A DNA stretch of 64,000 nt. It comes from Torulaspora globosa (Eukaryota > Ascomycota > Saccharomycetes > Saccharomycetales > Saccharomycetaceae). Below are positions 1 through 64,000 of the stretch, one piece after another (the stretch's first letter is position 1; every line of letters begins with the position of its first letter). The position numbers and the translations under genes were made by a program. The notes beneath the pieces are model-generated. The model had not been told where the DNA came from, ran no database searches, and was given only the letters and a program-made list of their open reading frames with translations. The stretch is taken from NCBI RefSeq assembly GCF_014133895.1, contig NC_050728.1:248001-312000 (forward strand), written 5' to 3'.

Positions 1-1506
1 CCTACGGTTACTACTAGAGTGTCTGAGTATGTTCCAGAAATTATCGAATTTGTGAAGAAGATCATTGACAATGGATATGGGTATGCTACGGATGATGGGT
101 CAGTTTATTTTGATACTGTAAAGTTCGATTCTTCGGAAAAACATGATTATGCAAAGAATCAACCGTGGAATAAAGGCCAGCTCGATTTGATCAAGGAAGG
201 TGAAGGCAGTTTAACCTCGTCTAACGGCGGGAAGAAGTCAGCGAATGATTTTGCGTTATGGAAGGCTTCAAAACCGGGCGAGCCACGTTGGATTTCTCCT
301 TGGGGCTCAGGCAGACCTGGGTGGCATATAGAGTGTTCTGTTATGGCTAGTGATATTTTGGGAGAGTGTATGGATATTCACTCTGGTGGAATCGATCTGG
401 CTTTCCCTCATCATGATAACGAGATGGCTCAGTCAGAAGCTTGTTTTGAGAGTGAGCAATGGGTTAACTATTTCTTACACACCGGTCACTTGCATATTGA
501 AGGACAAAAGATGTCCAAGTCGTTGAAGAATTTCATCACAATTGATGAAGCCCTCGAAAAATATAGTTCGAGACAATTGAGGTTGGCCTTTTTGTTAACT
601 CAGTGGAATAATCAGCTTGATTTCAAGGAGAGTCTTTTACTGGAGGTTAAGAGTCTCGAGAATATGTTTTCCAATTTCTTTAAGAATACGAGGGCTTTGA
701 AGTCTGACGATAGCTCGCGCGTTAGTAAAAAGCTTGGATCTCGTGAGAAGGATTTGTTAAGCTATCTGGAAAAGGTTGAGGAAGATATCGATTGTGCTCT
801 TTGTGACAATTTATCCACTCCTCAGTGCATGAAGTTGCTAAGCGAGCTGGTGAACAAGAGCAACACTTACATATCAGATGCCGGTGCTGATGTGAGAACA
901 GAGGTTTTAGTTGCTGTGTGCAAATATATCTCAAAGTTTTTTGGAATAGCAGGTATTCCAATACGAGAAGACCAACTAGGATGGTATGAAGGTGACGTGA
1001 GGCAGGAGAACAACAAGGAGGAGCAGATTCTGCCATATGTGCAATGTTTGGCCAAGTTCAGAGACCAGGTGAGACAGTTTGCAATTGACAATAGAGATCC
1101 GAAGAAGTTTTTAGAATTGACAGACAAACTGAGAAACGAGGAGCTTTTGAACCTCAACGTGTTGCTTGATGATAGAAGTGGCCAGGGAGCCCTGGTGAAA
1201 TTGATCAGCGAAGAAGAGAAGGTCCGTATAGTTGAGGAAGCTAGACAGGAGACTGAGAAGAGGCAAGCGAAAAAGGCTAGCGAAGAGGCAAAAAGGCGAG
1301 AACGAGAAGCGAAAGAGAAGGAAAGACTGGAGAAGGCCAAAATTCCGCCGCAGGAGCTGTTCAAGCAGCCGGAGTTGTACTCGGAGTGGGACGAGGACGG
1401 CATTCCGACCAAAGATAAAGAAGGAAATGCCATAACAAAGAGCATGACCAAGAAATTGAAGAAGTTATGGTTACAACAGGAGAAGCTATACAAGTCTGTA
1501 AACTAG
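1..1506 (+). CDS. CRS1: Cysteinyl-tRNA synthetase, C-terminal part (5' end outside window)
   Basis: Charges tRNA-Cys with cysteine in the cytosol (and probably mitochondria). The frame is open from base 1, so the N-terminal part with the HIGH signature lies upstream of the window; about 501 residues are present. The class I signature KMSKS is visible in the stretch GQKMSKSLKNF, preceded by the zinc-site region around HSGGIDLAFPHHDNE. The C-terminal 80 residues are a lysine/glutamate-rich helical extension typical of eukaryotic CysRS. It closely resembles S. cerevisiae YNL247W. The next genes are CWC25 and SUI1 as in S. cerevisiae, but VPS75 (YNL246W), which separates them there, is absent. 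Stop at 1504-1506 is only a few bases from the convergent CWC25 stop. Confidence 0.95.
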   Translation, partial: PTVTTRVSEYVPEIIEFVKKIIDNGYGYATDDGSVYFDTVKFDSSEKHDYAKNQPWNKGQLDLIKEGEGSLTSSNGGKKSANDFALWKASKPGEPRWISPWGSGRPGWHIECSVMASDILGECMDIHSGGIDLAFPHHDNEMAQSEACFESEQWVNYFLHTGHLHIEGQKMSKSLKNFITIDEALEKYSSRQLRLAFLLTQWNNQLDFKESLLLEVKSLENMFSNFFKNTRALKSDDSSRVSKKLGSREKDLLSYLEKVEEDIDCALCDNLSTPQCMKLLSELVNKSNTYISDAGADVRTEVLVAVCKYISKFFGIAGIPIREDQLGWYEGDVRQENNKEEQILPYVQCLAKFRDQVRQFAIDNRDPKKFLELTDKLRNEELLNLNVLLDDRSGQGALVKLISEEEKVRIVEEARQETEKRQAKKASEEAKRREREAKEKERLEKAKIPPQELFKQPELYSEWDEDGIPTKDKEGNAITKSMTKKLKKLWLQQEKLYKSVN

Positions 1507-1510
1507 TTAC

Positions 1511-1876
1511 TTATTTCTTGTTTAATCTTTTCTTCGCCACTTTGAACTTGTTCATTGGATCATCCTTGTCGTATCTTGACGCTTTGGCTTTGTTAGCCGT
1601 CGGTATACGCTTTTCTGTAGAGTTCTTGCGTTGGAGCTTGGGTTTTTCCTGTGGCAAAGATTTTGTCTCTGGCTGTTTAGGAACATCGTACATCCATTCT
1701 AACCCTGTCTTGGACTTTGCGGTAGCCAAGTCATTGAGTTCTCGTTCCTTGGCTGCCTGGCGTATTTTCTTCTCTTCTTCTAGCGCCTCTTGCTCTTTCT
1801 TTTGCACTTTCTGCCTGTTCTTCGCAAGCTTTGGGTTCCACGACTTCAACAGGTTGAGATCACTTGAGCCTGCCAT
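1511..1876 (-). CDS. CWC25: Pre-mRNA splicing factor Cwc25 (short form)
   Basis: Cwc25 joins the activated spliceosome after Prp2 action and promotes the first transesterification step. The N-terminus MAGSSDLNLLKSWNPKLAKN is the conserved start of the Cwc25/CIR N-terminal domain, followed by a charged coiled coil (residues 18-45) and a GLEWMYDVP motif. The C-terminus has the DDPMNKFKV motif. I chose the ATG at 1874-1876 because the family begins exactly there; a longer reading to 1897 adds seven residues of no family resemblance. The protein is 121 residues, clearly shorter than the roughly 180 of S. cerevisiae, by loss of the low-complexity middle and tail. It lies head-to-tail with SUI1, as in S. 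cerevisiae YNL245C-YNL244C. Confidence 0.88.
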   Translation of the reverse strand: MAGSSDLNLLKSWNPKLAKNRQKVQKKEQEALEEEKKIRQAAKERELNDLATAKSKTGLEWMYDVPKQPETKSLPQEKPKLQRKNSTEKRIPTANKAKASRYDKDDPMNKFKVAKKRLNKK

Positions 1877-1948
1877 CGTTTCAATAGCACTATACAAGTA
1901 TACAAGCGATATACGTCTGTGGAAGTAGTGGACTATAGAGACGGTTGT

Positions 1949-2275
1949 TTAAAAACCGTGAATCTTGATGTTTTTCTTTTGCATGCCCAGCTGGGTGGTC
2001 AAGAATTCGCACACTTTGGCCCTTTGGTCGCCCTGCAGCTGGATAATTTCGCCCATATCGGAGTCCTTGACGATGTTGCCGTTGCATGCAAAGTCTTTCT
2101 TCAGGACTTTGAGGATACGCTTTAAATCATATTCTTCTGGGACACCTTGAACTGTGGTTAGCGTCTTTCTACCATTTCTCTGTTGGATACGGATATGAAT
2201 GTAGTTAGCAGTTGTAGTTTCGTCGTCACCGGTGTCAGCAAATGGATCGAAAGATTTTAGGTTTTCAATAGACAT
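1949..2275 (-). CDS. SUI1: Translation initiation factor eIF1
   Basis: eIF1 binds the 40S subunit near the P site and enforces start-codon selection. The 108-residue length equals that of the yeast family. The flexible N-terminus (MSIENLKSFDPFADTGDD) is followed by the compact SUI1 fold with the NYIHIRIQQRNGRKTLTTVQ and GEIIQLQGDQR segments, and ends in IHGF. It is divergently transcribed from the SLA2-derived gene at 2473, with a shared promoter of about 200 bases. CWC25, SUI1 and SLA2 on one side and DIC1 on the other are classic flanks of the mating-type locus in non-WGD yeasts. Confidence 0.97.
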   Translation of the reverse strand: MSIENLKSFDPFADTGDDETTTANYIHIRIQQRNGRKTLTTVQGVPEEYDLKRILKVLKKDFACNGNIVKDSDMGEIIQLQGDQRAKVCEFLTTQLGMQKKNIKIHGF

Positions 2276-2472
2276 AAAACGATTTAGAGATAACTATAGC
2301 GGTGGTATCTTGCTACTGAAAGAGTTTGTCATCTTAGAGGTGGAAAATTTTCATTAGTTTTCTTGTAAAGGATAAATATGAAATGATTTTCTACGATGGA
2401 CAGTTTTAAGCTGAAACTTTGATAGGGGACGTCAGACAGGTATTTAAGCAGGCTAGTTGGTTGAATCTGGAG

Positions 2473-3624
2473 ATGTCTGCTGTTGATCTCGCCAGGAGTA
2501 TTAAGAAAGCTTGCTCGATCGAGGAAGTGGAGCCGAAAAGGAAGCATGTTAGAGCTTGTATTGTGTATACTTGGGACCACCAATCTGCTACGCAGTTCTT
2601 CTCTATCTTGAAGAGCGTTCCGCTGGCACCGAGTGAAATTCAAGTGTTTAAATGTCTGATTGTGGTTCACAAGGTTGTGCAAGAAGGTCATCCAACTGCG
2701 TTGCGGGAAGCGATTAGGAACACTGAGTGGATTAGGTCGCTTGGCAGGGTTCCAAGCAATGAATACGGGCGCTTGATCCAGAGATACGCCAGCTGTATAT
2801 GCGAGAAACTGATGTTCCAGGCGTCGCACCGGGGATTCGATGGCGGTATGTTTGAATACAAGGAATATACGTCGCTGGCTGTTGTTTCGGATCCTGACCG
2901 CGGATACGACACGCTTTGGAGTCTGATGGATTTGCTGGAGGAGGTTATGGAGACGTGCAAACTAATGCTGGCCTCTATGGGACGGAGACGGAAGGCGGAG
3001 CTGGTTGTTGCGGCGGTAGTGCCGTTGGTGACGGAGTCCTACGGGATATTCAAGTTCTGTACGGCGATGCTGAGAGCTTTAACGCAGGAGATTGACGACC
3101 ACGCAGCATTAGAGCAACTGAGTGAGCGCTATCGTATGCAGCACAGAGATCTTTTTGAGCTTTATGCTGATTGTTCTTCGATCAAGTCACTTACTTCGTT
3201 AATCAGCTTGCCAAAGTTACCACCAGAACCAGAGTCGTTTGATATGACTGACAAGACACCCTTGGAGAGAGCAAAGGTGCTTTCAACAGACCAGAGACTT
3301 GCCATTCATCTTGCTCTTCAATCAATTAATCATAGCCGAGAGCCAGTTTCGTTTTACTCCGTTTCCCAGCTTGCCAATGAGATAGCCGTTTCGGCAGAGC
3401 CCTCAATTCCAGCCATCATCCGGTTGACACATCAAGTAACAACATTGCTACAGCGCAACCCGTCCCCACTCCTCGCCCAAGCTTCTCAACTCTACTTCCA
3501 AGCATTACTTTCCCCCTCCCAACAAGACATCATCAATGCAAATACAAATCTACAAAATCTTTTAATTAACTCTCCCGCTCATATCTTTGATCCACCCACT
3601 CCACAAACCCACACTTCGGCTTGA
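2473..3624 (+). CDS. SLA2: Truncated Sla2/HIP1R-type protein: ANTH domain plus novel tail
   Basis: Intact Sla2 (over 950 residues) links endocytic coats to actin through an ANTH domain, a coiled coil and a C-terminal talin-like domain. Here only the ANTH part is recognisable (residues about 1-256: KKACSIEEVEPKRKHVRAC, VYTWDHQSA, SLGRVPSNEYGRLIQRYAS, SYGIFKF, LFELYADCSS, LPKLP). From residue 257 the frame continues with 127 residues unlike any Sla2 region I know. The last 19 codons lie antisense to the end of the MAT-alpha1 gene. The start is the ATG at 2473, matching the family N-terminus; upstream in-frame codons have no ATG. It could be a functional short paralogue with a full SLA2 elsewhere, or a remnant left by deletion at MAT. 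I am sure of the domain, not of function. Confidence 0.75.
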   Translation: MSAVDLARSIKKACSIEEVEPKRKHVRACIVYTWDHQSATQFFSILKSVPLAPSEIQVFKCLIVVHKVVQEGHPTALREAIRNTEWIRSLGRVPSNEYGRLIQRYASCICEKLMFQASHRGFDGGMFEYKEYTSLAVVSDPDRGYDTLWSLMDLLEEVMETCKLMLASMGRRRKAELVVAAVVPLVTESYGIFKFCTAMLRALTQEIDDHAALEQLSERYRMQHRDLFELYADCSSIKSLTSLISLPKLPPEPESFDMTDKTPLERAKVLSTDQRLAIHLALQSINHSREPVSFYSVSQLANEIAVSAEPSIPAIIRLTHQVTTLLQRNPSPLLAQASQLYFQALLSPSQQDIINANTNLQNLLINSPAHIFDPPTPQTHTSA

Positions 3625-4162
3625 CAAAATTAAACTGCTGCGCAAAAGTGTCCCATATTTCTTGTTGTTCAGGATGTGAATGCCACGCGGATGCAAGCAG
3701 CGGGGATAAAATATTCTGTTTCAGACCATAGCCGAATTGGGAATTGTAAGCCCTAAATGCCATAAAGGAATTAAGCGGCTTTGTGGAGGCACCTTTCCTA
3801 GCGGGCTTTTTATATATGTTATCTAATACATCGTTCGCTATGGAAAATAGTATTTCCTCGCTGTCCCAGGAAATTGGAGAGTCCCATAATGATCCCTTCT
3901 CCGCGGAGCTCTCGGACTGCAACTTCAGCTTCTCTTCCTCAATCTTCCGGAGCAAGGTATTAGGAGGAGAAGGAATCTTAATTGGTCCCAATTTTGCCAT
4001 GAAGGTCTTGGTGCTTTTCTCCTTTGTATAGCCAGATGTATGAGAACAACTCCCTTCCATACACCGAGCTTTTGCTGGTCTACACTGACCAGGTTTCCGT
4101 TTAATCTGGACTTTGAACAGAGGTCTGTTAGCTTTGAACCCACGGAAAGATTTCTCGTGCAT
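3566..4162 (-). CDS. MATALPHA1: Mating-type protein alpha1 (alpha-box transcription activator)
   Basis: Alpha1 works with Mcm1 to switch on alpha-specific genes. The alpha-box is at residues about 128-190, with PLNSFMAFRAYNSQFG, KQNILSPLLASAWHS, EIWDTFAQQFNF and CGFVEWV all matching the family. The N-terminal 100 residues are basic and diverged, as usual. Length is 198 residues against 175 in S. cerevisiae, but the C-terminus stops eight residues after EWV, so the usual tail is missing. The gene lies between a truncated SLA2 and DIC1, the standard MAT position of non-WGD Saccharomycetaceae, which argues for MAT itself rather than a silent cassette. The sequence coding FAQQFNF corresponds to the Y/Z junction and HO cleavage region of S. 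cerevisiae. Confidence 0.93.
   Translation of the reverse strand: MHEKSFRGFKANRPLFKVQIKRKPGQCRPAKARCMEGSCSHTSGYTKEKSTKTFMAKLGPIKIPSPPNTLLRKIEEEKLKLQSESSAEKGSLWDSPISWDSEEILFSIANDVLDNIYKKPARKGASTKPLNSFMAFRAYNSQFGYGLKQNILSPLLASAWHSHPEQQEIWDTFAQQFNFVKPKCGFVEWVDQRYERES
3631..3642 (-). other. Y/Z-junction, HO-site-like sequence inside alpha1
   Basis: On the minus strand this reads CGCAGCAGTTTA, in the context coding for FAQQFNF. The S. cerevisiae HO endonuclease site spans the corresponding codons (CGCAACAGTATA), so the match follows partly from protein conservation. If switching occurs here, the Z side would run leftward into the SLA2-derived tail and the Y-alpha side rightward through alpha1. 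Cleavage is inferred, not shown. Confidence 0.4.
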
Positions 4163-4770
4163 GGCAGTAGTTTGACGATTCTGGTAAGGTAACCAGGACG
4201 GTTTTGACGAACGTTAGGCGTTACTCTTTATACTCGAGAATTAGCCTAAATTAACCCTAGCGCTGTTTCATATTGATTTTTGTCTGCTCTACATAGAGGG
4301 ACATCATTGCGCATAGAGCCTCAAAACAAAACTATGCACCGTACACCATACAGCTGGAGCTCTCATATATCTACTCCAAACACTGTATTGAAACGGGGAG
4401 ATTGCTTAAGGGGAAGTTCGATGACAAAAGCTGTAGTTTTAATCATTGTTGATTATTTTTACAGCGGCTAATAATCTCTCAGTGTGTACCGCCCGAACTC
4501 TATGAAACAACCCTGCTCCTCACCACATATTAAAAACTGACTGGAAAGCAGACGAAGAAAAAAAATTATGTAAAAATGTGAACAAAACTCTGCTATAGCT
4601 CTGCAATCACTTCACAACTATGGGGGAAGAATGATGGAATATTTCAGCTATACTTTGAGCTTCTTTCACAATTAGAAGAGCACTGGCATCTAAACATTTA
4701 TCCTGAGTATCGTTACCATAAAGTCAATAAAATAAGTCGGCAACTGGAGAATAAGCTCGTGTATCAGAAT
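4163..4770. promoter_or_regulatory. Intergenic region upstream of alpha1, expected alpha1/alpha2 divergent promoter
   Basis: About 600 AT-rich bases lie between the alpha1 start and the next frame on the other strand. In most Saccharomycetaceae this stretch is the bidirectional promoter for alpha1 and alpha2. I find no frame that encodes a homeodomain. Several stops interrupt all frames, and one GACATCA motif (4310-4316) resembles only half of an a1/alpha2 operator. Confidence 0.4.
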
Positions 4771-5601
4771 ATGTTAAATCGGATGCGCTTTTTTACAGCA
4801 TCTTCGCTGTCATCGAAATTGGAAGGTATTCTAAGCTCCGCACGTGCTTCTGCTGCGGATACTGCCGCTGATGCCCCTGCTGCTCCAGGTGTTCCCCTTG
4901 CCGCCGATCCGGTCGGTTCCACCTATGCCTACTCTTCGTTGTCCTCTTATCAAGATGGCGTAAACCATCAACTTCCTTCTCGCCAACAAAACCGCCCGGT
5001 GACAAGTAGTGTCGAGCCAGCTACAAATCGACAGCTCGGGCAACAACAAGATCCAGCAAACGTCCCAGACCGCAATCCCTTCAAGACACATCACGACAGA
5101 TGCTTCAGGCCCAAGAGCATGAAGAGTGATACTAAGAGAGTCCGCAAGCAGAGGTGTACGGTAAAGATGCAGGGTCACATGTGTGATCGGATCAAGCTTG
5201 GCTCGGAAAAGAAGGAACGCCGTGCTACCGCGCACCCTTCGAAGAGACTGAAAGTATCCGGAGTTACCAGAACCGGTGGTTGCAGATCACCGAAGAGGGA
5301 TACAAAATCTCTATGTCCTATAACCATTGGACAGAAAGAAGATCCTTGTGAGATGGCATTGGATCCTTCTTTATCGGTTGAGAAGTACGGCTCATTCATT
5401 TCCCAGCATAACCAAGCAACCGGTTCGCCTCTTCGAGGCGACCCGAGTCGTTGCGACGTCTCATCCACCGCTTTGGCGTCTGTGCATGCCAGCGCCAAGA
5501 ACATGAGTTCCCTCGGCTTCGATTCCAGCTCATTGCACTCGAAGCTGCGGTGTATGGTTGGCACCAAGCAGCATCTGGAAGTACAAGATCTTTATGTTTA
5601 A
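4771..5601 (+). CDS. Orphan 276-residue protein in the position expected for MAT alpha2
   Basis: I do not recognise this protein. The ATG at 4771 is the first in frame. Residues about 25-55 are rich in alanine, serine and proline (SSARASAADTAADAPAAPG), residues 60-100 are rich in Q, N and P, and residues 105-170 are strongly basic with nuclear-localisation-like runs (KRVRKQR, SEKKERR, SKRLK). The C-terminal third is serine-rich. There is no WF-x-N-x-R homeodomain helix, HMG box or paired C2H2 finger. It is divergent from alpha1 and just before DIC1, where the alpha2 gene normally lies. Codon use looks plausible for a gene but could be a chance long frame. It might be a highly diverged mating-locus gene, part of an X-type repeat, or spurious. 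Confidence 0.4.
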   Translation: MLNRMRFFTASSLSSKLEGILSSARASAADTAADAPAAPGVPLAADPVGSTYAYSSLSSYQDGVNHQLPSRQQNRPVTSSVEPATNRQLGQQQDPANVPDRNPFKTHHDRCFRPKSMKSDTKRVRKQRCTVKMQGHMCDRIKLGSEKKERRATAHPSKRLKVSGVTRTGGCRSPKRDTKSLCPITIGQKEDPCEMALDPSLSVEKYGSFISQHNQATGSPLRGDPSRCDVSSTALASVHASAKNMSSLGFDSSSLHSKLRCMVGTKQHLEVQDLYV

Positions 5602-6203
5602 CCTGCGCGCAGATCCACTCGCTCGCCCCTCCTATCCTTCTTTTGGAGCCGTTTCGCCGTCAGAAGAGGAAAGCTTCAAAAGGGTTGCGTGGTAGAGAAT
5701 GATACATCTCTCAGCGGTTCAGACCATATCACAACGAGGGGAGATCAATTGCCTGTTGAATCAGATCTGCTACTAATTTACTTGTGTCAAGAGAACTAGT
5801 GGAGTATTGAGCACTCGGGCTATTAAAATGAGTGGAAAGACGCGAGACACATTCGGTTCAAGAGAGGAAAATCATCAGGATAGCTTTCTAACTGCGCCTG
5901 TTTTCCGTCCTCCCTTCTGGATCACAGATCTAATAACAAATTTTGAATTAGGCTTATTATTATTCCACAACCTACCATTATTATCCATGGGTTTTTATTT
6001 CCATGTTACTGTCGCCGGTTTCTTTTTTTTTTTTCCTTGGGTTTTCTCGTTTCAATGATCATCTTCGTCCTCACTGTATAATCCTCAATGCTTCGTGATA
6101 TGTAAAATATAAGCTGAGGCATGCTTTTTTTTTTCCCAATCTCAGGCAATTTGACTTCGAAGGGCGATAGCACATAAACTGCGCTCAGCACAGTTCAAAG
6201 GTC
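5602..6203. other. Intergenic region between the MAT-side orphan frame and DIC1
   Basis: No convincing gene is visible in these 600 bases. Two poly-T tracts (around 6022-6034 and 6124-6134) and AT-rich stretches are typical of a yeast promoter, and the right part presumably drives DIC1. An 83-codon frame at 5807-6058 ends in a phenylalanine run created by a poly-T tract and is not credible. Confidence 0.5.
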
Positions 6204-7085
6204 ATGTCCGGCAAAGTGGCGATGACAGACACCCCAATCAAGTACCCCTGGTGGTATGGCGGTGCGGGTGGCATTTTTGCTTGTATCGTCACCCATCCAC
6301 TTGATCTAGCCAAGGTTCGCCTTCAGACCGCCTCTCCGCCAAAGCCAACGCTTCTGAACATGATTCGAAGAATCTTACAACAGGAGGGACCTCGTGGACT
6401 TTATGCCGGGTTGAGCGCCTCTGTTCTTCGGCAGTGCACCTATACCACCGCGAGATTCGGGTGCTACGACATCATTAAGGAAAATTTAATCCCCCAGAGC
6501 GAGATCAATAATAGTTTGTATCTTTTACCATGTTCAATGTTGAGTGGAGCAATCGGTGGTTTTGTAGGAAATCCAGCAGATGTCGTCAACATCAGGATGC
6601 AAAATGACTCAGCACACGATCCACATCTAAGAAGAGGTTACCGAAATGCATTTGATGGGTTAAACAGTATTGTTAGGGAAGAAGGCTTTTATAAGCTTTT
6701 TACGGGACTGGCGCCAAACTTAATAAGAGGTGTCTTGATGACGGCCAGCCAAGTAGTCTCTTATGATGTATTTAAGCATCAGTTGGCCACAAAGTTCGGC
6801 ATGGATCCAGCCGAGAAAAAGACCCACTTCGCGGCTTCGCTGCTGGCCGGGCTTGTAGCGACAACGGTTTGCTCGCCAGCGGATGTGATGAAAACGCGGA
6901 TCATGAACGCGCAGCAGCACCACGAGAGCGCTGTGAGGGTTCTGTGGAGATCGGTCCAGACCGAAGGCGTTCTCTTTATGTTCAGAGGATGGCTACCAAG
7001 CTTCGCGAGGCTCGGACCTAATACGATTCTGATCTTCCTCGCGGTCGAGCAACTGCGGAAATACAGGGTCGGCATGAGCGGTTAG
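6204..7085 (+). CDS. DIC1: Mitochondrial dicarboxylate carrier
   Basis: Dic1 exchanges malate or succinate for phosphate across the inner mitochondrial membrane. The 293 residues hold three mitochondrial-carrier repeats, each with the P-x-D-x-x-[KR] signature: HPLDLAKVRLQ (about residue 30), NPADVVNIRMQ (about 130) and SPADVMKTRIM (about 230). These contain the six expected membrane helices. It is the orthologue of S. cerevisiae YLR348C and the standard flank of MAT on the side opposite SLA2. The stop codon (7083-7085) is interlocked with the stop of the convergent zinc-cluster gene (7082-7084), so the two 3' UTRs must be antisense to each other's coding sequence. Confidence 0.95.
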   Translation: MSGKVAMTDTPIKYPWWYGGAGGIFACIVTHPLDLAKVRLQTASPPKPTLLNMIRRILQQEGPRGLYAGLSASVLRQCTYTTARFGCYDIIKENLIPQSEINNSLYLLPCSMLSGAIGGFVGNPADVVNIRMQNDSAHDPHLRRGYRNAFDGLNSIVREEGFYKLFTGLAPNLIRGVLMTASQVVSYDVFKHQLATKFGMDPAEKKTHFAASLLAGLVATTVCSPADVMKTRIMNAQQHHESAVRVLWRSVQTEGVLFMFRGWLPSFARLGPNTILIFLAVEQLRKYRVGMSG

Positions 7086-8884
7086 TTCAACACGCCGTGT
7101 ATCTTTCGCAGCACGTCGTCTGCACTTTCTTTCATCCAGTCTACGTCGTTCAGGATTCGGTCGATGCCAGCATCTCCCTTCGCGCCGTTGTTCTCCCGCG
7201 CAAGCTTGACTCGGGCGCGCTGGTCGTCGTGCTGGCAGACAAGACCGCTGGTCTCGAGCAACAGCTGGGCGTTCCACTCGAACGGCACGTAGTATAACAC
7301 GCGGTTCAGCGTCTCGTAGTATATAACGTGTTCGTACAGCGACCATATTAATAGACAACTAGACTTCAGGATCTTCAGCGCCATGTCATCTCGGTTCCTG
7401 TAGGCGTCCAGATCGCTCTCGACAATATCAATGAGACATCTGCTGCTCAGTCGACACCTGTGTTTACCAACAACAGGCCCCGCCAGCTTCAATGCATAGC
7501 CATTCTCGTTTTCGTCATACCCGGAGACAAGATGATATTCAGCTTGGCATGAATACGCAGCTTCCATCTGTCTGTCCCCCACCTCCACGTAAACTTGCTG
7601 GTTGAATCCGTTCATTCGTTGATCATCCAAATCGCATGCAAAATGGTTGTTAATGCACAGCAGCTTGTTAAGGCTCAGTAATTGCGCGAACAGTAGTTCC
7701 AGAAACGACGGCCTTTCAGTGCCAGAAAAATCCATAGCCAGAACATTCCCTACCCGCTTGCATATTCTATGTAGGACCGACTTTGAGAAATTACCAAGCG
7801 GCCAAGCCCGCCTTTCCACTAGATACTGGTCGATATTCACTAAGCAAATGAAGCTGCTCAAAAGATCATCCTTCTCATAAACATCATTCAGCATGACTTC
7901 AAGCACCACTTCATCAACACTTCGCCCCTCTTCGCCCGATGCCCTGCTCTCCACCAAATTCAATAATCGAATATAAAAATTAACCCACTTTACTTCCCAG
8001 TTCTTATCGAAGTTTATCTTCTTCCTCAGCGACTCAAGGATACGAATGTACCTGTCCATAAAGCAGGCCATAAAATGCTGCGGACCATACAGCACAACAT
8101 GCAGAAATAAATAAACTGTGAAATGCTTGATAAACATCTCACTGTGAAAATGCCAGCCGTACGAGTCGCCAATGACCAATTTCGCCAGCAGCGATTTGCT
8201 CAGAAATTTTGAACCAGCTGTCCCGTTCTTCGACGCTCCATCACAATAACTATCCACAACATGATTGTAAATTTTCAAGTAATCTAAACCAGGAATATCA
8301 AAATAAAAGTTCAATATGCAAATCAACAACAGCAATTGATTATTCTCCACCATAGACTCTAAACTGAACTGCGAAATAAACAAATCCAGTTCCCTTCCCT
8401 CGATATCTCGCACGTTTTCCCACGTCACATAGATCTCTAGAGACTTCGAGATCAACTTCCTAAAATGCTCAAAAGACTCCTCTAACAGTCTCAAATCAAT
8501 TTTGTAGTTATTGACATAGAATGATCCAGCATCTTCATCAATAACAAATAAATAAAACTTATCAAGAATCTTCAAAATCCTTGTCGGACTGTCCAGTTTC
8601 CTCACCTGCATATCACTTCTCCCCACATGTGCATCCTCCAAAAGCCTATCATAGACGGCACATAGCGAAGAGATCCGTTCCTTCGCATATTTAATATTAT
8701 CAAACAGCACCTTCATCTCTTGCGATCTCTGCGGCGGGTTCACATAATCGACATGGCACTCGACTCCTTTCTTAACACAGCTCGAACAAGGCTCAGGCCT
8801 TCTAATGAAAGAATCACACTTGATCTTATTTTTTCGACATCTAGCACAGGATCTCAGAGGCTTTTTCTCAGAAGGAACTACCAT
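7082..8884 (-). CDS. Zn(II)2Cys6 transcription factor, unassigned
   Basis: A fungal binuclear zinc-cluster regulator of 600 residues. The six cysteines are at residues 13-43 (CARCRKNKIKCD then PEPCSSCVKKGVEC), with nine residues between the third and fourth cysteine as in the Leu3/Sef1 type. A short linker and a probable coiled-coil dimerisation segment follow (NIKYAKERISSLCAVYDRLLED). The rest is helical, like the fungal middle homology region, without motifs that identify a specific target. I see no confident S. cerevisiae one-to-one orthologue. It is flanked by DIC1 and PEX2. The gene start is the ATG at 8882-8884. Confidence 0.85.
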   Translation of the reverse strand: MVVPSEKKPLRSCARCRKNKIKCDSFIRRPEPCSSCVKKGVECHVDYVNPPQRSQEMKVLFDNIKYAKERISSLCAVYDRLLEDAHVGRSDMQVRKLDSPTRILKILDKFYLFVIDEDAGSFYVNNYKIDLRLLEESFEHFRKLISKSLEIYVTWENVRDIEGRELDLFISQFSLESMVENNQLLLLICILNFYFDIPGLDYLKIYNHVVDSYCDGASKNGTAGSKFLSKSLLAKLVIGDSYGWHFHSEMFIKHFTVYLFLHVVLYGPQHFMACFMDRYIRILESLRKKINFDKNWEVKWVNFYIRLLNLVESRASGEEGRSVDEVVLEVMLNDVYEKDDLLSSFICLVNIDQYLVERRAWPLGNFSKSVLHRICKRVGNVLAMDFSGTERPSFLELLFAQLLSLNKLLCINNHFACDLDDQRMNGFNQQVYVEVGDRQMEAAYSCQAEYHLVSGYDENENGYALKLAGPVVGKHRCRLSSRCLIDIVESDLDAYRNRDDMALKILKSSCLLIWSLYEHVIYYETLNRVLYYVPFEWNAQLLLETSGLVCQHDDQRARVKLARENNGAKGDAGIDRILNDVDWMKESADDVLRKIHGVLN

Positions 8885-9150
8885 CTAGTATCCAATCCAA
8901 ACCCACTCAACGTTATCTCACCTTTCCAAATTTTCCAAGTGCAGAATCCACTGCAATCCAACCAGATCAATATTATATACCTGCTTGCCAAGAAATAATC
9001 TCTCAGACGCTTCTTATATGACGACATTTTTAGTATGGAGTAGCTCGGAAAAATCGATTATAACAATTCTGATAGGATTTTAACAAGATGAGCACTAAAA
9101 CATGGTCTGTTCACGACTCATGGCGAGAAATAAGACACTGATAACAGACG

Positions 9151-9957
9151 ATGTCAAGGGTAGCCCAGCTGGACTCGACTGCCTTAGATCAGGAACTGCA
9201 TAGCCTGTTCAGAACCGAATTGTCGCAGAATCTGGATATACATAAGAACGAGGAAGAGTGGCATTTCGTTCTGGACACTTTGGTGTTCTTCTTTGGCTCC
9301 AAGTTCTTCCAAAAAGCACACCAAACCAAGACTTATGGGTCGGAATTGAGCGGGGTGACATACAACTGCAAAAGACGCACTCTGTACATTGTTGCTATTT
9401 TATCCAGCTATCTGGGGTCCAAGATATCAAAGAAGGTGTATTCGACAACGGATGGTACGGTGTGGAGCCGCCTCAAACCACTGTACGTGTATCTGAGCCA
9501 CTTCTACTCGGCAGCCGACTTGGTTAATTTCGCCTGTTTCCTGCTATCAACAGGCCAAAGCGACTTTAAATATCTCACCCCGATTCATCGGCTTCTCGGG
9601 GCGTCTTCATCAACTGACACATACAATCCGGTCAGCTTCTATCACAACACAGTGTATGCCGGAATAGAGTTCCAAAACAGACAGCTGTTATGGAATGCTA
9701 TTCTAGAGTTTTTCAACGCTACGCTCCTTAACAACGCCAGATGGCTCAATGGCAGGCGACAGCGTCCTTCTACGACAAAAATGTCCGCGCAACTCCCAGA
9801 AATATGCGCAAGATGTCAAGAGCTTCCCACAAATCCCTTCCAAATCCAGTGCTGCCAGGCCAATTATTGCTATGTTTGTGTCATCAGAGCTATAGATTCC
9901 AAGTGCTGCGATAATTGCAGCTCCTCGACCAATTTACGAGCAGAGCCAATCTACTAA
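9151..9957 (+). CDS. PEX2: Peroxisomal RING E3 ligase Pex2
   Basis: Pex2 forms, with Pex10 and Pex12, the peroxisomal membrane ubiquitin ligase that recycles the import receptor Pex5. The start MSRVAQLDSTALDQEL is nearly the same as that of S. cerevisiae YJL210W, and the length (268 against 271) agrees. Conserved segments include TYGSELSGV, CKRRTLY, AGIEFQNRQLLWNA and the C-terminal RING at residues 219-256 (CARCQELPTNPFQIQCC then NYCYVCV and CCDNC). CBP1 follows on the same strand, in the S. cerevisiae order. Confidence 0.97.
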   Translation: MSRVAQLDSTALDQELHSLFRTELSQNLDIHKNEEEWHFVLDTLVFFFGSKFFQKAHQTKTYGSELSGVTYNCKRRTLYIVAILSSYLGSKISKKVYSTTDGTVWSRLKPLYVYLSHFYSAADLVNFACFLLSTGQSDFKYLTPIHRLLGASSSTDTYNPVSFYHNTVYAGIEFQNRQLLWNAILEFFNATLLNNARWLNGRRQRPSTTKMSAQLPEICARCQELPTNPFQIQCCQANYCYVCVIRAIDSKCCDNCSSSTNLRAEPIY

Positions 9958-10145
9958 CTGCTTCATCAATAGCCAACCACCTATTTAATGGATTTACTGT
10001 CACTTACTATATATGTCACATGACAGAAGCTTACACAGTGAGATTAAAAAATCTGTTAGTATACGTTGAATTACTAGAACAACTCCGATCCAAAGGTCAA
10101 ATAGGAGGGCCTTTAAGCTCTCATTTAGCTCTTCATTTGGTGGCA

Positions 10146-12107
10146 ATGCTGCCGAGATTCTTAACATGTCATTCCCTTCACAATACTTTGCATCGTTCGT
10201 TATACAGTACTACGTTAGTAAAGGTACCGAGAACCAGATCATTCAGCGACTCAACAGATCATTCTGCAGAGAAAGTATTGGGTATAATACAGAATTCGAA
10301 AAAACTCGTCAATAATGAAAAGCCTGCATTCAGAGACTACTGGAAATTCGTGTCGACCACTAAAAACACCGCGAATTCGGTTCTGCGCAGAATACCAATT
10401 GACTCCATAGCTCAGTTTGTTAACGCAAATAAGCTCAATTCTTCAACCGTAAGGGGATTTTATAGACGAGAAATGATTTACAACCTCCACTGCGACTTTC
10501 AAAAAATCCAAGAACTAGCTGAAAAACTGCATATCGACCCAGAGTTAATCAAGTCGAAAACGGACATTCTAGCCTTTTGCATAAATGACTCGATAAAGAC
10601 TAAGGACATTATGATCGCCGTTGAAGTATATCTTCTTTACTACAAGCTGTATGAAACAGAGCCTCTAAACAACGATCTGTGCCAATCAATAATCTCGGCC
10701 TTGGCATTTGAAAACCCCCGCTACGACCACATACATTTGCTGAAATTTTTGGAGTTGGACCATTTGCATGAAATCAGAAACACTAAGATGACCTTAACGC
10801 GGACTCAAATTGCAACTATATGTAATAAGGCGCTGGCATTAGAGCACTCGCCTATTTTAACAAAAAGCGTTTTGGACAGAGCTATGAACATAGAGCTAAC
10901 GCCTATTTCTGATTTCAGAAACGATAAAATAATTGCGGCTTATCATCTAATAGAGAGAGATTATGCAATAAACAATGCGGCAGGTGTCTTTCTCACCTGG
11001 ACCACTATCAAGAATTACTATACATCAGTGGAAAAGCATGACCCGCGGATTATTTACAAGTTGATCAACATTTTCACTCACCACAAAGCCTACAGAAAGG
11101 CTTGCAAGGAGTTAGTCGCGAGTCTGAGTCCTTATTTTTATTCCAATAATGCACTTTTACTGCCATCCTTAATCGATTACGCTACCAAGACGAATAATTT
11201 ATCCTTAGCAAGGGAACTCATGAATAACGTTAACAAGTTTCTGGATAAAAATAATACACAGGTTGTTTTGTTTAGCAAACGATGTCTTTCATCGATGTTA
11301 CGGATGCACCTAAAATTCAAAGATTCAAACGGTGTGGACCGAGTCCTGAAATATATACAAGAATCATTTGGAAAACCTTCAGAAGAGAATCTTTCTTCGA
11401 TAGTATCTCATTTGGTAGAGATCAAATCATTCGACAACTTGAAAAAAGCTGTACAATTAGTGGACAGCTTTCCTACCAAGAGAGCTCTTTTAGCTTATGC
11501 CTCAATCATCAATAAAATCGTCGAATGGCAAATCGCTTCGGATGACAGATTTACCGCAGCATCGTTACCAGTAGTAGATAAACTGCTTCGCAGAGCCCAT
11601 ATTCAAGATCCCAATCACAAGAGCTCACTTTGGAATATCATCGCATCACTATTCATTAAAAAGATAGTACATCATCGAAATTTCCAACGAAAAACATTCA
11701 GTTCCAACCTCTACTCCAAGGGAAAAAAATTGGACACTGCAAATTTGGACCTTGCTAAACTACTGTACCTACGGAGCAAGAAAACCCAGAGGGACTCCAG
11801 CATGATTGACGTCAATCCATTCATAAGATCGAGTCCGCATAAAATCGTCTTAAAAATTACAGATGGCAATAGATTCGTCATACTTAGAAATATTGCATTG
11901 AATGCTATCAAGGGAAGACGCAAAGATATCTTTCTTTGGTGCTGTTCAGAACTATATCAACATGGTATGCCCGTGAAGGAATTACTACTCGATTGGAACA
12001 TGATGCTTGACCACCAGATGAGACGAGCGAGCTTTCCTGAGAGAAAGCAAATAGATGAGAAACTCTCAATCGGAAAACTGGCCTTCATAAGTAAAAACTT
12101 GAAATAA
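10146..12107 (+). CDS. CBP1: Mitochondrial COB mRNA-processing and stability factor Cbp1
   Basis: Cbp1 protects and processes the 5' end of mitochondrial cytochrome b (COB) mRNA. Homology to YJL209W covers the whole length, for example GFYRREMIYNLHCDFQKI, LLYYKLYE, KRCLSSMLRMHLKFKDSN, DRVLKYI, NPFIRSSP and NRFVILRNIALNAI. I place the start at the ATG at 10146 because the following residues (MLPRFLTCHSLHNTLHRSLYS) form a basic, serine-rich mitochondrial presequence. A longer frame from 9915 would overlap PEX2 and adds unrelated residues. The resulting protein is 653 residues, almost the S. cerevisiae length of 654. Family members are helical-repeat (PPR-like) proteins. Confidence 0.95.
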   Translation: MLPRFLTCHSLHNTLHRSLYSTTLVKVPRTRSFSDSTDHSAEKVLGIIQNSKKLVNNEKPAFRDYWKFVSTTKNTANSVLRRIPIDSIAQFVNANKLNSSTVRGFYRREMIYNLHCDFQKIQELAEKLHIDPELIKSKTDILAFCINDSIKTKDIMIAVEVYLLYYKLYETEPLNNDLCQSIISALAFENPRYDHIHLLKFLELDHLHEIRNTKMTLTRTQIATICNKALALEHSPILTKSVLDRAMNIELTPISDFRNDKIIAAYHLIERDYAINNAAGVFLTWTTIKNYYTSVEKHDPRIIYKLINIFTHHKAYRKACKELVASLSPYFYSNNALLLPSLIDYATKTNNLSLARELMNNVNKFLDKNNTQVVLFSKRCLSSMLRMHLKFKDSNGVDRVLKYIQESFGKPSEENLSSIVSHLVEIKSFDNLKKAVQLVDSFPTKRALLAYASIINKIVEWQIASDDRFTAASLPVVDKLLRRAHIQDPNHKSSLWNIIASLFIKKIVHHRNFQRKTFSSNLYSKGKKLDTANLDLAKLLYLRSKKTQRDSSMIDVNPFIRSSPHKIVLKITDGNRFVILRNIALNAIKGRRKDIFLWCCSELYQHGMPVKELLLDWNMMLDHQMRRASFPERKQIDEKLSIGKLAFISKNLK

Positions 12108-12164
12108 AAGTCATCCTGCACCACCAGCTTTATAGATAGTGTAGTCGCATAAGTTTTCAAATCA

Positions 12165-13160
12165 TCACTTCCCTGGGCCAGGCAATCCCAGAACTTCTTT
12201 TGGTGGAGGAAGAGCCTTTTGAAACTCTCTGACAGTAATTTGGCAATTCACTTCTTTGCAAAGTTCCTTCCTTTTATTCGGTGGTACCTTTTGCAAAAAT
12301 TGGAGGCCTGAACTTCTCTCCAAAGCATCAATTGGCACCTGAAAATCCGTCAATTTGGTCTCATTAGGGATGACATCGTTAGGAAGGACGAAAGCCGCCA
12401 CAGATATGTTATCAGTGTTTAAATTCCCAACCGGCTTTTCCACTACGATTAGCTTAAAGAAATGCGTGGGAACTGCAATGTTAGGTGGATTTCCAATTAC
12501 TTCGTAGCAGACTTTGGTCTTCCCATCTACAGGATCCACTTTTGGTAAATAAAGAGGGCCTGTAACGACTCTCACGCTAGTATACTTCTTGGTCAATTGC
12601 CTACAAAAGTATTCCAGGTGCGCCCAATAGTCCCTGTTGAATCCATCTCCGACTTGGGGACTAATATTAGTCAAGAAAAAGGTCTCATCCATAGCCTTTT
12701 GAGTAAACTTGGCATTCGCAGCGGGAGCTTGGTGACCTCTATCGTATCCAGACCTAAAGTAATCTTTCAACTTCCCGCGAAATATCTCTGGAATTGCTTC
12801 ATCCTCCTTAAAGAACGAAAACTTTCTGTCAGCATTCCTTGCAGCCAGTGATTCACTTGTTATATGTTCCACAACCCAGTACGGATTTCTTGTCTGTCTG
12901 TTGTAGCAAGAAACAAACTCATCTCTGCCCTGTAGATCATGGATTGGCCCTGGAAAGCCGTATTGAAAGAAACCAGAGGGATTCACACTTGATCCAACCA
13001 AACTAACGCTTCCATCTGGGCGACTGGGTGCAGGTTCTAGCTTCGATGGAACCGTCTGATCGCCAGCTGGGGCCTTCGATGATCTACCAAATAAATAATT
13101 GGCAATCCCACCACCGACTGCAGCACTGCCAAGAACAGTCGCTATATTTTTGTAACTCAT
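12165..13160 (-). CDS. NUC1: Mitochondrial endonuclease G-type nuclease
   Basis: Nuc1 is the major mitochondrial DNA/RNA non-specific nuclease, of the DNA/RNA beta-beta-alpha-metal family. The hallmark DRGHQAPAAN motif with the catalytic histidine lies near residue 143, followed by NISPQVGDGFNRDYWAHLE, which carries the metal-binding asparagine. The N-terminus (MSYKNIATVLGSAAVGGGIANYLFG) is a membrane anchor or targeting segment with alanine and glycine, as in S. cerevisiae YJL208C. Length is 331 residues against 329. The gene converges with CBP1 (intergenic about 57 bases). Confidence 0.97.
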   Translation of the reverse strand: MSYKNIATVLGSAAVGGGIANYLFGRSSKAPAGDQTVPSKLEPAPSRPDGSVSLVGSSVNPSGFFQYGFPGPIHDLQGRDEFVSCYNRQTRNPYWVVEHITSESLAARNADRKFSFFKEDEAIPEIFRGKLKDYFRSGYDRGHQAPAANAKFTQKAMDETFFLTNISPQVGDGFNRDYWAHLEYFCRQLTKKYTSVRVVTGPLYLPKVDPVDGKTKVCYEVIGNPPNIAVPTHFFKLIVVEKPVGNLNTDNISVAAFVLPNDVIPNETKLTDFQVPIDALERSSGLQFLQKVPPNKRKELCKEVNCQITVREFQKALPPPKEVLGLPGPGK

Positions 13161-13361
13161 AAATATAATATGCTAAGTAGATCGAAGACTATGTCGGATT
13201 GATGATTTACAGATGAGGTGAGTTCAAGACTTTTCAAGCGAGATTTATTACGCGGGCTATCTCTTATAAAAGTTGAAATCTCAATTATAATGCACATTGA
13301 AAAATCCCAGCTTCGTTAGCACACTAACAGTTGATAACTCTTGGGATCCTCAACGCCCGTA

Positions 13362-13399
13362 TTTATGTAAAAAATCTTCCTTTATGTAAAAAATCTTCC
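13362..13399. repeat. Tandem duplication of 19 bases at the 3' end of the small gene
   Basis: The unit TTTATGTAAAAAATCTTCC occurs at 13362-13380 and again directly at 13381-13399 without a mismatch. On the minus strand the right copy codes for the last residues (GRFFT and stop) of the 59-residue frame described next. The left copy is therefore a repeat of the C-terminal codons and stop, placed just downstream of the gene. Confidence 0.9.
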
Positions 13400-13561
13400 T
13401 TCGGCAAACTCCTTTGCTGCCTTGATGTACTCCCGGCAATCGACCACCCGGTACGACCGAACCACAGTCGCTATGGAATGTATCGCTGATTGATACCAAA
13501 CCAAAAGCAGAGACTTGGCATCAGACTCAGTTCGGACTTGCCTCGAGTCTTCGAGTGACAT
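13382..13561 (-). CDS. Small conserved-looking protein, 59 residues, function unknown
   Basis: A short frame lies between LAA1 and NUC1 on the same strand as both. It runs from an ATG at 13559-13561 to a TAA at 13382-13384. The product begins MSLEDSRQVRTESDAKSLLL and continues with VWYQSAIHSIATVVRSYRVV and a charged end, EYIKAAKEFAEGRFFT. It looks like a real protein: balanced composition, amphipathic helices, and a YRVVDCREYIKAAKEFA helix. I do not recognise a family. The LLLVWYQSA segment faintly resembles the helical box of SMN-type proteins but lacks the glycines. No intron signals are visible. The start is about 76 bases after the LAA1 stop, so the promoter would lie in the LAA1 3' end. 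Confidence 0.5.
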   Translation of the reverse strand: MSLEDSRQVRTESDAKSLLLVWYQSAIHSIATVVRSYRVVDCREYIKAAKEFAEGRFFT

Positions 13562-13614
13562 GTCAGCTAAAGGTCTTGATTACCATTTTTTGTCCTACGC
13601 CATGAAAACGTCTG

Positions 13615-13631
13615 TGGGTTCAATACCCACA
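13615..13631. other. Short perfect hairpin after the LAA1 stop, with B-box-like sequence
   Basis: GTGGG and CCCAC form a five-base stem around a seven-base loop. On the plus strand the loop gives GGTTCAATACC, which fits the Pol III internal B-box. No partner acceptor stem or convincing A-box precedes it, so I do not call a tRNA. It may be a tRNA relic or simply a 3'-UTR hairpin of LAA1. Confidence 0.35.
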
Positions 13632-13637
13632 TTGGCA

Positions 13638-16600
13638 TCAAACGAAGTTTTTCAACAATAGATCGGCTTTTCGTCCTGAGGGGCCGCTGCTACCAAATTC
13701 TGGGGATTTCTCTATGATGTGCTCGATGCGAGCTCTTTGCTTTTCGTCTAGAAGGCTGCTAGACGCAATCTTGAAGCTTTCCTTGTCCATGGCTATGAGT
13801 GTCATCATTCTGCCTCCGACTCTCTCATCTGGCACTCCATCCTTTCCGCAGTATAAGAGCTCCAATGACAGTATTACAGCCATGGCTGTTGGTGCTGACT
13901 TTGGTTCAGTGTCCAGAACTCGCTTGACAAAATGTTGAACAAACTCAAACATCAGATCTACAGTCTGGGTGTCCTCTCTGCCAATGGATTTGAAAATCTC
14001 CAGGATCAGGTTTCTAATGATGTATCGGCAGGCGTGCTGACTCATTCCTTTGTTAACAAGTGACCTCAAGCCATGCATAGTTATTGCTTGAGTGTCGGAA
14101 CTGCGCAGGCCCGATAGAATCAAAGAAATGAACCTATTCAAATCACTTTCAGTGAAATAAGGATAGTTATTTGCTAGCAGGATAAAGCAGATCGCCAATT
14201 GATTAGTTAACTGTACCTGGTCAAACAAAGCTTTTTTTATCGATTCGAAAAAAGTCTGCATCAAACAACTATTCAGGCTTCCAGATAGTAGGTTTCGTGA
14301 GACGGACTTTAAAAGGGGTAAAACGATGGGAATCACCTCTTCCCGGGCGTCTGATTCAAAGATTTCCCCGATCATGAACAGCAAACAGGAGTACAAGTCG
14401 ACTTTGAAGAGGTCGTCAAATTTACCCACATTTGATTCTAGGGCTGAGAAGGATGCGCGCAGCAAACGAACTTCATCTTCTGCTAAGCCTGCTGTTCTCG
14501 ATACTTCATTCTCCAAACTGCTATACTTAATAAAAGGAAGAAGCTGTGCAATGGGCTTTATGAGAAGCCTCAGTAATTCGTACAGCTTGTCGATGCCTTG
14601 CAAAAAAGTGTCATGAGTGTCATTCTTCTTAACATATCTCATGATCAAATCATTGATTATCCGAACAAGCATCAGCTTTTCCTGATTATTTCCCATTGTC
14701 ATGATTCGATCTAGGACGCCCACTATTTCCTCGTTTGTGCCGTCTTCGAACAGGAGATCCAGTGGAACACAACACATCAGCAAGCTATGCAACGCAGGTA
14801 AAATCTTCATCAACACTTCATGATCGTCTAAAGATTTGACGACTATTTCCATGCATTGTATAAACAGAATTAACATGAAGCTTTCTGTCTCTGTTTTGCT
14901 CAAGCGCTGTAAAACCACGTCAGGATTTGCTTCAAGTACACAGCTTAATGCCACAACCATATTCAGCCAGGCGCCTTCAAAAAGCTCCAGTTTACTTTTC
15001 TCAAAAAAAGACTCCTTGATATGCCCTCCGGTTAATTCATCTGTCTGCTTGCCCTCATATTTTACCATCGCATACTCTCTCAACGATATGATCCAAAGAG
15101 GCACTAATATATCCCAATAGTTCTCTGTGAACTCTCTGAGATTCAATTCATCAGTATTAACAGACTTTTCTGTCAACTCAGCCCAGGCGCTTAGGACTGA
15201 GAGCTCAATTTTTTTCTTAGACTTTTGGGTCTCGATCAGCACATCTCCCAGTCTCACAGATGATTTGTTCTCATTAAAAATGCCAAGACAGTCGATGAGC
15301 AATTGAGAGACTCTATGCATTTCTTGTACCGTAGATATGCCGGAAGTGAGAATTTCCGCTGAAAGGTCTATGGCAGATACCACAATGTCAGGCGGAGTAC
15401 CTGAGTTAAATGCGGGCATCATTGCGCTCACAATTTGGGCCTCCTGCTGCTGTAGCTCTGAGGGTCCGCTCTCACTGCTTCGTAAAGACGAGTTAGCTTT
15501 CAAAACTAGCCTCAGGATGTCCAATCCTAAAGATTTCACTGATGCTACACTGCTGGTAGAAGCCTGAAAAGCCAGTTTAATCAATTCTGGAATTTTTCGA
15601 CTTAACAGTACGGATTTGCCCTCTCTTCGGGCAGAAGCTAAACATAAATGCTTCACCATTTTAAGTATCAGCAATCTTGCACGCCACGGAAGCAAATCAG
15701 AATTTTGCGAGCCGTCAAAATCAGCTAATTCGGCCTGCGCAATGGATTTCTCTTCCTCAGAAGGAATTTCCTCGTCACCCTCTTTTTTAAACCTTATCTT
15801 CTTCAGTAAACCATTCAAGGTTCGGTAATAACTAAAGAAGAGTCGCCACTTGCTAATATGGAAAATCACGTAGAGTTTATCAAACCACTTGATCTCATCT
15901 TCTGGGGATTGACCCATCCAGGTGAAAAGATAATTTTGGAGCTCTTTCGATGAAGGGGATAAAAAAAGCCATCTCCAACTGGAGTTCTCAAGATCCTGAG
16001 CGAATAGATGTCCCTTCTGAAGTTTCGTTAGCAAGCAGAAGAGATCAAAACATTTCATGACGCTCAGGGAGCTGAATGAGTTGGGAATATTTCCATTTTT
16101 CACCATAAAATGGCAGTTACAGCAAGCCGAGGAAAACCCGACGAGGATGGCGCCGTTCACAATTGATTCGGCCAGCTTTATAAAGATTCTATCATCCAAG
16201 CTGTTCTGATTCTTGAAGATTGCCAAATTCGCGTAAATTTCTAGTGCTAACAATTGGTGTGCCGTAGAATTGGAGATCGCAAGCCCATAAATCAAATATT
16301 TGAACCTTTCGCATACGTTAGCAGGGAGTTCTGAGATGTAAGCACCAATCGCCTCGCTCAAACTTTGGAGAATTAGTCCAACAGTCAAATGTGAATCGGT
16401 TTCCAGACAGTAGTTGTATCTAAGTACTGATGATCCATACATCCCATACGATGGATTGGTGGAGATATCTTCTAAACACCCAAGTAGGGTGGAAGCTGTT
16501 GTGTGGTCTATCGCAGCATGCTTATCTATGAGCAAGTGCATTGCCTTTAGAGACCAACAATGAACGACAGGATGAGGATCGCTGATGAGACTTAAAATGA

Positions 16601-19600
16601 CATCAAATATTCTGCAAAAGGGCGCATCTGCTGGACGATACCTATATATATTGACCAAAGATAACGCTCGGAGCACCCGTGTGAAAGGTTCATCTACTTT
16701 TATCAGTCCGTCTATTAGAATATCGACCCGTTCGGTAACCATGTCTTTTCCTGCTCTATCTTCATCGCTGTTTCGATTAATAATACCACAAACAAGTCCT
16801 ATACATTTGGCCTTCATCTCCGTCAACAAATGGTCATTATCAAATTTGATCTTATCCACCGATTTTAATAGCAGTTCGCCAACAGAGTGCTCTAAAGTAA
16901 TCCCTTCTTCATGCATAACTTCAAGGGCTTTGTTTATAGATACCAGCGTGTTAGCAGCAATAGCGACGTTTCGTAAAGTTGAAGTGGTTCTGCAAAACAT
17001 TGAGGAATTCAGAGTTTCAATGATGGAGTATTTTATCTTGTCATTCAGGAACGGAAACTTTAACGAAAAAACCTCCATCGATGCATCAATCAACGCAGTT
17101 GTGATCTTGGGGCTGCATTTGTCCGATGACGAGTATCCTCCAGCGCAATAAAGCGTTAGCAGATAATCTTGAGAAAGTGCACAGGAAATTGGCTTTGTAA
17201 TCTCATTCTCAAATTCGAAATTCCAACTCCATTGTTTGGATTCAAAACTCAAATGCTGCCTGAGCTCGCCGTGATCTTTTACATAAAGCTCTGAAACGTT
17301 TGCTCCTGAAAGCCTGCTTGAAAGCCCGTAGGCAAAACCGTCGTCTTGGCGTAACAGAGTGACTACCGATGGTTCTCCAAAATTTGGTGTTTGCTCTGAG
17401 CTTGATTTCTTCCCATCTGCAACAGAGGTCAGCGATTCAATTAGAGAGTGAGTACCTTCGCTGTAAAGATTGGGATCTGAAAAGTTTTTCATGATTAAAA
17501 TTAACAAAGAGCTATTAAAGTCATCTTTGATGTATTTGTGAAGCCGGAGATGGATCTGCAGTAGTCTTAGTTCATTTGTGAGCAGCGCTTTGTCGATTTT
17601 ATCAGATTTTTCAATTATGGCATGATTAAAGCTGGAACATTTGGTCAATAAGTAAGAAACTTGTTTTGCAACAGCCTTGTTTCCAATGCTATCATTACCC
17701 AAGAAAGCCAATAGACATGTCAGAGCATGATTCCTTATCTCTAGATTTCTGTACAAGTCGTCTTCATGACGGGAACTGTAGTTGTGCGTGAGCAGCACCT
17801 TCCAAAAGAGAAAAAGCTGTGAGGACTGCATCTGCAAATATCGATCATCCTTGTAGTTCATACATCCTATTAACAGAATCCAGCAAAGTAGATTTTTGGA
17901 ATAGAGAGGTGTGGTTGTCGTCGTCGTATGGTTTTTGATGAAGGAGGTAGCAAATACAGTAATCCTCATAATTAGCTCGAATGAAACATAGTCCTTATCA
18001 GCACAGGCAATCAAATTGGCAATGACTAGAGCATGACCATGATTCGCAGTATAGAGAAAATTATCATCCTGCTTGAAATTCTTTGAAAGGGCATTCAAGG
18101 ATCCTTCTATTGTTCCACTCAGATATTGTGGGAAGTTAGATAAGAAAAGCTTGAGGACCGCACTGGCGTGTATCCGAAGAGTGAAATTATCGCAAATGCT
18201 CAACCTTATGAGAGTCTTCTTAACCTCGTCAACAAGGTGCTTTTCGTTACCAAAGCAGGACGAAAGTTCAGACAGCAGCAGCTGTGCCAGGTCTAAGAGG
18301 GCTAAATTGAGCCACAGATTTTCAGGATCGCTGTTTATTGTGTAGTCGCTAGTTGTGTCAGCCGCACTCTGGCTGGGGCTCAGCAGTTGTAAAACGATTA
18401 GATTCTTGGAGGACTCTTCTATCTTGGGTAACAACAGCGTATGCATATAAACAAAATACCGTAAACTCCTCGACATCGAATCTACCCTATGATTGGAGGT
18501 ACATGAAGGACTGAATATAGAGCTTGCTAAAGTCCTGACAATCTCCAAATATTGGGAGCCTTCGAAAAAGCTTATGTCGGCTGACAAGCATAATCCAAGG
18601 AAGTGCACAATCGACTCAAAAGTCCCAGCTTGAGCATCTCGAGTGACTGATCGCTCAAATAACGTTGCGTAGAACTGAAGAATTTGCTCAATACCTAAAA
18701 CCTCTGATATCTTGAAATAATCAAACATAACCTCGGCTAGTGTCCTCGCGACGACATGGCGTGAGAAGTCATTGACGAATCCCAGCGGCCCTAGTTCGCC
18801 TTCAGAGTAGTTGGCTAGTATGGCATTTTCCAAGTTATGCTTATTGTCCTTCACAAAAGATTCTCGCCGAAAGTGGTACGACCAGATTTCCATTATGGCT
18901 GAAACCATGTCAGTTGAAAACTCCTGTCTATCCGAGCATATAGCTTCAAAGACTTTCTTGGACAGCTTGGAAAACTTGGGAAAATATTCATGGTAAAAGG
19001 AAGAACCGCCCACGTTCTTTAAAATTGCCTTAAGGAGCTGCATTAGAGAAGTAGCGAAAGTTGCATGAGCATACTTACTTTTCTCCATTATCTTCTTGAG
19101 ATTTTTAAAGATAATTCCAAAAAGAAGCGGAGCCAAGGAAGATAACTGCTGATTAAACGTTTCATAGAACTGTATCAGGGCGATACATGCCATTTCCTTG
19201 GCAGCCGATCGAATATAGCTGCGCTTCTTGCTTGACTTCTTTTTCTTCTTCTCTGTTACTTCGATTGTAACGTCATCTTCCGCTAAAACTGTTGCTAACA
19301 ATTCTGCTGAGTCATAAATTCTGCCAGGTCTAACCTTCTCCAGTCGCGTCAGATACAGTCCGTATAAATGAGAGAGAGCTTGGAAGACATAGTACGAATC
19401 TAGTTGTTCGTCCTCTGGTAGGCCCGCATTGTACCTTATAAAGGCATCGATTTCAGCACAAACGCCCAAAAATTCTTCGCAACGGCTATCATCATCTTTC
19501 AAAGCCTCTTCTGCGTTCACTTCTTCCAATTTTAAGGCGACCCAAGAAAGAAGAGCGTGTTTCTTGTTAACTGACGACTCGATTCTTTCAACCAACTTAG

Positions 19601-19610
19601 CTTCACTCAT
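13638..19610 (-). CDS. LAA1: AP-1 accessory HEAT-repeat protein Laa1
   Basis: Laa1 (with Laa2) localises the AP-1 clathrin adaptor complex to trans-Golgi and endosomes. The 1990-residue length and position match S. cerevisiae YJL207C (2014 residues). The whole protein is an armadillo/HEAT-like helical solenoid, as in HEATR5. Recognisable parts include an N-terminal KKKKKSSKKRSYIRSAAKEM insertion and the segment AALLFGIIFKNLKKIM-like around residue 165. I see no frameshift over nearly 6 kb. Its stop codon (13638-13640) lies close to the 5' end of the small downstream gene. The start is the ATG at 19608-19610. Confidence 0.95.
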   Translation of the reverse strand: MSEAKLVERIESSVNKKHALLSWVALKLEEVNAEEALKDDDSRCEEFLGVCAEIDAFIRYNAGLPEDEQLDSYYVFQALSHLYGLYLTRLEKVRPGRIYDSAELLATVLAEDDVTIEVTEKKKKKSSKKRSYIRSAAKEMACIALIQFYETFNQQLSSLAPLLFGIIFKNLKKIMEKSKYAHATFATSLMQLLKAILKNVGGSSFYHEYFPKFSKLSKKVFEAICSDRQEFSTDMVSAIMEIWSYHFRRESFVKDNKHNLENAILANYSEGELGPLGFVNDFSRHVVARTLAEVMFDYFKISEVLGIEQILQFYATLFERSVTRDAQAGTFESIVHFLGLCLSADISFFEGSQYLEIVRTLASSIFSPSCTSNHRVDSMSRSLRYFVYMHTLLLPKIEESSKNLIVLQLLSPSQSAADTTSDYTINSDPENLWLNLALLDLAQLLLSELSSCFGNEKHLVDEVKKTLIRLSICDNFTLRIHASAVLKLFLSNFPQYLSGTIEGSLNALSKNFKQDDNFLYTANHGHALVIANLIACADKDYVSFELIMRITVFATSFIKNHTTTTTTPLYSKNLLCWILLIGCMNYKDDRYLQMQSSQLFLFWKVLLTHNYSSRHEDDLYRNLEIRNHALTCLLAFLGNDSIGNKAVAKQVSYLLTKCSSFNHAIIEKSDKIDKALLTNELRLLQIHLRLHKYIKDDFNSSLLILIMKNFSDPNLYSEGTHSLIESLTSVADGKKSSSEQTPNFGEPSVVTLLRQDDGFAYGLSSRLSGANVSELYVKDHGELRQHLSFESKQWSWNFEFENEITKPISCALSQDYLLTLYCAGGYSSSDKCSPKITTALIDASMEVFSLKFPFLNDKIKYSIIETLNSSMFCRTTSTLRNVAIAANTLVSINKALEVMHEEGITLEHSVGELLLKSVDKIKFDNDHLLTEMKAKCIGLVCGIINRNSDEDRAGKDMVTERVDILIDGLIKVDEPFTRVLRALSLVNIYRYRPADAPFCRIFDVILSLISDPHPVVHCWSLKAMHLLIDKHAAIDHTTASTLLGCLEDISTNPSYGMYGSSVLRYNYCLETDSHLTVGLILQSLSEAIGAYISELPANVCERFKYLIYGLAISNSTAHQLLALEIYANLAIFKNQNSLDDRIFIKLAESIVNGAILVGFSSACCNCHFMVKNGNIPNSFSSLSVMKCFDLFCLLTKLQKGHLFAQDLENSSWRWLFLSPSSKELQNYLFTWMGQSPEDEIKWFDKLYVIFHISKWRLFFSYYRTLNGLLKKIRFKKEGDEEIPSEEEKSIAQAELADFDGSQNSDLLPWRARLLILKMVKHLCLASARREGKSVLLSRKIPELIKLAFQASTSSVASVKSLGLDILRLVLKANSSLRSSESGPSELQQQEAQIVSAMMPAFNSGTPPDIVVSAIDLSAEILTSGISTVQEMHRVSQLLIDCLGIFNENKSSVRLGDVLIETQKSKKKIELSVLSAWAELTEKSVNTDELNLREFTENYWDILVPLWIISLREYAMVKYEGKQTDELTGGHIKESFFEKSKLELFEGAWLNMVVALSCVLEANPDVVLQRLSKTETESFMLILFIQCMEIVVKSLDDHEVLMKILPALHSLLMCCVPLDLLFEDGTNEEIVGVLDRIMTMGNNQEKLMLVRIINDLIMRYVKKNDTHDTFLQGIDKLYELLRLLIKPIAQLLPFIKYSSLENEVSRTAGLAEDEVRLLRASFSALESNVGKFDDLFKVDLYSCLLFMIGEIFESDAREEVIPIVLPLLKSVSRNLLSGSLNSCLMQTFFESIKKALFDQVQLTNQLAICFILLANNYPYFTESDLNRFISLILSGLRSSDTQAITMHGLRSLVNKGMSQHACRYIIRNLILEIFKSIGREDTQTVDLMFEFVQHFVKRVLDTEPKSAPTAMAVILSLELLYCGKDGVPDERVGGRMMTLIAMDKESFKIASSSLLDEKQRARIEHIIEKSPEFGSSGPSGRKADLLLKNFV

Positions 19611-19982
19611 CCGTCATAAGTTAGGAGAAGAGTAACCAGAAAAGCAGATAATGGTGTCAACTTCTGCACCCGTAACACCAGCAGCAGTTCTTGAACAATG
19701 ACCGCCGTTTTCTATCAAGTCAACGCGAGGTCCACTTTCTAAGGCTACATAGAGATAATCGAAATAATGTTGGCAAGAATTTTATCACTTTCAAAGATAG
19801 GTCTAGGACCTGACACCTGGCCTATATTGAAGAAATCGACTGAATTGCTGAGTATTTTCGAGTTTGCGTAGCTCTTGACCATTGATTTCAATCTGGTCAG
19901 ATGGGTGGTTAATCCATCCCCCATCTCATTAGACTCTTTATAGACTCTTCATTATGTCGAAGAGTGTATGAGCTGCAAAAAA
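19611..19982. other. Intergenic region between LAA1 and tRNA-Gly
   Basis: No gene is visible here. The right end carries the poly-A run at 19976-19981 that is the Pol III terminator (TTTTTT on the minus strand) of tRNA-Gly. Confidence 0.6.
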
Positions 19983-20053
19983 TGCGCAAGCCCGGAATCG
20001 AACCGGGGGCCCAACGATGGCAACGTTGGATTTTACCACTAAACCACTTGCGC
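19983..20053 (-). tRNA. tRNA-Gly (GCC)
   Basis: The minus strand reads GCGCAAGTGGTTTAGTGGTA at the 5' end, a GCC anticodon within CAACGTTGCCATCGTTG, and a T-arm with GGTTCGATTCC. Acceptor GCGCAAG pairs with CTTGCGC. It is 71 bases with no intron and matches S. cerevisiae tRNA-Gly(GCC) essentially base for base. The Pol III terminator follows immediately. Confidence 0.98.
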
Positions 20054-20361
20054 TTATAAGTTTTTGAATTGGAAAGTTAAGAAACGAATAAGAAGTCATT
20101 TACTTTCTTCTAAGAACCCCGTTTGCGTAATCTGTCTGCATGCATCTTCGCTTGGCATATTTGAACATCGCGTATTGGCACATAATGTAATAGGTGTCAC
20201 ATTTTTTTAATGTTTCGTTCGCGAGATCTAGCTTTAGATCTCAGAAATCTTACCGGGTTACGACGTTCACGCAGTCGTAGAAGTCACTTTTGATACAAAA
20301 GGTTATTTCTATCTATGCTGTCCAAGCGCCTACAGCGCATTCCTTGGTATAGCAGTGGAGC
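20054..20361. other. Intergenic region between tRNA-Gly and the YJL206C-type gene
   Basis: About 300 bases upstream of tRNA-Gly and downstream of the zinc-cluster gene. I see no coding frame and no recognisable RNA gene. Confidence 0.5.
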
Positions 20362-22128
20362 TCATTTCTCGGCTGCTCGCTCTGATAGACTTGTAGGGAA
20401 AAACGACGTCATTTGGAAATCTGGCAAGATGTTACTAATCGGAATATCAAAATCCTGCAGCAGTTGGTCCAATATCTGGTCTTGTTCAGATTGCCCAAAA
20501 AATTCGACACTCATTTCAACAGATGCCCCGCTCGTTGGGTCTTTCATTAATTGCGTTACGCTTTCATTGACTTGGGAATAGAGTTCCATAGTTTTCTTGT
20601 TAAACTCCTTGAAAATAGAGTTCAAAACACTAAAAGACTTTTCTCCTACAGGCGAGGAGTTCTTCAGCTTTAGCAGTATGTTGATACCCAATTCACAGTC
20701 CTTTTCAACATCTATATGTTTTTCAGATATTAAACCAAGGTTAATTTGATGCTGATAAAACATTAAACATGTAACGCTGAAAAAGATGGTGTGGATTGAA
20801 AACCAATAGCTAGCACTGAGAAGATCGTTTTTCAACATTTCATCGGAAAGGCAAATAACTTTGTGGGCCACTTGAATGCATTTGTTAGCCATTGAAATTT
20901 GAAAATCGAAGAGAGGTGAAGTGATCGCCAGATAGTGGATAAATGGCTTATAAAGAATAATCTTCGCCAACAGATAATCCAAATACAGAAGCTTGGCCGG
21001 TTTTAAATAATATGCTCTTTCGTCATCGTTGAAGAATGAGGAGTCAGGTTTAAGCTGATAGGGTAGCTCTTGGAACCATTTCTCCAGCTGCTCTTCCAAC
21101 GTAAGTATATTGATGTAGGTAGCCTGGTCCCACGTCAAGACCGGATAGAGGCTTTCATGGATCCTTGCCATGATTAACATGAGCTTTGTGTGTTGGTTGT
21201 TCATGCCGCAACTACTGATTTTTCCCCATTCCTGCTCCAGAATTCCATCACGGGTGATTTTCTCGTCATCAACATCGCAAGGCAGCTCCTGGTTGACCGC
21301 AGCTTCGGCAAGAGCTCTAGGAAGACCTAGGATGCAGCTCATGTACAAATCAACCTTGTAGACACTCCAAAACAATCTCTTCTTGGTTTCGTCTTCTATC
21401 ACGGTCGGTCCAACCGACGAAGTCCTTTTATGAAGACCTTCAATAATGGCTGCCCGCAGGGCAATCCCGATGTAGGAATAACAAGTGTTCAAGTTTGCAG
21501 AACACTGTAAAAACATGGTCAACATGAACATAGTCTGAATTGAATAGATGTCCCGCACGTTGGTAACGTCAATTAACGACTTTGCCATCTCAAAATATTT
21601 GTAACCCGCTTCCCTATAAAGATCTCGAGCGACCACATCACTCTTTTCACAGTCTTCCTTCCCGAACAGAGCACCCACTGCTATCACCGAGTAAATCAGG
21701 GGCAGCGATTTAAGCTGTCGCTCAGTAAAATGAGTCGTATCCTTTGCATCGTACAGCGAAATCAAGTCTTCAATAACAGATGGCCGATATAGGAACCTGA
21801 ACAGGACACAGACATTATCCCAAGTCTTGTGAATCAGTTGGATCGCCACATCTCTATCAGGTAAATCCTGCAACACTCGTCTAGGTAACGGAGATTCCTG
21901 CGTTTTCCGACGCACCTGACGGGGACTCCTTCTATCTTGGTATACACAGTGCTTATTTCCAAACGCTTGGCAAAGAGAACACGGCTGTTGACCATCACAC
22001 TTTTTCTTCTTCAATCTGCAAAAATCGCATGCCTTTGAAGCTCTGAAGCTTCCTGTTTTCAACTCTTTCGTTGCTGAGTCTATCGAAAGAACCAGCATTT
22101 TTGACTGTGACCGTTTCTCAGGTGCCAT
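20362..22128 (-). CDS. Zn(II)2Cys6 transcription factor, YJL206C type
   Basis: A fungal zinc-cluster regulator of 588 residues. The cysteine cluster is at residues 34-61 (CDFCRLKKKKCDGQQPCSLC then GNKHC), with five residues between the third and fourth cysteine. A fungal-specific transcription-factor domain follows, with landmarks such as CSANLNTCYSYIGIALRAAI, EGLHKR, KKRLFWSVYKVDLYMSCILG and RPxxxx-like GLPRALAE. This Gal4-like middle domain is diagnostic. Position between LAA1 and NCE101 matches S. cerevisiae YJL206C, a regulator without known targets. I use the ATG at 22126-22128; an extended frame to 22140 has no ATG. Confidence 0.88.
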   Translation of the reverse strand: MAPEKRSQSKMLVLSIDSATKELKTGSFRASKACDFCRLKKKKCDGQQPCSLCQAFGNKHCVYQDRRSPRQVRRKTQESPLPRRVLQDLPDRDVAIQLIHKTWDNVCVLFRFLYRPSVIEDLISLYDAKDTTHFTERQLKSLPLIYSVIAVGALFGKEDCEKSDVVARDLYREAGYKYFEMAKSLIDVTNVRDIYSIQTMFMLTMFLQCSANLNTCYSYIGIALRAAIIEGLHKRTSSVGPTVIEDETKKRLFWSVYKVDLYMSCILGLPRALAEAAVNQELPCDVDDEKITRDGILEQEWGKISSCGMNNQHTKLMLIMARIHESLYPVLTWDQATYINILTLEEQLEKWFQELPYQLKPDSSFFNDDERAYYLKPAKLLYLDYLLAKIILYKPFIHYLAITSPLFDFQISMANKCIQVAHKVICLSDEMLKNDLLSASYWFSIHTIFFSVTCLMFYQHQINLGLISEKHIDVEKDCELGINILLKLKNSSPVGEKSFSVLNSIFKEFNKKTMELYSQVNESVTQLMKDPTSGASVEMSVEFFGQSEQDQILDQLLQDFDIPISNILPDFQMTSFFPTSLSERAAEK

Positions 22129-22446
22129 TGTTCCTCGCAAGCAGAGGCCCGATCACTCTTAATCAATGGAACCAAGACAAATTACCACTGATCAACATTC
22201 AATGAGGAACAGCCCTCTTCAGGGACTCTGACAGATTGTTTTCCCATTCCCCAGACCTATGCAATTTCCAGAGTTAGTCAGAGTTAGTCAGATTTTCGCA
22301 CCTGCGCATAGCAGCATAGACTGAAAAAACATCAAAATTGTAACCGCCAAGTTGACCTCTCAACATCTCATGCATCCGCGTTCTGATCTGACAGAGCTAA
22401 TTAGACTCAGCCACTCAAGGGCAGAATCATTCATTATTGCCACTTT
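22129..22446. other. Intergenic region upstream of the YJL206C-type gene
   Basis: About 300 bases, presumably the promoter of the zinc-cluster gene. A short direct repeat CAGAGTTAGT occurs at 22269-22278 and 22279-22288. I see no other motif or gene. Confidence 0.45.
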
Positions 22447-22728
22447 CTACATCTTCTCTAGCTTCATCGTTCTTACAGACATAGTATTTTTCATATTAGC
22501 GATCTCGCTTAGGAAATACGTCATAGAAATTTCTTTCTTGGCGTTCAGGACATACTGCTGTACCCATTTCGATGGATCTAACCGATACCGTCGAGGTTCA
22601 GCAAACAATTGAATATTTAAAAGTCTACTCTTGCATGTGTATATATTTCCGTTGAGACTTTGGATACCTGCCGGTGATAAGCGTGTTGCGGCAACCAACC
22701 GTAGAGAGTAGCGACTCGCGCGACCCAT
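22447..22728 (-). CDS. Possible small protein of 93 residues, unknown
   Basis: An ATG-started frame of 93 codons on the minus strand, just downstream of NCE101 and on the same strand. The product starts MGRASRYSLRLVAATRLSPA, arginine- and serine-rich without early acidic residues, like a mitochondrial presequence. It continues with RRYRLDPSKWVQQYVLNAKK and a methionine-rich helix. I do not recognise the family. Only 36 bases separate it from the NCE101 stop, very tight for an independent yeast gene. An 86-codon frame on the opposite strand overlaps it. It may be real or chance. Confidence 0.3.
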   Translation of the reverse strand: MGRASRYSLRLVAATRLSPAGIQSLNGNIYTCKSRLLNIQLFAEPRRYRLDPSKWVQQYVLNAKKEISMTYFLSEIANMKNTMSVRTMKLEKM

Positions 22729-22764
22729 TCTGGAGCTCTACTGAAGGTTCGGCCGCAGGTTCCT

Positions 22765-22938
22765 TCAGTTCTCCCGAGAAAACCGCCTGTGGTATTTCTT
22801 CATGATCAGTTCGTTCAGGCGATGGCCCTCGGGTCTTCCTACCTTTCTTTCGTACAGGTAATAGCTCAAAGTGCCCACCATGAGGGCATAAATGGGATCG
22901 AGGAAACGGCCTAGGAGATACGGAGCTTGATGTGCCAT
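22765..22938 (-). CDS. NCE101: Nce101-type small membrane protein
   Basis: Nce101 is a small membrane protein linked to leaderless (non-classical) secretion in S. cerevisiae (YJL205C). The product of 57 residues begins MAHQAPYLLGRFLDPIYALM, continues GTLSYYLYERKVGRPEGHRL and ends in a basic tail, matching the family throughout. There is one membrane span (ALMVGTLSYYLY). I take the ATG at 22936-22938. The S. cerevisiae gene contains an intron near its 5' end; here the coding region is uninterrupted and no TACTAAC branch point is seen upstream. Divergent from RNH203, sharing a promoter of 124 bases. Confidence 0.9.
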   Translation of the reverse strand: MAHQAPYLLGRFLDPIYALMVGTLSYYLYERKVGRPEGHRLNELIMKKYHRRFSREN

Positions 22939-23062
22939 TGGCTGCAATCGATGCGTTTGCCTCGCTTACTGCTGCTAAAGAGCTTCTTTTCTTGCTCGCT
23001 CTCTGTATAAAAGCAGCTCTTGAAAAGCCCAAGATCATCGATCCTGGCAGACCAGGCGACAG

Positions 23063-23482
23063 ATGGAGCGAAAGGTAGACCTGACGGGAGATCACGACGC
23101 GTTACCCACTTACACAGCACATCTGGTGCCTTGCAAGGTCAGATACTCGGGGCCTACCGCCGAGTTTCAGGACAATCTCCATATGGACAGCGAGCACCAT
23201 CGGTCGCTGAAGAAACCTGAAGCCGAACAGCAGTGCGACGTCTCGCACGTCACGTACATCAGAGGCAGGAAGATCGTTGGACGACAGGTTTTTGGTTCTG
23301 CCGAGTACACGGCGTTCCTGATGAACAGCTCCTCAGACGCGTCAGGCGACCTGACCATGAAACCGATAGCCAGGGTCTCGGAGATTGTGAACTACGAACG
23401 GGATGGAAACGAGGGTAGGCTGCACGAGGAAGTCGGCAGACTCGAGGAGCTCCTAGAGCTCAGTGACATGGTTCATTCATAA
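23063..23482 (+). CDS. RNH203: Ribonuclease H2 subunit C
   Basis: Non-catalytic subunit of the trimeric RNase H2 that removes ribonucleotides from DNA. The 139-residue product has the family landmarks: LVPCKVRYSGPTAEFQDN near the N-terminus, YIRGRKIVGR in the centre, and the C-terminal helix VNYERDGNEGRLHEEVGRLE. It resembles S. cerevisiae Rnh203 (YLR154C, 110 residues) but is longer by insertions around residues 45-60 and 90-100. It is transcribed divergently from NCE101. Confidence 0.88.
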   Translation: MERKVDLTGDHDALPTYTAHLVPCKVRYSGPTAEFQDNLHMDSEHHRSLKKPEAEQQCDVSHVTYIRGRKIVGRQVFGSAEYTAFLMNSSSDASGDLTMKPIARVSEIVNYERDGNEGRLHEEVGRLEELLELSDMVHS

Positions 23483-23670
23483 GGAAGAACGGTCACGTGA
23501 CCGAAGCCGAAAGCTTTACAGCGCGATAAGCTGGTTGAAGCTATACAGCGATGTTCCTTGAATGTCTAGCTGAATGGTAGTTGGGAGTAGTCTGGTTGAC
23601 TCACGTTTTGGTTGACGATTTGATGTAAATTTCTCGGTAGAACAATAATACGGCTTAACAGAGATAGACG

Positions 23671-24657
23671 ATGGGGATAAAAAGAAGTAGTGTTCAAGGT
23701 TCTCGAGAAAGAGATATAAAAATGGTTAAATGCGATGTCAAGATACGATTTTTCGAGGGCCTGCCGCATGAGATCGTGATCAGAATACTCAGCCTTATCT
23801 CTAGAAGGGATTTGATTGCGCTTTCGAGCGCAAATCACGGATTGCGCCGGCTTTTTCTACCTTATCTCTTTGCATACACCAAAGTCTCTTGGGATGATCT
23901 AATATCTAACTGGAATAAGCACCAGAAACCATTCCCGATAGGGGTATCTCAACTTATAGAGTCTTTGCGATTGACTGGGTGCTGCTCGAAGAGCGAGTGG
24001 ACATTCCCTTTTGCAGAGCTATATTCATCGCCAAGGCTTCCGAATTTGAAAAGCCTTGCAATGCCTACTTCCGGCTCCACCAACTTTTTCAAGTATTCCT
24101 CGAAGGGATCACATTTGCGAAGACTAAAAATCACAGCTACCAAGCCGGGATCTGTCTTTAACCTTGAGCACCTCAGGCCGTTTGAACAGCTAAAGAAACT
24201 CAGCTTGCAGGACTACGAAATCGAATCCTTTGATGAGGATCCGAGTTGCTGCAGGCTTTTAGACTCTCTGGAGCTAATCAATTGCAGTTGGTGCTATCCA
24301 TTCGAACTGGAAAATTTCGGTCGCTGTAAGATCCAGAAGATCGAACTTTGCTATTCCAACGCTTTCATCATCAGCGAAAGGTTCAAGATGTTTCTCAGTA
24401 GTCCTAACTTCGAAAATTTGAACCATCTCAGCATTACTAACCATGCTTCAAACTTGAAGTTGACGTTATCGGTGCAAGTTGTCAAACTCATCGAATCCAA
24501 TCCAACGTTGGTTACACTGAAGTTAAATGGTAATATTTACGATGAGACTCTGCAGCAGTTCACTGCTTCTGATATCGATAATTGTATCAACCATGTGGCA
24601 CTGAACAACGTCAAAATCTTCTATTCCAGCTTTTTCAGAAAGCATCAGGCTGTGTAA
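23671..24657 (+). CDS. F-box protein with leucine-rich C-terminal region, unassigned
   Basis: Probable substrate adaptor of an SCF ubiquitin ligase. Residues about 26-68 form an F-box (FFEGLPHEIVIRILSLISRR then DLIALSSANHGLRRLFLPYL). The remainder has irregular leucine-rich repeats (LKSLAMPT, LRRLKITA, LKKLSLQDYE, LDSLELINC, LNHLSITN, LVTLKLNGN). At 328 residues it is shorter than the S. cerevisiae F-box/LRR proteins I can compare it with, so I give no symbol. The start could be the first ATG (23671) or the ATG at 23722 (MVKCDVKIRF), nearer the F-box. It lies next to and convergent with RCY1, itself an F-box gene, but the two are not similar outside that motif. Confidence 0.8.
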   Translation: MGIKRSSVQGSRERDIKMVKCDVKIRFFEGLPHEIVIRILSLISRRDLIALSSANHGLRRLFLPYLFAYTKVSWDDLISNWNKHQKPFPIGVSQLIESLRLTGCCSKSEWTFPFAELYSSPRLPNLKSLAMPTSGSTNFFKYSSKGSHLRRLKITATKPGSVFNLEHLRPFEQLKKLSLQDYEIESFDEDPSCCRLLDSLELINCSWCYPFELENFGRCKIQKIELCYSNAFIISERFKMFLSSPNFENLNHLSITNHASNLKLTLSVQVVKLIESNPTLVTLKLNGNIYDETLQQFTASDIDNCINHVALNNVKIFYSSFFRKHQAV

Positions 24658-24682
24658 AATGCATTTTGTTCAAGTACACAAA

Positions 24683-27010
24683 CTACATAATAGTACAATC
24701 CTTCACGCCTAAACCGTAAATCACCTTCTCAACGTCTCTTTTGACCTTGACCCAATCACTCCGTCGTTCGACAAACTCGTAAATCTCTTCCTGGGAAAAA
24801 ATACCATGGAATCTTCCGGCATCAGATATCATTTTGCCGAGCTCCTTAGAGTCCTTACCTGAAATGAGATAGAGCTGAGCGACATTCTTCAGCGCAGCGA
24901 AAAGCGGCACAATATTCTTCTGCTTCAGCTTGTATGCAATAAAGTCGTAGTAGCAATTGAGATCACAGATCAAGAAAATGGCGCCATCAGAGGAAATGAA
25001 ATTCTTCTTGATGTGTTTCACTATTTCATTGAAGAACCTCTCGCCTATCTCTTGTTGGTACACATCAATCGTACCTTTATCTGTTGCACCTGTCAACAGA
25101 AAGGAATGATTAGATAGAAGCTCCACAATTTTTTCAGCACATTGTGTGGGCTTAATTTCTCTAGAGTTCCGGTCCTTTGGATCAGGATTAAAATCCGTGG
25201 GGATTTGAACCGTGTTGAAGACAAACTCAACCTCATCCATCAATTTATTGATACCAATGTTTAGACCCTCGGCAACATAGTCATCTAATAGATTTTCGAA
25301 ATTCTTCTTTGCTTGCACAACGTCATTGAGGAAGTCACGGTTCTTGTCTATAATGTTCTTATGCAACAATTCATCTCGATAGAAAATTGAGATCATCTGC
25401 AGGATGATATCACCGATGTTGATCAACTCGGTGAATTGAACGAGTGGCTCTACTTGAGTTTCAACACCCTCTAGCTTCAGTTCTACTCTTTGAATTTCGT
25501 TCGAGTCATACCGCTTCAATAACGTCATTGCTTTGTCAAACGCAGGTTTAATGTGGTTGGTGCTCAGTTGGTCAATGAGGATCTTGAAGAGTTCCTGACA
25601 CCGGACCTTCACTATCTGCGTCGCGTTTTCAACAGCGTAAAAACTGCACATTTGGTCCGTTCTGTCTTGTGCCTTTTTCACAATCTTATAACAGAGATCC
25701 AAGCTCACTAATGTCTTGATATTTTGCAAATTGTTCGTTATGAGGTTTAAGTTGTAAGCAAGCTGTAGTTGTTCTTCTGTCTTTTGCCTCTCATTATTAG
25801 GAAGCTTGAAAATTCTGGTAAATGAGCTCAGGAAATCATTCTTATCGTCAACTATGTTCTTTTCATCAAAGCTCTGATCTCGGAGAGAGTTATAAATGTA
25901 TTCGCTGGCTTCCTTTTCTTTTATGGCAGCTTCTTTTTTGTATTCTAGGAACTTCTCAGAAGTTTCTTTCTCAAACGCTTGCGGTTGCATGTCCAGATAT
26001 TTTATGATCATCGGTTCCAAATACATGTCAAGAAATTCCTTCATCACTTCATGAAAAGATGGCCCCGCATTTTTGGATTCTATCATCTCATCGCACATGC
26101 TTTTCGTCACCAAGGAGTATACGACAGGCATGAAGTTTAATCGTGCATCATTAAGGCTGAACAAATTATTGAGAAAATCCAGAAGAGTATCTTGAATGAA
26201 GCTTTCGATGAACTGCAAGACGACCGGATATCTATCTTCAAAAAGCAGATCGATCAGCTTTATTTTGGAATTTAAGAAGTCACGCATCTCTACCAGGGTA
26301 TCGACCAGCAATTTTGTTTCTAAAACGCCGTCATCATTGAAGAATGACTCAAACGATATTGGTTTTCCTGCATACTCCGCTTTCGACCTAAAGAATTCCA
26401 CCGCATTTTTTTCTTCATGACATAGTAGTAATACTAGAATGAACCTGTTAACCGCCTCATAATTCTCGAGGTTATAATTGTCCTCCATTTCCTGTAGAAC
26501 TGAATTAGTGAAAATCTCTTTCAATATGGCGAGGTTCTGCTCGATAGTTTGACATTCCTGCGGGTCGTTGTAGTTGGACTTGTTGTATCGACTAATGTAA
26601 TTGAAGATCTTGACTTGCATGACGGGATCATTATCGTAATGTTCTGGAAAAAAATGGGCCATATTATTCTGCTTCAGCTTGACACAGTATGAATGAAAAC
26701 AACGATAAAATCGCCTGTAGGTTTGTTTGGCATTCTTGGATGAAAAGGTCCTCACGACATCGAATATCGAAGCCGAATCCTCGGAAGTCTCGCTCAGCGA
26801 TCCGAGAGCGCCTGACGCCTCTTCTAGTTCAATGTCTTTCTTCAATCCCATCCTCAATAGTTTCTCACACCAGTATCTATCATCATCATAGCCATGTAGG
26901 TGGGCATCGTGAACATTCTTATTGATTTGTTGGAAAGTTAAGTAATCTCTAGTATTCAGATTCCCAGCGATGTTTACCACGATTCCTTTGACCTTCAGCA
27001 AATCTTCCAT
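24683..27010 (-). CDS. RCY1: Endosome-recycling F-box protein Rcy1
   Basis: Rcy1 acts in recycling of plasma-membrane proteins such as Snc1 from endosomes. The product of 775 residues starts MEDLLKVKGIVVNIAGNLNT, where a degenerate F-box (residues about 8-55) ends in the DDRYWCEKLL part. The long remainder is a Sec10-like exocyst-type helical region. The C-terminus CTIM is a CaaX prenylation box, as in S. cerevisiae YJL204C (840 residues). I use the ATG at 27008-27010; the frame extends to 27025 without an earlier ATG. Divergent from PRP21 with about 150 bases between starts. Confidence 0.94.
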   Translation of the reverse strand: MEDLLKVKGIVVNIAGNLNTRDYLTFQQINKNVHDAHLHGYDDDRYWCEKLLRMGLKKDIELEEASGALGSLSETSEDSASIFDVVRTFSSKNAKQTYRRFYRCFHSYCVKLKQNNMAHFFPEHYDNDPVMQVKIFNYISRYNKSNYNDPQECQTIEQNLAILKEIFTNSVLQEMEDNYNLENYEAVNRFILVLLLCHEEKNAVEFFRSKAEYAGKPISFESFFNDDGVLETKLLVDTLVEMRDFLNSKIKLIDLLFEDRYPVVLQFIESFIQDTLLDFLNNLFSLNDARLNFMPVVYSLVTKSMCDEMIESKNAGPSFHEVMKEFLDMYLEPMIIKYLDMQPQAFEKETSEKFLEYKKEAAIKEKEASEYIYNSLRDQSFDEKNIVDDKNDFLSSFTRIFKLPNNERQKTEEQLQLAYNLNLITNNLQNIKTLVSLDLCYKIVKKAQDRTDQMCSFYAVENATQIVKVRCQELFKILIDQLSTNHIKPAFDKAMTLLKRYDSNEIQRVELKLEGVETQVEPLVQFTELINIGDIILQMISIFYRDELLHKNIIDKNRDFLNDVVQAKKNFENLLDDYVAEGLNIGINKLMDEVEFVFNTVQIPTDFNPDPKDRNSREIKPTQCAEKIVELLSNHSFLLTGATDKGTIDVYQQEIGERFFNEIVKHIKKNFISSDGAIFLICDLNCYYDFIAYKLKQKNIVPLFAALKNVAQLYLISGKDSKELGKMISDAGRFHGIFSQEEIYEFVERRSDWVKVKRDVEKVIYGLGVKDCTIM

Positions 27011-27163
27011 ATTATCATAAGCCAATCTTTTTTATTATAATACCGATCTCTTGATTCTTTGTGCTGGCTAGCCTTTATACAATTAACCTTTTTTAATAAG
27101 ATCGCCACAGCCTAATAATGCTCCTACCTAATACAACGACTAGATGATATGTACTAGGAAGAT

Positions 27164-28291
27164 ATGGCGAATCAGGCAGTTTCGACATCTAAAATGAATG
27201 ATATAAACGTGTTAACCGGATCGGTACGAAATGGCGAATTGCTGAGAGAAGCAATTGAGAAGACAGCTAAGTATGTGGTTGAGAATGGCAGCAGCTTTGA
27301 AGAAAAGCTGAAGGGAGACGCTAGATTTTCCTTTGTGATGCCTGGAGATGAAAATTATGAGCTTTATCAGCAAACTTTGAGCCAGGAGCGAAGTTCTCGA
27401 GCGTCAGAGGATGAACAGGCTGGTAGAAGGGAAATGCCGAAGGAACCTTACGCCTTTTGCTTTTCTAATTATGACGAGAATATAACACAGAGAGACCTAG
27501 AGATTATTAAGCTTGCAGCAGCTTATTGTGTGGCTAATGAGAGTAATAATTATTTGGAAAAAATGAGACATGAGTTTGCCAACGATGAGCTCCTCGTTTT
27601 TCTAAACCCTGACCATGCTTTGAATAATACATTCGTTCAGTTTGTGAATCAATACAAGCAAGTAAAGAACAATTCACTTGGAGCGCCTTTCTTTGAGTGG
27701 AGGAAAGGGGATTATAAGTTCCAGATTCTGCAGAGGAGTTTCCAAAGGGCTGAGTTCAATGTTTACAATAAGGAATCGAGAGCGAAGAAAGACAAAGTTT
27801 TGAGTCTACAAAAAATCCAATTCGCCGCCTATGACTGGACACGTTTTAAGGTGGTGAACAAAGTCACTCTGCCGACTTCGGATTCTAGTGATCTTCCTGC
27901 GCCGTTGGATTTCAATCAGCTGGCTTTGAAAAGATTGGAAAAATCCGATATGCTGAGTGTATTCGATAAACTTGAAGCAGAGGAACCAAGAAAGGGTCCC
28001 AAGTCGAAGAAGAGGAAACTCAAGGCGGCAGGCGCGACAAGGCTGAAGATGGGAAAAACAACGACAGATACAGAAGATAAAGCGGAGCTGAGATATATTA
28101 AGTGTCCTATTACCAATAAGTTAATTCCAGAGGATAAATTCGATAAGCACTTGCAAGTTCTGTTAGCGGACCCGCACTATAAAGCAGAACGAGAGAAGTT
28201 TGAGGCCAAGCACAGACTTTCAAATTTAAGCTCTGCGGAAGTCTATGAGAACATAAAAAGAGTTGCGAAGGCTTCCAGCCCCTCGACATGA
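27164..28291 (+). CDS. PRP21: Splicing factor Prp21 (SF3a subunit)
   Basis: Prp21 (SF3A1) is part of SF3a, needed to load U2 snRNP in the pre-spliceosome. Two SURP modules are visible at residues about 25-70 (EAIEKTAKYVVENGSSFEEKL and FVMPGDENYELY) and about 112-165 (EIIKLAAAYCVANESNNYLE and NPDHALNNTFVQFVNQYKQV). A basic stretch (GPKSKKRKLK) and a C-terminal CPITNKLIPEDKFDKHLQVL segment follow, as in longer SF3A1 proteins. At 375 residues it exceeds the 280 of S. cerevisiae YJL203W, so it retains C-terminal sequence. Order RCY1-PRP21-ECM25 is the S. cerevisiae order. Confidence 0.94.
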   Translation: MANQAVSTSKMNDINVLTGSVRNGELLREAIEKTAKYVVENGSSFEEKLKGDARFSFVMPGDENYELYQQTLSQERSSRASEDEQAGRREMPKEPYAFCFSNYDENITQRDLEIIKLAAAYCVANESNNYLEKMRHEFANDELLVFLNPDHALNNTFVQFVNQYKQVKNNSLGAPFFEWRKGDYKFQILQRSFQRAEFNVYNKESRAKKDKVLSLQKIQFAAYDWTRFKVVNKVTLPTSDSSDLPAPLDFNQLALKRLEKSDMLSVFDKLEAEEPRKGPKSKKRKLKAAGATRLKMGKTTTDTEDKAELRYIKCPITNKLIPEDKFDKHLQVLLADPHYKAEREKFEAKHRLSNLSSAEVYENIKRVAKASSPST

Positions 28292-29077
28292 CATGTCTGT
28301 GCATCTGGGACATTTACTGTTAGGACAAGAAAAGGCGAGTTGGGCATTGATTATAAGAATCTGCGACAGATATGATCGTCTGGTTGCCAGACCAATTACA
28401 CCATCTCAGAAACATGAAGCATATTACAATGCCTTCTTGTTTTTGTATTTCTCATTCGTATCATGATCAGGGATGGGACCATAACCAATGTTAAACAATT
28501 ATCCAAAGCACCGAAATGCAAACACTTCACAAGAGGTCCAAGAACAAAATTTTCTGAAGCTTTGCGTTAAAGCTTAAATTGAACTTTGCAAGTCTGAAGA
28601 AACAGAATTTCGCTTGAATGGATGACCGCTGGCATATTACACTTGGGATCCCATATGCCATTAACTCCCACATGTCCTTGTTCTAAAACGTTAATTATCT
28701 AATATTCGATCTGCCGTATCCTACTGTTTTTGAACCTCAAGATGGCTATCAACTGGTTCTTTTAATATGTTAATAGGCTAGGCGCTCGCTGCTAATGGTA
28801 TGCATCAATACCACTAGTGCTGATTGTAGTAAATCTATTTCCAATCTGTTTTGTAATGGCTCGCTTGAAAATATCAGCTAGATCGATCACTGGATGAGGC
28901 ATGTATCGTAATTCCGTAAGGATGAGTGACATAAGTTGTTCTAGCGAACTACCTGCAGGTACCTGGAGGTAATCATATAAAATGAAGCTGGAACTATCAA
29001 TATTAGTGTGGCTTGATGTGACCCTCGTCACATTGATAATAAAGATCCAGATCTCCTTCTAATTCCTTGAGAACTCA
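28292..29077. other. Gene-poor stretch between PRP21 and tRNA-Lys
   Basis: No intact gene. A perfect six-base hairpin (GTCTGG, loop TTG, CCAGAC) lies at 28379-28393. The right part contains the possible Ty1/copia relic listed separately. Confidence 0.4.
28792..29031 (-). pseudogene. Possible Ty1/copia-type pol C-terminal relic
   Basis: A 79-codon frame contains TELRYMPHPVIDLADIFKRA, which fits the pattern at the end of Ty1/copia reverse transcriptase-RNase H (a Y-x-x-x-x-x-x-ADI-x-x-K motif). No LTR or other pol piece is recognised nearby. Ty1/copia elements often sit upstream of Pol III genes, and tRNA-Lys begins 46 bases away, which supports the idea only weakly. It may be a chance frame. 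Confidence 0.25.
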
Positions 29078-29172
29078 TCCTTGTTAGCTCAGTTGGTAGA
29101 GCGTTCGGCTTTTAAGCATCGCTTAAATCAAGGATAACCGAAATGTCAGGGGTTCGAGCCCCCTATGAGGAG
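29078..29172 (+). tRNA. tRNA-Lys (TTT) with intron
   Basis: The sequence begins TCCTTGTTAGCTCAGTTGGT and ends with the T-arm GGGGTTCGAGCCCCC and acceptor strand TGAGGAG. The anticodon arm CGGCTTTTAA is followed by a 22-base intron and then CCGAAATG. The mature molecule is 73 bases and matches S. cerevisiae tRNA-Lys(UUU), which carries an intron at the same place. A poly-T Pol III terminator follows around 29187. Confidence 0.97.
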
Positions 29173-29353
29173 TTCTTCATCATCTTTTTTTTTTTGGCGG
29201 ATTGGCTAACAGTGAACGCTTTGTTTACCTTTAATGAAACAGGTTCTCGAGTTTGGCAAGCAGATGAAGCCCATCAAATCATTCAAGTCCGCCTAGCAAT
29301 TATCGTAAGAATCACATCTGGAGACGATCCGCCACATTTTGCAACTAGTCGCA

Positions 29354-31111
29354 ATGCTGCATGTCAATGTAAATAGGATCTTTTTCAAATCATACTCTAT
29401 TGATCCCATTTCTGGACACAGCATATATGTCTTCGACTCAACTTTCCTTCCTGAGCCAGATGAAGTTGGCGATAAACAGATATACGATATGCTCATTGAT
29501 GAGCTCACCGACAAACTGATAGAACGGATACCATGTGCTCCCTTCTCGCTTGTGGTTTTCTCGTCGGGGTTCATTCAGAAGAAGATAAGCTGGGTATACG
29601 GCGTCAAAATGTTCTCAAAACTACCCCATGAACTACGGAGCCTTCTACAAAAGACTTTCATCGTTCATGAGTCGTTTTTCGTCAGAACTGTTTATCAAGT
29701 TTTGTCTAATGCAATGAGTATCAAAATGCTAGGTGCATACAGCTCCCAAAGCACAAAAAGCTCGGAGCCTTTTTCGATGGTTCATGTATCGAATCTAACT
29801 GAGCTCTCACAGCTGATAGATATAACCCGACTGAGGATTTCGCTAAATGTCTACCTGCACGACTATCAGATAAACGATTACATCGAGTTGCCAGACGGAT
29901 ATTATTCACGTCTATCATCAGTTGGTAGTCGGCAATACAGGCAGCTGATTTTTGATAAGATTTTCAAAAGACTAAGATTGGAAGCGGTTGCTAATGAGCT
30001 TATATTTCAGAAGCCGGGATCCTATAAAAAAGTTAACATCCTTCTTGATGTGATTGAAAGAAACAATTACGTTGATCTTTCTCAATGGGATATTTACTCG
30101 TTGGCCTCTGTCTTTTTACATTTTCTGAGGAATAAATCGCAACCTTTAATACCTATCGATTTGGTGCCACTGCCAATCAAAGACGACTTTCAGTATACGT
30201 TTCAAACCTTTTACAATATCATCGTGCATAACCATTACTTCGAACTCTTAAAGGCTATTTTTCCGCTGTTCATCTCAATTTTAGAATGTTCTGATGTTAC
30301 CAAACATAACAAAACAAGCCTGGGCAAAGCATTAACACCAACCCTATGTAAGGAGAAAATGTCTATGATGAGTGCTGACCGATTGGCGTTGGGAGGTCGT
30401 TTTATCAGAAACCTGTTCGAATATTTCCCTGCAATTGTAGACCAACTGCACAATCGAAGAACCGCAATGGCAGCATCTGTAACCTCTGCTATCGAGCAGC
30501 CTCAGAGACCAACAAAACTCACGGCTCCAGTAGCTTTACCGCCGCCCAATATACCCCGAGCGAGGAAATCGAGCCCTTCGAGATATGGAGATCTGAAATC
30601 AACCGATGCTTCTAGATCGTCTTCTCAACAATCGGACAACAGTCGCGCTGTTAGTTCTGCATCGACTTTTATAAGCGAAGGAGGACCAATACTCAAAAAC
30701 AGAGAGCTGAGCATTTCTTTGCGTGTCCACAATGACTCAGTAACAACCTTAACTGATGAGTCGACTGAATCAAGATCAACCTCGCCAGTGAGAACAGCAG
30801 AAGCCATAAACCAGATGGTCACGGATGATACGGCAGACGATAAGTCGACCGACAATGCAAATAATAAAATAACCGCAGAGCCTACTAACGTGTCATCCGA
30901 AAAATACAGCAAGATTGTTCAGTTCGATAAAGATCTCGAGAAACAAAAACAGCTGAGCAATAAAGCAAATTTGAACGCAAAATTTTCCTTGCAGGGTTAC
31001 TCGGATATCAAGGTTGGTAATAAAGTGAGCAAACTAGCGGCTCTTTATGAAGAAAGACTGCAAGGACTTCAAATCCTCAATCAGATCAACAAGACCGAAA
31101 GTCACTCTTGA
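29354..31111 (+). CDS. ECM25: Ecm25: CRAL-TRIO/RhoGAP-like protein
   Basis: Non-essential protein linked in S. cerevisiae (YJL201W) to cell-wall traits and polarised growth. The N-terminal half is a CRAL-TRIO-like region (NRIFFKSYSIDPISGHSIYV, ISWVYGVKMFSKLPHELRSL, KTFIVHESFFVRTVYQVLSN). A RhoGAP-like domain follows (IFKRLRLEAVANELIFQKPG, VDLSQWDIYSLASVFLHFLR, SLGKALTPTLCKEK). The C-terminal third is serine/threonine-rich with RARKSSPSRY, and the end KVSKLAALYEERLQGLQ is nearly invariant. I use the ATG at 29354 (MLHVNVN), aligning with the S. cerevisiae start; the product is 585 residues. Confidence 0.94.
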   Translation: MLHVNVNRIFFKSYSIDPISGHSIYVFDSTFLPEPDEVGDKQIYDMLIDELTDKLIERIPCAPFSLVVFSSGFIQKKISWVYGVKMFSKLPHELRSLLQKTFIVHESFFVRTVYQVLSNAMSIKMLGAYSSQSTKSSEPFSMVHVSNLTELSQLIDITRLRISLNVYLHDYQINDYIELPDGYYSRLSSVGSRQYRQLIFDKIFKRLRLEAVANELIFQKPGSYKKVNILLDVIERNNYVDLSQWDIYSLASVFLHFLRNKSQPLIPIDLVPLPIKDDFQYTFQTFYNIIVHNHYFELLKAIFPLFISILECSDVTKHNKTSLGKALTPTLCKEKMSMMSADRLALGGRFIRNLFEYFPAIVDQLHNRRTAMAASVTSAIEQPQRPTKLTAPVALPPPNIPRARKSSPSRYGDLKSTDASRSSSQQSDNSRAVSSASTFISEGGPILKNRELSISLRVHNDSVTTLTDESTESRSTSPVRTAEAINQMVTDDTADDKSTDNANNKITAEPTNVSSEKYSKIVQFDKDLEKQKQLSNKANLNAKFSLQGYSDIKVGNKVSKLAALYEERLQGLQILNQINKTESHS

Positions 31112-31516
31112 GTGACCAAAAACTGCCCAGATAAAGAGCATCAAACAAGGAACTTAAGAAAGGCACTCTACGCGAGTAAAGGACCTATATTTATTAACCC
31201 AGCTCAGGATAGTCGTTCTCATGAACATCTCATATCGATTTGGTAATGATATACTGCTGCCAGGCGCGCTTAGATTATCAACCCACACGAAAATTCGAGA
31301 ATGGGAAAACACCCTCCTAAAACGCGTCAACAAGCATATGGCAGTACAGGAGTGTAACTGAAACATATTCGAAATATTTTACAATGCTATCTCCTGTTCG
31401 AGTGTGAAGGAGTTTAAGGATCAGTAAGGACGCAACGTAACCAAAAACGCGCTCAATTCAATTTATTGCCAATCTATTGAAAAATAGAACTACAGTAGAT
31501 CCGGGTTCTGACGGTC
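31112..31516. other. Intergenic region upstream of CDC25
   Basis: About 400 bases between ECM25 and the RasGEF gene. I see no coding frame of interest and no recognisable RNA gene. It presumably holds the CDC25 promoter. Confidence 0.5.
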
Positions 31517-34500
31517 ATGAACTCTGGGATCAGTGCAACTACTCCCTTATTTCTTCACAATGATGACGACTTTGTATCGCCGACGAGATCCCTTCAGATC
31601 AATTTTGAACATTCAGAGGAAGGTATGTTAGAGTTACCAGAGCAACAATATAAGTCAACAGCAGGACATCGAAAGGATCACTCATCCAAATCTTTAAGCA
31701 GCGTTAGTGACACGTCGTTTCAAACAGCGCCTTCGGCGCATATTGAGGTCAGGGCTGATGCTGAAGACGAAGAAGATCTAACGTTAATGAGCAACAACGC
31801 ATTGACTGGTTTCCGGGGGTACCAGGAGGAATTAGCCGATAACACACCTGTCATAGGACGTAAATCGCCTACCGAAGAGGATGTGATGACGCCTAGATGT
31901 ATTCGAGATAACAACACGGAGAAAAGCCACGAATCAGAGGGAGATCGTGCGCTGCTTTACAAAGAACCAGAGACCGGTCTGGGAATCAGCAAGAGAGAGA
32001 GTAGTATCACGATCAGCTCCTACATTAAAACAGCAAATTCGACAAAAATAGTCTCCCCGACATCGTCGCCTATCAGAGCTATACGAGCGTCTGCTATTAT
32101 CAACAACCGCGCTGGAAGGAAGTTATTGGACGGAGGCTTGCAGAAGGGAAACCCAGTAAGTAATGACCAGTCAAACAGCGTTTCAAACAGCAATACGTCA
32201 TTAGCTCCAGATTTGGACAAACGACCAATGGGGCTTTCGAAGGCTCCTACACTCAAGAAAAGCTCTGAAATAAGTCTGCATGACGACAGCTTCGCCTATT
32301 TATTCATCATTGCTATTCATTCCTTCAATGCTGAGTCTTTGGAGAATCCCGAAGATGTTTCGATATGCCTATCATTCGAGAAAAATGACATTGCATTTGT
32401 GCATACAGTGGACGAATCAGGATGGGGTGAAGTTACATTAATCCGTAATCGAAAACGAGGATGGGTTCCTTTTAACTATTTTTCTGACACTGTCAAGCCA
32501 ACAGAATCTTCACGTTCAGATTTAAGCACATATGATCTTATAAAATCAAGGCTTCCATTGCAAGAGTTACTCTCAGCATGTGCGAAATTCCTGCTACATC
32601 CTCAAGACACCCGTTTACCGGGCGCGAAAGAAGCGACTTTCAACGTGGAATACATAAACCAGATCAGAGATGGTGTGAAAACTGTTTTGGAGATGACCGG
32701 CTGTGTTTCTCGATCGAACGATCTGGTTAAACAAAAGCCAGACCTGCGAAAGGCGAGGAAACTTTTACTTGCAAATTGGTATAATTTGATGATCAAAGCA
32801 GATTTCCACAAGCATTCGACCAATCCAGCCAACATCCAGAAATTGATAGATTTAACATTTGAAGTGCTAAACAGAGCATTCGAATTCTTTAACATTTGGT
32901 CGACGGAGACGACTGCTGCTATCCAAAATCCAGAGCAAAAAGCCGAAGATGTACAGCAGGCCACAAAATCTGCTCTAGTGCCATCTGCAAGTGATCTTCA
33001 AATGCCACATTTGACGAAACCTCCAACCGCCATGGCGCGCTTGCATGAGATTTACGATCTTTTGATTCTGTATGTTGGCTTGATTCTAGGCCGATTAGAC
33101 TTGATCGAACATAACCCTAGCGGGGTGGAGGCACTGGAGTATATTGTTCATCAAGTTATCGTACTACTAAGGGAGCTATTATACATCAACAAGTCCTGTT
33201 CTGCCATAATTCAAGAGAAGTTTCAATATGCTTACGAGAATACTCTACACAAGAATCTCGATCCACTTTTCTCGTTAGTGTCGGAACTTGTTTCTTGCGT
33301 TAAAGCTTTGGTTACGGAAACTTTGAAAGAAGACTTTGGGCATACAGCGAGACATCTCTCGATAAAGGAAGGGACTTACCACTATACTGATCAAGGCCAA
33401 AGATTATGCGATGTTGTAGCTAATATGACCGGCCTGATTTCGGATTCTATCAGCGGTTGCAGTAGCTACCTTCGCCTTATCGGAGATTTTCAGCTCTCTG
33501 CTGACAGACAAAATTTAGATTTTCAGAAGATTAAGATGACACCTGCAAAATTCTTCCAGAGATGCTCTGTGGGATTAACAAAGCATATTGACAAGGGACT
33601 GCTAAAAGAGAAATTCTTTGAAGCTGAAAGTGGCCGAGATCCACGCTCATGGAAATCGGTTAGTAGATATTCTTGTATCCGCTCGGGCAGTATGGATGAT
33701 CCTGGAATCACGCGTCGCGGAACTCAGTTTTTACAGGACTATTTGCAAGATCAGAAGCCTTTTGGAAGGGACTCCACTTTCGAAGCCTTCAGACCAGATG
33801 AATTAGAGCAAGAAAAACAAGATTCTAAGTGGGATAATATCAATGACAAACAACTAATGCTTGACGAGCTTGTGTTTGATAATGATGGTAACATTGTTGC
33901 TGGATCTCTCCGCGCTTTAGTATACAAATTGACTGATGAGATAGATAAGCCAGATGACTTCTTTATCGCAACTTGCCTATACAACTTCCGCTCTTTCGGT
34001 ACTGCAATAGACTTCATTGATTTGCTAATTTCCCGCGCTGACTTAAATGACAGCACTTCGCAATTTGATTGTTCGACAAGCAACGGACCATACTCCTCAA
34101 GATCTTCGAGAATCAAAAATAGAAGAAAACTTGTATCTTTCATATTTCAGACTTGGATGGAAAGTTTCTGGGATTCTAGCACAGACTATAAAGTATTACC
34201 CACCATGATAAACTTTTTTAATGAAGGTTTGTCGTTGCACTTGCCCATAGAGTCTAAAAGACTCATTGAGATAGCTGCGAAATTATCAGCTTGGAAGCCC
34301 ACCTCGAAGGCGTATAAAAGGGGACAGAAAGTCCACCCTCAGCTGAAGCCTAAGAAAATTCGATCAAGGTGTAATTCGATCTACTCTGATATTTCATCGA
34401 GTAGCTTGAGTAGTCGCCTCTCCGTGTTTTCTTTGGATGAAAAAATCATTGAAGAGTACGAGCTAAATCATGTACAGCCACGCAGTGTTAGCTCCATATC

Positions 34501-35608
34501 GTTGCCGTTGCCGGTTCTTAACTTGGGAACTTCATCTCTTCTCAGTAAGCGAAACGTACAAGACATGGAGAGGTTGGTAAATCGCTACAGATCAATGGTA
34601 GGAAAATCGATTCAAACAACCACACCGAATGCTTTCGTGCCTAAAAGTGAACTCTCTCTTTTAATCATGGAATGGAATGATCTTGTTAACAGATGCAAGG
34701 AGGTTCCTAGGAATTTGATCCATAATGATATGAGTTTAGTCGACCTGAACGCTCTGGAGGTTGCGAAGCAGCTTACACTAATCGAATCACGGTTATATCT
34801 GAATATTCACTCTTTTGAGCTACTCGATGACAAGCTTTTAGAGAAGAATCTTGATGAAAAATCGTCTCCTAATGTTACCACGCTTTTGGGCTTTACCAAC
34901 AGATTATCCAATTATGTCTTCGAAACCATTTTGAGTCCTCAAATTTCGCTCAAAGCCCGCGTTTCACGGTTAAAAGTCTGGCTCAAAGTAGCTTTATCGT
35001 GCTCTTATTTCAGGAATTATAATTCAGTCGCCTCAATCATGACTGCTCTTCAAAATCATGCTATAACGAGATTGAACACTATCTGGACTGACCTGCGCAA
35101 GAAAGACATTGAGCTTTATGAATATCTTTCAAGAATTGTCCACCCTAATAACAACTTCAAGGTTTACAGAAAAAAATTGAAAAGATATATGAAAGAGGAT
35201 GCTGTGGGTACATTATCACAAGATAGGTCCTCAGTGCCGGTTGTTCCTTTTTTCAATTTATTCTTACAGGATCTTACCTTCATCTCTGAAGGAAACAACA
35301 CGTTTCGGAATCCGGACTCCTTCAGGCCACATAAACTGATAAACCTTGATAAATTTTACAAGATTACAAAGACTCTGAACATTACAGCATACTTCCAGGT
35401 TGATTATGAAGTGCAAGAAGAGCGAACCGAAAACTTAAGCTCCTTCTTTAATTTGAACGACCAGGTTGATGGTGATACTAAAAGCATTAAACCCATTCCG
35501 TTGTTGCAAGAATTTATTCTTTATGAGATCTGGAGGGTCAACATTTTATACAAGGAAACCACTGACCGTGCATATCAATTGAGCTTGCAGTTATCTCCCA
35601 GAAAGTAA
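31517..35608 (+). CDS. CDC25: Ras guanine-nucleotide exchange factor Cdc25
   Basis: Activates Ras and thereby the cAMP/PKA growth pathway. The 1363-residue product has a disordered, serine-rich N-terminus. An SH3 domain follows at about residues 260-322 (AIHSFNAESLE, DIAFVHTVDESGWGEV, RGWVPFNYF). A Ras-exchanger N-motif begins near residue 791 (GNIVAGSLRALVYKLTDEID), and the catalytic RasGEF domain spans about 1080-1345 (EVAKQLTLIESRLY, LKVWLKVALSCSYFRNYNS, SIMTALQNHAITRLNTIW, FFNLFLQDLTFISEGN). This matches Cdc25 (1589 residues) and its paralogue Sdc25 in S. cerevisiae; a non-WGD yeast has one. The SH3 domain and length exclude Bud5. Confidence 0.93.
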   Translation: MNSGISATTPLFLHNDDDFVSPTRSLQINFEHSEEGMLELPEQQYKSTAGHRKDHSSKSLSSVSDTSFQTAPSAHIEVRADAEDEEDLTLMSNNALTGFRGYQEELADNTPVIGRKSPTEEDVMTPRCIRDNNTEKSHESEGDRALLYKEPETGLGISKRESSITISSYIKTANSTKIVSPTSSPIRAIRASAIINNRAGRKLLDGGLQKGNPVSNDQSNSVSNSNTSLAPDLDKRPMGLSKAPTLKKSSEISLHDDSFAYLFIIAIHSFNAESLENPEDVSICLSFEKNDIAFVHTVDESGWGEVTLIRNRKRGWVPFNYFSDTVKPTESSRSDLSTYDLIKSRLPLQELLSACAKFLLHPQDTRLPGAKEATFNVEYINQIRDGVKTVLEMTGCVSRSNDLVKQKPDLRKARKLLLANWYNLMIKADFHKHSTNPANIQKLIDLTFEVLNRAFEFFNIWSTETTAAIQNPEQKAEDVQQATKSALVPSASDLQMPHLTKPPTAMARLHEIYDLLILYVGLILGRLDLIEHNPSGVEALEYIVHQVIVLLRELLYINKSCSAIIQEKFQYAYENTLHKNLDPLFSLVSELVSCVKALVTETLKEDFGHTARHLSIKEGTYHYTDQGQRLCDVVANMTGLISDSISGCSSYLRLIGDFQLSADRQNLDFQKIKMTPAKFFQRCSVGLTKHIDKGLLKEKFFEAESGRDPRSWKSVSRYSCIRSGSMDDPGITRRGTQFLQDYLQDQKPFGRDSTFEAFRPDELEQEKQDSKWDNINDKQLMLDELVFDNDGNIVAGSLRALVYKLTDEIDKPDDFFIATCLYNFRSFGTAIDFIDLLISRADLNDSTSQFDCSTSNGPYSSRSSRIKNRRKLVSFIFQTWMESFWDSSTDYKVLPTMINFFNEGLSLHLPIESKRLIEIAAKLSAWKPTSKAYKRGQKVHPQLKPKKIRSRCNSIYSDISSSSLSSRLSVFSLDEKIIEEYELNHVQPRSVSSISLPLPVLNLGTSSLLSKRNVQDMERLVNRYRSMVGKSIQTTTPNAFVPKSELSLLIMEWNDLVNRCKEVPRNLIHNDMSLVDLNALEVAKQLTLIESRLYLNIHSFELLDDKLLEKNLDEKSSPNVTTLLGFTNRLSNYVFETILSPQISLKARVSRLKVWLKVALSCSYFRNYNSVASIMTALQNHAITRLNTIWTDLRKKDIELYEYLSRIVHPNNNFKVYRKKLKRYMKEDAVGTLSQDRSSVPVVPFFNLFLQDLTFISEGNNTFRNPDSFRPHKLINLDKFYKITKTLNITAYFQVDYEVQEERTENLSSFFNLNDQVDGDTKSIKPIPLLQEFILYEIWRVNILYKETTDRAYQLSLQLSPRK

Positions 35609-35784
35609 ATATACATAAATTATAATAACATCGGCCTTGAACTTTAATTAGTGAACACCAATTTAATTTCATACATACGGATAGTTCAGGCCTTCATTGA
35701 ATCGCTTAGTCTTCTTCCAAGCGCAAAAATAGCTTTGTAGCTGATTAATAAATAGGTCGCGTAGGTTATTCTACATTAAATTAT

Positions 35785-38154
35785 CTACTGACGTGTCTTA
35801 CGCAGGTTACCAATATAATTTATGGCTGATCCAGCCTTGAAAAACTCAATCTGATCTTTTGACATGGTATGTTTGGCTTTGATAATGAAGGACTCACCAG
35901 AGCTTTTCGTAATTTTGACATCAAGTTGTCCACCATTGTCTCCGCCCTTGGCGACCATGTCAATTAGACCAACCGTTTGTAAAACATCACCCGATGCCAA
36001 TTTATCATAGTCCGCTTCATCAGCAAAGGTTAATGGTAGCATACCTTGTTTCTTCAAGTTAGTTTCATGAATTCTTGCAAATGACTTAACCAAGATGATT
36101 TGACCACCTAGGAATCTAGGTGATAAAGCAGCATGTTCTCTGGCAGAACCTTCACCATAGTTGTGCTCTGCAACGACGGTCCAAGGTCTCTTTTCCTGCT
36201 TCCATTTCATCATCAGCTCTGGAATGCCGTAAGCAGTCCCATCAAAATCATAGACCCTGTTAACCTCATGAGTTTCTTTATTCTGAGCTCCAATCAGAGT
36301 ATTATAGGAGATATTTTCCAAATGTCCCTTGTATTTCAGCCAGGCACCCGCTGCAGAGATGTGATCAGTCGTACACTTACCTTCAACTTTCATCAGGATA
36401 TTTGTTTGAAGCTCTTTACCATTCCAAGGTTCGAAGGGTTCCAAAAGCTGTAAGCGATCGGAGCTAGGGCTAACTTCCACCTGAACTTCAGCTTCTGGTT
36501 TTGGATCGTTAGCGGGATAAAACTCGTCTCTACCATGTTCAAAGCCTTTTATTGGTAGATCTTGACCTTTAGGTGGTTCAAACTTAAACTTTTTGCCGTT
36601 CTCCAACTCAATGATGTCAGTAACTGGGTTGAACTGCGCACTACCAGAATATATCATGGCAGTAACTATTTCTGGCGAGGTCAGGAAATTCATGGTGTTT
36701 CTATTACCATCGTTTCTGGCTCTAAAATTCCGGTTGAAAGAAGTGAAGATAGAGTTCGTTTGGTTGGAACTCTTTGGGATGTCTTCTCTCGCCCACTGTC
36801 CTATACATGGTCCACATGCATTTGCCAGAACGACAGCACCATTTTTGGTAAAAGTTTCAATCAATCCATCTCTTTCAAGTGTGGCACGAATTTGCTCTGA
36901 CCCAGGAGTAACGAAAAATGGAATCTTTGGTTTCAAGCCTGCTTTTGCTGCTTGGGAAACCAATTCGGCCGCACGGGTCATATCTTGGTATGAAGAGTTG
37001 GTACAGGAACCAATCAAACCTGCTGAGATCTTCTGAGGCCAGTTTTCTTTCAAGCTCTTTTCGCCATACTTGGAGATTGGGGTAGATAGATCAGGCGTAA
37101 ATGGACCATTAACATGTGGTTCAAGCTCTGATAAATTTATTTCAATCACCTTATCATACTGGGCGCCTTCGTCTGCCCTCAGGAAACCATATTCACGAAG
37201 AGCAACATCGGCATGTTCCGCGATTGCGCCTCTACCTGTGGCTTGTAGATACAATTTATGTGCTTCTTGGTAGGGGAAAGTGGAGGTTGTAGCGCCAATT
37301 TCAGCACCCATATTACAAATGGTGGCCATGCCAGTACATGACAAAGTCTCGACACCTGCACCAAAGTATTCGACAATATAGCCAGTACCGCCTCTGACGG
37401 TCAAAAGACCCGCAAGCTTAGTGATGACGTCCTTTGGAGAGCCCCAACCATTGAGTCGGCCAGTCAACTTAACGCCAAGTATTCTAGGCGCTTTCAACTC
37501 CCATGGCGTGCCGGTCAGTGCGTCAACAGCATCTGCACCACCGACACCGATGGCGATCGCACCTAGACCACCAGCGTTAGGAGTATGGGAGTCAGTCCCT
37601 AGCATCATCAAACCTGGGGCGGAAAAGTTTTCCAAGACAATCTGATGGATAATACCGGAACCTGGACCCCAGAATTGGATACCATATTTCTTACCACAAC
37701 TTTGCAGGAAATCGAACACCTCTTTGTTCGTTGCGATCGAAGATTTCAGATCTTCCGTCTCACCTTTCTTACCGACGATAAGATGATCACAGTGAATGGA
37801 TGCGGGAACGGCAGTTTCTGAAAGGCCCGTTGTCATAAACTGCAGTAGAGCCATCTGAGCAGACGCATCTTGCATGGCGACACGGTCCGGGTGGAGCTTC
37901 AAGTATTGTAGCCCGCGAATATCTTCCAGCTTGGAAGACGTGATCGACTCTTCCGGATCGCAAAGATGGGAATACAGAATCTTTTCAGCAAATGTCAATG
38001 GCGCATTGTTCGTCAGCTCTTTAACCTTACCTAGCTTAGACAATAATTTGGCATACGGTGGCATGCGAGTTGCAAAATCTTTCGGCGTCGCTGGGAACTG
38101 GGCATGAGTCGCCAGACTTCTCTTAAGGTTTACCCTCGAGACTGCTGAGAGCAT
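35785..38154 (-). CDS. ACO2: Mitochondrial aconitase Aco2 (lysine pathway type)
   Basis: Aco2 converts homocitrate to homoaconitate in mitochondrial lysine biosynthesis and is also linked to mitochondrial gene expression. The 789-residue length equals that of S. cerevisiae YJL200C and similarity is very high, far above that to Aco1. The [4Fe-4S] cysteines lie in GLIGSCTNSS and ACGPCIGQW; substrate motifs QFWGPGSGIIHQIV, GTDSHTPNAGGLG and GEGSAREHAALSPRFLGG are intact. I use the ATG at 38152-38154 because MLSAVSRVNLKRSLATHAQF is a mitochondrial presequence and aligns with the family; the frame extends upstream to 38247. A Lys14-type site lies about 200 bases upstream. Confidence 0.96.
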   Translation of the reverse strand: MLSAVSRVNLKRSLATHAQFPATPKDFATRMPPYAKLLSKLGKVKELTNNAPLTFAEKILYSHLCDPEESITSSKLEDIRGLQYLKLHPDRVAMQDASAQMALLQFMTTGLSETAVPASIHCDHLIVGKKGETEDLKSSIATNKEVFDFLQSCGKKYGIQFWGPGSGIIHQIVLENFSAPGLMMLGTDSHTPNAGGLGAIAIGVGGADAVDALTGTPWELKAPRILGVKLTGRLNGWGSPKDVITKLAGLLTVRGGTGYIVEYFGAGVETLSCTGMATICNMGAEIGATTSTFPYQEAHKLYLQATGRGAIAEHADVALREYGFLRADEGAQYDKVIEINLSELEPHVNGPFTPDLSTPISKYGEKSLKENWPQKISAGLIGSCTNSSYQDMTRAAELVSQAAKAGLKPKIPFFVTPGSEQIRATLERDGLIETFTKNGAVVLANACGPCIGQWAREDIPKSSNQTNSIFTSFNRNFRARNDGNRNTMNFLTSPEIVTAMIYSGSAQFNPVTDIIELENGKKFKFEPPKGQDLPIKGFEHGRDEFYPANDPKPEAEVQVEVSPSSDRLQLLEPFEPWNGKELQTNILMKVEGKCTTDHISAAGAWLKYKGHLENISYNTLIGAQNKETHEVNRVYDFDGTAYGIPELMMKWKQEKRPWTVVAEHNYGEGSAREHAALSPRFLGGQIILVKSFARIHETNLKKQGMLPLTFADEADYDKLASGDVLQTVGLIDMVAKGGDNGGQLDVKITKSSGESFIIKAKHTMSKDQIEFFKAGSAINYIGNLRKTRQ

Positions 38155-38355
38155 CTTTGATTGACCAAGAAAGCGATCTGCTGTATGGTGATGCCGCACG
38201 CAAATGAAATTGGTAGCTTGGCCCTCGAACTGGACAACCTGTAGCAAGACAATGGCTCATGATAAGACGAAATTCGATTACGAAGTTCATTCATATACCA
38301 TTGTAGATTTTCCAGTGAACTGAGCTCATCGATAATCGTTCAAGCGGCGGTAAAT

Positions 38356-38364
38356 TCCACCGGA
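38356..38364. promoter_or_regulatory. Lys14-type site upstream of ACO2
   Basis: TCCACCGGA matches the Lys14 consensus TCC-R-N-Y-GGA, and also on the reverse strand. It is about 205 bases before the ACO2 ATG. Lys14 with alpha-aminoadipate semialdehyde activates lysine biosynthetic genes in S. cerevisiae, so the site fits the homoaconitate role. It also lies next to tRNA-Thr. Confidence 0.55.
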
Positions 38365-38388
38365 ATTTTTGAGCTCGAGGAAAAAAAA

Positions 38389-38461
38389 TGCTTCCAACCA
38401 GAGTCGAACTGATGATCTCCACATTACTAGTGTGGCGCCTTACCAACTTGGCCATAGAAGC
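38389..38461 (-). tRNA. tRNA-Thr (AGT)
   Basis: The minus strand starts GCTTCTATGGCCAAGTTGGT, carries the anticodon loop ACTAGTAAT, and ends with TTCGACTC and TGGAAGCA. It is 73 bases, intron-free, and close to S. cerevisiae tRNA-Thr(AGU); the T-arm has a few substitutions. A poly-A run (38381-38388) gives the poly-T terminator on the minus strand. The decayed Ty3-like element begins about 80 bases beyond its 5' end. Confidence 0.96.
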
Positions 38462-38542
38462 TATTGGTGATTTGTACTAGTACGAGCTGAGCATACCGGC
38501 TCGATAGGATGGAGCTCTAATGCCTGAATAAGGTGAATGCCA

Positions 38543-38748
38543 GGCTAAAACACTATTCTGATTACCAACAGAGGTCCAAAATGAAACAGATAAGGGGACT
38601 CAGTTGAGAGCTATTAGAGAGCCACCCAGGTCCAGAAAAGGACAAGGGGATTCGATAGGATACAAGTATAGTTTGTTAGTAATAAATATTGAACGAACTA
38701 TCACAAGCTCTAATTACAGGACCAACCATATATAAACCATAGCAACCC
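38543..38748 (+). repeat. Left LTR, first part
   Basis: This piece aligns with 42501-42700: GGCTAAAACACTAT against GGCTTAAACACTAT, then the shared GATTACCAAC, AGAGGTCCAAA and AGCTATTAGAGAGC segments, and CGAACTATCACA against CGAACCATCACA. Similarity stops near 38748, where the right LTR continues. Confidence 0.6.
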
Positions 38749-39708
38749 ACGAATAATACCGTAACGTATTATATTACATGACTCGGAAAGGAAAAAAAGA
38801 ATAATTCCTGTAGGCTACGTCCCCCCTGCAGCAGATCTCGGTGAGCTAACGCGGCAGTAGCTAAATCGTCATTGTCCTCAGGATCGTTTCCAAGAGCCCT
38901 GTTCGGTATCGACCTGAGTGTTTCATGGGAGGAAATCCTCGGGAGAAGACAGTCCAAACAAGAAGTACTTTGACTCAGGAGTCTAGGTCAGAGAGGGCGA
39001 AAAGACCATGTCCAAGAGAATTGCCGTTGCCTTGGCAGACTTCAGAGCCACCAACACTTTGTAAGAGACTTTTATTATGACTAAACAAGTTTGCTTTCGC
39101 GTCGTTCGAGAAGATCAGGCGATCTACGCGCGGCTGCCGTTCTCGGCGGCGCGTCCGGGTGATGCTGCCCCGCCACGTGCGTGGGGACAGCAGTAGCTCG
39201 GTCGCGATGGCAACCAGGGCCGCCGCTGCCAGCGCAAGTAGTGCGCGGTGTACTTGCGCAGAGTCAACCAGATCCCATGATATAATAGCTGCAGCTTCTG
39301 CCGACTTATACATGACTGAGATTCACACTGATTGGGAAGTTTTAAGTGCGTTATGGAAGATAACGGTCTACAGTATTACACCCCGGAAGAGGCTGATTCT
39401 CACCAAGTCATGCTAAAAACTCAAGTGAACAGATCTGCGTTGGGTAGCACTACGGCACTGCAGCTCACAACCACCCCAATAACTGCTGGGGAGCCATCAG
39501 GCTACTATAGCTCAGCTATCCAAAAGATGGGAGGGATGGTATAACCCGCTGCGAGTGCTAGGTTATTGGAATTCCCAATGCGATGACAGCGAACAAGGGT
39601 TCGCTCAACTTACTGCACGGGAAGACTGTCTTAATTTTGCTTCTACTTCCTATATGAAGTCAGCTCAAGCCTGGAATGAGTGTAATTATAGGCCGGCTGG
39701 TATAAATG
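38749..39708. other. About 960 bases inserted within the left LTR, including a GC-rich patch
   Basis: The right LTR has only about 14 bases at the corresponding place, so this segment looks like an insertion. Bases 39116-39262 are markedly GC-rich compared with the surroundings. On the minus strand a 112-codon frame (38975-39313) contains a hydrophobic stretch (LLALAAAALVAIATELLL) and then a basic region, but I cannot support it as a gene. No terminal repeats are recognised. The origin is unknown. Confidence 0.45.
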
Positions 39709-39800
39709 TGTGGCCACACCACAATTGTGAGAAGGGGGTAAACAGACATATGCTATGGCTGGCGGTCAAGGTGCAAAGTGCGTAGTCAGGAATTCATACT
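39709..39800 (+). repeat. Left LTR, second part
   Basis: GTGGCCACACCACAATTGTG resembles GTGGCCACACCATCCAATTG at 42715. GCTATGGCTGGCGG and GCAAAGTGCGTAG downstream parallel GCTATACTCGCGG and GCAAGAGCGCTAG in the right LTR, in the same order. Where the LTR ends is not certain. A possible degenerate primer-binding site (TTGGCAGCAGCC) follows. Confidence 0.5.
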
Positions 39801-40299
39801 CTTGGCAGCAGCCTCAGACGAGGGAGGCTTGGAATCCTGGGTGTTAGTAATCATCTAACAGAGTAATCATGACAACGATAAAATCGATAGATTCAAACTA
39901 AATCAGACGATAGTTTAAGAAAGAAAAGAAGAAAGAAGAAGGGAAAACCGAAACGAATAGGTATAATAATAATTAAAATGATAATACGCAACAGGGTAAT
40001 AATTAACAATATGACCAAAACATATGAGCAAGATATACAAATAGTACTGAAATCACGGCGTTAGGGAATGACGTACGGGAGACTAAACGTATCAAATAAT
40101 GTGACAAGTATACCTTAACTCACTTTGAGTATAACTGGTGGCACTCTAGAGCATAGCCGACTTTGAACAAACCTAGGCAGCACTAGTAACTATTACCAAT
40201 CAATTAGAGCGGTATTACTTTGATTACACTACTCATGGTAAGCTCTAATACGTGCAGAGATCAGTAAGACTTTCAAGCCATTACAGCTCGATCTAATAC

Positions 40300-42510
40300 A
40301 CCAGTACAGGATAAGAAGTGTAAATTCCTACAACCTGAGGTCGAGTTTCTAGGATATCACATTTTCGAACGATGTATCCGACCAATAAAGGATAAGTACG
40401 AAGCAATAAACGCTATTCCTGAATGCAAAAGGGTACGGGACGCACAGTGATTCCTAGGCATGATATATTACTATCCGCGTTTTATCCCACGGTGCTCAAT
40501 GGTAGCGCGACCACTAATAGACTTCACATCCCAGAAAACACCATGAACCCAAGCTCAGACCAAGGCTTTCGAAGAACTTAAGTTCCGCACCCCTACTCGT
40601 GCCCTTTCATCCCGACAAAGAATACCGCTTAACGACAGATGCTAGTAAACTAGGTCTCGGAGCGGTGCTAGAAGAAACGGAGAATAAAAAGGTAACAGGA
40701 GTAGTTGGATATTTCTCGAAATCGCTCCAAGGTGCCCAGAACAACTACCCAGCAGGAGAGCTGGAGCTGTTGGGCATTATCGAAAGCTTACGCCCCTTCA
40801 AATACTTGCTACACGGCAAGCGGTTTACCTTAAGGACAGATGATATCTCACTTCTCACATTGAAGAACAGAAGCGAACCGTCAATGCGACTCGCAAGATG
40901 GTTAGACGAGTTGGCGAAATATGACATAGAACTAGAGTACCTTAAGGGACCTGATAACGTAGGGCGGACACCCTGTCAAGAAATGTGGCGGTTAACGCAG
41001 TAGACCGTTTACCAAAATTGGAACCATCGCAATGGATCCCAGACGCACAAAAAAGAAGCGTATTGGGCCGCGGTAATGCACATATTGGAGCCAGAAAACA
41101 AGGCAACCAACCTGCAAACCAAAGATTGGCAACAATGGGTAACAAAACTGCGTCGATCACCACAAACCACGAAATACATTAACATTCACGAGGGTACCTT
41201 GCGTTATGATAAGCGTTATTGTGTACCAAATTCCAGAATCCCCGAAGTCCTAGAAGTTTATCAAGACCATGAGCTTTTTGGCGGACACTATGGTGAATCA
41301 ATCACCTATGGCAAAGTAGCTGAAATGTTCTATTGGCCAAAGATGCTGTCGTCAGTCCGTAGATACGTCAAGAGTTGTCTGCAATGTCCAAAAACTCTCG
41401 ACAGCAGAACCAAGGATTGTTATTACCATTGCCCATTCGCGAAGGGCGATGGCTGGACATATCCATGGACTTCGCGACGGACCTCCCACGCACATCCCAG
41501 GGACACGACATGACCCTAGTTGTTGTAGGTAGGTTTTCGAAGAGAGCCCCCTTCATACCATGTCGGAAAACACTGGACGCTCGAGGGGTTATAGACCTGC
41601 TCTACTGGTTTGTCTTCGCTTACCATGGTTTTCCCCGGACTATCACGTCCGACCGGGACATGCGGTTCACAGCAAGCTGTTTCAAGAGATGACCTCCCGA
41701 CTGGGCATAAAGCTCACGATGTCATCTTCGAACCATCCCCAAACTGATGGCCAAAGCGAGAGAACCATCTAAGTCTTGAACAGGTTGTTCAGAACGTACA
41801 CCAACGTTGACCACTCACAGTGGGACATTTGGTTACCCCAGATCGAATTCGTGTACAAGTCGGCCCCGTCAACGTCATCCCAACGCACACCGTTTGAACT
41901 TGACTGTGGCTACATACCTAATGAACCCATTACCACCACCGCAAACCAGTTATCGGCACGTTCCTTCACCGCTGTCGAGTTTGCACGACACCTGAGACGA
42001 TAACCGTAATCGCCAAGGATGCTCTGTCCGCAGCTCACAGACAGGAAGCCTCTCACAATCGGGGGAGGAAGGAAGTTCAGTACGAAGTCGGAGACTATGT
42101 ATTGTTACACAGGGACGCGTATCACAGCACCGGCAGATAGTGGAAAGTACAGCCATTCTTCGTCGGGCCATTTTGCCTTGTTAAGAAGATAAACGACAAC
42201 GCGTTCGAACTGGATTTACCAATTATAACGAAGAAGCATAGAGTATTCAACATTAAGTGGCTAAAAAAGTTTATAACCAGAGAAGGACTGTACTACCAGC
42301 GCCCTCCCTGGGACAAGTACACCAGGATGAACAAATTGCAAGATATTATTTCCATTGCTGGATAGGACCCGGATCTACCATTGTAAGTTGCAATACGTCG
42401 ACCCGCAGATTACGGTAGCATTTGAAGAAGACGAAATAGAGAAGCTACCGCATCAAAGATTCAGATCGCACCTCAAGTCACTAACAGAAGGCAAAGGGCT
42501 GGCTTAAACA
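40300..42510 (+). pseudogene. Ty3/gypsy pol remnant (RT end, RNase H, integrase)
   Basis: Translated pieces in order: the end of reverse transcriptase (PEVEFLGYHIFERCIRPIKD, about 40330) with stops; RNase H at 40599-41003 (YRLTTDASKLGLGAVLEE, ELELLGIIESL, then the YDIELEYLKGPDN spacer); the integrase zinc-binding region at about 41200-41400 (H-x-x-x-x-x-H then C-x-x-C in SCLQCP); the integrase core at 41450-41770 (DISMDFATDLP, TSDRDMRF, SNHPQTDGQSERT, the D,D,E residues); and the C-terminal region 41776-42300 (FELDCGYIP, HRVFNIKWLKKF). Frames change at about 41000, 41390 and 41690, and stops fall at several places. The reverse transcriptase active site is missing. Confidence 0.85.
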
Positions 42511-42812
42511 CTATGGATTACCAACATATGTGACCAGCATATTGGTGTTAAGCTACTGGTAGCGAGTCAACGAGAGGTCCAAATGAAACATATAAAAGGG
42601 ACCCAGTTGAAAGCTATTAGAGAGCTACCCAGGATCCCATAGCATTTACTGCTAGACGAACCATCACAGATTTCGAAGAGCAAAATAAACAATAGCACCC
42701 GTAGCTAAGCAGCTGTGGCCACACCATCCAATTGCGAGCATGATGCGTATAATCCGCTATACTCGCGGAACGGACCCGTAGCAAGAGCGCTAGGCCCGCA
42801 GAACTAGATTCC
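42501..42812 (+). repeat. Right LTR
   Basis: Preceded by a purine-rich tract (AGAAGGCAAAGGG), a plausible polypurine tract after the degraded integrase end. About 310 bases, near the roughly 340 of the Ty3 LTR (sigma). It shares the landmarks listed for the left LTR parts. Confidence 0.6.
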
Positions 42813-42858
42813 AATCGTCCACATGGGCTTTCTCTTTAAAATTCGTCAGATGAAGATA

Positions 42859-42864
42859 CACGTG
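42859..42864. promoter_or_regulatory. CACGTG E-box upstream of PHO90
   Basis: A single CACGTG, the core bound by Pho4 or Cbf1, lies about 360 bases before the PHO90 ATG. S. cerevisiae PHO90 is regarded as constitutive, so a role in phosphate control is only a possibility. Confidence 0.25.
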
Positions 42865-43220
42865 CAAACAACCATAAGCTGCCGGTCATGCAGACAGCGC
42901 CAGGAAGGAGCGCAAATCCTGTGCTCTATAAAAGCCAGCCTCATCCGCCTAGCATCCTCGATCAGACCAGCGAACTCGCAACGAGATCTGGTCGCTAATG
43001 CTAAGATGCTTGATGTTAGTTGACGTTTTTATCACATACTGTTGTACGTTGATTTCTAGAGCCTCGAAAGGCCCATAATAAAAAAGATCATCGCTAAAGC
43101 CAGGTAAAAAAATGTGTAAAAGTTGCAAGACACTCTTACTTGAAGATCTTTTGGCCAGCATTCATTCTAATCGGTCATTACTGCTTTTCAAGCTCAAGAC
43201 TTCTCGAATAGTTGTTGAAG

Positions 43221-45884
43221 ATGCGATTTTCGCATTTCTTAAAGTATAATGCTGTGCCTGAATGGCAAAGCCATTATATGGACTACAGCGATCTGAAAAA
43301 CTTGATCTATACTCTACAGACAGATGAGCTGAAACTGAATGGTGAAGTTGTCGAGGTTGCAGAGAATGGCGAGCTTAAGGGATCTTCTTCGCCGAGACAG
43401 ATGGCGAGAAGGTTGTTCAAGAGTAAACTGTTTAACAAGGGAAGTGCTGCAGAGAGAGCTGGCAATGATGCCAAGAACGATGATAATATTCAGGAAGAAA
43501 CTTTCGAATTGGAAGAGCTCCCCTCTCCGAAGCTCGGACCGAGTAATCATTTGAAGAATGCACCGTTCAGGAAGGTCAAGGAAAAGTTCTTTGAGTCTAG
43601 ACGATCGTCTCTCTCCAGCGAGGGGAAGACGCTGCTTAGCCCTCAGGATACGTTTGTGAGAAGCCTGGAGGAGGAAAAGTTGAAAGTAGATGATTTCTAC
43701 AAGAGAATGGAAGCGAAATTTTACGAAAAGTTCGATAACCTGGTGAAAGATCTTGAAAAAATCGGTGTTTGTGGGTTGAGCGATGATTCAGCCCGCTCTC
43801 TTAACAACGGTTCCAGTTTTGGTCAGGAGGACGAGAGGTCTCAGGAGCCATCTTATAGAGCACAGAATGATTTTTATTCGGAAGAAGAGTTCGACGAAGA
43901 GGACGATTACGATGTTCAAGACAACACTGCTCTGTTGAACTACTCTCAGTTCAATGTCAAATCGCAGAAAACGTCTCTCCTAAAGCAGTCGACGGTCAAT
44001 CTGTACATTGATCTTTGCCAATTGAAGTCCTTTATTGAGTTGAACCGTATAGGCTTCAGCAAGATCACCAAAAAATTTGATAAAGTAATGCATCAAAATA
44101 CCAGACGAGATCTGATCCAATCGGAGGAGTTCTACAAGGATACGTATATTTTCCAGCATGCTACACTTAGAGTGCTGAATGGAAAAATATCGAAAGCTAT
44201 TGAGTTTTACGCAATTCTCAAAGATCAACCTTCCAACATCGAGATGTGCAAACATGAGTTGAAGTCCTTTCTTCACGACCACATTGTTTGGGAGAGAAGT
44301 AACACATGGAAAGACATGTTGGGATTGCTTTCGCAAGAAAAAGATCTTCAAGGTGAAGGGACAGGCTCTGATTTTAGCCGCAGTAAGCTGGAATTGGAGT
44401 ATTACCAGTACTATTTGCCAAGGCCGCTGAATTTCAAGGTTTTCCAAGTGACTAAGCTGATGGTTCCAAAGTTATTCTTTACTTGGAAGGCGTTCAAAAT
44501 TGCCTTCATAATTACGGTTACCGGTGTCCTTTTAGGAGTGAAAACTTTCAACGACGAAGCACAACACCGCTGTATGGCTCTCGTGGAATGCGTAGCATTC
44601 CTGTGGGCCAGTGAAGCGATTCCGTTATACGCGACAGCTATTTTGGTTCCACTACTTGTGGTCTTATTCCGAGTCTTGAAGGATTCAGAAGGTCATGTCC
44701 TTGGTGCTGCAGCAGCTTCCTCAGAGATTCTATCGCAAATGTGGTCCTCTACGATCATGATCTTACTCGCAGGTTTCACTTTGGGCGAAGCTCTCGCCCA
44801 GTATGACATTGCCAGAGTGCTTGCATCTTGGCTACTGGCTGCAGCAGGAACGAAGCCTAGGAATGTGCTTTTGATGGCAATGGGTGTGGTTTTCTTCTTA
44901 TCGATGTGGATTTCAAATGTCGCCGCACCGGTACTAACTTATTCACTGCTGTCGCCTTTGTTAGATCCTCTGGAAGCATCTTCACCGTTTGCAAAAGCGC
45001 TGGTTATGGGCGTCGCTTTGGCGGCTGATGTTGGTGGTATGGCATCACCAATTGCCTCTCCACAGAATGTCATATCCATGAACTTCCTGAAGCCTTATGG
45101 CATCGGTTGGGGTCAGTTCTTTGCCGTGGCTCTACCGACTGGTATACTTTCATTGCTGTGCGCATGGGGTGTAATGTGCTTCACCTTCAAATTTCACAAG
45201 ACACGGTTGCAAAAATTCACACCTATTAAAACCCGCTTTACTTTGAAGCAATACTTTGTCATCGTTGTAAGCATTGGCACGATTTTGTTATGGTGTGTCG
45301 AGTCGAAAATTGAGAATGCCTTTGGTTCGTCCGGTCAAATTGCAGCCATACCTATAGTCCTATTTTTTGGTACTGGTTTACTCTCAACGCATGATCTGAA
45401 CTCATTTCCATGGTCAATTGTGGTTCTTGCTATGGGTGGTATTGCCCTGGGGAAGGGTGTGTCAAGCTCTGGTCTTTTGGGCACAATAGCCCGTTCTCTG
45501 CAGAGGAAAATTGCAAACGATGGCTTGTTCGCTATTCTTTGTATCTTTGGTATCTTAATGTTGGTCGTTGGTACATTTGTTTCCCACACCGTCTCCGCCA
45601 TCATCATCATCCCACTGGTTCAAGAAGTCGGCGATAGAATGACAGCCAAGAATAGCGCCCCAGTCCTGATCTTCGGCTGTGCGCTACTGGCGTCTTGCGG
45701 CATGGGCTTGCCATCCTCAGGTTTCCCCAATGTAACCGCAATATCGATGACAGATAAAAAGGGCCAGAGATATCTGAACGTCAGCTCCTTCATAACGAGA
45801 GGTGTTCCGGCTTCACTCTTGGCATTCCTATGCGTTATTACCATAGGGTATGGTATTTCAATTTCTGTCATCAAAGGTGTCTGA
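43221..45884 (+). CDS. PHO90: Low-affinity phosphate transporter (Pho90/Pho87)
   Basis: Imports inorganic phosphate at the plasma membrane. The N-terminal SPX domain starts MRFSHFLKYNAVPEWQSHYM and spans about 300 residues, including the KLKVDDFYKRMEAKFYEKF and LCQLKSFIELNRIGFSKITK segments and acidic inserts. From about residue 417 there is a DASS/CitT-type transporter with about 12 membrane helices; its signatures include FLSMWISNVAAPVLTYSLL and GMASPIASPQNVISM. The length is 887 residues, near S. cerevisiae Pho90 (881) and Pho87 (923). It lies between ACO2 and UBP12 as does YJL198W, hence the symbol. The ATG at 43221 matches the family; the frame upstream has TTG only. Confidence 0.94.
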   Translation: MRFSHFLKYNAVPEWQSHYMDYSDLKNLIYTLQTDELKLNGEVVEVAENGELKGSSSPRQMARRLFKSKLFNKGSAAERAGNDAKNDDNIQEETFELEELPSPKLGPSNHLKNAPFRKVKEKFFESRRSSLSSEGKTLLSPQDTFVRSLEEEKLKVDDFYKRMEAKFYEKFDNLVKDLEKIGVCGLSDDSARSLNNGSSFGQEDERSQEPSYRAQNDFYSEEEFDEEDDYDVQDNTALLNYSQFNVKSQKTSLLKQSTVNLYIDLCQLKSFIELNRIGFSKITKKFDKVMHQNTRRDLIQSEEFYKDTYIFQHATLRVLNGKISKAIEFYAILKDQPSNIEMCKHELKSFLHDHIVWERSNTWKDMLGLLSQEKDLQGEGTGSDFSRSKLELEYYQYYLPRPLNFKVFQVTKLMVPKLFFTWKAFKIAFIITVTGVLLGVKTFNDEAQHRCMALVECVAFLWASEAIPLYATAILVPLLVVLFRVLKDSEGHVLGAAAASSEILSQMWSSTIMILLAGFTLGEALAQYDIARVLASWLLAAAGTKPRNVLLMAMGVVFFLSMWISNVAAPVLTYSLLSPLLDPLEASSPFAKALVMGVALAADVGGMASPIASPQNVISMNFLKPYGIGWGQFFAVALPTGILSLLCAWGVMCFTFKFHKTRLQKFTPIKTRFTLKQYFVIVVSIGTILLWCVESKIENAFGSSGQIAAIPIVLFFGTGLLSTHDLNSFPWSIVVLAMGGIALGKGVSSSGLLGTIARSLQRKIANDGLFAILCIFGILMLVVGTFVSHTVSAIIIIPLVQEVGDRMTAKNSAPVLIFGCALLASCGMGLPSSGFPNVTAISMTDKKGQRYLNVSSFITRGVPASLLAFLCVITIGYGISISVIKGV

Positions 45885-46197
45885 ATTTGAAGATGAATTG
45901 GCGACACTTTGTATTTTCTACGTTATGTGCAGCACTCGATATATACAGCTGAATATATTTCCACTGTTGCCAATGCTTCTAAATTGACTACGGCAGTCTG
46001 ATCCAGCAGATCGGCGGCTGGGATTGGCTTGGCTTCTGATTATGTAGAGATTAGACGTTCATTTAGCAGAAAATTTTCAAAAGCGCGTCTGTTACTAGCT
46101 ATGTTACTAAAGGGCATTGTAATATGAAATACTAAATTGTAGTCTGTGAACCGCTGAAAGGCGGATTTGTGATCTTTGAGTGGCTTGGAACTTATCA
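45885..46197. other. Intergenic region between PHO90 and UBP12
   Basis: About 310 bases with no coding frame or recognised motif; presumably the UBP12 promoter. Confidence 0.5.
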
Positions 46198-49100
46198 ATG
46201 ATCAGCGATGATAAAACGTGTCAAACAATCGAAGCATCTGAGGATGCAATGCTTGATGCCTCCAGTAAAGATGGTGGAAAAGCTGTAGAAAGAGCAGAAG
46301 AAGCTGGAAGAAGAGATGAATCTCCTGATATACTGACTCTGGAAAGCCAACGTGAGATCATATCTAAGATTTTAAAAGATCACTCTGAGCTAGCGCGAGA
46401 AGGCGACGAAATGTGTATTATACCGCAATTATGGTACGATAAATTCCTGGATGAAGAGATCAGCGATTCGACCGAGCTGGGACCTATGGATACATCATCC
46501 ATTTGTCGAGATTATAAGAACTTTATCCTTGAGGACTATGAGCGGCGTCCGTATCTGTCAATCCCAAGGTCTGCTTTTGAAAAATTGGTTGAATGGTACG
46601 GCTTGACAGCACGGTCGCAGCCAGTGACGACCGTCTTAGTTCATGATTCAGAAGCCGGCGGCCTGGTCACCGAATACAATAAATGCATTTTGAAAATTCA
46701 TTATTTGGTGTTAAGCAGTGAGGAACGGCGGTACGCTAACGAACATCCGATATACATCACGACTTCCCGGCTGTCGACAGTAGGAGACGTGTTGGAAGAG
46801 ATATATCAAGCGTTTTATCGCAAGGAGTCTCATCTAGGTGTAGATAATAAAACCAAAGTGTGGTACGTTAAAGATTCAAGCACGGACAATCGAGATAGCG
46901 TTCTTTCGTTAACCTATAAGTTGAATCCGCTCCAGTTCATGGAGCTGCCAGTGAAGACCCTGGTGACCTCTCAGCTCGAAAAGTACACATTGAAGAAATT
47001 GGAGATCACATCAGGCGATTTCGTGGTAGAAGTTAAACAGAGGGGACAAAACTACCACTGGTTGTCGAACTATTTTATTTATAACAAGCTTAAGCCTTCG
47101 GAAGGAACTATTGGGTTAAGCAATTTGGGTAATAGCTGCTACATGAACTCGGCATTGCAATGCCTTATGCACATCCCTGAATTACGGGATTATTTTCTTT
47201 ACAATGGCTACGAGAGTGAAATAAATATTGAAAACCCACTTGGCTACCAAGGGCACATTGCTAAAGCATTTTCCATGCTTGTACAGGCGCTTTTTATGGA
47301 TTCCATTGTGCCGCGTAACACTGCATTCTCTCCCACCTCTTTTAAATCCACAATAGGGCATTTTAACAGTATGTTCTTCGGCTATATGCAGCAGGATTCA
47401 CAAGAATTCTTGGCCTTTATACTGGACGGACTTCACGAAGATTTGAACAGAATCCGTGATAAACCATACCTCGAGAAGCCGTCGCTAACGCCGGAAATGG
47501 ATGCCGATGATCCAAAAACTGTCAAAAAACTCGCTGACGATACATGGAAGATGCACCTCCTACGGAATGATTCTATAGTGACCGATCTTTTCGTTGGGCT
47601 TTATAAATCCACACTTGAATGCCCGCAATGCGAAACAGTCTCTATTACATTCGACCCCTATAACGATCTCACTTTACCATTGCCAGTCAATGCAACATGC
47701 TGCTTGAATATCAAGGTATTTCCACAGAACTCTCCGCCATGTATTATCAAAATCGAGATAAGCAAAACCGCTTCTTACCAACAGCTTAAAACATATGTTG
47801 GAGAATACGCAAAGATTGAGCCAAGCAACCTTTATGGTTGTGAAATATTCAATCACCAGTTCTGCAGCAACTACGAATCTCCAGAAACAATGTCACATTT
47901 TCTTCCAGTACAAGAACTGATATCGGATCCTGAGGACGTTATATTTTACGAGTTGGTAGCCTCCCCTACAGATATTATAGTTCCGGTTCTAAACACAAGG
48001 ATAGAAGAAGGCTTTGAAACCGCCAGTTTGTTTGGAGTACCATTTTTCATTGTTCTTTCATCCGACGAGGCTAAAAACCCGGGACTCATTAGACTCAAGT
48101 TGGAGAAGTACTATACAAACCTAAGTGGAGGCTTTGTAGAATTTCCTCTATCAACCATGAACGAAGTGCCATCAATCGAGTCTCGTCCTCTGCTTCAACA
48201 AAAATACAATAGGGATGAGTTGTGCGCTCATGAAGAGATATTTAGATATTCTGCCACTGACACTGCGAATCTCGATGGCTATTTCTCGATTAAGGTGCTT
48301 CAAAGCAGCAAGTTGAAACCATTCGCGAGAGTACCATCAACTGAAAGCGATTCGCAGTTTTATATTCCTACCTCTCGTTTGAACCTAAAGGAGGCAAGCA
48401 ATATCAATGAGCTCCTAGATCCTATTGTCAGAGACATCTACGATTACTCCAATTTCGAGAAACGTTTCACGAGCTGTGGTGAAAGTGAAAACCACCTTGA
48501 GCAGACCAACAATCATTATTCAAGTGAGGCTGCTTGCGAAGACCAAATTGGTTCCGATATAGAAATTGACAGCGTAGGCGCTGCAGAAGATATGGGTAAA
48601 TCCCGTGAAGGCGAAGAGGATGAAATGAACCGTAAGCCCGATGCGGAAATAAATGCCATTATTCAGCCTCGAGATATCATCTTGTGTGAGTGGACTACTT
48701 CAGGTATTGAAGAAGCCTTTGCCCAAGACAAAGATATTGATTGGGAACATCCGGCAGAATTGGTGAACAAGGAAATTACCCGTGGATCAACACAAGAAGG
48801 TAAGACGAAGAAAGAAAATATTACTTTGTATGATTGCTTAAAGCTTTTCTCGAAGAAAGAGGTGCTTTCAATGGATGATTCATGGTATTGTCCAACATGC
48901 AAGGAACATAGACAAGCAAGCAAACAAATTCAGCTGTGGAATACTCCAGATATACTACTCATACATTTGAAAAGGTTTGAAAATCAGAGGTCGTTCAGCG
49001 ACAAGATTGATGACGTTGTTCACTTCCCAATTGAAGGACTTGACATGGGCGAATATATTGTTGAAAGTGACTCCAAAGGTTCCATATATGACTTGATAGC

Positions 49101-49743
49101 AGTTGACAATCATTACGGTGGCATTGGCGGTGGTCACTATACGGCGTACGTTAAACAAAACGACAAGTGGTATTACTTTGATGATTCTAGAGTCACTGAA
49201 ACTGACCCCCAGCATAGTATTGCCGGTTCGGCCTATCTTTTGTTCTATTTGCGCCGTACAGGCAATGGGAAGGTTGGAGGTGAAAAATTGCAAGCAGTAC
49301 TAAATGAATCTCGGAGGGAGCATGATCTTAAAATGCAGAAGATGCAAGAGCAGCAGTATGCACTATACGTTACCAACAAAACTGATGAGGAAGAGGAAAC
49401 AGACGATGAAAGCAACGCGTCTGATGATTCAAATGATGATCATCTCAGTGATGCCTGCTGCAATGCACAGCCGAGTATTAATAACTCAGCTAGAGGTTTT
49501 GTGTCAAGGCCCAGTCAGCGCAGTATAGCGAGCTTAGAAGTTGGTTCGGCGAATAGAGAGCTCGCCGAAGGTCTAGAGAATAATCTTGGGAGACGCAAAC
49601 TGCGCAAAACACATACAGCACCCTCAACAAGCAACTCGCCAGCATCATCAGTTTCGTCGGATGGTGCTGAAAGCATTAGCGCTGTGCTCACGGGATCTAA
49701 AATTAATGATGGAGTCATAGCTCAATCACCGGCAAAAGAATAA
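46198..49743 (+). CDS. UBP12: Ubiquitin carboxyl-terminal hydrolase 12
   Basis: A deubiquitinating enzyme of the USP family, implicated in S. cerevisiae in mitochondrial dynamics and other substrates. A DUSP-like region precedes the catalytic domain (IPQLWYDKFLDEE, YLSIPRSAFEKLVEWYGL). The Cys box is TIGLSNLGNSCYMNSALQCL (catalytic Cys about residue 314). The QDSQEFLAFILDGLHEDLNR box follows, then CPQC and CPTC zinc ligands (ECPQCETV, YCPTCKEHRQA), and the His box DNHYGGIGGGHYTAYV (His about 980). An acidic insert sits within the catalytic region and the C-terminus is disordered. I use the ATG at 46198, giving 1181 residues (S. cerevisiae YJL197W, 1254). Confidence 0.95.
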   Translation: MISDDKTCQTIEASEDAMLDASSKDGGKAVERAEEAGRRDESPDILTLESQREIISKILKDHSELAREGDEMCIIPQLWYDKFLDEEISDSTELGPMDTSSICRDYKNFILEDYERRPYLSIPRSAFEKLVEWYGLTARSQPVTTVLVHDSEAGGLVTEYNKCILKIHYLVLSSEERRYANEHPIYITTSRLSTVGDVLEEIYQAFYRKESHLGVDNKTKVWYVKDSSTDNRDSVLSLTYKLNPLQFMELPVKTLVTSQLEKYTLKKLEITSGDFVVEVKQRGQNYHWLSNYFIYNKLKPSEGTIGLSNLGNSCYMNSALQCLMHIPELRDYFLYNGYESEINIENPLGYQGHIAKAFSMLVQALFMDSIVPRNTAFSPTSFKSTIGHFNSMFFGYMQQDSQEFLAFILDGLHEDLNRIRDKPYLEKPSLTPEMDADDPKTVKKLADDTWKMHLLRNDSIVTDLFVGLYKSTLECPQCETVSITFDPYNDLTLPLPVNATCCLNIKVFPQNSPPCIIKIEISKTASYQQLKTYVGEYAKIEPSNLYGCEIFNHQFCSNYESPETMSHFLPVQELISDPEDVIFYELVASPTDIIVPVLNTRIEEGFETASLFGVPFFIVLSSDEAKNPGLIRLKLEKYYTNLSGGFVEFPLSTMNEVPSIESRPLLQQKYNRDELCAHEEIFRYSATDTANLDGYFSIKVLQSSKLKPFARVPSTESDSQFYIPTSRLNLKEASNINELLDPIVRDIYDYSNFEKRFTSCGESENHLEQTNNHYSSEAACEDQIGSDIEIDSVGAAEDMGKSREGEEDEMNRKPDAEINAIIQPRDIILCEWTTSGIEEAFAQDKDIDWEHPAELVNKEITRGSTQEGKTKKENITLYDCLKLFSKKEVLSMDDSWYCPTCKEHRQASKQIQLWNTPDILLIHLKRFENQRSFSDKIDDVVHFPIEGLDMGEYIVESDSKGSIYDLIAVDNHYGGIGGGHYTAYVKQNDKWYYFDDSRVTETDPQHSIAGSAYLLFYLRRTGNGKVGGEKLQAVLNESRREHDLKMQKMQEQQYALYVTNKTDEEEETDDESNASDDSNDDHLSDACCNAQPSINNSARGFVSRPSQRSIASLEVGSANRELAEGLENNLGRRKLRKTHTAPSTSNSPASSVSSDGAESISAVLTGSKINDGVIAQSPAKE

Positions 49744-50011
49744 TGATGGGCCTTTGTATGATTTACATATGATTTACATACCCCTTTAATTCCGAAACTT
49801 AAGTCTAAGCTACACGCCTGACACGCTTGCTAATCATGACAATAAGCCGTTCTTATATCACCTTAGCATTTAGTACACCTCAGCAAAGTGCCTAGAAATA
49901 TCGGCCGCAGTTGAGGATGAGAAAAAGAGCTGTCTCAGCCGATAACCGTGCTTTTGTCATTACATGAGAAATTCTGAAGCTGTGTCACTAAGGCAAACCC
50001 TACGCTTTATT

Positions 50012-51019
50012 TTATTCCAGCGACATGACCTCGGAAAATGTTGGTATAGTCTCAGCTGCTCCTTTCTTCTGAATCGTGAGTGAGCTGGATTTTGTAGAAA
50101 ACCTGATCGCATCCTCGAGCCGCGCTCCACTATGCAGTTGACTAACCAAAGAGCCTAGAAAGGTATCACCAGCGCCTGTAGTATCCACAACATTGATTCC
50201 CGTGAGGGAAGGGGTGTATCCAACTTGAGGATGGTCCTTAGAGCAAAACAGAGACCCTTGTGATCCGAGGGTAATTACCACTGTCGCAGAATTCGTCTGG
50301 CTGACAACTCTGCGCTGAAATTCAAGACAAAGTTTCTGGTAGCCACCAAGAAAGTCATTTCCAATCATGCTCCTATATGATTCACATTCTTCTTCGGGGT
50401 AAACCGCCTCCACGATTTGCAGGGCTTCTATTTCATTCACGATTAAAACATCGACATTCTTCCAAGCTTCCAGCTCAAGATGTTTGAAAGGCGACGGATT
50501 GAATACTATTTGAAACTCGGGCCGATTTAGCTTCAACCAGGACATTATGGAACTGGGATCCGGTATTTCATGTTGGAACACCACGTAATGCTTTTCACCG
50601 CCAGAGCTCTTGCCGTTAAAGATACGCGAAAGCTCGTCGGGACCATAGACAGTTTTCCCGTTAGCCCCTTCGCTCAGTAGGATTCTGTTCTGACCCCCGT
50701 TTTTCTCTTCTACCAAGATTGTTGCTACGCCAGTGCTCATTCCTCCCACCTTCTTAACTTCTTTGCAGTCCACGCCGTTTTCGGTAAGTAAATCCAGCAA
50801 CTCTTGGCCAAACATGTCCTCGCCTACATTTCCCACCATTCTCAAGAGACTCTTTGATCCGGGATGTCGTAGTCTGGCAATAGCTATTGCCTGATTCAAT
50901 CCCTTCCCGCCTGCATGTGTCTCGAAACTATTCGCCCTGAACGTCTCACCTGCTTCAGGTAAACGATCTGTGTACGTAACTAGGTCATAATTCAGCGAAC
51001 CAACGACCGTGATGCTCAT
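50012..51019 (-). CDS. RBK1: Ribokinase
   Basis: Phosphorylates D-ribose to ribose-5-phosphate. The 335 residues have both pfkB signatures: THAGGKGLNQAIAIARL near residue 35, and DTTGAGDTFLGSLVSQL near residue 285 with the catalytic aspartate in GAGD. It matches S. cerevisiae YCR036W (333 residues). It is divergent from RRP43, as YCR036W is from YCR035C. In S. cerevisiae RBK1, PHO87 and BUD5 lie right next to MAT; here they are about 45 kb from MAT on the same stretch. Confidence 0.95.
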   Translation of the reverse strand: MSITVVGSLNYDLVTYTDRLPEAGETFRANSFETHAGGKGLNQAIAIARLRHPGSKSLLRMVGNVGEDMFGQELLDLLTENGVDCKEVKKVGGMSTGVATILVEEKNGGQNRILLSEGANGKTVYGPDELSRIFNGKSSGGEKHYVVFQHEIPDPSSIMSWLKLNRPEFQIVFNPSPFKHLELEAWKNVDVLIVNEIEALQIVEAVYPEEECESYRSMIGNDFLGGYQKLCLEFQRRVVSQTNSATVVITLGSQGSLFCSKDHPQVGYTPSLTGINVVDTTGAGDTFLGSLVSQLHSGARLEDAIRFSTKSSSLTIQKKGAAETIPTFSEVMSLE

Positions 51020-51203
51020 ATCTAATCAATGCTGACCCATATAACCTACAAGAGTCTTCGGAGCTTTCTTAACTATAATATCTAAGATGCTTTATAGCCT
51101 ATAATGCTAGATTTGGCTGAAATTTCCTCTTTAGTCACTTCGACTTTTTTGGGTAGTCAGTCGCCCAAATAGGAAATTGGCTAAATTGCCTACTTTGGTT
51201 AGC

Positions 51204-51224
51204 TGAAAAATTGAACGATGAGCT
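51204..51224. promoter_or_regulatory. RRPE and PAC elements upstream of RRP43
   Basis: TGAAAAATT (51204-51212) resembles the RRPE motif and CGATGAGCT (51216-51224) is the PAC motif core. They lie 63-83 bases before the RRP43 ATG, adjacent to each other, the typical arrangement in ribosome-biogenesis promoters (bound by Stb3, and Dot6/Tod6). RRP43 is an rRNA-processing exosome gene, so the context fits. Confidence 0.6.
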
Positions 51225-51286
51225 TGTTAACATTATCAGTCGTCATACACCAGTAACAGGTCAATTGGATCTCTATAGGAGATAGG

Positions 51287-52447
51287 ATGGCGGAGAATGA
51301 AGCAGAAAGTTTAGAAATCCACCCAATCACTTTTCCGCCCCAAGTTCTGGCTCGAATTGAGCCTGAATTGTCGCTTCAGAGACATTTATCACTGGGCATA
51401 AGACCATGCTTGAGGAAATTTGAAGAGTTTCGGGAAGTTCATGTCGATCAAGGAAGCTTATCTCGTTATAATTCAAGATCAGGAGGTTCTAATGCAACGA
51501 GCAATAGCATTTTGGGCTCAAATGTTCTAAAATGTGGTTCAACATTTGTCATAACATCTATCACCGGGGCAATCATAGAAGAAACTGTACCATTGAGAAG
51601 TGAGAACATAGGCGAGGAGGAGCTTATGGAGTTGACGAAACGGAGAGACGAGGTTGGGAAATACGCTACCGTTTTCCCCTTGGTCGAGGTCGAAAGAGGA
51701 AGGGTTGGAGCGCCAACCGATGAGGAAATGACATTGTCACAAAGACTGCACGATTGTATCCTACATGCAGGGATTATTCCAAAGAGAGCACTTGATGTTA
51801 AGTGCGGTGTTCGTATAACAGGCAAAGACGGTGACGTGAAGATTGTATATCCAGATGAGCAAGCTGAAGATGTGACTGTATCCCATTTGCAGCAGCAAAA
51901 GAAGTGGAGTTATGTGTTATATGCAAAACAGCGAGTATTCAGTCGAAAAGGACCAGTGTTTGATTTGTGCTGGAACTCTCTCATATATGCGCTGAAAGAT
52001 ACCAAGCTTCCAAGAGCTTTTATTGATGAACGTGCAACGGACTTTAAGATGACTGTCAGGACTCGTGGAAGAAGTGCTACGATAAGGGAGACTTATGACG
52101 TGAAATGCGATCCTGAGGCGTGGGTGCCATTAAACCTCGTGGAATCGAAGATCGGATACGCTTCGAATTTCGGCATCGTTGATCTGGATCCTGAGGTGCA
52201 ATTAAATGACGATGAGGACGAAGACATGGAGTTACCAACATCTCTATTACTGGCAGACATCGATACAGAGGCTGAAGAAGCATGTATTCGATCAACGATA
52301 TCAATCATCGGGGATTCCAGCGGAAATTTGAGTAGTGTATCGCTTGTAGGCGGCGGTGCTAAGATAACGCCTGAGGCCATAAGAAATGCATTATCGTTAT
52401 CAAGGAAGAGGTCTGCAGATTTAAGTAGCAAGCTTGCTACAGCCTAG
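51287..52447 (+). CDS. RRP43: Exosome core subunit Rrp43
   Basis: Non-catalytic RNase PH-like subunit of the nine-subunit exosome ring, which processes 5.8S rRNA and degrades RNA. The 386 residues have the RNase PH fold: [14 protein letters not shown] near residue 42, [20 protein letters not shown] near 80, and the second half with [14 protein letters not shown]. It agrees with S. cerevisiae YCR035C (394 residues). Acidic runs occur near residue 310 ([10 protein letters not shown]). Divergent from RBK1 with 267 bases between starts. Confidence 0.94.
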
Positions 52448-52577
52448 CTTGGCCAATTTACCGACAGGCTCACTGGTTATTAATACATAGTACAATTCTT
52501 TTCTTTGACAGGCTACTCTACAAACGAGCTAAACATGCGGCCTATTCGGAGCGTAGCTTAGTGGGGCTAACAAGCGC

Positions 52578-53630
52578 CTAGATCTTTCTCCTTCTCACAG
52601 GAGAGGGAGATGGAGTGGAAACGTTTTTCAGGTCGACGTTAACGTATTCGTTGACCTTAGCGGCGACGCCACCACGAGCACGCTTGATGACTCTGCTCTT
52701 TTTCGTACCCTTGTTCCTGTAGACCTCGATGTAAAAAGAGATGAACAGAATCAAGTATGATGAGATGATGGCAAAACCGGATAAGGTGGCTGGAGTAGAA
52801 CCAACACAGTCACCACAGTGTGGGAAAGATGGGAAGAAAAGATGAGCGACCTTCTGGTATACGGCAAAATAGATAAATCCAATATCCAAGATGAACTGAA
52901 TGATCTGAAACCTCGTAACCCACTCCTTCCACCACACTCTGATGCCCCTAGCAGCTAGAAAGTAATAGAAATACATCACAACATGAACCCCGAGGTTTAG
53001 GCCAATCACAACCCAGGAGATTGCAGTCGTGCCTACCAGTTGCGTGTAGCATAACAATGCGGTGGCACCGTGATGGTACGTGTGCAGGAAGGTCAGATTT
53101 TTGTGCTTTAGTACCAGAAAGAGGGTGTCCACGAACTCAACAAACTTTATCAAGTAGTTCAAGTAGTACAATGTGACCATTGGTTGAGTCCAAGCGCCGA
53201 TATTGCAAATAGCATAGTATAATCCATTGCGGGAAATCATTGGGATCAATTGTTCGATCATGAGTACCAGTAATAACAATGAGGCAGTGGTGAGGAAGAT
53301 GTTATGCAATTGGAAAAAAAAGTTTAATTTCAATGGCTTGCTTCCCTTGAGCACCGCTCTGCCCCCAAAGATTACGACATAGTATGTGACAATTGCGGCA
53401 ACAACGCTTGGTAGAGTACTCAAAGGCAACTCGCCTTCGACAAATTCGAATTCATTTGGGATGAATCTTCCTGCAGTTACTTTCGTAGCCACACAGTTGA
53501 AATGATCCCATAGTGAAATATTGAAAAATGGACGATCCAAAGTTGGCATGAATTCTCGCAATTTCGGATATTCCTCTAGCAATTGAATTGCGTATTCTTC
53601 TAGCCACTGAATGGCATATTCTTGTTTCAT
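52578..53630 (-). CDS. ELO2: Fatty acid elongase 2 (very-long-chain)
   Basis: Catalyses the condensing step of very-long-chain fatty acid elongation in the ER, up to C24 for sphingolipids. The ELO histidine box is HTYHHG, with KHKNLTFL before it and NLGVHVVMYFYYFLAARG after. About seven membrane spans are evident. The C-terminus KVNEYVNVDLKNVSTPSPSP, with basic end VRRRKI, matches S. cerevisiae Elo2/Fen1 (YCR034W, 347 residues; here 350). The N-terminus carries an in-frame tandem repeat (EYAIQWLE then EYAIQLLE) that the S. cerevisiae protein lacks. Confidence 0.95.
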   Translation of the reverse strand: MKQEYAIQWLEEYAIQLLEEYPKLREFMPTLDRPFFNISLWDHFNCVATKVTAGRFIPNEFEFVEGELPLSTLPSVVAAIVTYYVVIFGGRAVLKGSKPLKLNFFFQLHNIFLTTASLLLLVLMIEQLIPMISRNGLYYAICNIGAWTQPMVTLYYLNYLIKFVEFVDTLFLVLKHKNLTFLHTYHHGATALLCYTQLVGTTAISWVVIGLNLGVHVVMYFYYFLAARGIRVWWKEWVTRFQIIQFILDIGFIYFAVYQKVAHLFFPSFPHCGDCVGSTPATLSGFAIISSYLILFISFYIEVYRNKGTKKSRVIKRARGGVAAKVNEYVNVDLKNVSTPSPSPVRRRKI

Positions 53631-53923
53631 ATTCCTTGGTTCTCTTTAATCAGCGATAGTATAACTGAGATACCGGGGATAATTATAACAATCTGAGAAG
53701 TGAGCTTCTTATGTTTGGACCAGTAAAGAGAAATCGGTCAGTTTCTCGACATTTTTTTTGGTCATATTTCTTAATTCCGACTGATTTTTGGCGTCGAGAA
53801 ATAGTACGGCGCTACCAAGCAAGATAAACCAGTATAAGCTTAGATATGTCATAGATATTCTGATCCTCTAGATCAGACAGTCATATAAAAGATAAAGAGC
53901 TAAGTATCCAAAAAATGCGTTAA
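53631..53923. other. Intergenic region between catalase copy A 3' end and ELO2 start
   Basis: About 290 bases, presumably the ELO2 promoter and the catalase 3' UTR. I recognise no motif except a poly-T tract near 53752. Confidence 0.4.
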
Positions 53924-55612
53924 TCAAGCTGCACTCGAAATACCGACCGCCTCAGCGTAACCTGCAAGGTCTAGTGGCTGATATTCAACGTTCAAGCGTT
54001 TGGCGAGTGTGGCACCAAGATCTCTGTTCAGCAAGCCAAAATATTGGGTGACCCTGGCCTTGATTGCAGGGTCAAGACACAGCGAAACATGGTCGACCAC
54101 GTTGTCGATAAATATCTTCTTGGTTTCCTCGTCAAACACCTTTTCGTACAAGGCTCGAGGTTGCTCGAGATCTAACTCGCTGACACCACTCTTGAAGTGG
54201 TAGTCGTTTATCTTGCCGTTGATAATCTTCTCGTGTCTCTCTCTTTCCGCTTCCTGCTGGATCAAACTCCTCTTGGCTTCCTCATCCAACACAACACCAG
54301 CAAACTTCTTAGACAAACTGTCGTCGGTTGAAGCCTTGAAGTTCATAGATGCCTTAGAAAGGGTTGAAATGTAGTTTGGCTCTCCCCCCTTGTTGTACAG
54401 GCATTGAGGACCGTCGCGCTGGAAATTCGAAAGGGTGTGGGGACAATCAGCTGCTTGCTTCCTCGTCTTGCTGCCGGTGGAGAAGAGAGAGGCATATGGA
54501 CAGCCCGCGTTTCTTGGTCTGTTGACTGGTAATTGGGCGTAGTTAGCACCTAATCTGTGGCGCTGAGTATCAGGGTAAGAGAGCAAGCGTGCTTGTAAGA
54601 CACTGTCGTTGGAAGGCTCGATACCGGGAATACAGGTGTTGCTTGGACTGAAGGCAATCTGCTCGATCTCCTCGAAGAAATTGTCAACGTTCTCAGTAAG
54701 CGTGATTTCGCCGAACTTCCTCAGTGGGAACTGTGAGTGAGGCCAGACCTTGGTCAAGTCGTTAACGGAGTATCTAAAGTTTTCCGCCTGCTTTGGAGTC
54801 ATAGTTTGCACATAGCAATTGTACTTAGATTTCTCACCGTTTTCCAACTGACGGAACAATTTGGCTTGGTTGTAATCAGGGTTGGACCCGGCGAGCTTCT
54901 TAGCCTCCTCAGTACTCAAGCATTTGAAGCCATTGACTGGAAGAACGTGAATCTGCACATACGTCAGTTCATTCTTCTTATTGATAAACTTGAATGTGTG
55001 ACCTGAGTAAGAGGACATGTCACCCCAGTGAGCTGGTGTACCTCTAGGCCCAAACATATACACTATCTGGTGAATAGATTCCACATTCTGTGTCAAGTAG
55101 TCCCAGAAAGTTGAGCTGTCGTCGTCCTGCCCCAGGTGTGATTGAGGATCTCTCTTTTGAGTGTGAATAAAATGCGGGAACTGCAGACCATCTCTGATGA
55201 AGAAGACCGGAGTGTTATTAAACACCCAATCATGGTTACCCCAATTGGTATAGAATTTCCAAGAAACGCCTCGTGGATCCCTTACAGTATCCGGCGAGCC
55301 TTGCTCACGACCCACTGTAGAGAAGCGGACTACACCCGGGCACTTGTAACCCACCTCCTGGTAGGGTGCGGCATAGGTGATATCGCTCAGAGAATCGGTC
55401 AATTCAAACTCGAAACGGCAACCGCCACCCTTGGCATGAACAACTCTCTCGGGAATCCTTTCCCTGTCGAAATGGGCCATATTCTCGATGTGATGGACAT
55501 CTTGCATTAGCAGAGGGCCATCAGGCCTGGCAATTTGGGAGCCATAGGGATGATGGCTGTAGGCGAACCCATTTTCTAACGAGTATACTTGAGGTGGAAG
55601 ATCTTTACCCAT
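53924..55612 (-). CDS. CTT1: Catalase, cytosolic T type, copy A of a tandem pair
   Basis: Decomposes hydrogen peroxide. The heme-catalase fold is evident: active-site FDRERIPERVVHAKGGG (catalytic His) and the distal Asn region NWGNHDWVFNNTPVFFIRD, with the proximal heme tyrosine in RLLSYPDTQRHRLGANY. At 562 residues it equals S. cerevisiae Ctt1 (YGR088W) in length. The C-terminus GISSAA is not a PTS1, so it is cytosolic rather than the peroxisomal Cta1. A second copy lies upstream at 56118-57815, in the same orientation. A CCCCT stress element and a Hap1-type site lie in its promoter. Confidence 0.93.
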   Translation of the reverse strand: MGKDLPPQVYSLENGFAYSHHPYGSQIARPDGPLLMQDVHHIENMAHFDRERIPERVVHAKGGGCRFEFELTDSLSDITYAAPYQEVGYKCPGVVRFSTVGREQGSPDTVRDPRGVSWKFYTNWGNHDWVFNNTPVFFIRDGLQFPHFIHTQKRDPQSHLGQDDDSSTFWDYLTQNVESIHQIVYMFGPRGTPAHWGDMSSYSGHTFKFINKKNELTYVQIHVLPVNGFKCLSTEEAKKLAGSNPDYNQAKLFRQLENGEKSKYNCYVQTMTPKQAENFRYSVNDLTKVWPHSQFPLRKFGEITLTENVDNFFEEIEQIAFSPSNTCIPGIEPSNDSVLQARLLSYPDTQRHRLGANYAQLPVNRPRNAGCPYASLFSTGSKTRKQAADCPHTLSNFQRDGPQCLYNKGGEPNYISTLSKASMNFKASTDDSLSKKFAGVVLDEEAKRSLIQQEAERERHEKIINGKINDYHFKSGVSELDLEQPRALYEKVFDEETKKIFIDNVVDHVSLCLDPAIKARVTQYFGLLNRDLGATLAKRLNVEYQPLDLAGYAEAVGISSAA

Positions 55613-56117
55613 TGTTTAGTTGTTCTGTAAGTTATGAGCTGTTAGAGATCTGAAGAACTCCTCAGATATCTCCATTGAAGCTGACCAGCGATCCTACCTT
55701 TATACCACTGCAATTCTTGAATAATGGCTCGACCCCTTGGATTAATTGGTAATAGTCTTGACAAATGTTCTTTCAGTGAACTTTAGAGCAATACTTGATT
55801 CTTCCAAACCGATATGACCGCAAGCCATAAACGAGCATGTATCATTATTATTGCGAAGAGATCTGCCAGATCAGTTGACTCGACCACCAAACGTCGATAA
55901 TAAGCTTTCTGCGAATGAATCGAGCCAACAGCAAACATTTACTAAGACAGCAAGCAAATTATACGTAAGGCTGAACTACTGGACCAAGTTCGTATGTTTA
56001 GATATAAGGAGTTAGAGAATGCAAGACAATTGAGCAGTAGCGTTATTGTACGTATTTAGATCTTATATCCAGGTTAGACAAGTCCCCAGCCTGTACGTAA
56101 TCTTGATTTCCGATCGA
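55613..56117. promoter_or_regulatory. Promoter region of catalase copy A
   Basis: A CCCCT motif (STRE, Msn2/4) is at 55733-55737, about 121 bases before the ATG. A TATA-like sequence (GGTATAAAGG on the coding strand) is near 55696-55705. The Hap1-type site is at 55809-55820. Apart from the Hap1 block, the region does not resemble the promoter of copy B. Confidence 0.5.
55805..55826 (-). promoter_or_regulatory. Conserved 22-base block with Hap1-type site, copy A
   Basis: CAAACCGATATGACCGCAAG and two more bases (CC) form a block found with one mismatch upstream of copy B. On the coding strand its core is CGGTCATATCGG, fitting the Hap1 consensus CGG-NNN-TA-N-CGG. It lies about 200 bases before the ATG. 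S. cerevisiae CTT1 is a known Hap1 (heme) target. Confidence 0.65.
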
Positions 56118-57815
56118 TCAAGCTGCACTCGAAATACCGACCGCCTTAGCGTAACCTGCAAGGTCTAGTGGCTGATATTCAACGTTCAAGTGTTTGGCGA
56201 GTGTGGCACCAAGATCTCTGTTCAGCAAGCCAAAATACTGGGTGACCCTCGCCTTGATTGCAGGGTCAAGACAGAGCGAAACATGGTCGACCACGTTGTC
56301 GATAAATATCTTCTTGGTTTCCTCGTCAAAAACCCTCTCATACAAGACGCGAGGTTGCTCGAGATCTAACTCACTTAAACCACTCTTGTAGTAGTACTCA
56401 TTTATCTTTCCGTTGATAATCTTCTCGTGTCTCTCTCTTTCCGCTTCCTGCTGGATCAAACTCCTCTTGGCTTCCTCATCCAGCACAACGCCGGCAAACT
56501 TCTTGGACAAACTGTCATCAGTCAAATTCTTGAAGCTGAGGGATGTCTTCGAGAGTGTGGATATATAGTTTGGTTCTCCTCCCTTGTTGTACAGACACTG
56601 AGGACCATCTCTCTGAAAATTCGAAAGAGTGTAGGGGCAATCGAAGTTGCCAAGCGCTTGCTCCCTCGTCTTGCTGCCGGTGGAGAAGAGAGTGGCATAT
56701 GGACAGCCTGCGTTTCTTGGTCTGTTAACTGGTAATTGGGCATAGTTAGCACCTAATCTGTGACGCTGGGTATCGGGGTAAGAGAACAAACGAGCCTGCA
56801 GCATAGTGTCGTTGGTTGGCTCAATGCCGGGAATACAGGTGTTGCTTGGACTGAAGGCAATCTGCTCGATTTCCTCGAAGAAATTAATGACGTTCTCAGT
56901 GAGGGTGATTTCACCAAATTTCCTCAGTGGGAACTGCGAGTGAGGCCAAATCTTGGTTATATCATTGATTGAGTACCTAAATTCTTCTGCCTGCTTTGGA
57001 GTCATAGTTTGCACATAGCAATTGTACTTAGATTTCTCACCATTTTCCAATTGACGGAACAATTTGGCTTGGTTGTAATCAGGGTTGGACCCGGCGAGCT
57101 TCTTAGCCTCCTCGGTACTCAAGCATTTGAAGCCATTGACTGGACGGACGTGAATTTTCACGTAAGTCAATTCATTCTTTTTATTGATGAACTTGAATGT
57201 GTGACCAGAATAAGAGGACATGTCACCCCAGTGAGCTGGTGTACCTCTAGGCCCAAACATATACACTATCTGGTGAACAGATTCCACATTTTGCGTTAAA
57301 AAGTCCCAAAATGTTGAAGTGTCGCTGTCCTGGTTTAAATGTGATTGAGGATCTCTTTTCTGTGTGTGAATGAAATGTGGGAACTGGAGGCCATCCCTAA
57401 TGAAGAAGACTGGTGTATTGTTGAAAACCCAGTCATGGTTACCCCAATTGGTATAGAATTTCCAAGAGGCTCCTCGTGGATCTCTGAGGGTATCCGCAGA
57501 GCCTCGCTCACGACCCACTGTGGAGAAGCGGACCACGCCCGGGCACTTGTAACCCACCTCCTGGTAGGGTGCGGCATAGGTGATATCGCTCAAAGAATCG
57601 GTCAATTCAAACTCGAAACGGCAACCGCCACCCTTGGCATGAACAACTCTCTCGGGAATCCTTTCCCTGTCGAAATGGGCCATATTCTCGATGTGATGAA
57701 CATCTTGCATTAGCAGAGGGCCATCAGGCCTCGCAATTTGGGAGCCATAGGGATGATGGCTGTAGGCGAACCCATTTTCTAACGAGTATACTTGAGGTGG
57801 AAGATCTTTGTCCAT
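56118..57815 (-). CDS. CTT1: Catalase, cytosolic T type, copy B of a tandem pair
   Basis: Paralogue of copy A (565 residues against 562). Active-site and heme-binding motifs are all intact, including FDRERIPERVVHAKGGG, FSYPDTQRHRLGANY and the N-terminal YSHHPYGS segment, so it should be active. The first about 100 residues differ from copy A only at residue 2, and the last about 70 nearly match, while the middle (for example around residues 150-180 and 400-430) is more diverged. This uneven similarity suggests gene conversion between copies. No PTS1 is present. Its promoter has the Hap1-type site but no visible CCCCT element. Confidence 0.93.
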   Translation of the reverse strand: MDKDLPPQVYSLENGFAYSHHPYGSQIARPDGPLLMQDVHHIENMAHFDRERIPERVVHAKGGGCRFEFELTDSLSDITYAAPYQEVGYKCPGVVRFSTVGRERGSADTLRDPRGASWKFYTNWGNHDWVFNNTPVFFIRDGLQFPHFIHTQKRDPQSHLNQDSDTSTFWDFLTQNVESVHQIVYMFGPRGTPAHWGDMSSYSGHTFKFINKKNELTYVKIHVRPVNGFKCLSTEEAKKLAGSNPDYNQAKLFRQLENGEKSKYNCYVQTMTPKQAEEFRYSINDITKIWPHSQFPLRKFGEITLTENVINFFEEIEQIAFSPSNTCIPGIEPTNDTMLQARLFSYPDTQRHRLGANYAQLPVNRPRNAGCPYATLFSTGSKTREQALGNFDCPYTLSNFQRDGPQCLYNKGGEPNYISTLSKTSLSFKNLTDDSLSKKFAGVVLDEEAKRSLIQQEAERERHEKIINGKINEYYYKSGLSELDLEQPRVLYERVFDEETKKIFIDNVVDHVSLCLDPAIKARVTQYFGLLNRDLGATLAKHLNVEYQPLDLAGYAKAVGISSAA

Positions 57816-58261
57816 ATCTAATTGTATTGTGCAAGAGATAGCTTGTTGCTTGTTTCCTATCTCTTGTCATTATGCTGAAATACCTAAAGCTTGATACCCT
57901 TTTATATCACGATTGCCGCTGGACATCTCAAGGCTTGCTAGTACCCTTAATGGCACAACTAAGTCTTGTGATAGCTTCAAATAGACCTTGCACATTGCTA
58001 TGTTTACTTTTTTCAAACCGATATAACCGCAAGCCCTAGTCTGGCAACCAACGTCACGTTAAGGTAACCTTAAGGATACCTTGTACCTTATTGTTTATCC
58101 TAGGAATCAAACCTGTTAACCTGTGCCCATGAAATTGAGCAAACCGCAAACAATTCTATTGAATGACAGTGGACTTCACGTGTCAAGACATTATTGGGCC
58201 GGCGGGCCAGCGATGTAGGCAGAAATGCATATTATTAGTCGTATTTATATCTTGGATCCAA
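57816..58261. promoter_or_regulatory. Promoter region of catalase copy B
   Basis: About 446 bases upstream of copy B up to the RPN7 stop. A TATA-like sequence (GATATAAAAGG on the coding strand) lies at 57897-57908. The Hap1-type block is at 58014-58035. I find no CCCCT or AGGGG stress motif, unlike copy A. Confidence 0.5.
58014..58035 (-). promoter_or_regulatory. Conserved 22-base block with Hap1-type site, copy B
   Basis: The block differs from that of copy A by one base. On the coding strand the core reads CGGTTATATCGG, again a full match to CGG-NNN-TA-N-CGG. It lies about 200-220 bases before the ATG, the same distance as in copy A, though the flanks are not similar. Confidence 0.65.
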
Positions 58262-59530
58262 TTAAGCGACCCGTTCCGAGCCCGTAAGTTTTACGGCCGC
58301 ACCATATTTTTGAAGCTTAGTTAGCAGTCCATCCCCTTGCTTGATGAGCAGATGGTACTGGGCATTCTTGTTATCAGGTCTGTTTGTTTCGACGATCCCA
58401 TTGACTCTGTCAATAACGCAGTTCAGTTGTTTATTTGGGATGAACTTACCTAGGTCATTGTCCAGGAACTCGACTGATACTCCGAAGGCGCCTGCCATTG
58501 ACCTGAGAGACAATGTCTTGTAGGAATCAAGTAGCTGAGCATACACTTTTCTTCTCATCTCTCTGACAAAGAAGTCTGAGTGGGCGTTTAGGTACTTGCA
58601 TGGAAGCAGAACATTTTCGTAAGTTTCAAGCAGAAAAGGGAAGAAACTGGAGTAATCGGAAGTGTATAGGGAGATCGTGAGGGAAGAGATGGATTGAAGT
58701 GCGGAAGTAGTATTGAGCAGAGAGAGCAGCTCCGAAGAGTCAATCACCTTAGATTTAAGCTCCGTTCTTTCCAACGTAAATAGACCTGCAACGGAAGCGT
58801 AAGTAGCGATGCTTTCATACGACGCCAATTCAACCGAAGTGAACGTAGCCAAAGAATCGACTAGCAATTTAGCTGCCTCTTTGAAATTTCTAACTGCTAA
58901 GCAGTGGATACCTTTATAGGTTTTGAACCTGTTTCTTCTTTCCCAATCGCCGCCCTTTTCGATCATAACGTTTATTTGCTCCAGTTTTTCCTTGACGAAA
59001 AATTGATCATTGAAGAAGAAACCAATTCTAGTAATGGTGAACATGACATCTATCTTCGCTCCAGTAGAGATGGCTTTTCCCAAGGCCTTTTCCAGGGTGT
59101 CTAAGGCGTTAGCGCGATCACCGATTTGCGTGTAATATTCTCCGAGCTCGATCCAACATTGTGCCTTCTCCAATTCCCCTTCATCGTTCTCCTCCACCTC
59201 TGTAAGCTTGTTCTTGAGACTGGCGACCTTTTCTTCGTTCTTCTTCAGTAATTCTTGGTATAAAGCTTCGTCAAATTTCAAAGTGCCACTTGGGAGGTAC
59301 TCATCGCATAAATATTTGTAATATGGGGCCATTTCCTCTTTCTTTACCAGCTCGAGGATTGATTCGATTAAACTCTGCTTATCTGCATTCACTTTAGGTT
59401 GAGTAAGGATAAATGCCTTTTCAGAGACCTCATAGTTTGGAACTCGGTGAACCGCTGGATCCACGAAGCGGGTCTCCTCGCCATTTTCGTCGCTATCATT
59501 ACTGACTTGGTTACTAGTATCCTTTGACAT
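58262..59530 (-). CDS. RPN7: 26S proteasome lid subunit Rpn7
   Basis: Rpn7 is a PCI-domain subunit of the 19S lid. The product of 422 residues has an N-terminal TPR-like helical region (AQCWIELGEYYTQIGDRANA, RRNRFKTYKGIHCLAVRNFK) and a C-terminal PCI domain (YAQLLDSYKTLSLRSMAGAF, VEFLDNDLGKFIPNKQLNCV, NGIVETNRPD). It matches S. cerevisiae YPR108W (429 residues). It is divergent from YTH1 with a PACE element between, about 61 bases upstream of its ATG. Confidence 0.95.
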   Translation of the reverse strand: MSKDTSNQVSNDSDENGEETRFVDPAVHRVPNYEVSEKAFILTQPKVNADKQSLIESILELVKKEEMAPYYKYLCDEYLPSGTLKFDEALYQELLKKNEEKVASLKNKLTEVEENDEGELEKAQCWIELGEYYTQIGDRANALDTLEKALGKAISTGAKIDVMFTITRIGFFFNDQFFVKEKLEQINVMIEKGGDWERRNRFKTYKGIHCLAVRNFKEAAKLLVDSLATFTSVELASYESIATYASVAGLFTLERTELKSKVIDSSELLSLLNTTSALQSISSLTISLYTSDYSSFFPFLLETYENVLLPCKYLNAHSDFFVREMRRKVYAQLLDSYKTLSLRSMAGAFGVSVEFLDNDLGKFIPNKQLNCVIDRVNGIVETNRPDNKNAQYHLLIKQGDGLLTKLQKYGAAVKLTGSERVA

Positions 59531-59590
59531 GGCACTATTGATTCAATGGGTTTAACAATCCTTGCCATCTAGAAGTTAAACTAGCGTACC

Positions 59591-59599
59591 GGTGGCAAA
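59591..59599 (+). promoter_or_regulatory. PACE (Rpn4 site) between RPN7 and YTH1
   Basis: GGTGGCAAA is an exact match to the proteasome-associated control element recognised by Rpn4 in S. cerevisiae and related yeasts. It lies 61 bases before the RPN7 ATG and 142 bases before the YTH1 ATG. Confidence 0.8.
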
Positions 59600-59740
59600 T
59601 GCCCTGGCCTTAGAAATAGCTTGTGGATCATATTCGTATATAGTGACTTCGAAATTTATACCTAAGTTCAATTGATATATCTATTACTAAATCAGCCTTC
59701 CGATGCAACCGACAAAGCTAGACAACGTTCATCACTATTA

Positions 59741-60373
59741 ATGTCGCTGGCTCATCCCGACACTTCAAATTACCCATTCAAGTTTGAACCTTTCCTAAGG
59801 CAGGAGTATTCCTTTTCACTTGATCCAGATCGGCCCATCTGTGAGTTTTACAACTCGAGAGAGGGTCCCAGTTCGTGTCCTCGTGGAGTATCATGTCCTA
59901 GGAAACACGTTCTGCCCATCTTTCAGAATAAAATTGTCTGCAAACATTGGCTGCGTGGGCTCTGCAAGAAAAACGATCAGTGCGAGTACCTGCACGAGTA
60001 CAACCTTAGGAAGATGCCCGAATGTGTCTTTTATTCCAAAAACGGCTATTGCACTCAAACGCCGGAATGCCAGTACCTTCATATTGATCCTCAATCGAAG
60101 ATTGCGCTTTGCGAAGACTACACGATGGGATTCTGTCCTCTGGGCGCGCAATGTAAGAAAAGACACATAAAGAAAGTGATATGTCCCAGATACATTACCG
60201 GGTTCTGCCCACTAGGACGGAAAGAGTGCGACATGGCGCATCCGGAATTTGTGGTACCGAGCAAGATCAGCAGACTGTGGATCAAGAAGGATGAAGAGAT
60301 TAACACAAGAAAGTCTGACGCGGAGAAGGAAAGAAGGCTAAACGCAATCATTAACGGTGAAATCGAGATATAG
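59741..60373 (+). CDS. YTH1: mRNA 3'-end processing zinc-finger protein Yth1
   Basis: Yth1 (CPSF30) is an RNA-binding subunit of the cleavage and polyadenylation factor. The 210 residues from MSLAHPDTSNYPFKFEPFLR carry five CCCH fingers (for example CEFYNSREGPSSCPRG, CKHWLRGLCKKNDQCEYLH, CVFYSKNGYCTQTPECQYLH). The match to S. cerevisiae YPR107C is very high. I use the ATG at 59741, which aligns exactly with the family; the longer frame upstream has no family resemblance. Its end overlaps the convergent ISR1 coding region by 23 bases. Confidence 0.96.
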   Translation: MSLAHPDTSNYPFKFEPFLRQEYSFSLDPDRPICEFYNSREGPSSCPRGVSCPRKHVLPIFQNKIVCKHWLRGLCKKNDQCEYLHEYNLRKMPECVFYSKNGYCTQTPECQYLHIDPQSKIALCEDYTMGFCPLGAQCKKRHIKKVICPRYITGFCPLGRKECDMAHPEFVVPSKISRLWIKKDEEINTRKSDAEKERRLNAIINGEIEI

Positions 60374-61412
60374 CGACTATACAATCTTCCACCGGAAGTC
60401 TCTTTACAAGGATCAACGACAGAAACGAAAGCTCGTCGGGCCACTGGCAATGAAGCGATTTGCTCAACACGTTCAAATTTATGGGGTCATTCTTTAGCAC
60501 GGCGTTCACCAGCCATTGCGACTGCTGAACCGAGTATGTTCCATGGTTCTTGGCCTGCTGCAGCTCGCGGAACGGCTCCTGCCGAGTGATCAGCGCCAGC
60601 AAACAGAGCCCCAGAGAATAAAGGTCTGTGTCAAATGACTCTATCGAGTCTCGCAACGTTTCCGGAGCGCAGTACTCCATGGTTGCCTGGATCGACGCGC
60701 CGCGGATCGCGCGACTACCGCGCGGCACTTTCTTGGCAGTGCTAAAATCCGCCAAGAAAAAATTAGGCTCTTGCTCGAAGTCAAGCAGTATGTTGGCCGT
60801 CTTTATATCCCCATGAATGAAAGCCTGCGTCTTGAGGGACTGCAAACAGCTCAGCGTCTGTTCAGCGGCCTTCCACCAGATCCGCCGCACTTCCACGTGA
60901 TCATGTGCTTGATAGAAGCGCTGCAAATCCATCCTCATCCTCGGCATCACAATGCCGGGCACACACTCGCTGGCCCGCAGCCCCGTGAATTGCTGCTTAC
61001 TAACGTACGAGACGGCAAGCACTGGCGTCACGTGACGACATTGCAAAGCAATAGTATATTGCACTGCGGCCTCTAACAGCACCATTTTGCTGTGCCTCTT
61101 CGAGCGAGGGAACTTGATCACCTTCCCCGTGTTCAGTACCTCGTACACGTAACAGTACGGGCCTCGTCCGACCGGCAGCGTGCCCAGATGCGCTTTCGCG
61201 TCCGCGATGAGATCCAGTCCGCGTCCTGCTAGCGAACAGAGCAGACGCTCATCCACATCACTGTCTCCCCTCGCAGAGCAGGGAGATTTGGGACACTCAT
61301 TACCCCATCGCCTAAGATCTCTGGCCAGACACTGTGTCGAAGAGCATGGAACGCCGCCGTCTGACGCCTGCGTCCCAAACGCCAGCGACGGTGAGGTAGG
61401 AGGAGTATTCAT
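60351..61412 (-). CDS. ISR1: Protein kinase Isr1
   Basis: A fungal kinase that in S. cerevisiae (YPR106W) restrains Gfa1 and cell-wall hexosamine supply. I use the ATG at 61410-61412, because MNTPPTSPS aligns with the family start; the product is 353 residues against 443. Kinase landmarks are a glycine-rich VGRGPYCYVYEV, the catalytic loop IHGDIKTANILLD and an ADFS in place of DFG. QSQWLVNAVLKNDPINLNVL near the C-terminus is characteristic. The catalytic HGD lacks the usual arginine, as in some Isr1 proteins, so activity is plausible but unproven. The N-terminal disordered region is shorter than in S. cerevisiae and the region is unusually GC-rich. Confidence 0.9.
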   Translation of the reverse strand: MNTPPTSPSLAFGTQASDGGVPCSSTQCLARDLRRWGNECPKSPCSARGDSDVDERLLCSLAGRGLDLIADAKAHLGTLPVGRGPYCYVYEVLNTGKVIKFPRSKRHSKMVLLEAAVQYTIALQCRHVTPVLAVSYVSKQQFTGLRASECVPGIVMPRMRMDLQRFYQAHDHVEVRRIWWKAAEQTLSCLQSLKTQAFIHGDIKTANILLDFEQEPNFFLADFSTAKKVPRGSRAIRGASIQATMEYCAPETLRDSIESFDTDLYSLGLCLLALITRQEPFRELQQAKNHGTYSVQQSQWLVNAVLKNDPINLNVLSKSLHCQWPDELSFLSLILVKRLPVEDCIVAISRFHR

Positions 61413-61819
61413 GCTGGCCATCCCTGCCCTACCCGATGGCACGAGCTTACTTTACCACAAGCAACTATATATGATAAGCCGTTCAATGTTATCGGCCTCA
61501 TTGACGGACGGGTAACGCGAGCTCGCCATTTCGAGCAATCAATCCGGCTTCTGTCCCATTTGGGTCATCGCGAGCAATTCCTTTTTTTTGCTCTTGGAAG
61601 ACCCCTAAAAGGGTAGCTGGGCGAGGAAAAAAGCTTGGCTGAATTTCTTCGTCGCGGGTATAAAGGCCCTGAGCGAGGGAAAAGGGGGAAGGGGTAGTCC
61701 TGTAGCGATAGGGTTCCCTAAGGCATATAAGTATAGCACGACAACGGCAAGACGCGGGTAAAGGTTATTGTCAGATCGTGAGATTGAAAACTAGGTGATA
61801 CTAAACGGTCTGTATTGAA
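61413..61819. promoter_or_regulatory. Divergent promoter of ISR1 and the PIL1-type gene, with three stress elements
   Basis: CCCCT at 61602-61606 and AGGGG at 61683-61687 and 61690-61694 are STRE motifs. They lie about 126-218 bases before the eisosome gene ATG, the typical distance for Msn2/4 sites. A TATA-like CATATAAG is near 61724-61731. Poly-T is at 61582-61589. Confidence 0.5.
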
Positions 61820-62845
61820 ATGCATAGAACATATTCATTGAGAAATACCAGAGCTCCAACTGCTTCGGATCTACAAAATCCTCCTCCACCACCAGCTTCT
61901 ACCAGAGGCAAATTCTTTGGGAAAGGGGGGATTGCTTACTCGTTCAGGAAGAATGCTGCTGGGTCCTGGGGTCCAGAGCTTTCGAGAAAGCTTTCGCAGT
62001 TGGTAAAGATTGAGAAGAACGTATTGCGGTCTATGGAGATCGCTTCCAACGAGAGGCGTGATGCTGCCAAGCAATTATCTATCTGGGGGTTGGAGAACGA
62101 TGATGACGTTTCTGACATTACGGACAAATTGGGAGTGTTGATTTACGAGATCAGCGAGCTGGACGATCAATTTATCGACCGTTACGATCAGTACCGTTTG
62201 ACTTTGAAGTCGATTAGGGATATCGAAGGGTCCGTTCAGCCTTCCAGAGACCGGAAGGACAAGATCACCGACAAGATCGCGTACTTGAAGTACAAGGATC
62301 CACAATCGGCCAAGATCGAGGTGTTGGAGCAGGAATTGGTTCGTGCCGAAGCTGAGTCGCTTGTTGCGGAAGCACAACTCTCTAACATCACAAGATCGAA
62401 GCTGAGAGCAGCCTTCAACTACCAGTTCGACTCTATCATCGAACATTCTGAGAAGATTGCATTAATTGCCGGCTATGGTAAGGCCTTGCTCGAGCTTTTG
62501 GACGACTCTCCTGTGACGCCAGGTGAAACCAGACCTGCCTACGATGGCTACGAGGCTTCCAAGCAGATCATCATCGACGCGGAGACCGCCCTAAACGAAT
62601 GGACCCTAGACTCCGCTCAGGTCAAGCCAACCTTGAGCTTCAAGCCAGAGGAGTATGAAAACTACGAGGACCAGGTCGAAGAAGAGGAGGAAGTCGAGGG
62701 TGGTCAGGAAGGCGCCGAGGAGGAGGGCAGATGGGCCCAGCACGAAGAAGCCGTTCAAGAGGTCACCAGTGAGCAGGAACGTCACAACCATGAAAAGCAT
62801 GTCCACGAGGCTCACGGTGAGACTGCTACCACGACGGTGGCCTGA
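61820..62845 (+). CDS. PIL1: Eisosome BAR-domain protein Pil1/Lsp1
   Basis: Eisosome core component that shapes plasma-membrane furrows. The start MHRTYSLRNTRAPTASDLQN and the BAR-domain core (LSRKLSQLVKIEKNVLRSME, WGLENDDDVSDITDKLGVLI, YDQYRLTLKSIRDIEGSVQP, NYQFDSIIEHSEKIALIAGY) are almost identical to S. cerevisiae Pil1 (YGR086C, 339 residues) and Lsp1. Length is 341. The acidic C-terminal tail (EEEEEVEGG, then HEEAVQEVTS) is variable in this family. A non-WGD yeast may hold only one gene, so the PIL1/LSP1 split is not resolved. Three STRE motifs upstream suggest stress induction. Confidence 0.92.
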   Translation: MHRTYSLRNTRAPTASDLQNPPPPPASTRGKFFGKGGIAYSFRKNAAGSWGPELSRKLSQLVKIEKNVLRSMEIASNERRDAAKQLSIWGLENDDDVSDITDKLGVLIYEISELDDQFIDRYDQYRLTLKSIRDIEGSVQPSRDRKDKITDKIAYLKYKDPQSAKIEVLEQELVRAEAESLVAEAQLSNITRSKLRAAFNYQFDSIIEHSEKIALIAGYGKALLELLDDSPVTPGETRPAYDGYEASKQIIIDAETALNEWTLDSAQVKPTLSFKPEEYENYEDQVEEEEEVEGGQEGAEEEGRWAQHEEAVQEVTSEQERHNHEKHVHEAHGETATTTVA

Positions 62846-63144
62846 GAAACGTCGCATCTGCAACTGAATTGAGTCCTCATAGTTCCTTTATGAAGATTTA
62901 AACAACAAAAGAGATTTTTATCGTTTTTTCCATTCTTCAGCGTCTTGTTTGTGAGTCAAAGAGATGCTCAAACATTTTTTTCAATGTAATCTTTTAATAT
63001 TATTAGTTAGACTACGTTAAATTAATATTTGTATCTATCTATCTACCTTTTCGAGTTTGATCCTCGTCCCTTCAGTGACGAAAAACAAAAGGTGAACGAT
63101 CCATCAGCCCTGGGAGGCTTCCATTGGCAACGATTTGCTATATT
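62846..63144. other. Intergenic region between the PIL1-type gene and COG4
   Basis: About 300 AT-rich bases with poly-A/T tracts; no gene. It holds the eisosome gene 3' UTR and presumably the COG4 promoter. Confidence 0.5.
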
Positions 63145-64000
63145 ATGAGCTCTAATTCCTCATCGTCATGGGACACTGATGTTCTTGAGGGTCAATTGTT
63201 CAAGAAATTAACAAAGTACTCGCTGTATCTGCAAAAACTGTCTACTGCCTCACAAGTGAAGAAACTATCACAAATCATAGAAAGGGATCATGAAGAACAA
63301 TTGAGATCACTCGACCAGTTCATTCAAGAATCACAGACTAAACACAATAGGGCGGTACGAAGTCTGGAATTGCAGAGAACTGATCTGACTACTACTCTTT
63401 CAAAATACCATACTTCTTTAACGGCGATATCAAACTCCAATGTTACTGCCACGGCGATCCATGATGACATTGTTACAGTCGAACGTGAAGATTTACTGAT
63501 TAAGAAAACTTTTCAATTTGTGCAGTCCGTTAGCATCCTAAAGAACAACATCTCAGTCATTCATAGTGCCCTTGAGGCTAGGGACCATCAACTGGCAGCA
63601 AAATCGATACATGAGATTAGGAGTCTACCAAAAGAAATTGTTGGGTCCGAGTTTGCCAAGAAGGTGGTCCCAACCAGTGATATACCCGAGGAGCCGGCTG
63701 TTCTGATAGAGAAATGGTGTAGCGACCTAACAGACATCTTCAAAGCTGACTTTCTAGAAGCTGCAAAAGCACAAGATATCCCACAATTGACTTTGATCTT
63801 TAAAATGTTTCCGCTAATAGGTCAAAACTCTTTGGGACTTGACCTGTATTCCAAGTATGTCTGTGGCATTATCGCCGAAGAAAGTCGGAAAATTATGACA
63901 ATGGAAGCTAAGAAGAGAGGAGTTTTTGCCCAGGCTTTGCTTCATCTTTTCAAGATTGTATCTACCATCATAAACGACCACTCAAAGGTTATCTCGGCTT
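63145..64000 (+). CDS. COG4: Conserved oligomeric Golgi complex subunit 4, N-terminal part (3' end outside window)
   Basis: Cog4 is a tethering-complex subunit for retrograde traffic within the Golgi. The frame from the ATG at 63145 stays open to the end of the window (285 residues seen; the S. cerevisiae protein, YPR105C, has 861). The family signature stretches are clear: LSKYHTSLTAISN, LKNNISVIHSALEARD, EFAKKVVPTSDIPEEPAVLI, LIFKMFPLIGQNSLGLDLYS and LHLFKIVSTIINDHSKV. ISR1 lies nearby, as YPR106W does in S. cerevisiae, but the PIL1-type gene separates them here. Confidence 0.92.
   Translation, partial: MSSNSSSSWDTDVLEGQLFKKLTKYSLYLQKLSTASQVKKLSQIIERDHEEQLRSLDQFIQESQTKHNRAVRSLELQRTDLTTTLSKYHTSLTAISNSNVTATAIHDDIVTVEREDLLIKKTFQFVQSVSILKNNISVIHSALEARDHQLAAKSIHEIRSLPKEIVGSEFAKKVVPTSDIPEEPAVLIEKWCSDLTDIFKADFLEAAKAQDIPQLTLIFKMFPLIGQNSLGLDLYSKYVCGIIAEESRKIMTMEAKKRGVFAQALLHLFKIVSTIINDHSKVISA

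Follow-up and report, generated by a model that had tools for sequence, protein, structure and literature searches.

A MATalpha locus with alpha1 and no recognisable alpha2 in the HO-containing three-locus yeast Torulaspora globosa

In textbooks, a1 and alpha2 together form the diploid sensor of yeast, and the pair also serves as a model for the evolution of gene circuits. Both of its members have been lost in Meyerozyma guilliermondii. According to excerpts of two reports (PMC4065246, PMC4827841), Zygosaccharomyces rouxii and Z. sapae resemble Torulaspora globosa in the order DIC1-MAT-SLA2, the presence of HO, the X and Z repeats and an a2 HMG box that spans Ya and X; they differ from it in having alpha2 and a1 beside alpha1 and a2. 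Sections of another report (PMC5433688) describe Z. parabailii and Z. bailii, which have lost a1, as T. globosa appears to have done, and which share with it the retention of a2 and the HO core site CGCAGCA at the start of Z. However, these two species keep alpha2, which is not recognisable in T. globosa, and the same sections suggest that alpha2 survives in Zygosaccharomyces, including species without a1, because it also represses a-specific genes. In other clades, alpha1 has been described without alpha2, as in T. globosa. Candida (Clavispora) lusitaniae and C. auris have a single MTL locus, and C. auris keeps a1 and a2 (PMC6297351, in part), whereas Debaryomyces hansenii, Scheffersomyces stipitis and Ascoidea asiatica, which are not three-locus switchers, are listed with a1 and a2 in the relevant part of PMC6692504. 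The loss of a1 with alpha2 kept, in Z. bailii and Z. parabailii, and the loss of alpha2 in other clades are already known; for Torulaspora or any other member of the Saccharomycetaceae, the literature that we searched did not describe a loss of alpha2.

We analysed a stretch of 64,000 nucleotides of T. globosa (contig NC_050728.1, positions 248,001 to 312,000), hereafter the window, in which MATalpha is flanked by SLA2 and DIC1 and encodes alpha1 (Table 1). A preliminary description had named an SLA2-derived gene and DIC1 as the flanks and an alpha-box gene at the locus, and these identifications were upheld. The SLA2 ORF, which has the ANTH domain only, has the ANTH domain of Sla2 as its best PDB match (3.7e-92), and the opposite flank is a mitochondrial carrier that we take to be DIC1 from its position adjoining MAT. 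The alpha1 protein exceeds the PF04769 cut-off of 28.1 bits; its identity is 58-61% with those alpha1 matches that are named as Zygosaccharomyces or Zygotorulaspora, and 88% with alpha1 of a second T. globosa entry, in which alpha1 and a2 are shown. It is the sole gene recognised in Y-alpha, and its 3′ end extends into Z. The 3′ part of the truncated SLA2 ORF also lies inside the Z repeat, and the 5′ part of the carrier gene lies inside the repeat common to MAT and HMLalpha.

Table 1. Features of the T. globosa MATalpha locus, in positions of the window.
Feature	Position	Strand	Size	Evidence
SLA2 ORF, ANTH domain only	2473..3624	+	383 aa	PF07651, 194.3 bits; MAT flank
Z repeat, as common to both HMRa cassettes	3412..3642			Cassette comparison
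MATalpha1, alpha-box activator	3566..4162	-	198 aa	PF04769, 38.6 bits; homologues
Y-alpha, alpha-specific segment	3643..4599			Edges by comparison with HMRa cassettes
Candidate alpha2 homeodomain relic, one frame with stops	4325..4564	+		Profile and pairwise scores
X repeat, as common to both HMRa cassettes (99.7% and 99.3%)	4600..6076			Cassette comparison
3′ part of MATa2 without HMG box	4771..5601	+	276 aa from first ATG	
DIC1-type mitochondrial carrier	6204..7085	+	293 aa	PF00153, 209.3 bits

Silent copies of both alleles were found near chromosome ends (C2:24630, C1:18225 and C4:18091), including two subtelomeric HMRa cassettes on C1 and C4, and the X and Z repeats link all four of MATalpha, HMLalpha and the two HMRa cassettes. 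Identity with HMLalpha starts at 3092 on the Z side and reaches 6780 on the X side. Because HMLalpha and MAT do not differ at all between window positions 3092 and 6780, no alpha2 is stored in HMLalpha, and we rejected the idea of an intact alpha2 hidden in this silent cassette. The motif CGCAGCA is present on the minus strand at the Y/Z edge (3636-3642), where Z ends. In addition, the genome contains an uninterrupted HO-type ORF with PF05203 and PF05204, and a Sir1-domain ORF adjoins the HMRa cassette on C1. Judged from its sequence, T. globosa shows the tested features of Saccharomycetaceae three-locus MAT/HML/HMR switching, namely the flanks, the silent copies, and HO with its site. An HO gene and an HO site are not found in every member of the family.

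The ORF that diverges from alpha1 occupies the place and the direction expected of alpha2. It might be regarded as a fast-evolving alpha2 (276-280 aa) that has moved beyond profile recognition, an explanation to which we attach almost no credence. When read from a GTG at 4759, the ORF is identical at 277 of 280 residues to the a2 protein of the HMRa cassettes; from its first ATG it corresponds in frame to the 3′ part of MATa2 (residues 162-437), begins after the HMG region and is located in the repeat that MATalpha has in common with the a cassettes. Moreover, it has no homeodomain match; a Pfam search up to E 10 gave a single row, Jun at E 0.22, which falls short of its cut-off. The sequence of the a cassettes thus rejects this ORF as alpha2 and identifies it as a 3′ portion of a2 that persists within the X repeat. 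In S. cerevisiae, the MATa2 remnant has a similar origin, except that there the shared repeat leaves the end of alpha2 at MATa, whereas in T. globosa it leaves the end of a2 at MATalpha. The full-length MATa2 (437 aa) is present in both HMRa cassettes, and an alignment of 183 residues with Z. rouxii a2, across the HMG region, shows 67% identity. Pfam detected no HMG domain in this protein, and it was not among the seven matches of PF00505, from which it is too divergent to be recovered. The AlphaFold model of a2 has a mean pLDDT of 37.4, which is too poor for confirming the fold.

Neither MAT nor the three silent cassettes that we located yielded an alpha2, and none was found in the rest of the genome. 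When an alpha2 profile was applied to 116 six-frame fragments of 15 residues or more from window 3401-6300, the best score was 0.9 bits; the same profile gave 177.7 bits for a true alpha2 that had been left out of it and 41.8 bits for a CUP9/TOS8-type paralog. The earlier claim that alpha2 is absent between 4163 and 6203 is borne out by this result, and neither of the two findings named in the preliminary description as counter-evidence, an alpha2 profile match in the segment and an intact alpha2 in the silent alpha cassette, was obtained. Genome-wide searches with PF05920, PF00046, S. cerevisiae alpha2 and Z. rouxii alpha2 also returned no alpha2, and a degenerate nucleotide pattern encoding the invariant helix NW[VI]SNRRRKEK had 0 matches in the genome at up to two mismatches. 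An overlooked alpha2 is unlikely because four alpha2 proteins score 32.7-36.2 bits with PF05920, above the weaker matches of 25.1 bits and 25.5 bits that the genome searches did report.

It could be argued that alpha2 and a1 exist and are missing from the assembly, or that they are masked by introns or a frameshift. One genome serves as the record, and the search method scores the best candidates only. Furthermore, according to sections of PMC5433688, Z. parabailii alpha2 has two introns. However, when the splice site of the second intron is lost in that species, 57 of the 211 residues remain (PMC5433688), so that the homeodomain lies beyond this intron and would be detectable despite the introns, and the helix pattern without a match speaks against a hidden gene. 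MATalpha and HMLalpha are both complete and do not differ over the interval given above, the second T. globosa entry has alpha1 and a2, and 0 of 38 alpha2 matches are named Torulaspora, many of these rows being nameless. We consider a gap in the assembly or a masked gene very unlikely. In a tree of alpha2 proteins, one alpha2, P0041, falls outside the Zygosaccharomyces group and may stem from a Torulaspora other than T. globosa or from a Zygotorulaspora; the loss is thus claimed for T. globosa and not for the genus.

A stop-ridden segment of Y-alpha, 4325-4564, resembles the alpha2 homeodomain in a way that is suggestive of a relic. It is situated where, and on the strand on which, alpha2 is expected; its best match among seven alpha2 proteins is that of Z. 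rouxii, with a score reached by 12 of 4000 shuffles, and in a test with 38 proteins the score was reached by 0 of 150 shuffles. Its mean score over the 38 alpha2 proteins narrowly tops all 1508 other strand-windows (39.6 vs 38.7); 3 of these 1508 attain its maximum score. On this evidence, alpha2 probably decayed in place. The alternative is that the resemblance arose by chance and that alpha2 was cleanly deleted, which we regard as the less probable course, yet one of some weight. The profile test of the segment is weak (2.2 bits, reached by 25 of 1000 shuffles), and equally high scores are seen in 9 of 1145 windows, 3 of which are the segment itself or its HMLalpha copy. In addition, noise-like matches were seen: one to S. 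cerevisiae a1, of similar strength, is on the strand opposite to the one expected, and one to alpha2 lies out of order.

Three homeodomain genes were found genome-wide, none of them alpha2 or a1, and by their homeodomains we take them to be of the PHO2, YOX1/YHP1 and CUP9/TOS8 types; an alpha2 or a1 elsewhere in the genome was accordingly rejected. The preliminary description had envisaged either that cell fates are controlled without alpha2 at MAT, which fits the gene content, or that alpha2 is kept elsewhere, for which these genes offer no support. The closest remaining relative of alpha2 is the CUP9/TOS8-type protein, and this or another homeodomain protein might have taken over the alpha2 role, which would leave a heterodimer or repressor in place to mark cell type. 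We consider this takeover unlikely. The homeodomain retains the usual WFINVRRR helix, from which we assign the protein to the CUP9/TOS8 family, and because the gene is single and unlinked to MAT (C4:699914), it alone cannot differ between mating types. As for a1, it was not recognised in the two HMRa cassettes or genome-wide, and PF00046 gives S. cerevisiae a1 50.9 bits. An a1 relic in Ya was also rejected, since the highest-scoring match (51, a score reached by 2 of 751 windows) lies on the plus strand, whereas the minus strand is expected from Zygosaccharomyces, in which a1 is opposite in strand to a2 according to excerpts of PMC4065246 and PMC4827841. The minus-strand match scores 27, which is reached by 646 of 751 windows.

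Both homeodomain genes thus appear, from gene content, to have been lost in HO-containing, three-locus T. globosa, with the activators alpha1 and a2 kept. We assign a probability of roughly 75% to the reading that this is the MATalpha of a three-locus HO-type switcher in which the alpha cassettes lost alpha2 and the a cassettes lost a1, leaving control by two activators. In such a circuit, alpha1 would switch on alpha-specific genes in alpha cells, and a2 with Mcm1 would switch on a-specific genes in a cells; the logic would consist of activators throughout, and repression by alpha2 would not be part of it. An a/alpha zygote would have no MAT-encoded diploid signal, and meiosis and the end of mating would then be set by other cues, for example nutrients or pheromone signalling. 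An unrelated factor may also have replaced the diploid sensor. If this is true, no known signal tells a diploid cell of T. globosa of its own diploidy, and the species would be a natural experiment showing whether a yeast that switches mating type can do without the sensor, and what takes its place. T. globosa defies the expectation raised in the cited sections of PMC5433688, as no alpha2 was found in a genome that still has alpha1 and a2, three donor cassettes and an HO-type gene.

We see an even chance that in T. globosa, and perhaps in the genus, alpha2 repression, which was ancestrally added on top of a2 activation, has been undone, so that alpha2 and a1 were discarded, two activators and HO switching were kept, and mating, switching and meiosis are separated solely by cues from nutrients or pheromones, MAT encoding no sensor of ploidy. 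The life cycle of T. delbrueckii bears in two ways on the main explanation, the loss of both homeodomain genes with control by two activators. The species is termed haplontic in a passage of PMC7282813, which we count in its favour, and is argued to be mostly diploid in a passage of PMC3981792, which we count against it, because the loss of a diploid sensor would be harder to understand if the latter is right. A pattern for the a1-alpha2 operator matched neither Y-alpha nor the loci of HO and STE2, a result that is uninformative with so few sequences. In a single promoter, that of STE2, CATTGTGATTACCGTATTAAGGTAA is present, which we take to be an a2/Mcm1-like composite site, and CATGTAA, presumably the alpha2 site, is absent. 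The inverted repeat of this promoter has a centre of 7 bases, compared with the 6 bases that we assume for the centre of an Mcm1 site.

The window corresponds to C2:248001-312000 in a genome of 9.28 Mb and 8 contigs. A DNA search with the segment 2473-7085 recovered three more cassettes in this genome, and these are listed in the table with the features of MATalpha. Both HMRa cassettes diverge from MATalpha between their two matching blocks, and the identity on the SLA2 side ends after window 3642. Therefore, Z, Y and X are defined by the boundaries of the cassette matches. The HO-type ORF on contig C4 adjoins an ORF that we take to encode an SSB-type HSP70. The Z edge at MATalpha is positioned at CGCAGCA, the HO core as named in PMC5433688. 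The cassettes, the X and Z repeats, the CGCAGCA edge and the HO-type ORF show that the locus is a MATalpha allele and belongs to a three-locus switching system, whose donors are one HMLalpha cassette and two HMRa cassettes. From its position, we infer that the expressed copy is the one adjoining SLA2 and DIC1. A search of the whole genome recognised no I/LWEQ domain (PF01608), which may have disappeared from SLA2 as switching accidents eroded the MAT flank.

Features of MATalpha and of the switching system
Feature	Position	Strand	Remarks
SLA2 ORF reduced to ANTH domain	window 2473-3624		flank of MATalpha segment 2473-7085
alpha1	within window 2473-7085	minus	
Y-alpha	window 3643-4599		edges from cassette comparison
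ORF in alpha2 position	window 4771-5601	plus	
DIC1-type carrier	within window 2473-7085		far flank of MATalpha from SLA2
HMLalpha	C2:24630-28323		copy of MAT; sole differences at window 6781-6786, the cassette edge
HMRa on C1	C1:18225-20858		matches window 3412-3653 (97.5%) and 4600-6076 (99.7%)
HMRa on C4	C4:18091-20725		matches window 3412-3653 (97.5%) and 4600-6076 (99.3%)
HO-type ORF	C4:102002-103390

Two HMRa cassettes occur because the left ends C1:543-22308 and C4:356-22175 (loci L031, L027, L028, L032, L029 and L030) are near copies, with 95-99.6% identity over three blocks. The HMRa cassette on C1 is adjoined by a Sir1-domain ORF (L028:949-2394, minus strand; PF11603, 62.7 bits), which is possibly KOS3, and a tRNA-Val (L027:7808-7883, plus strand) lies approximately 340 bases from its opposite side. 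Retroelement-like ORFs, Ty3 type by eye, occur close to HMLalpha at the left end of C2 (L003:4162-7561, minus strand). Genome-wide, PF05203 gave 16 matches, 12 of them above the cut-off; one is HO-type, one lies in a 1084-aa frame that we take from its length to be VMA1/VDE, and the others are presumably WHO-type elements and fragments.

The absence of a recognisable alpha2, which the preliminary description reported for MAT, was upheld by searches of the whole genome, and these recognised no a1 either. PF05920 and PF00046 each matched three places, which are the same three genes, and from their homeodomains we take these to be of PHO2, YOX1/YHP1 and CUP9/TOS8 type. Genome-wide, alpha2 queries from S. 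cerevisiae and Z. rouxii matched the CUP9/TOS8-type gene only, the S. cerevisiae a1 query matched the YOX1/YHP1-type gene only, and the alpha2 helix pattern had zero matches; the best score of an alpha2 profile in the window and the cassette regions was 5.7 bits. PF05920 gives 32.7-36.2 bits for four alpha2 proteins and PF00046 gives 50.9 bits for S. cerevisiae a1, and weaker matches (25.1 and 25.5 bits) were still reported by the genome searches with these profiles. The alpha2 gene of Z. parabailii contains two introns, and when the second splice site is lost only 57 of the 211 residues are made (PMC5433688); therefore, the homeodomain lies beyond the second intron and would still be found.

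The 437-codon ORF of each HMRa cassette, which starts in Ya and continues into X, is MATa2 as judged from its sequence, and shares 67% identity with Z. rouxii a2 over 183 residues. The C4 protein is HG536_0D00170 of Torulaspora globosa, and the matches listed in an a2 search include at least 12 proteins, this genome's own among them. Codons 1-104 are encoded by Ya and the remainder by X. MATalpha keeps the X part without the a2 start, its first ATG being a2 residue 162, and from that ATG the remnant forms the 276-aa ORF in the alpha2 position. Read from a GTG upstream, the remnant is identical to a2 at 277 of 280 residues, which rules out an alpha2 identity for this ORF. Identity in codons 105-175 (window 4600-4813) is 94-100% in all 11 relatives compared; in the 10 relatives outside T. 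globosa it is 45-62% in codons 1-104 and 21-40% in codons 176-437. The step in conservation coincides with the Ya/X edge.

Within Y-alpha, one frame of window 4325-4564 (plus strand) reads CLRGSSMTKAVVLIIVDYF...SSPHIKN*LESRRRKK, to which Z. rouxii alpha2 aligns as TYRGHRLPKCVTYSLESWF...SGPQIKNWVSNRRRKE. Against seven alpha2 proteins, its score was reached in 12 of 4000 shuffles and in 9 of 1145 windows, three of the latter being the segment itself or its HMLalpha copy. Against 38 alpha2 proteins, it was reached in none of 150 shuffles; the mean score (39.6) tops all 1508 other strand-windows (next, 38.7), and the maximum was reached in three of 1508. The profile score was reached in 25 of 1000 shuffles. 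We consider this segment a probable, not proven, alpha2 relic.

According to PMC5433688, the loss of a1 in Z. bailii and Z. parabailii was the first seen in Saccharomycetaceae, and every Zygosaccharomyces carries alpha2, which is probably retained for a-specific repression. C. lusitaniae and C. auris lack alpha2 (PMC6297351). According to PMC6692504, alpha2 was not found in A. asiatica, and it does not figure in the gene lists given there for D. hansenii and S. stipitis; this paper also places Torulaspora among the three-locus genera, and the part consulted mentions no gene loss for the genus. As to the rest of the genus, none of the 38 alpha2 matches carries the name Torulaspora, although many have no species name, and one of these, P0041, which falls outside the Zygosaccharomyces group in the alpha2 tree, may belong to another Torulaspora or to a Zygotorulaspora. 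Within the literature searched, the double loss of a1 and alpha2 in an HO-type three-locus yeast is new, as a variant of a known system.

The MAT-type regulators found were alpha1 and a2 only, and cell type is likely to be under two-activator control, in which alpha1 would switch on alpha-specific genes in alpha cells and a2 would switch on a-specific genes in a cells. The STE2 promoter contains CATTGTGATTACCGTATTAAGGTAA at 182 bases upstream of the ATG and four CATTGT sites in all, and CATGTAA is absent from its 880 bases; we take CATTGT to be the a2 site and CATGTAA the alpha2 half-site. The STE2 composite was counted twice in the 278,747 bases searched, on both strands of the same single place. 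The a-specific genes of Z. rouxii are both activated by a2 and repressed by alpha2 (PMC4827841); therefore, the loss of alpha2 would leave a2 activation. With a1-alpha2 gone, the a/alpha state would have no MAT-encoded mark, which would suit a haplontic life. T. delbrueckii is haplontic according to PMC7282813; however, PMC3981792 argues that it is mostly diploid, which runs counter to this fit.

Two T. globosa strains, CBS764 and CBS2947, are given as sequenced in PMC7282813. The alpha1 (P0002) and a2 (P0055) of the second T. globosa entry, HG537, share 88% and 90% identity, respectively, with those of the present genome (P0001 and P0054), and this divergence of 12% and 10% therefore suggests that the two genomes may represent separate species.
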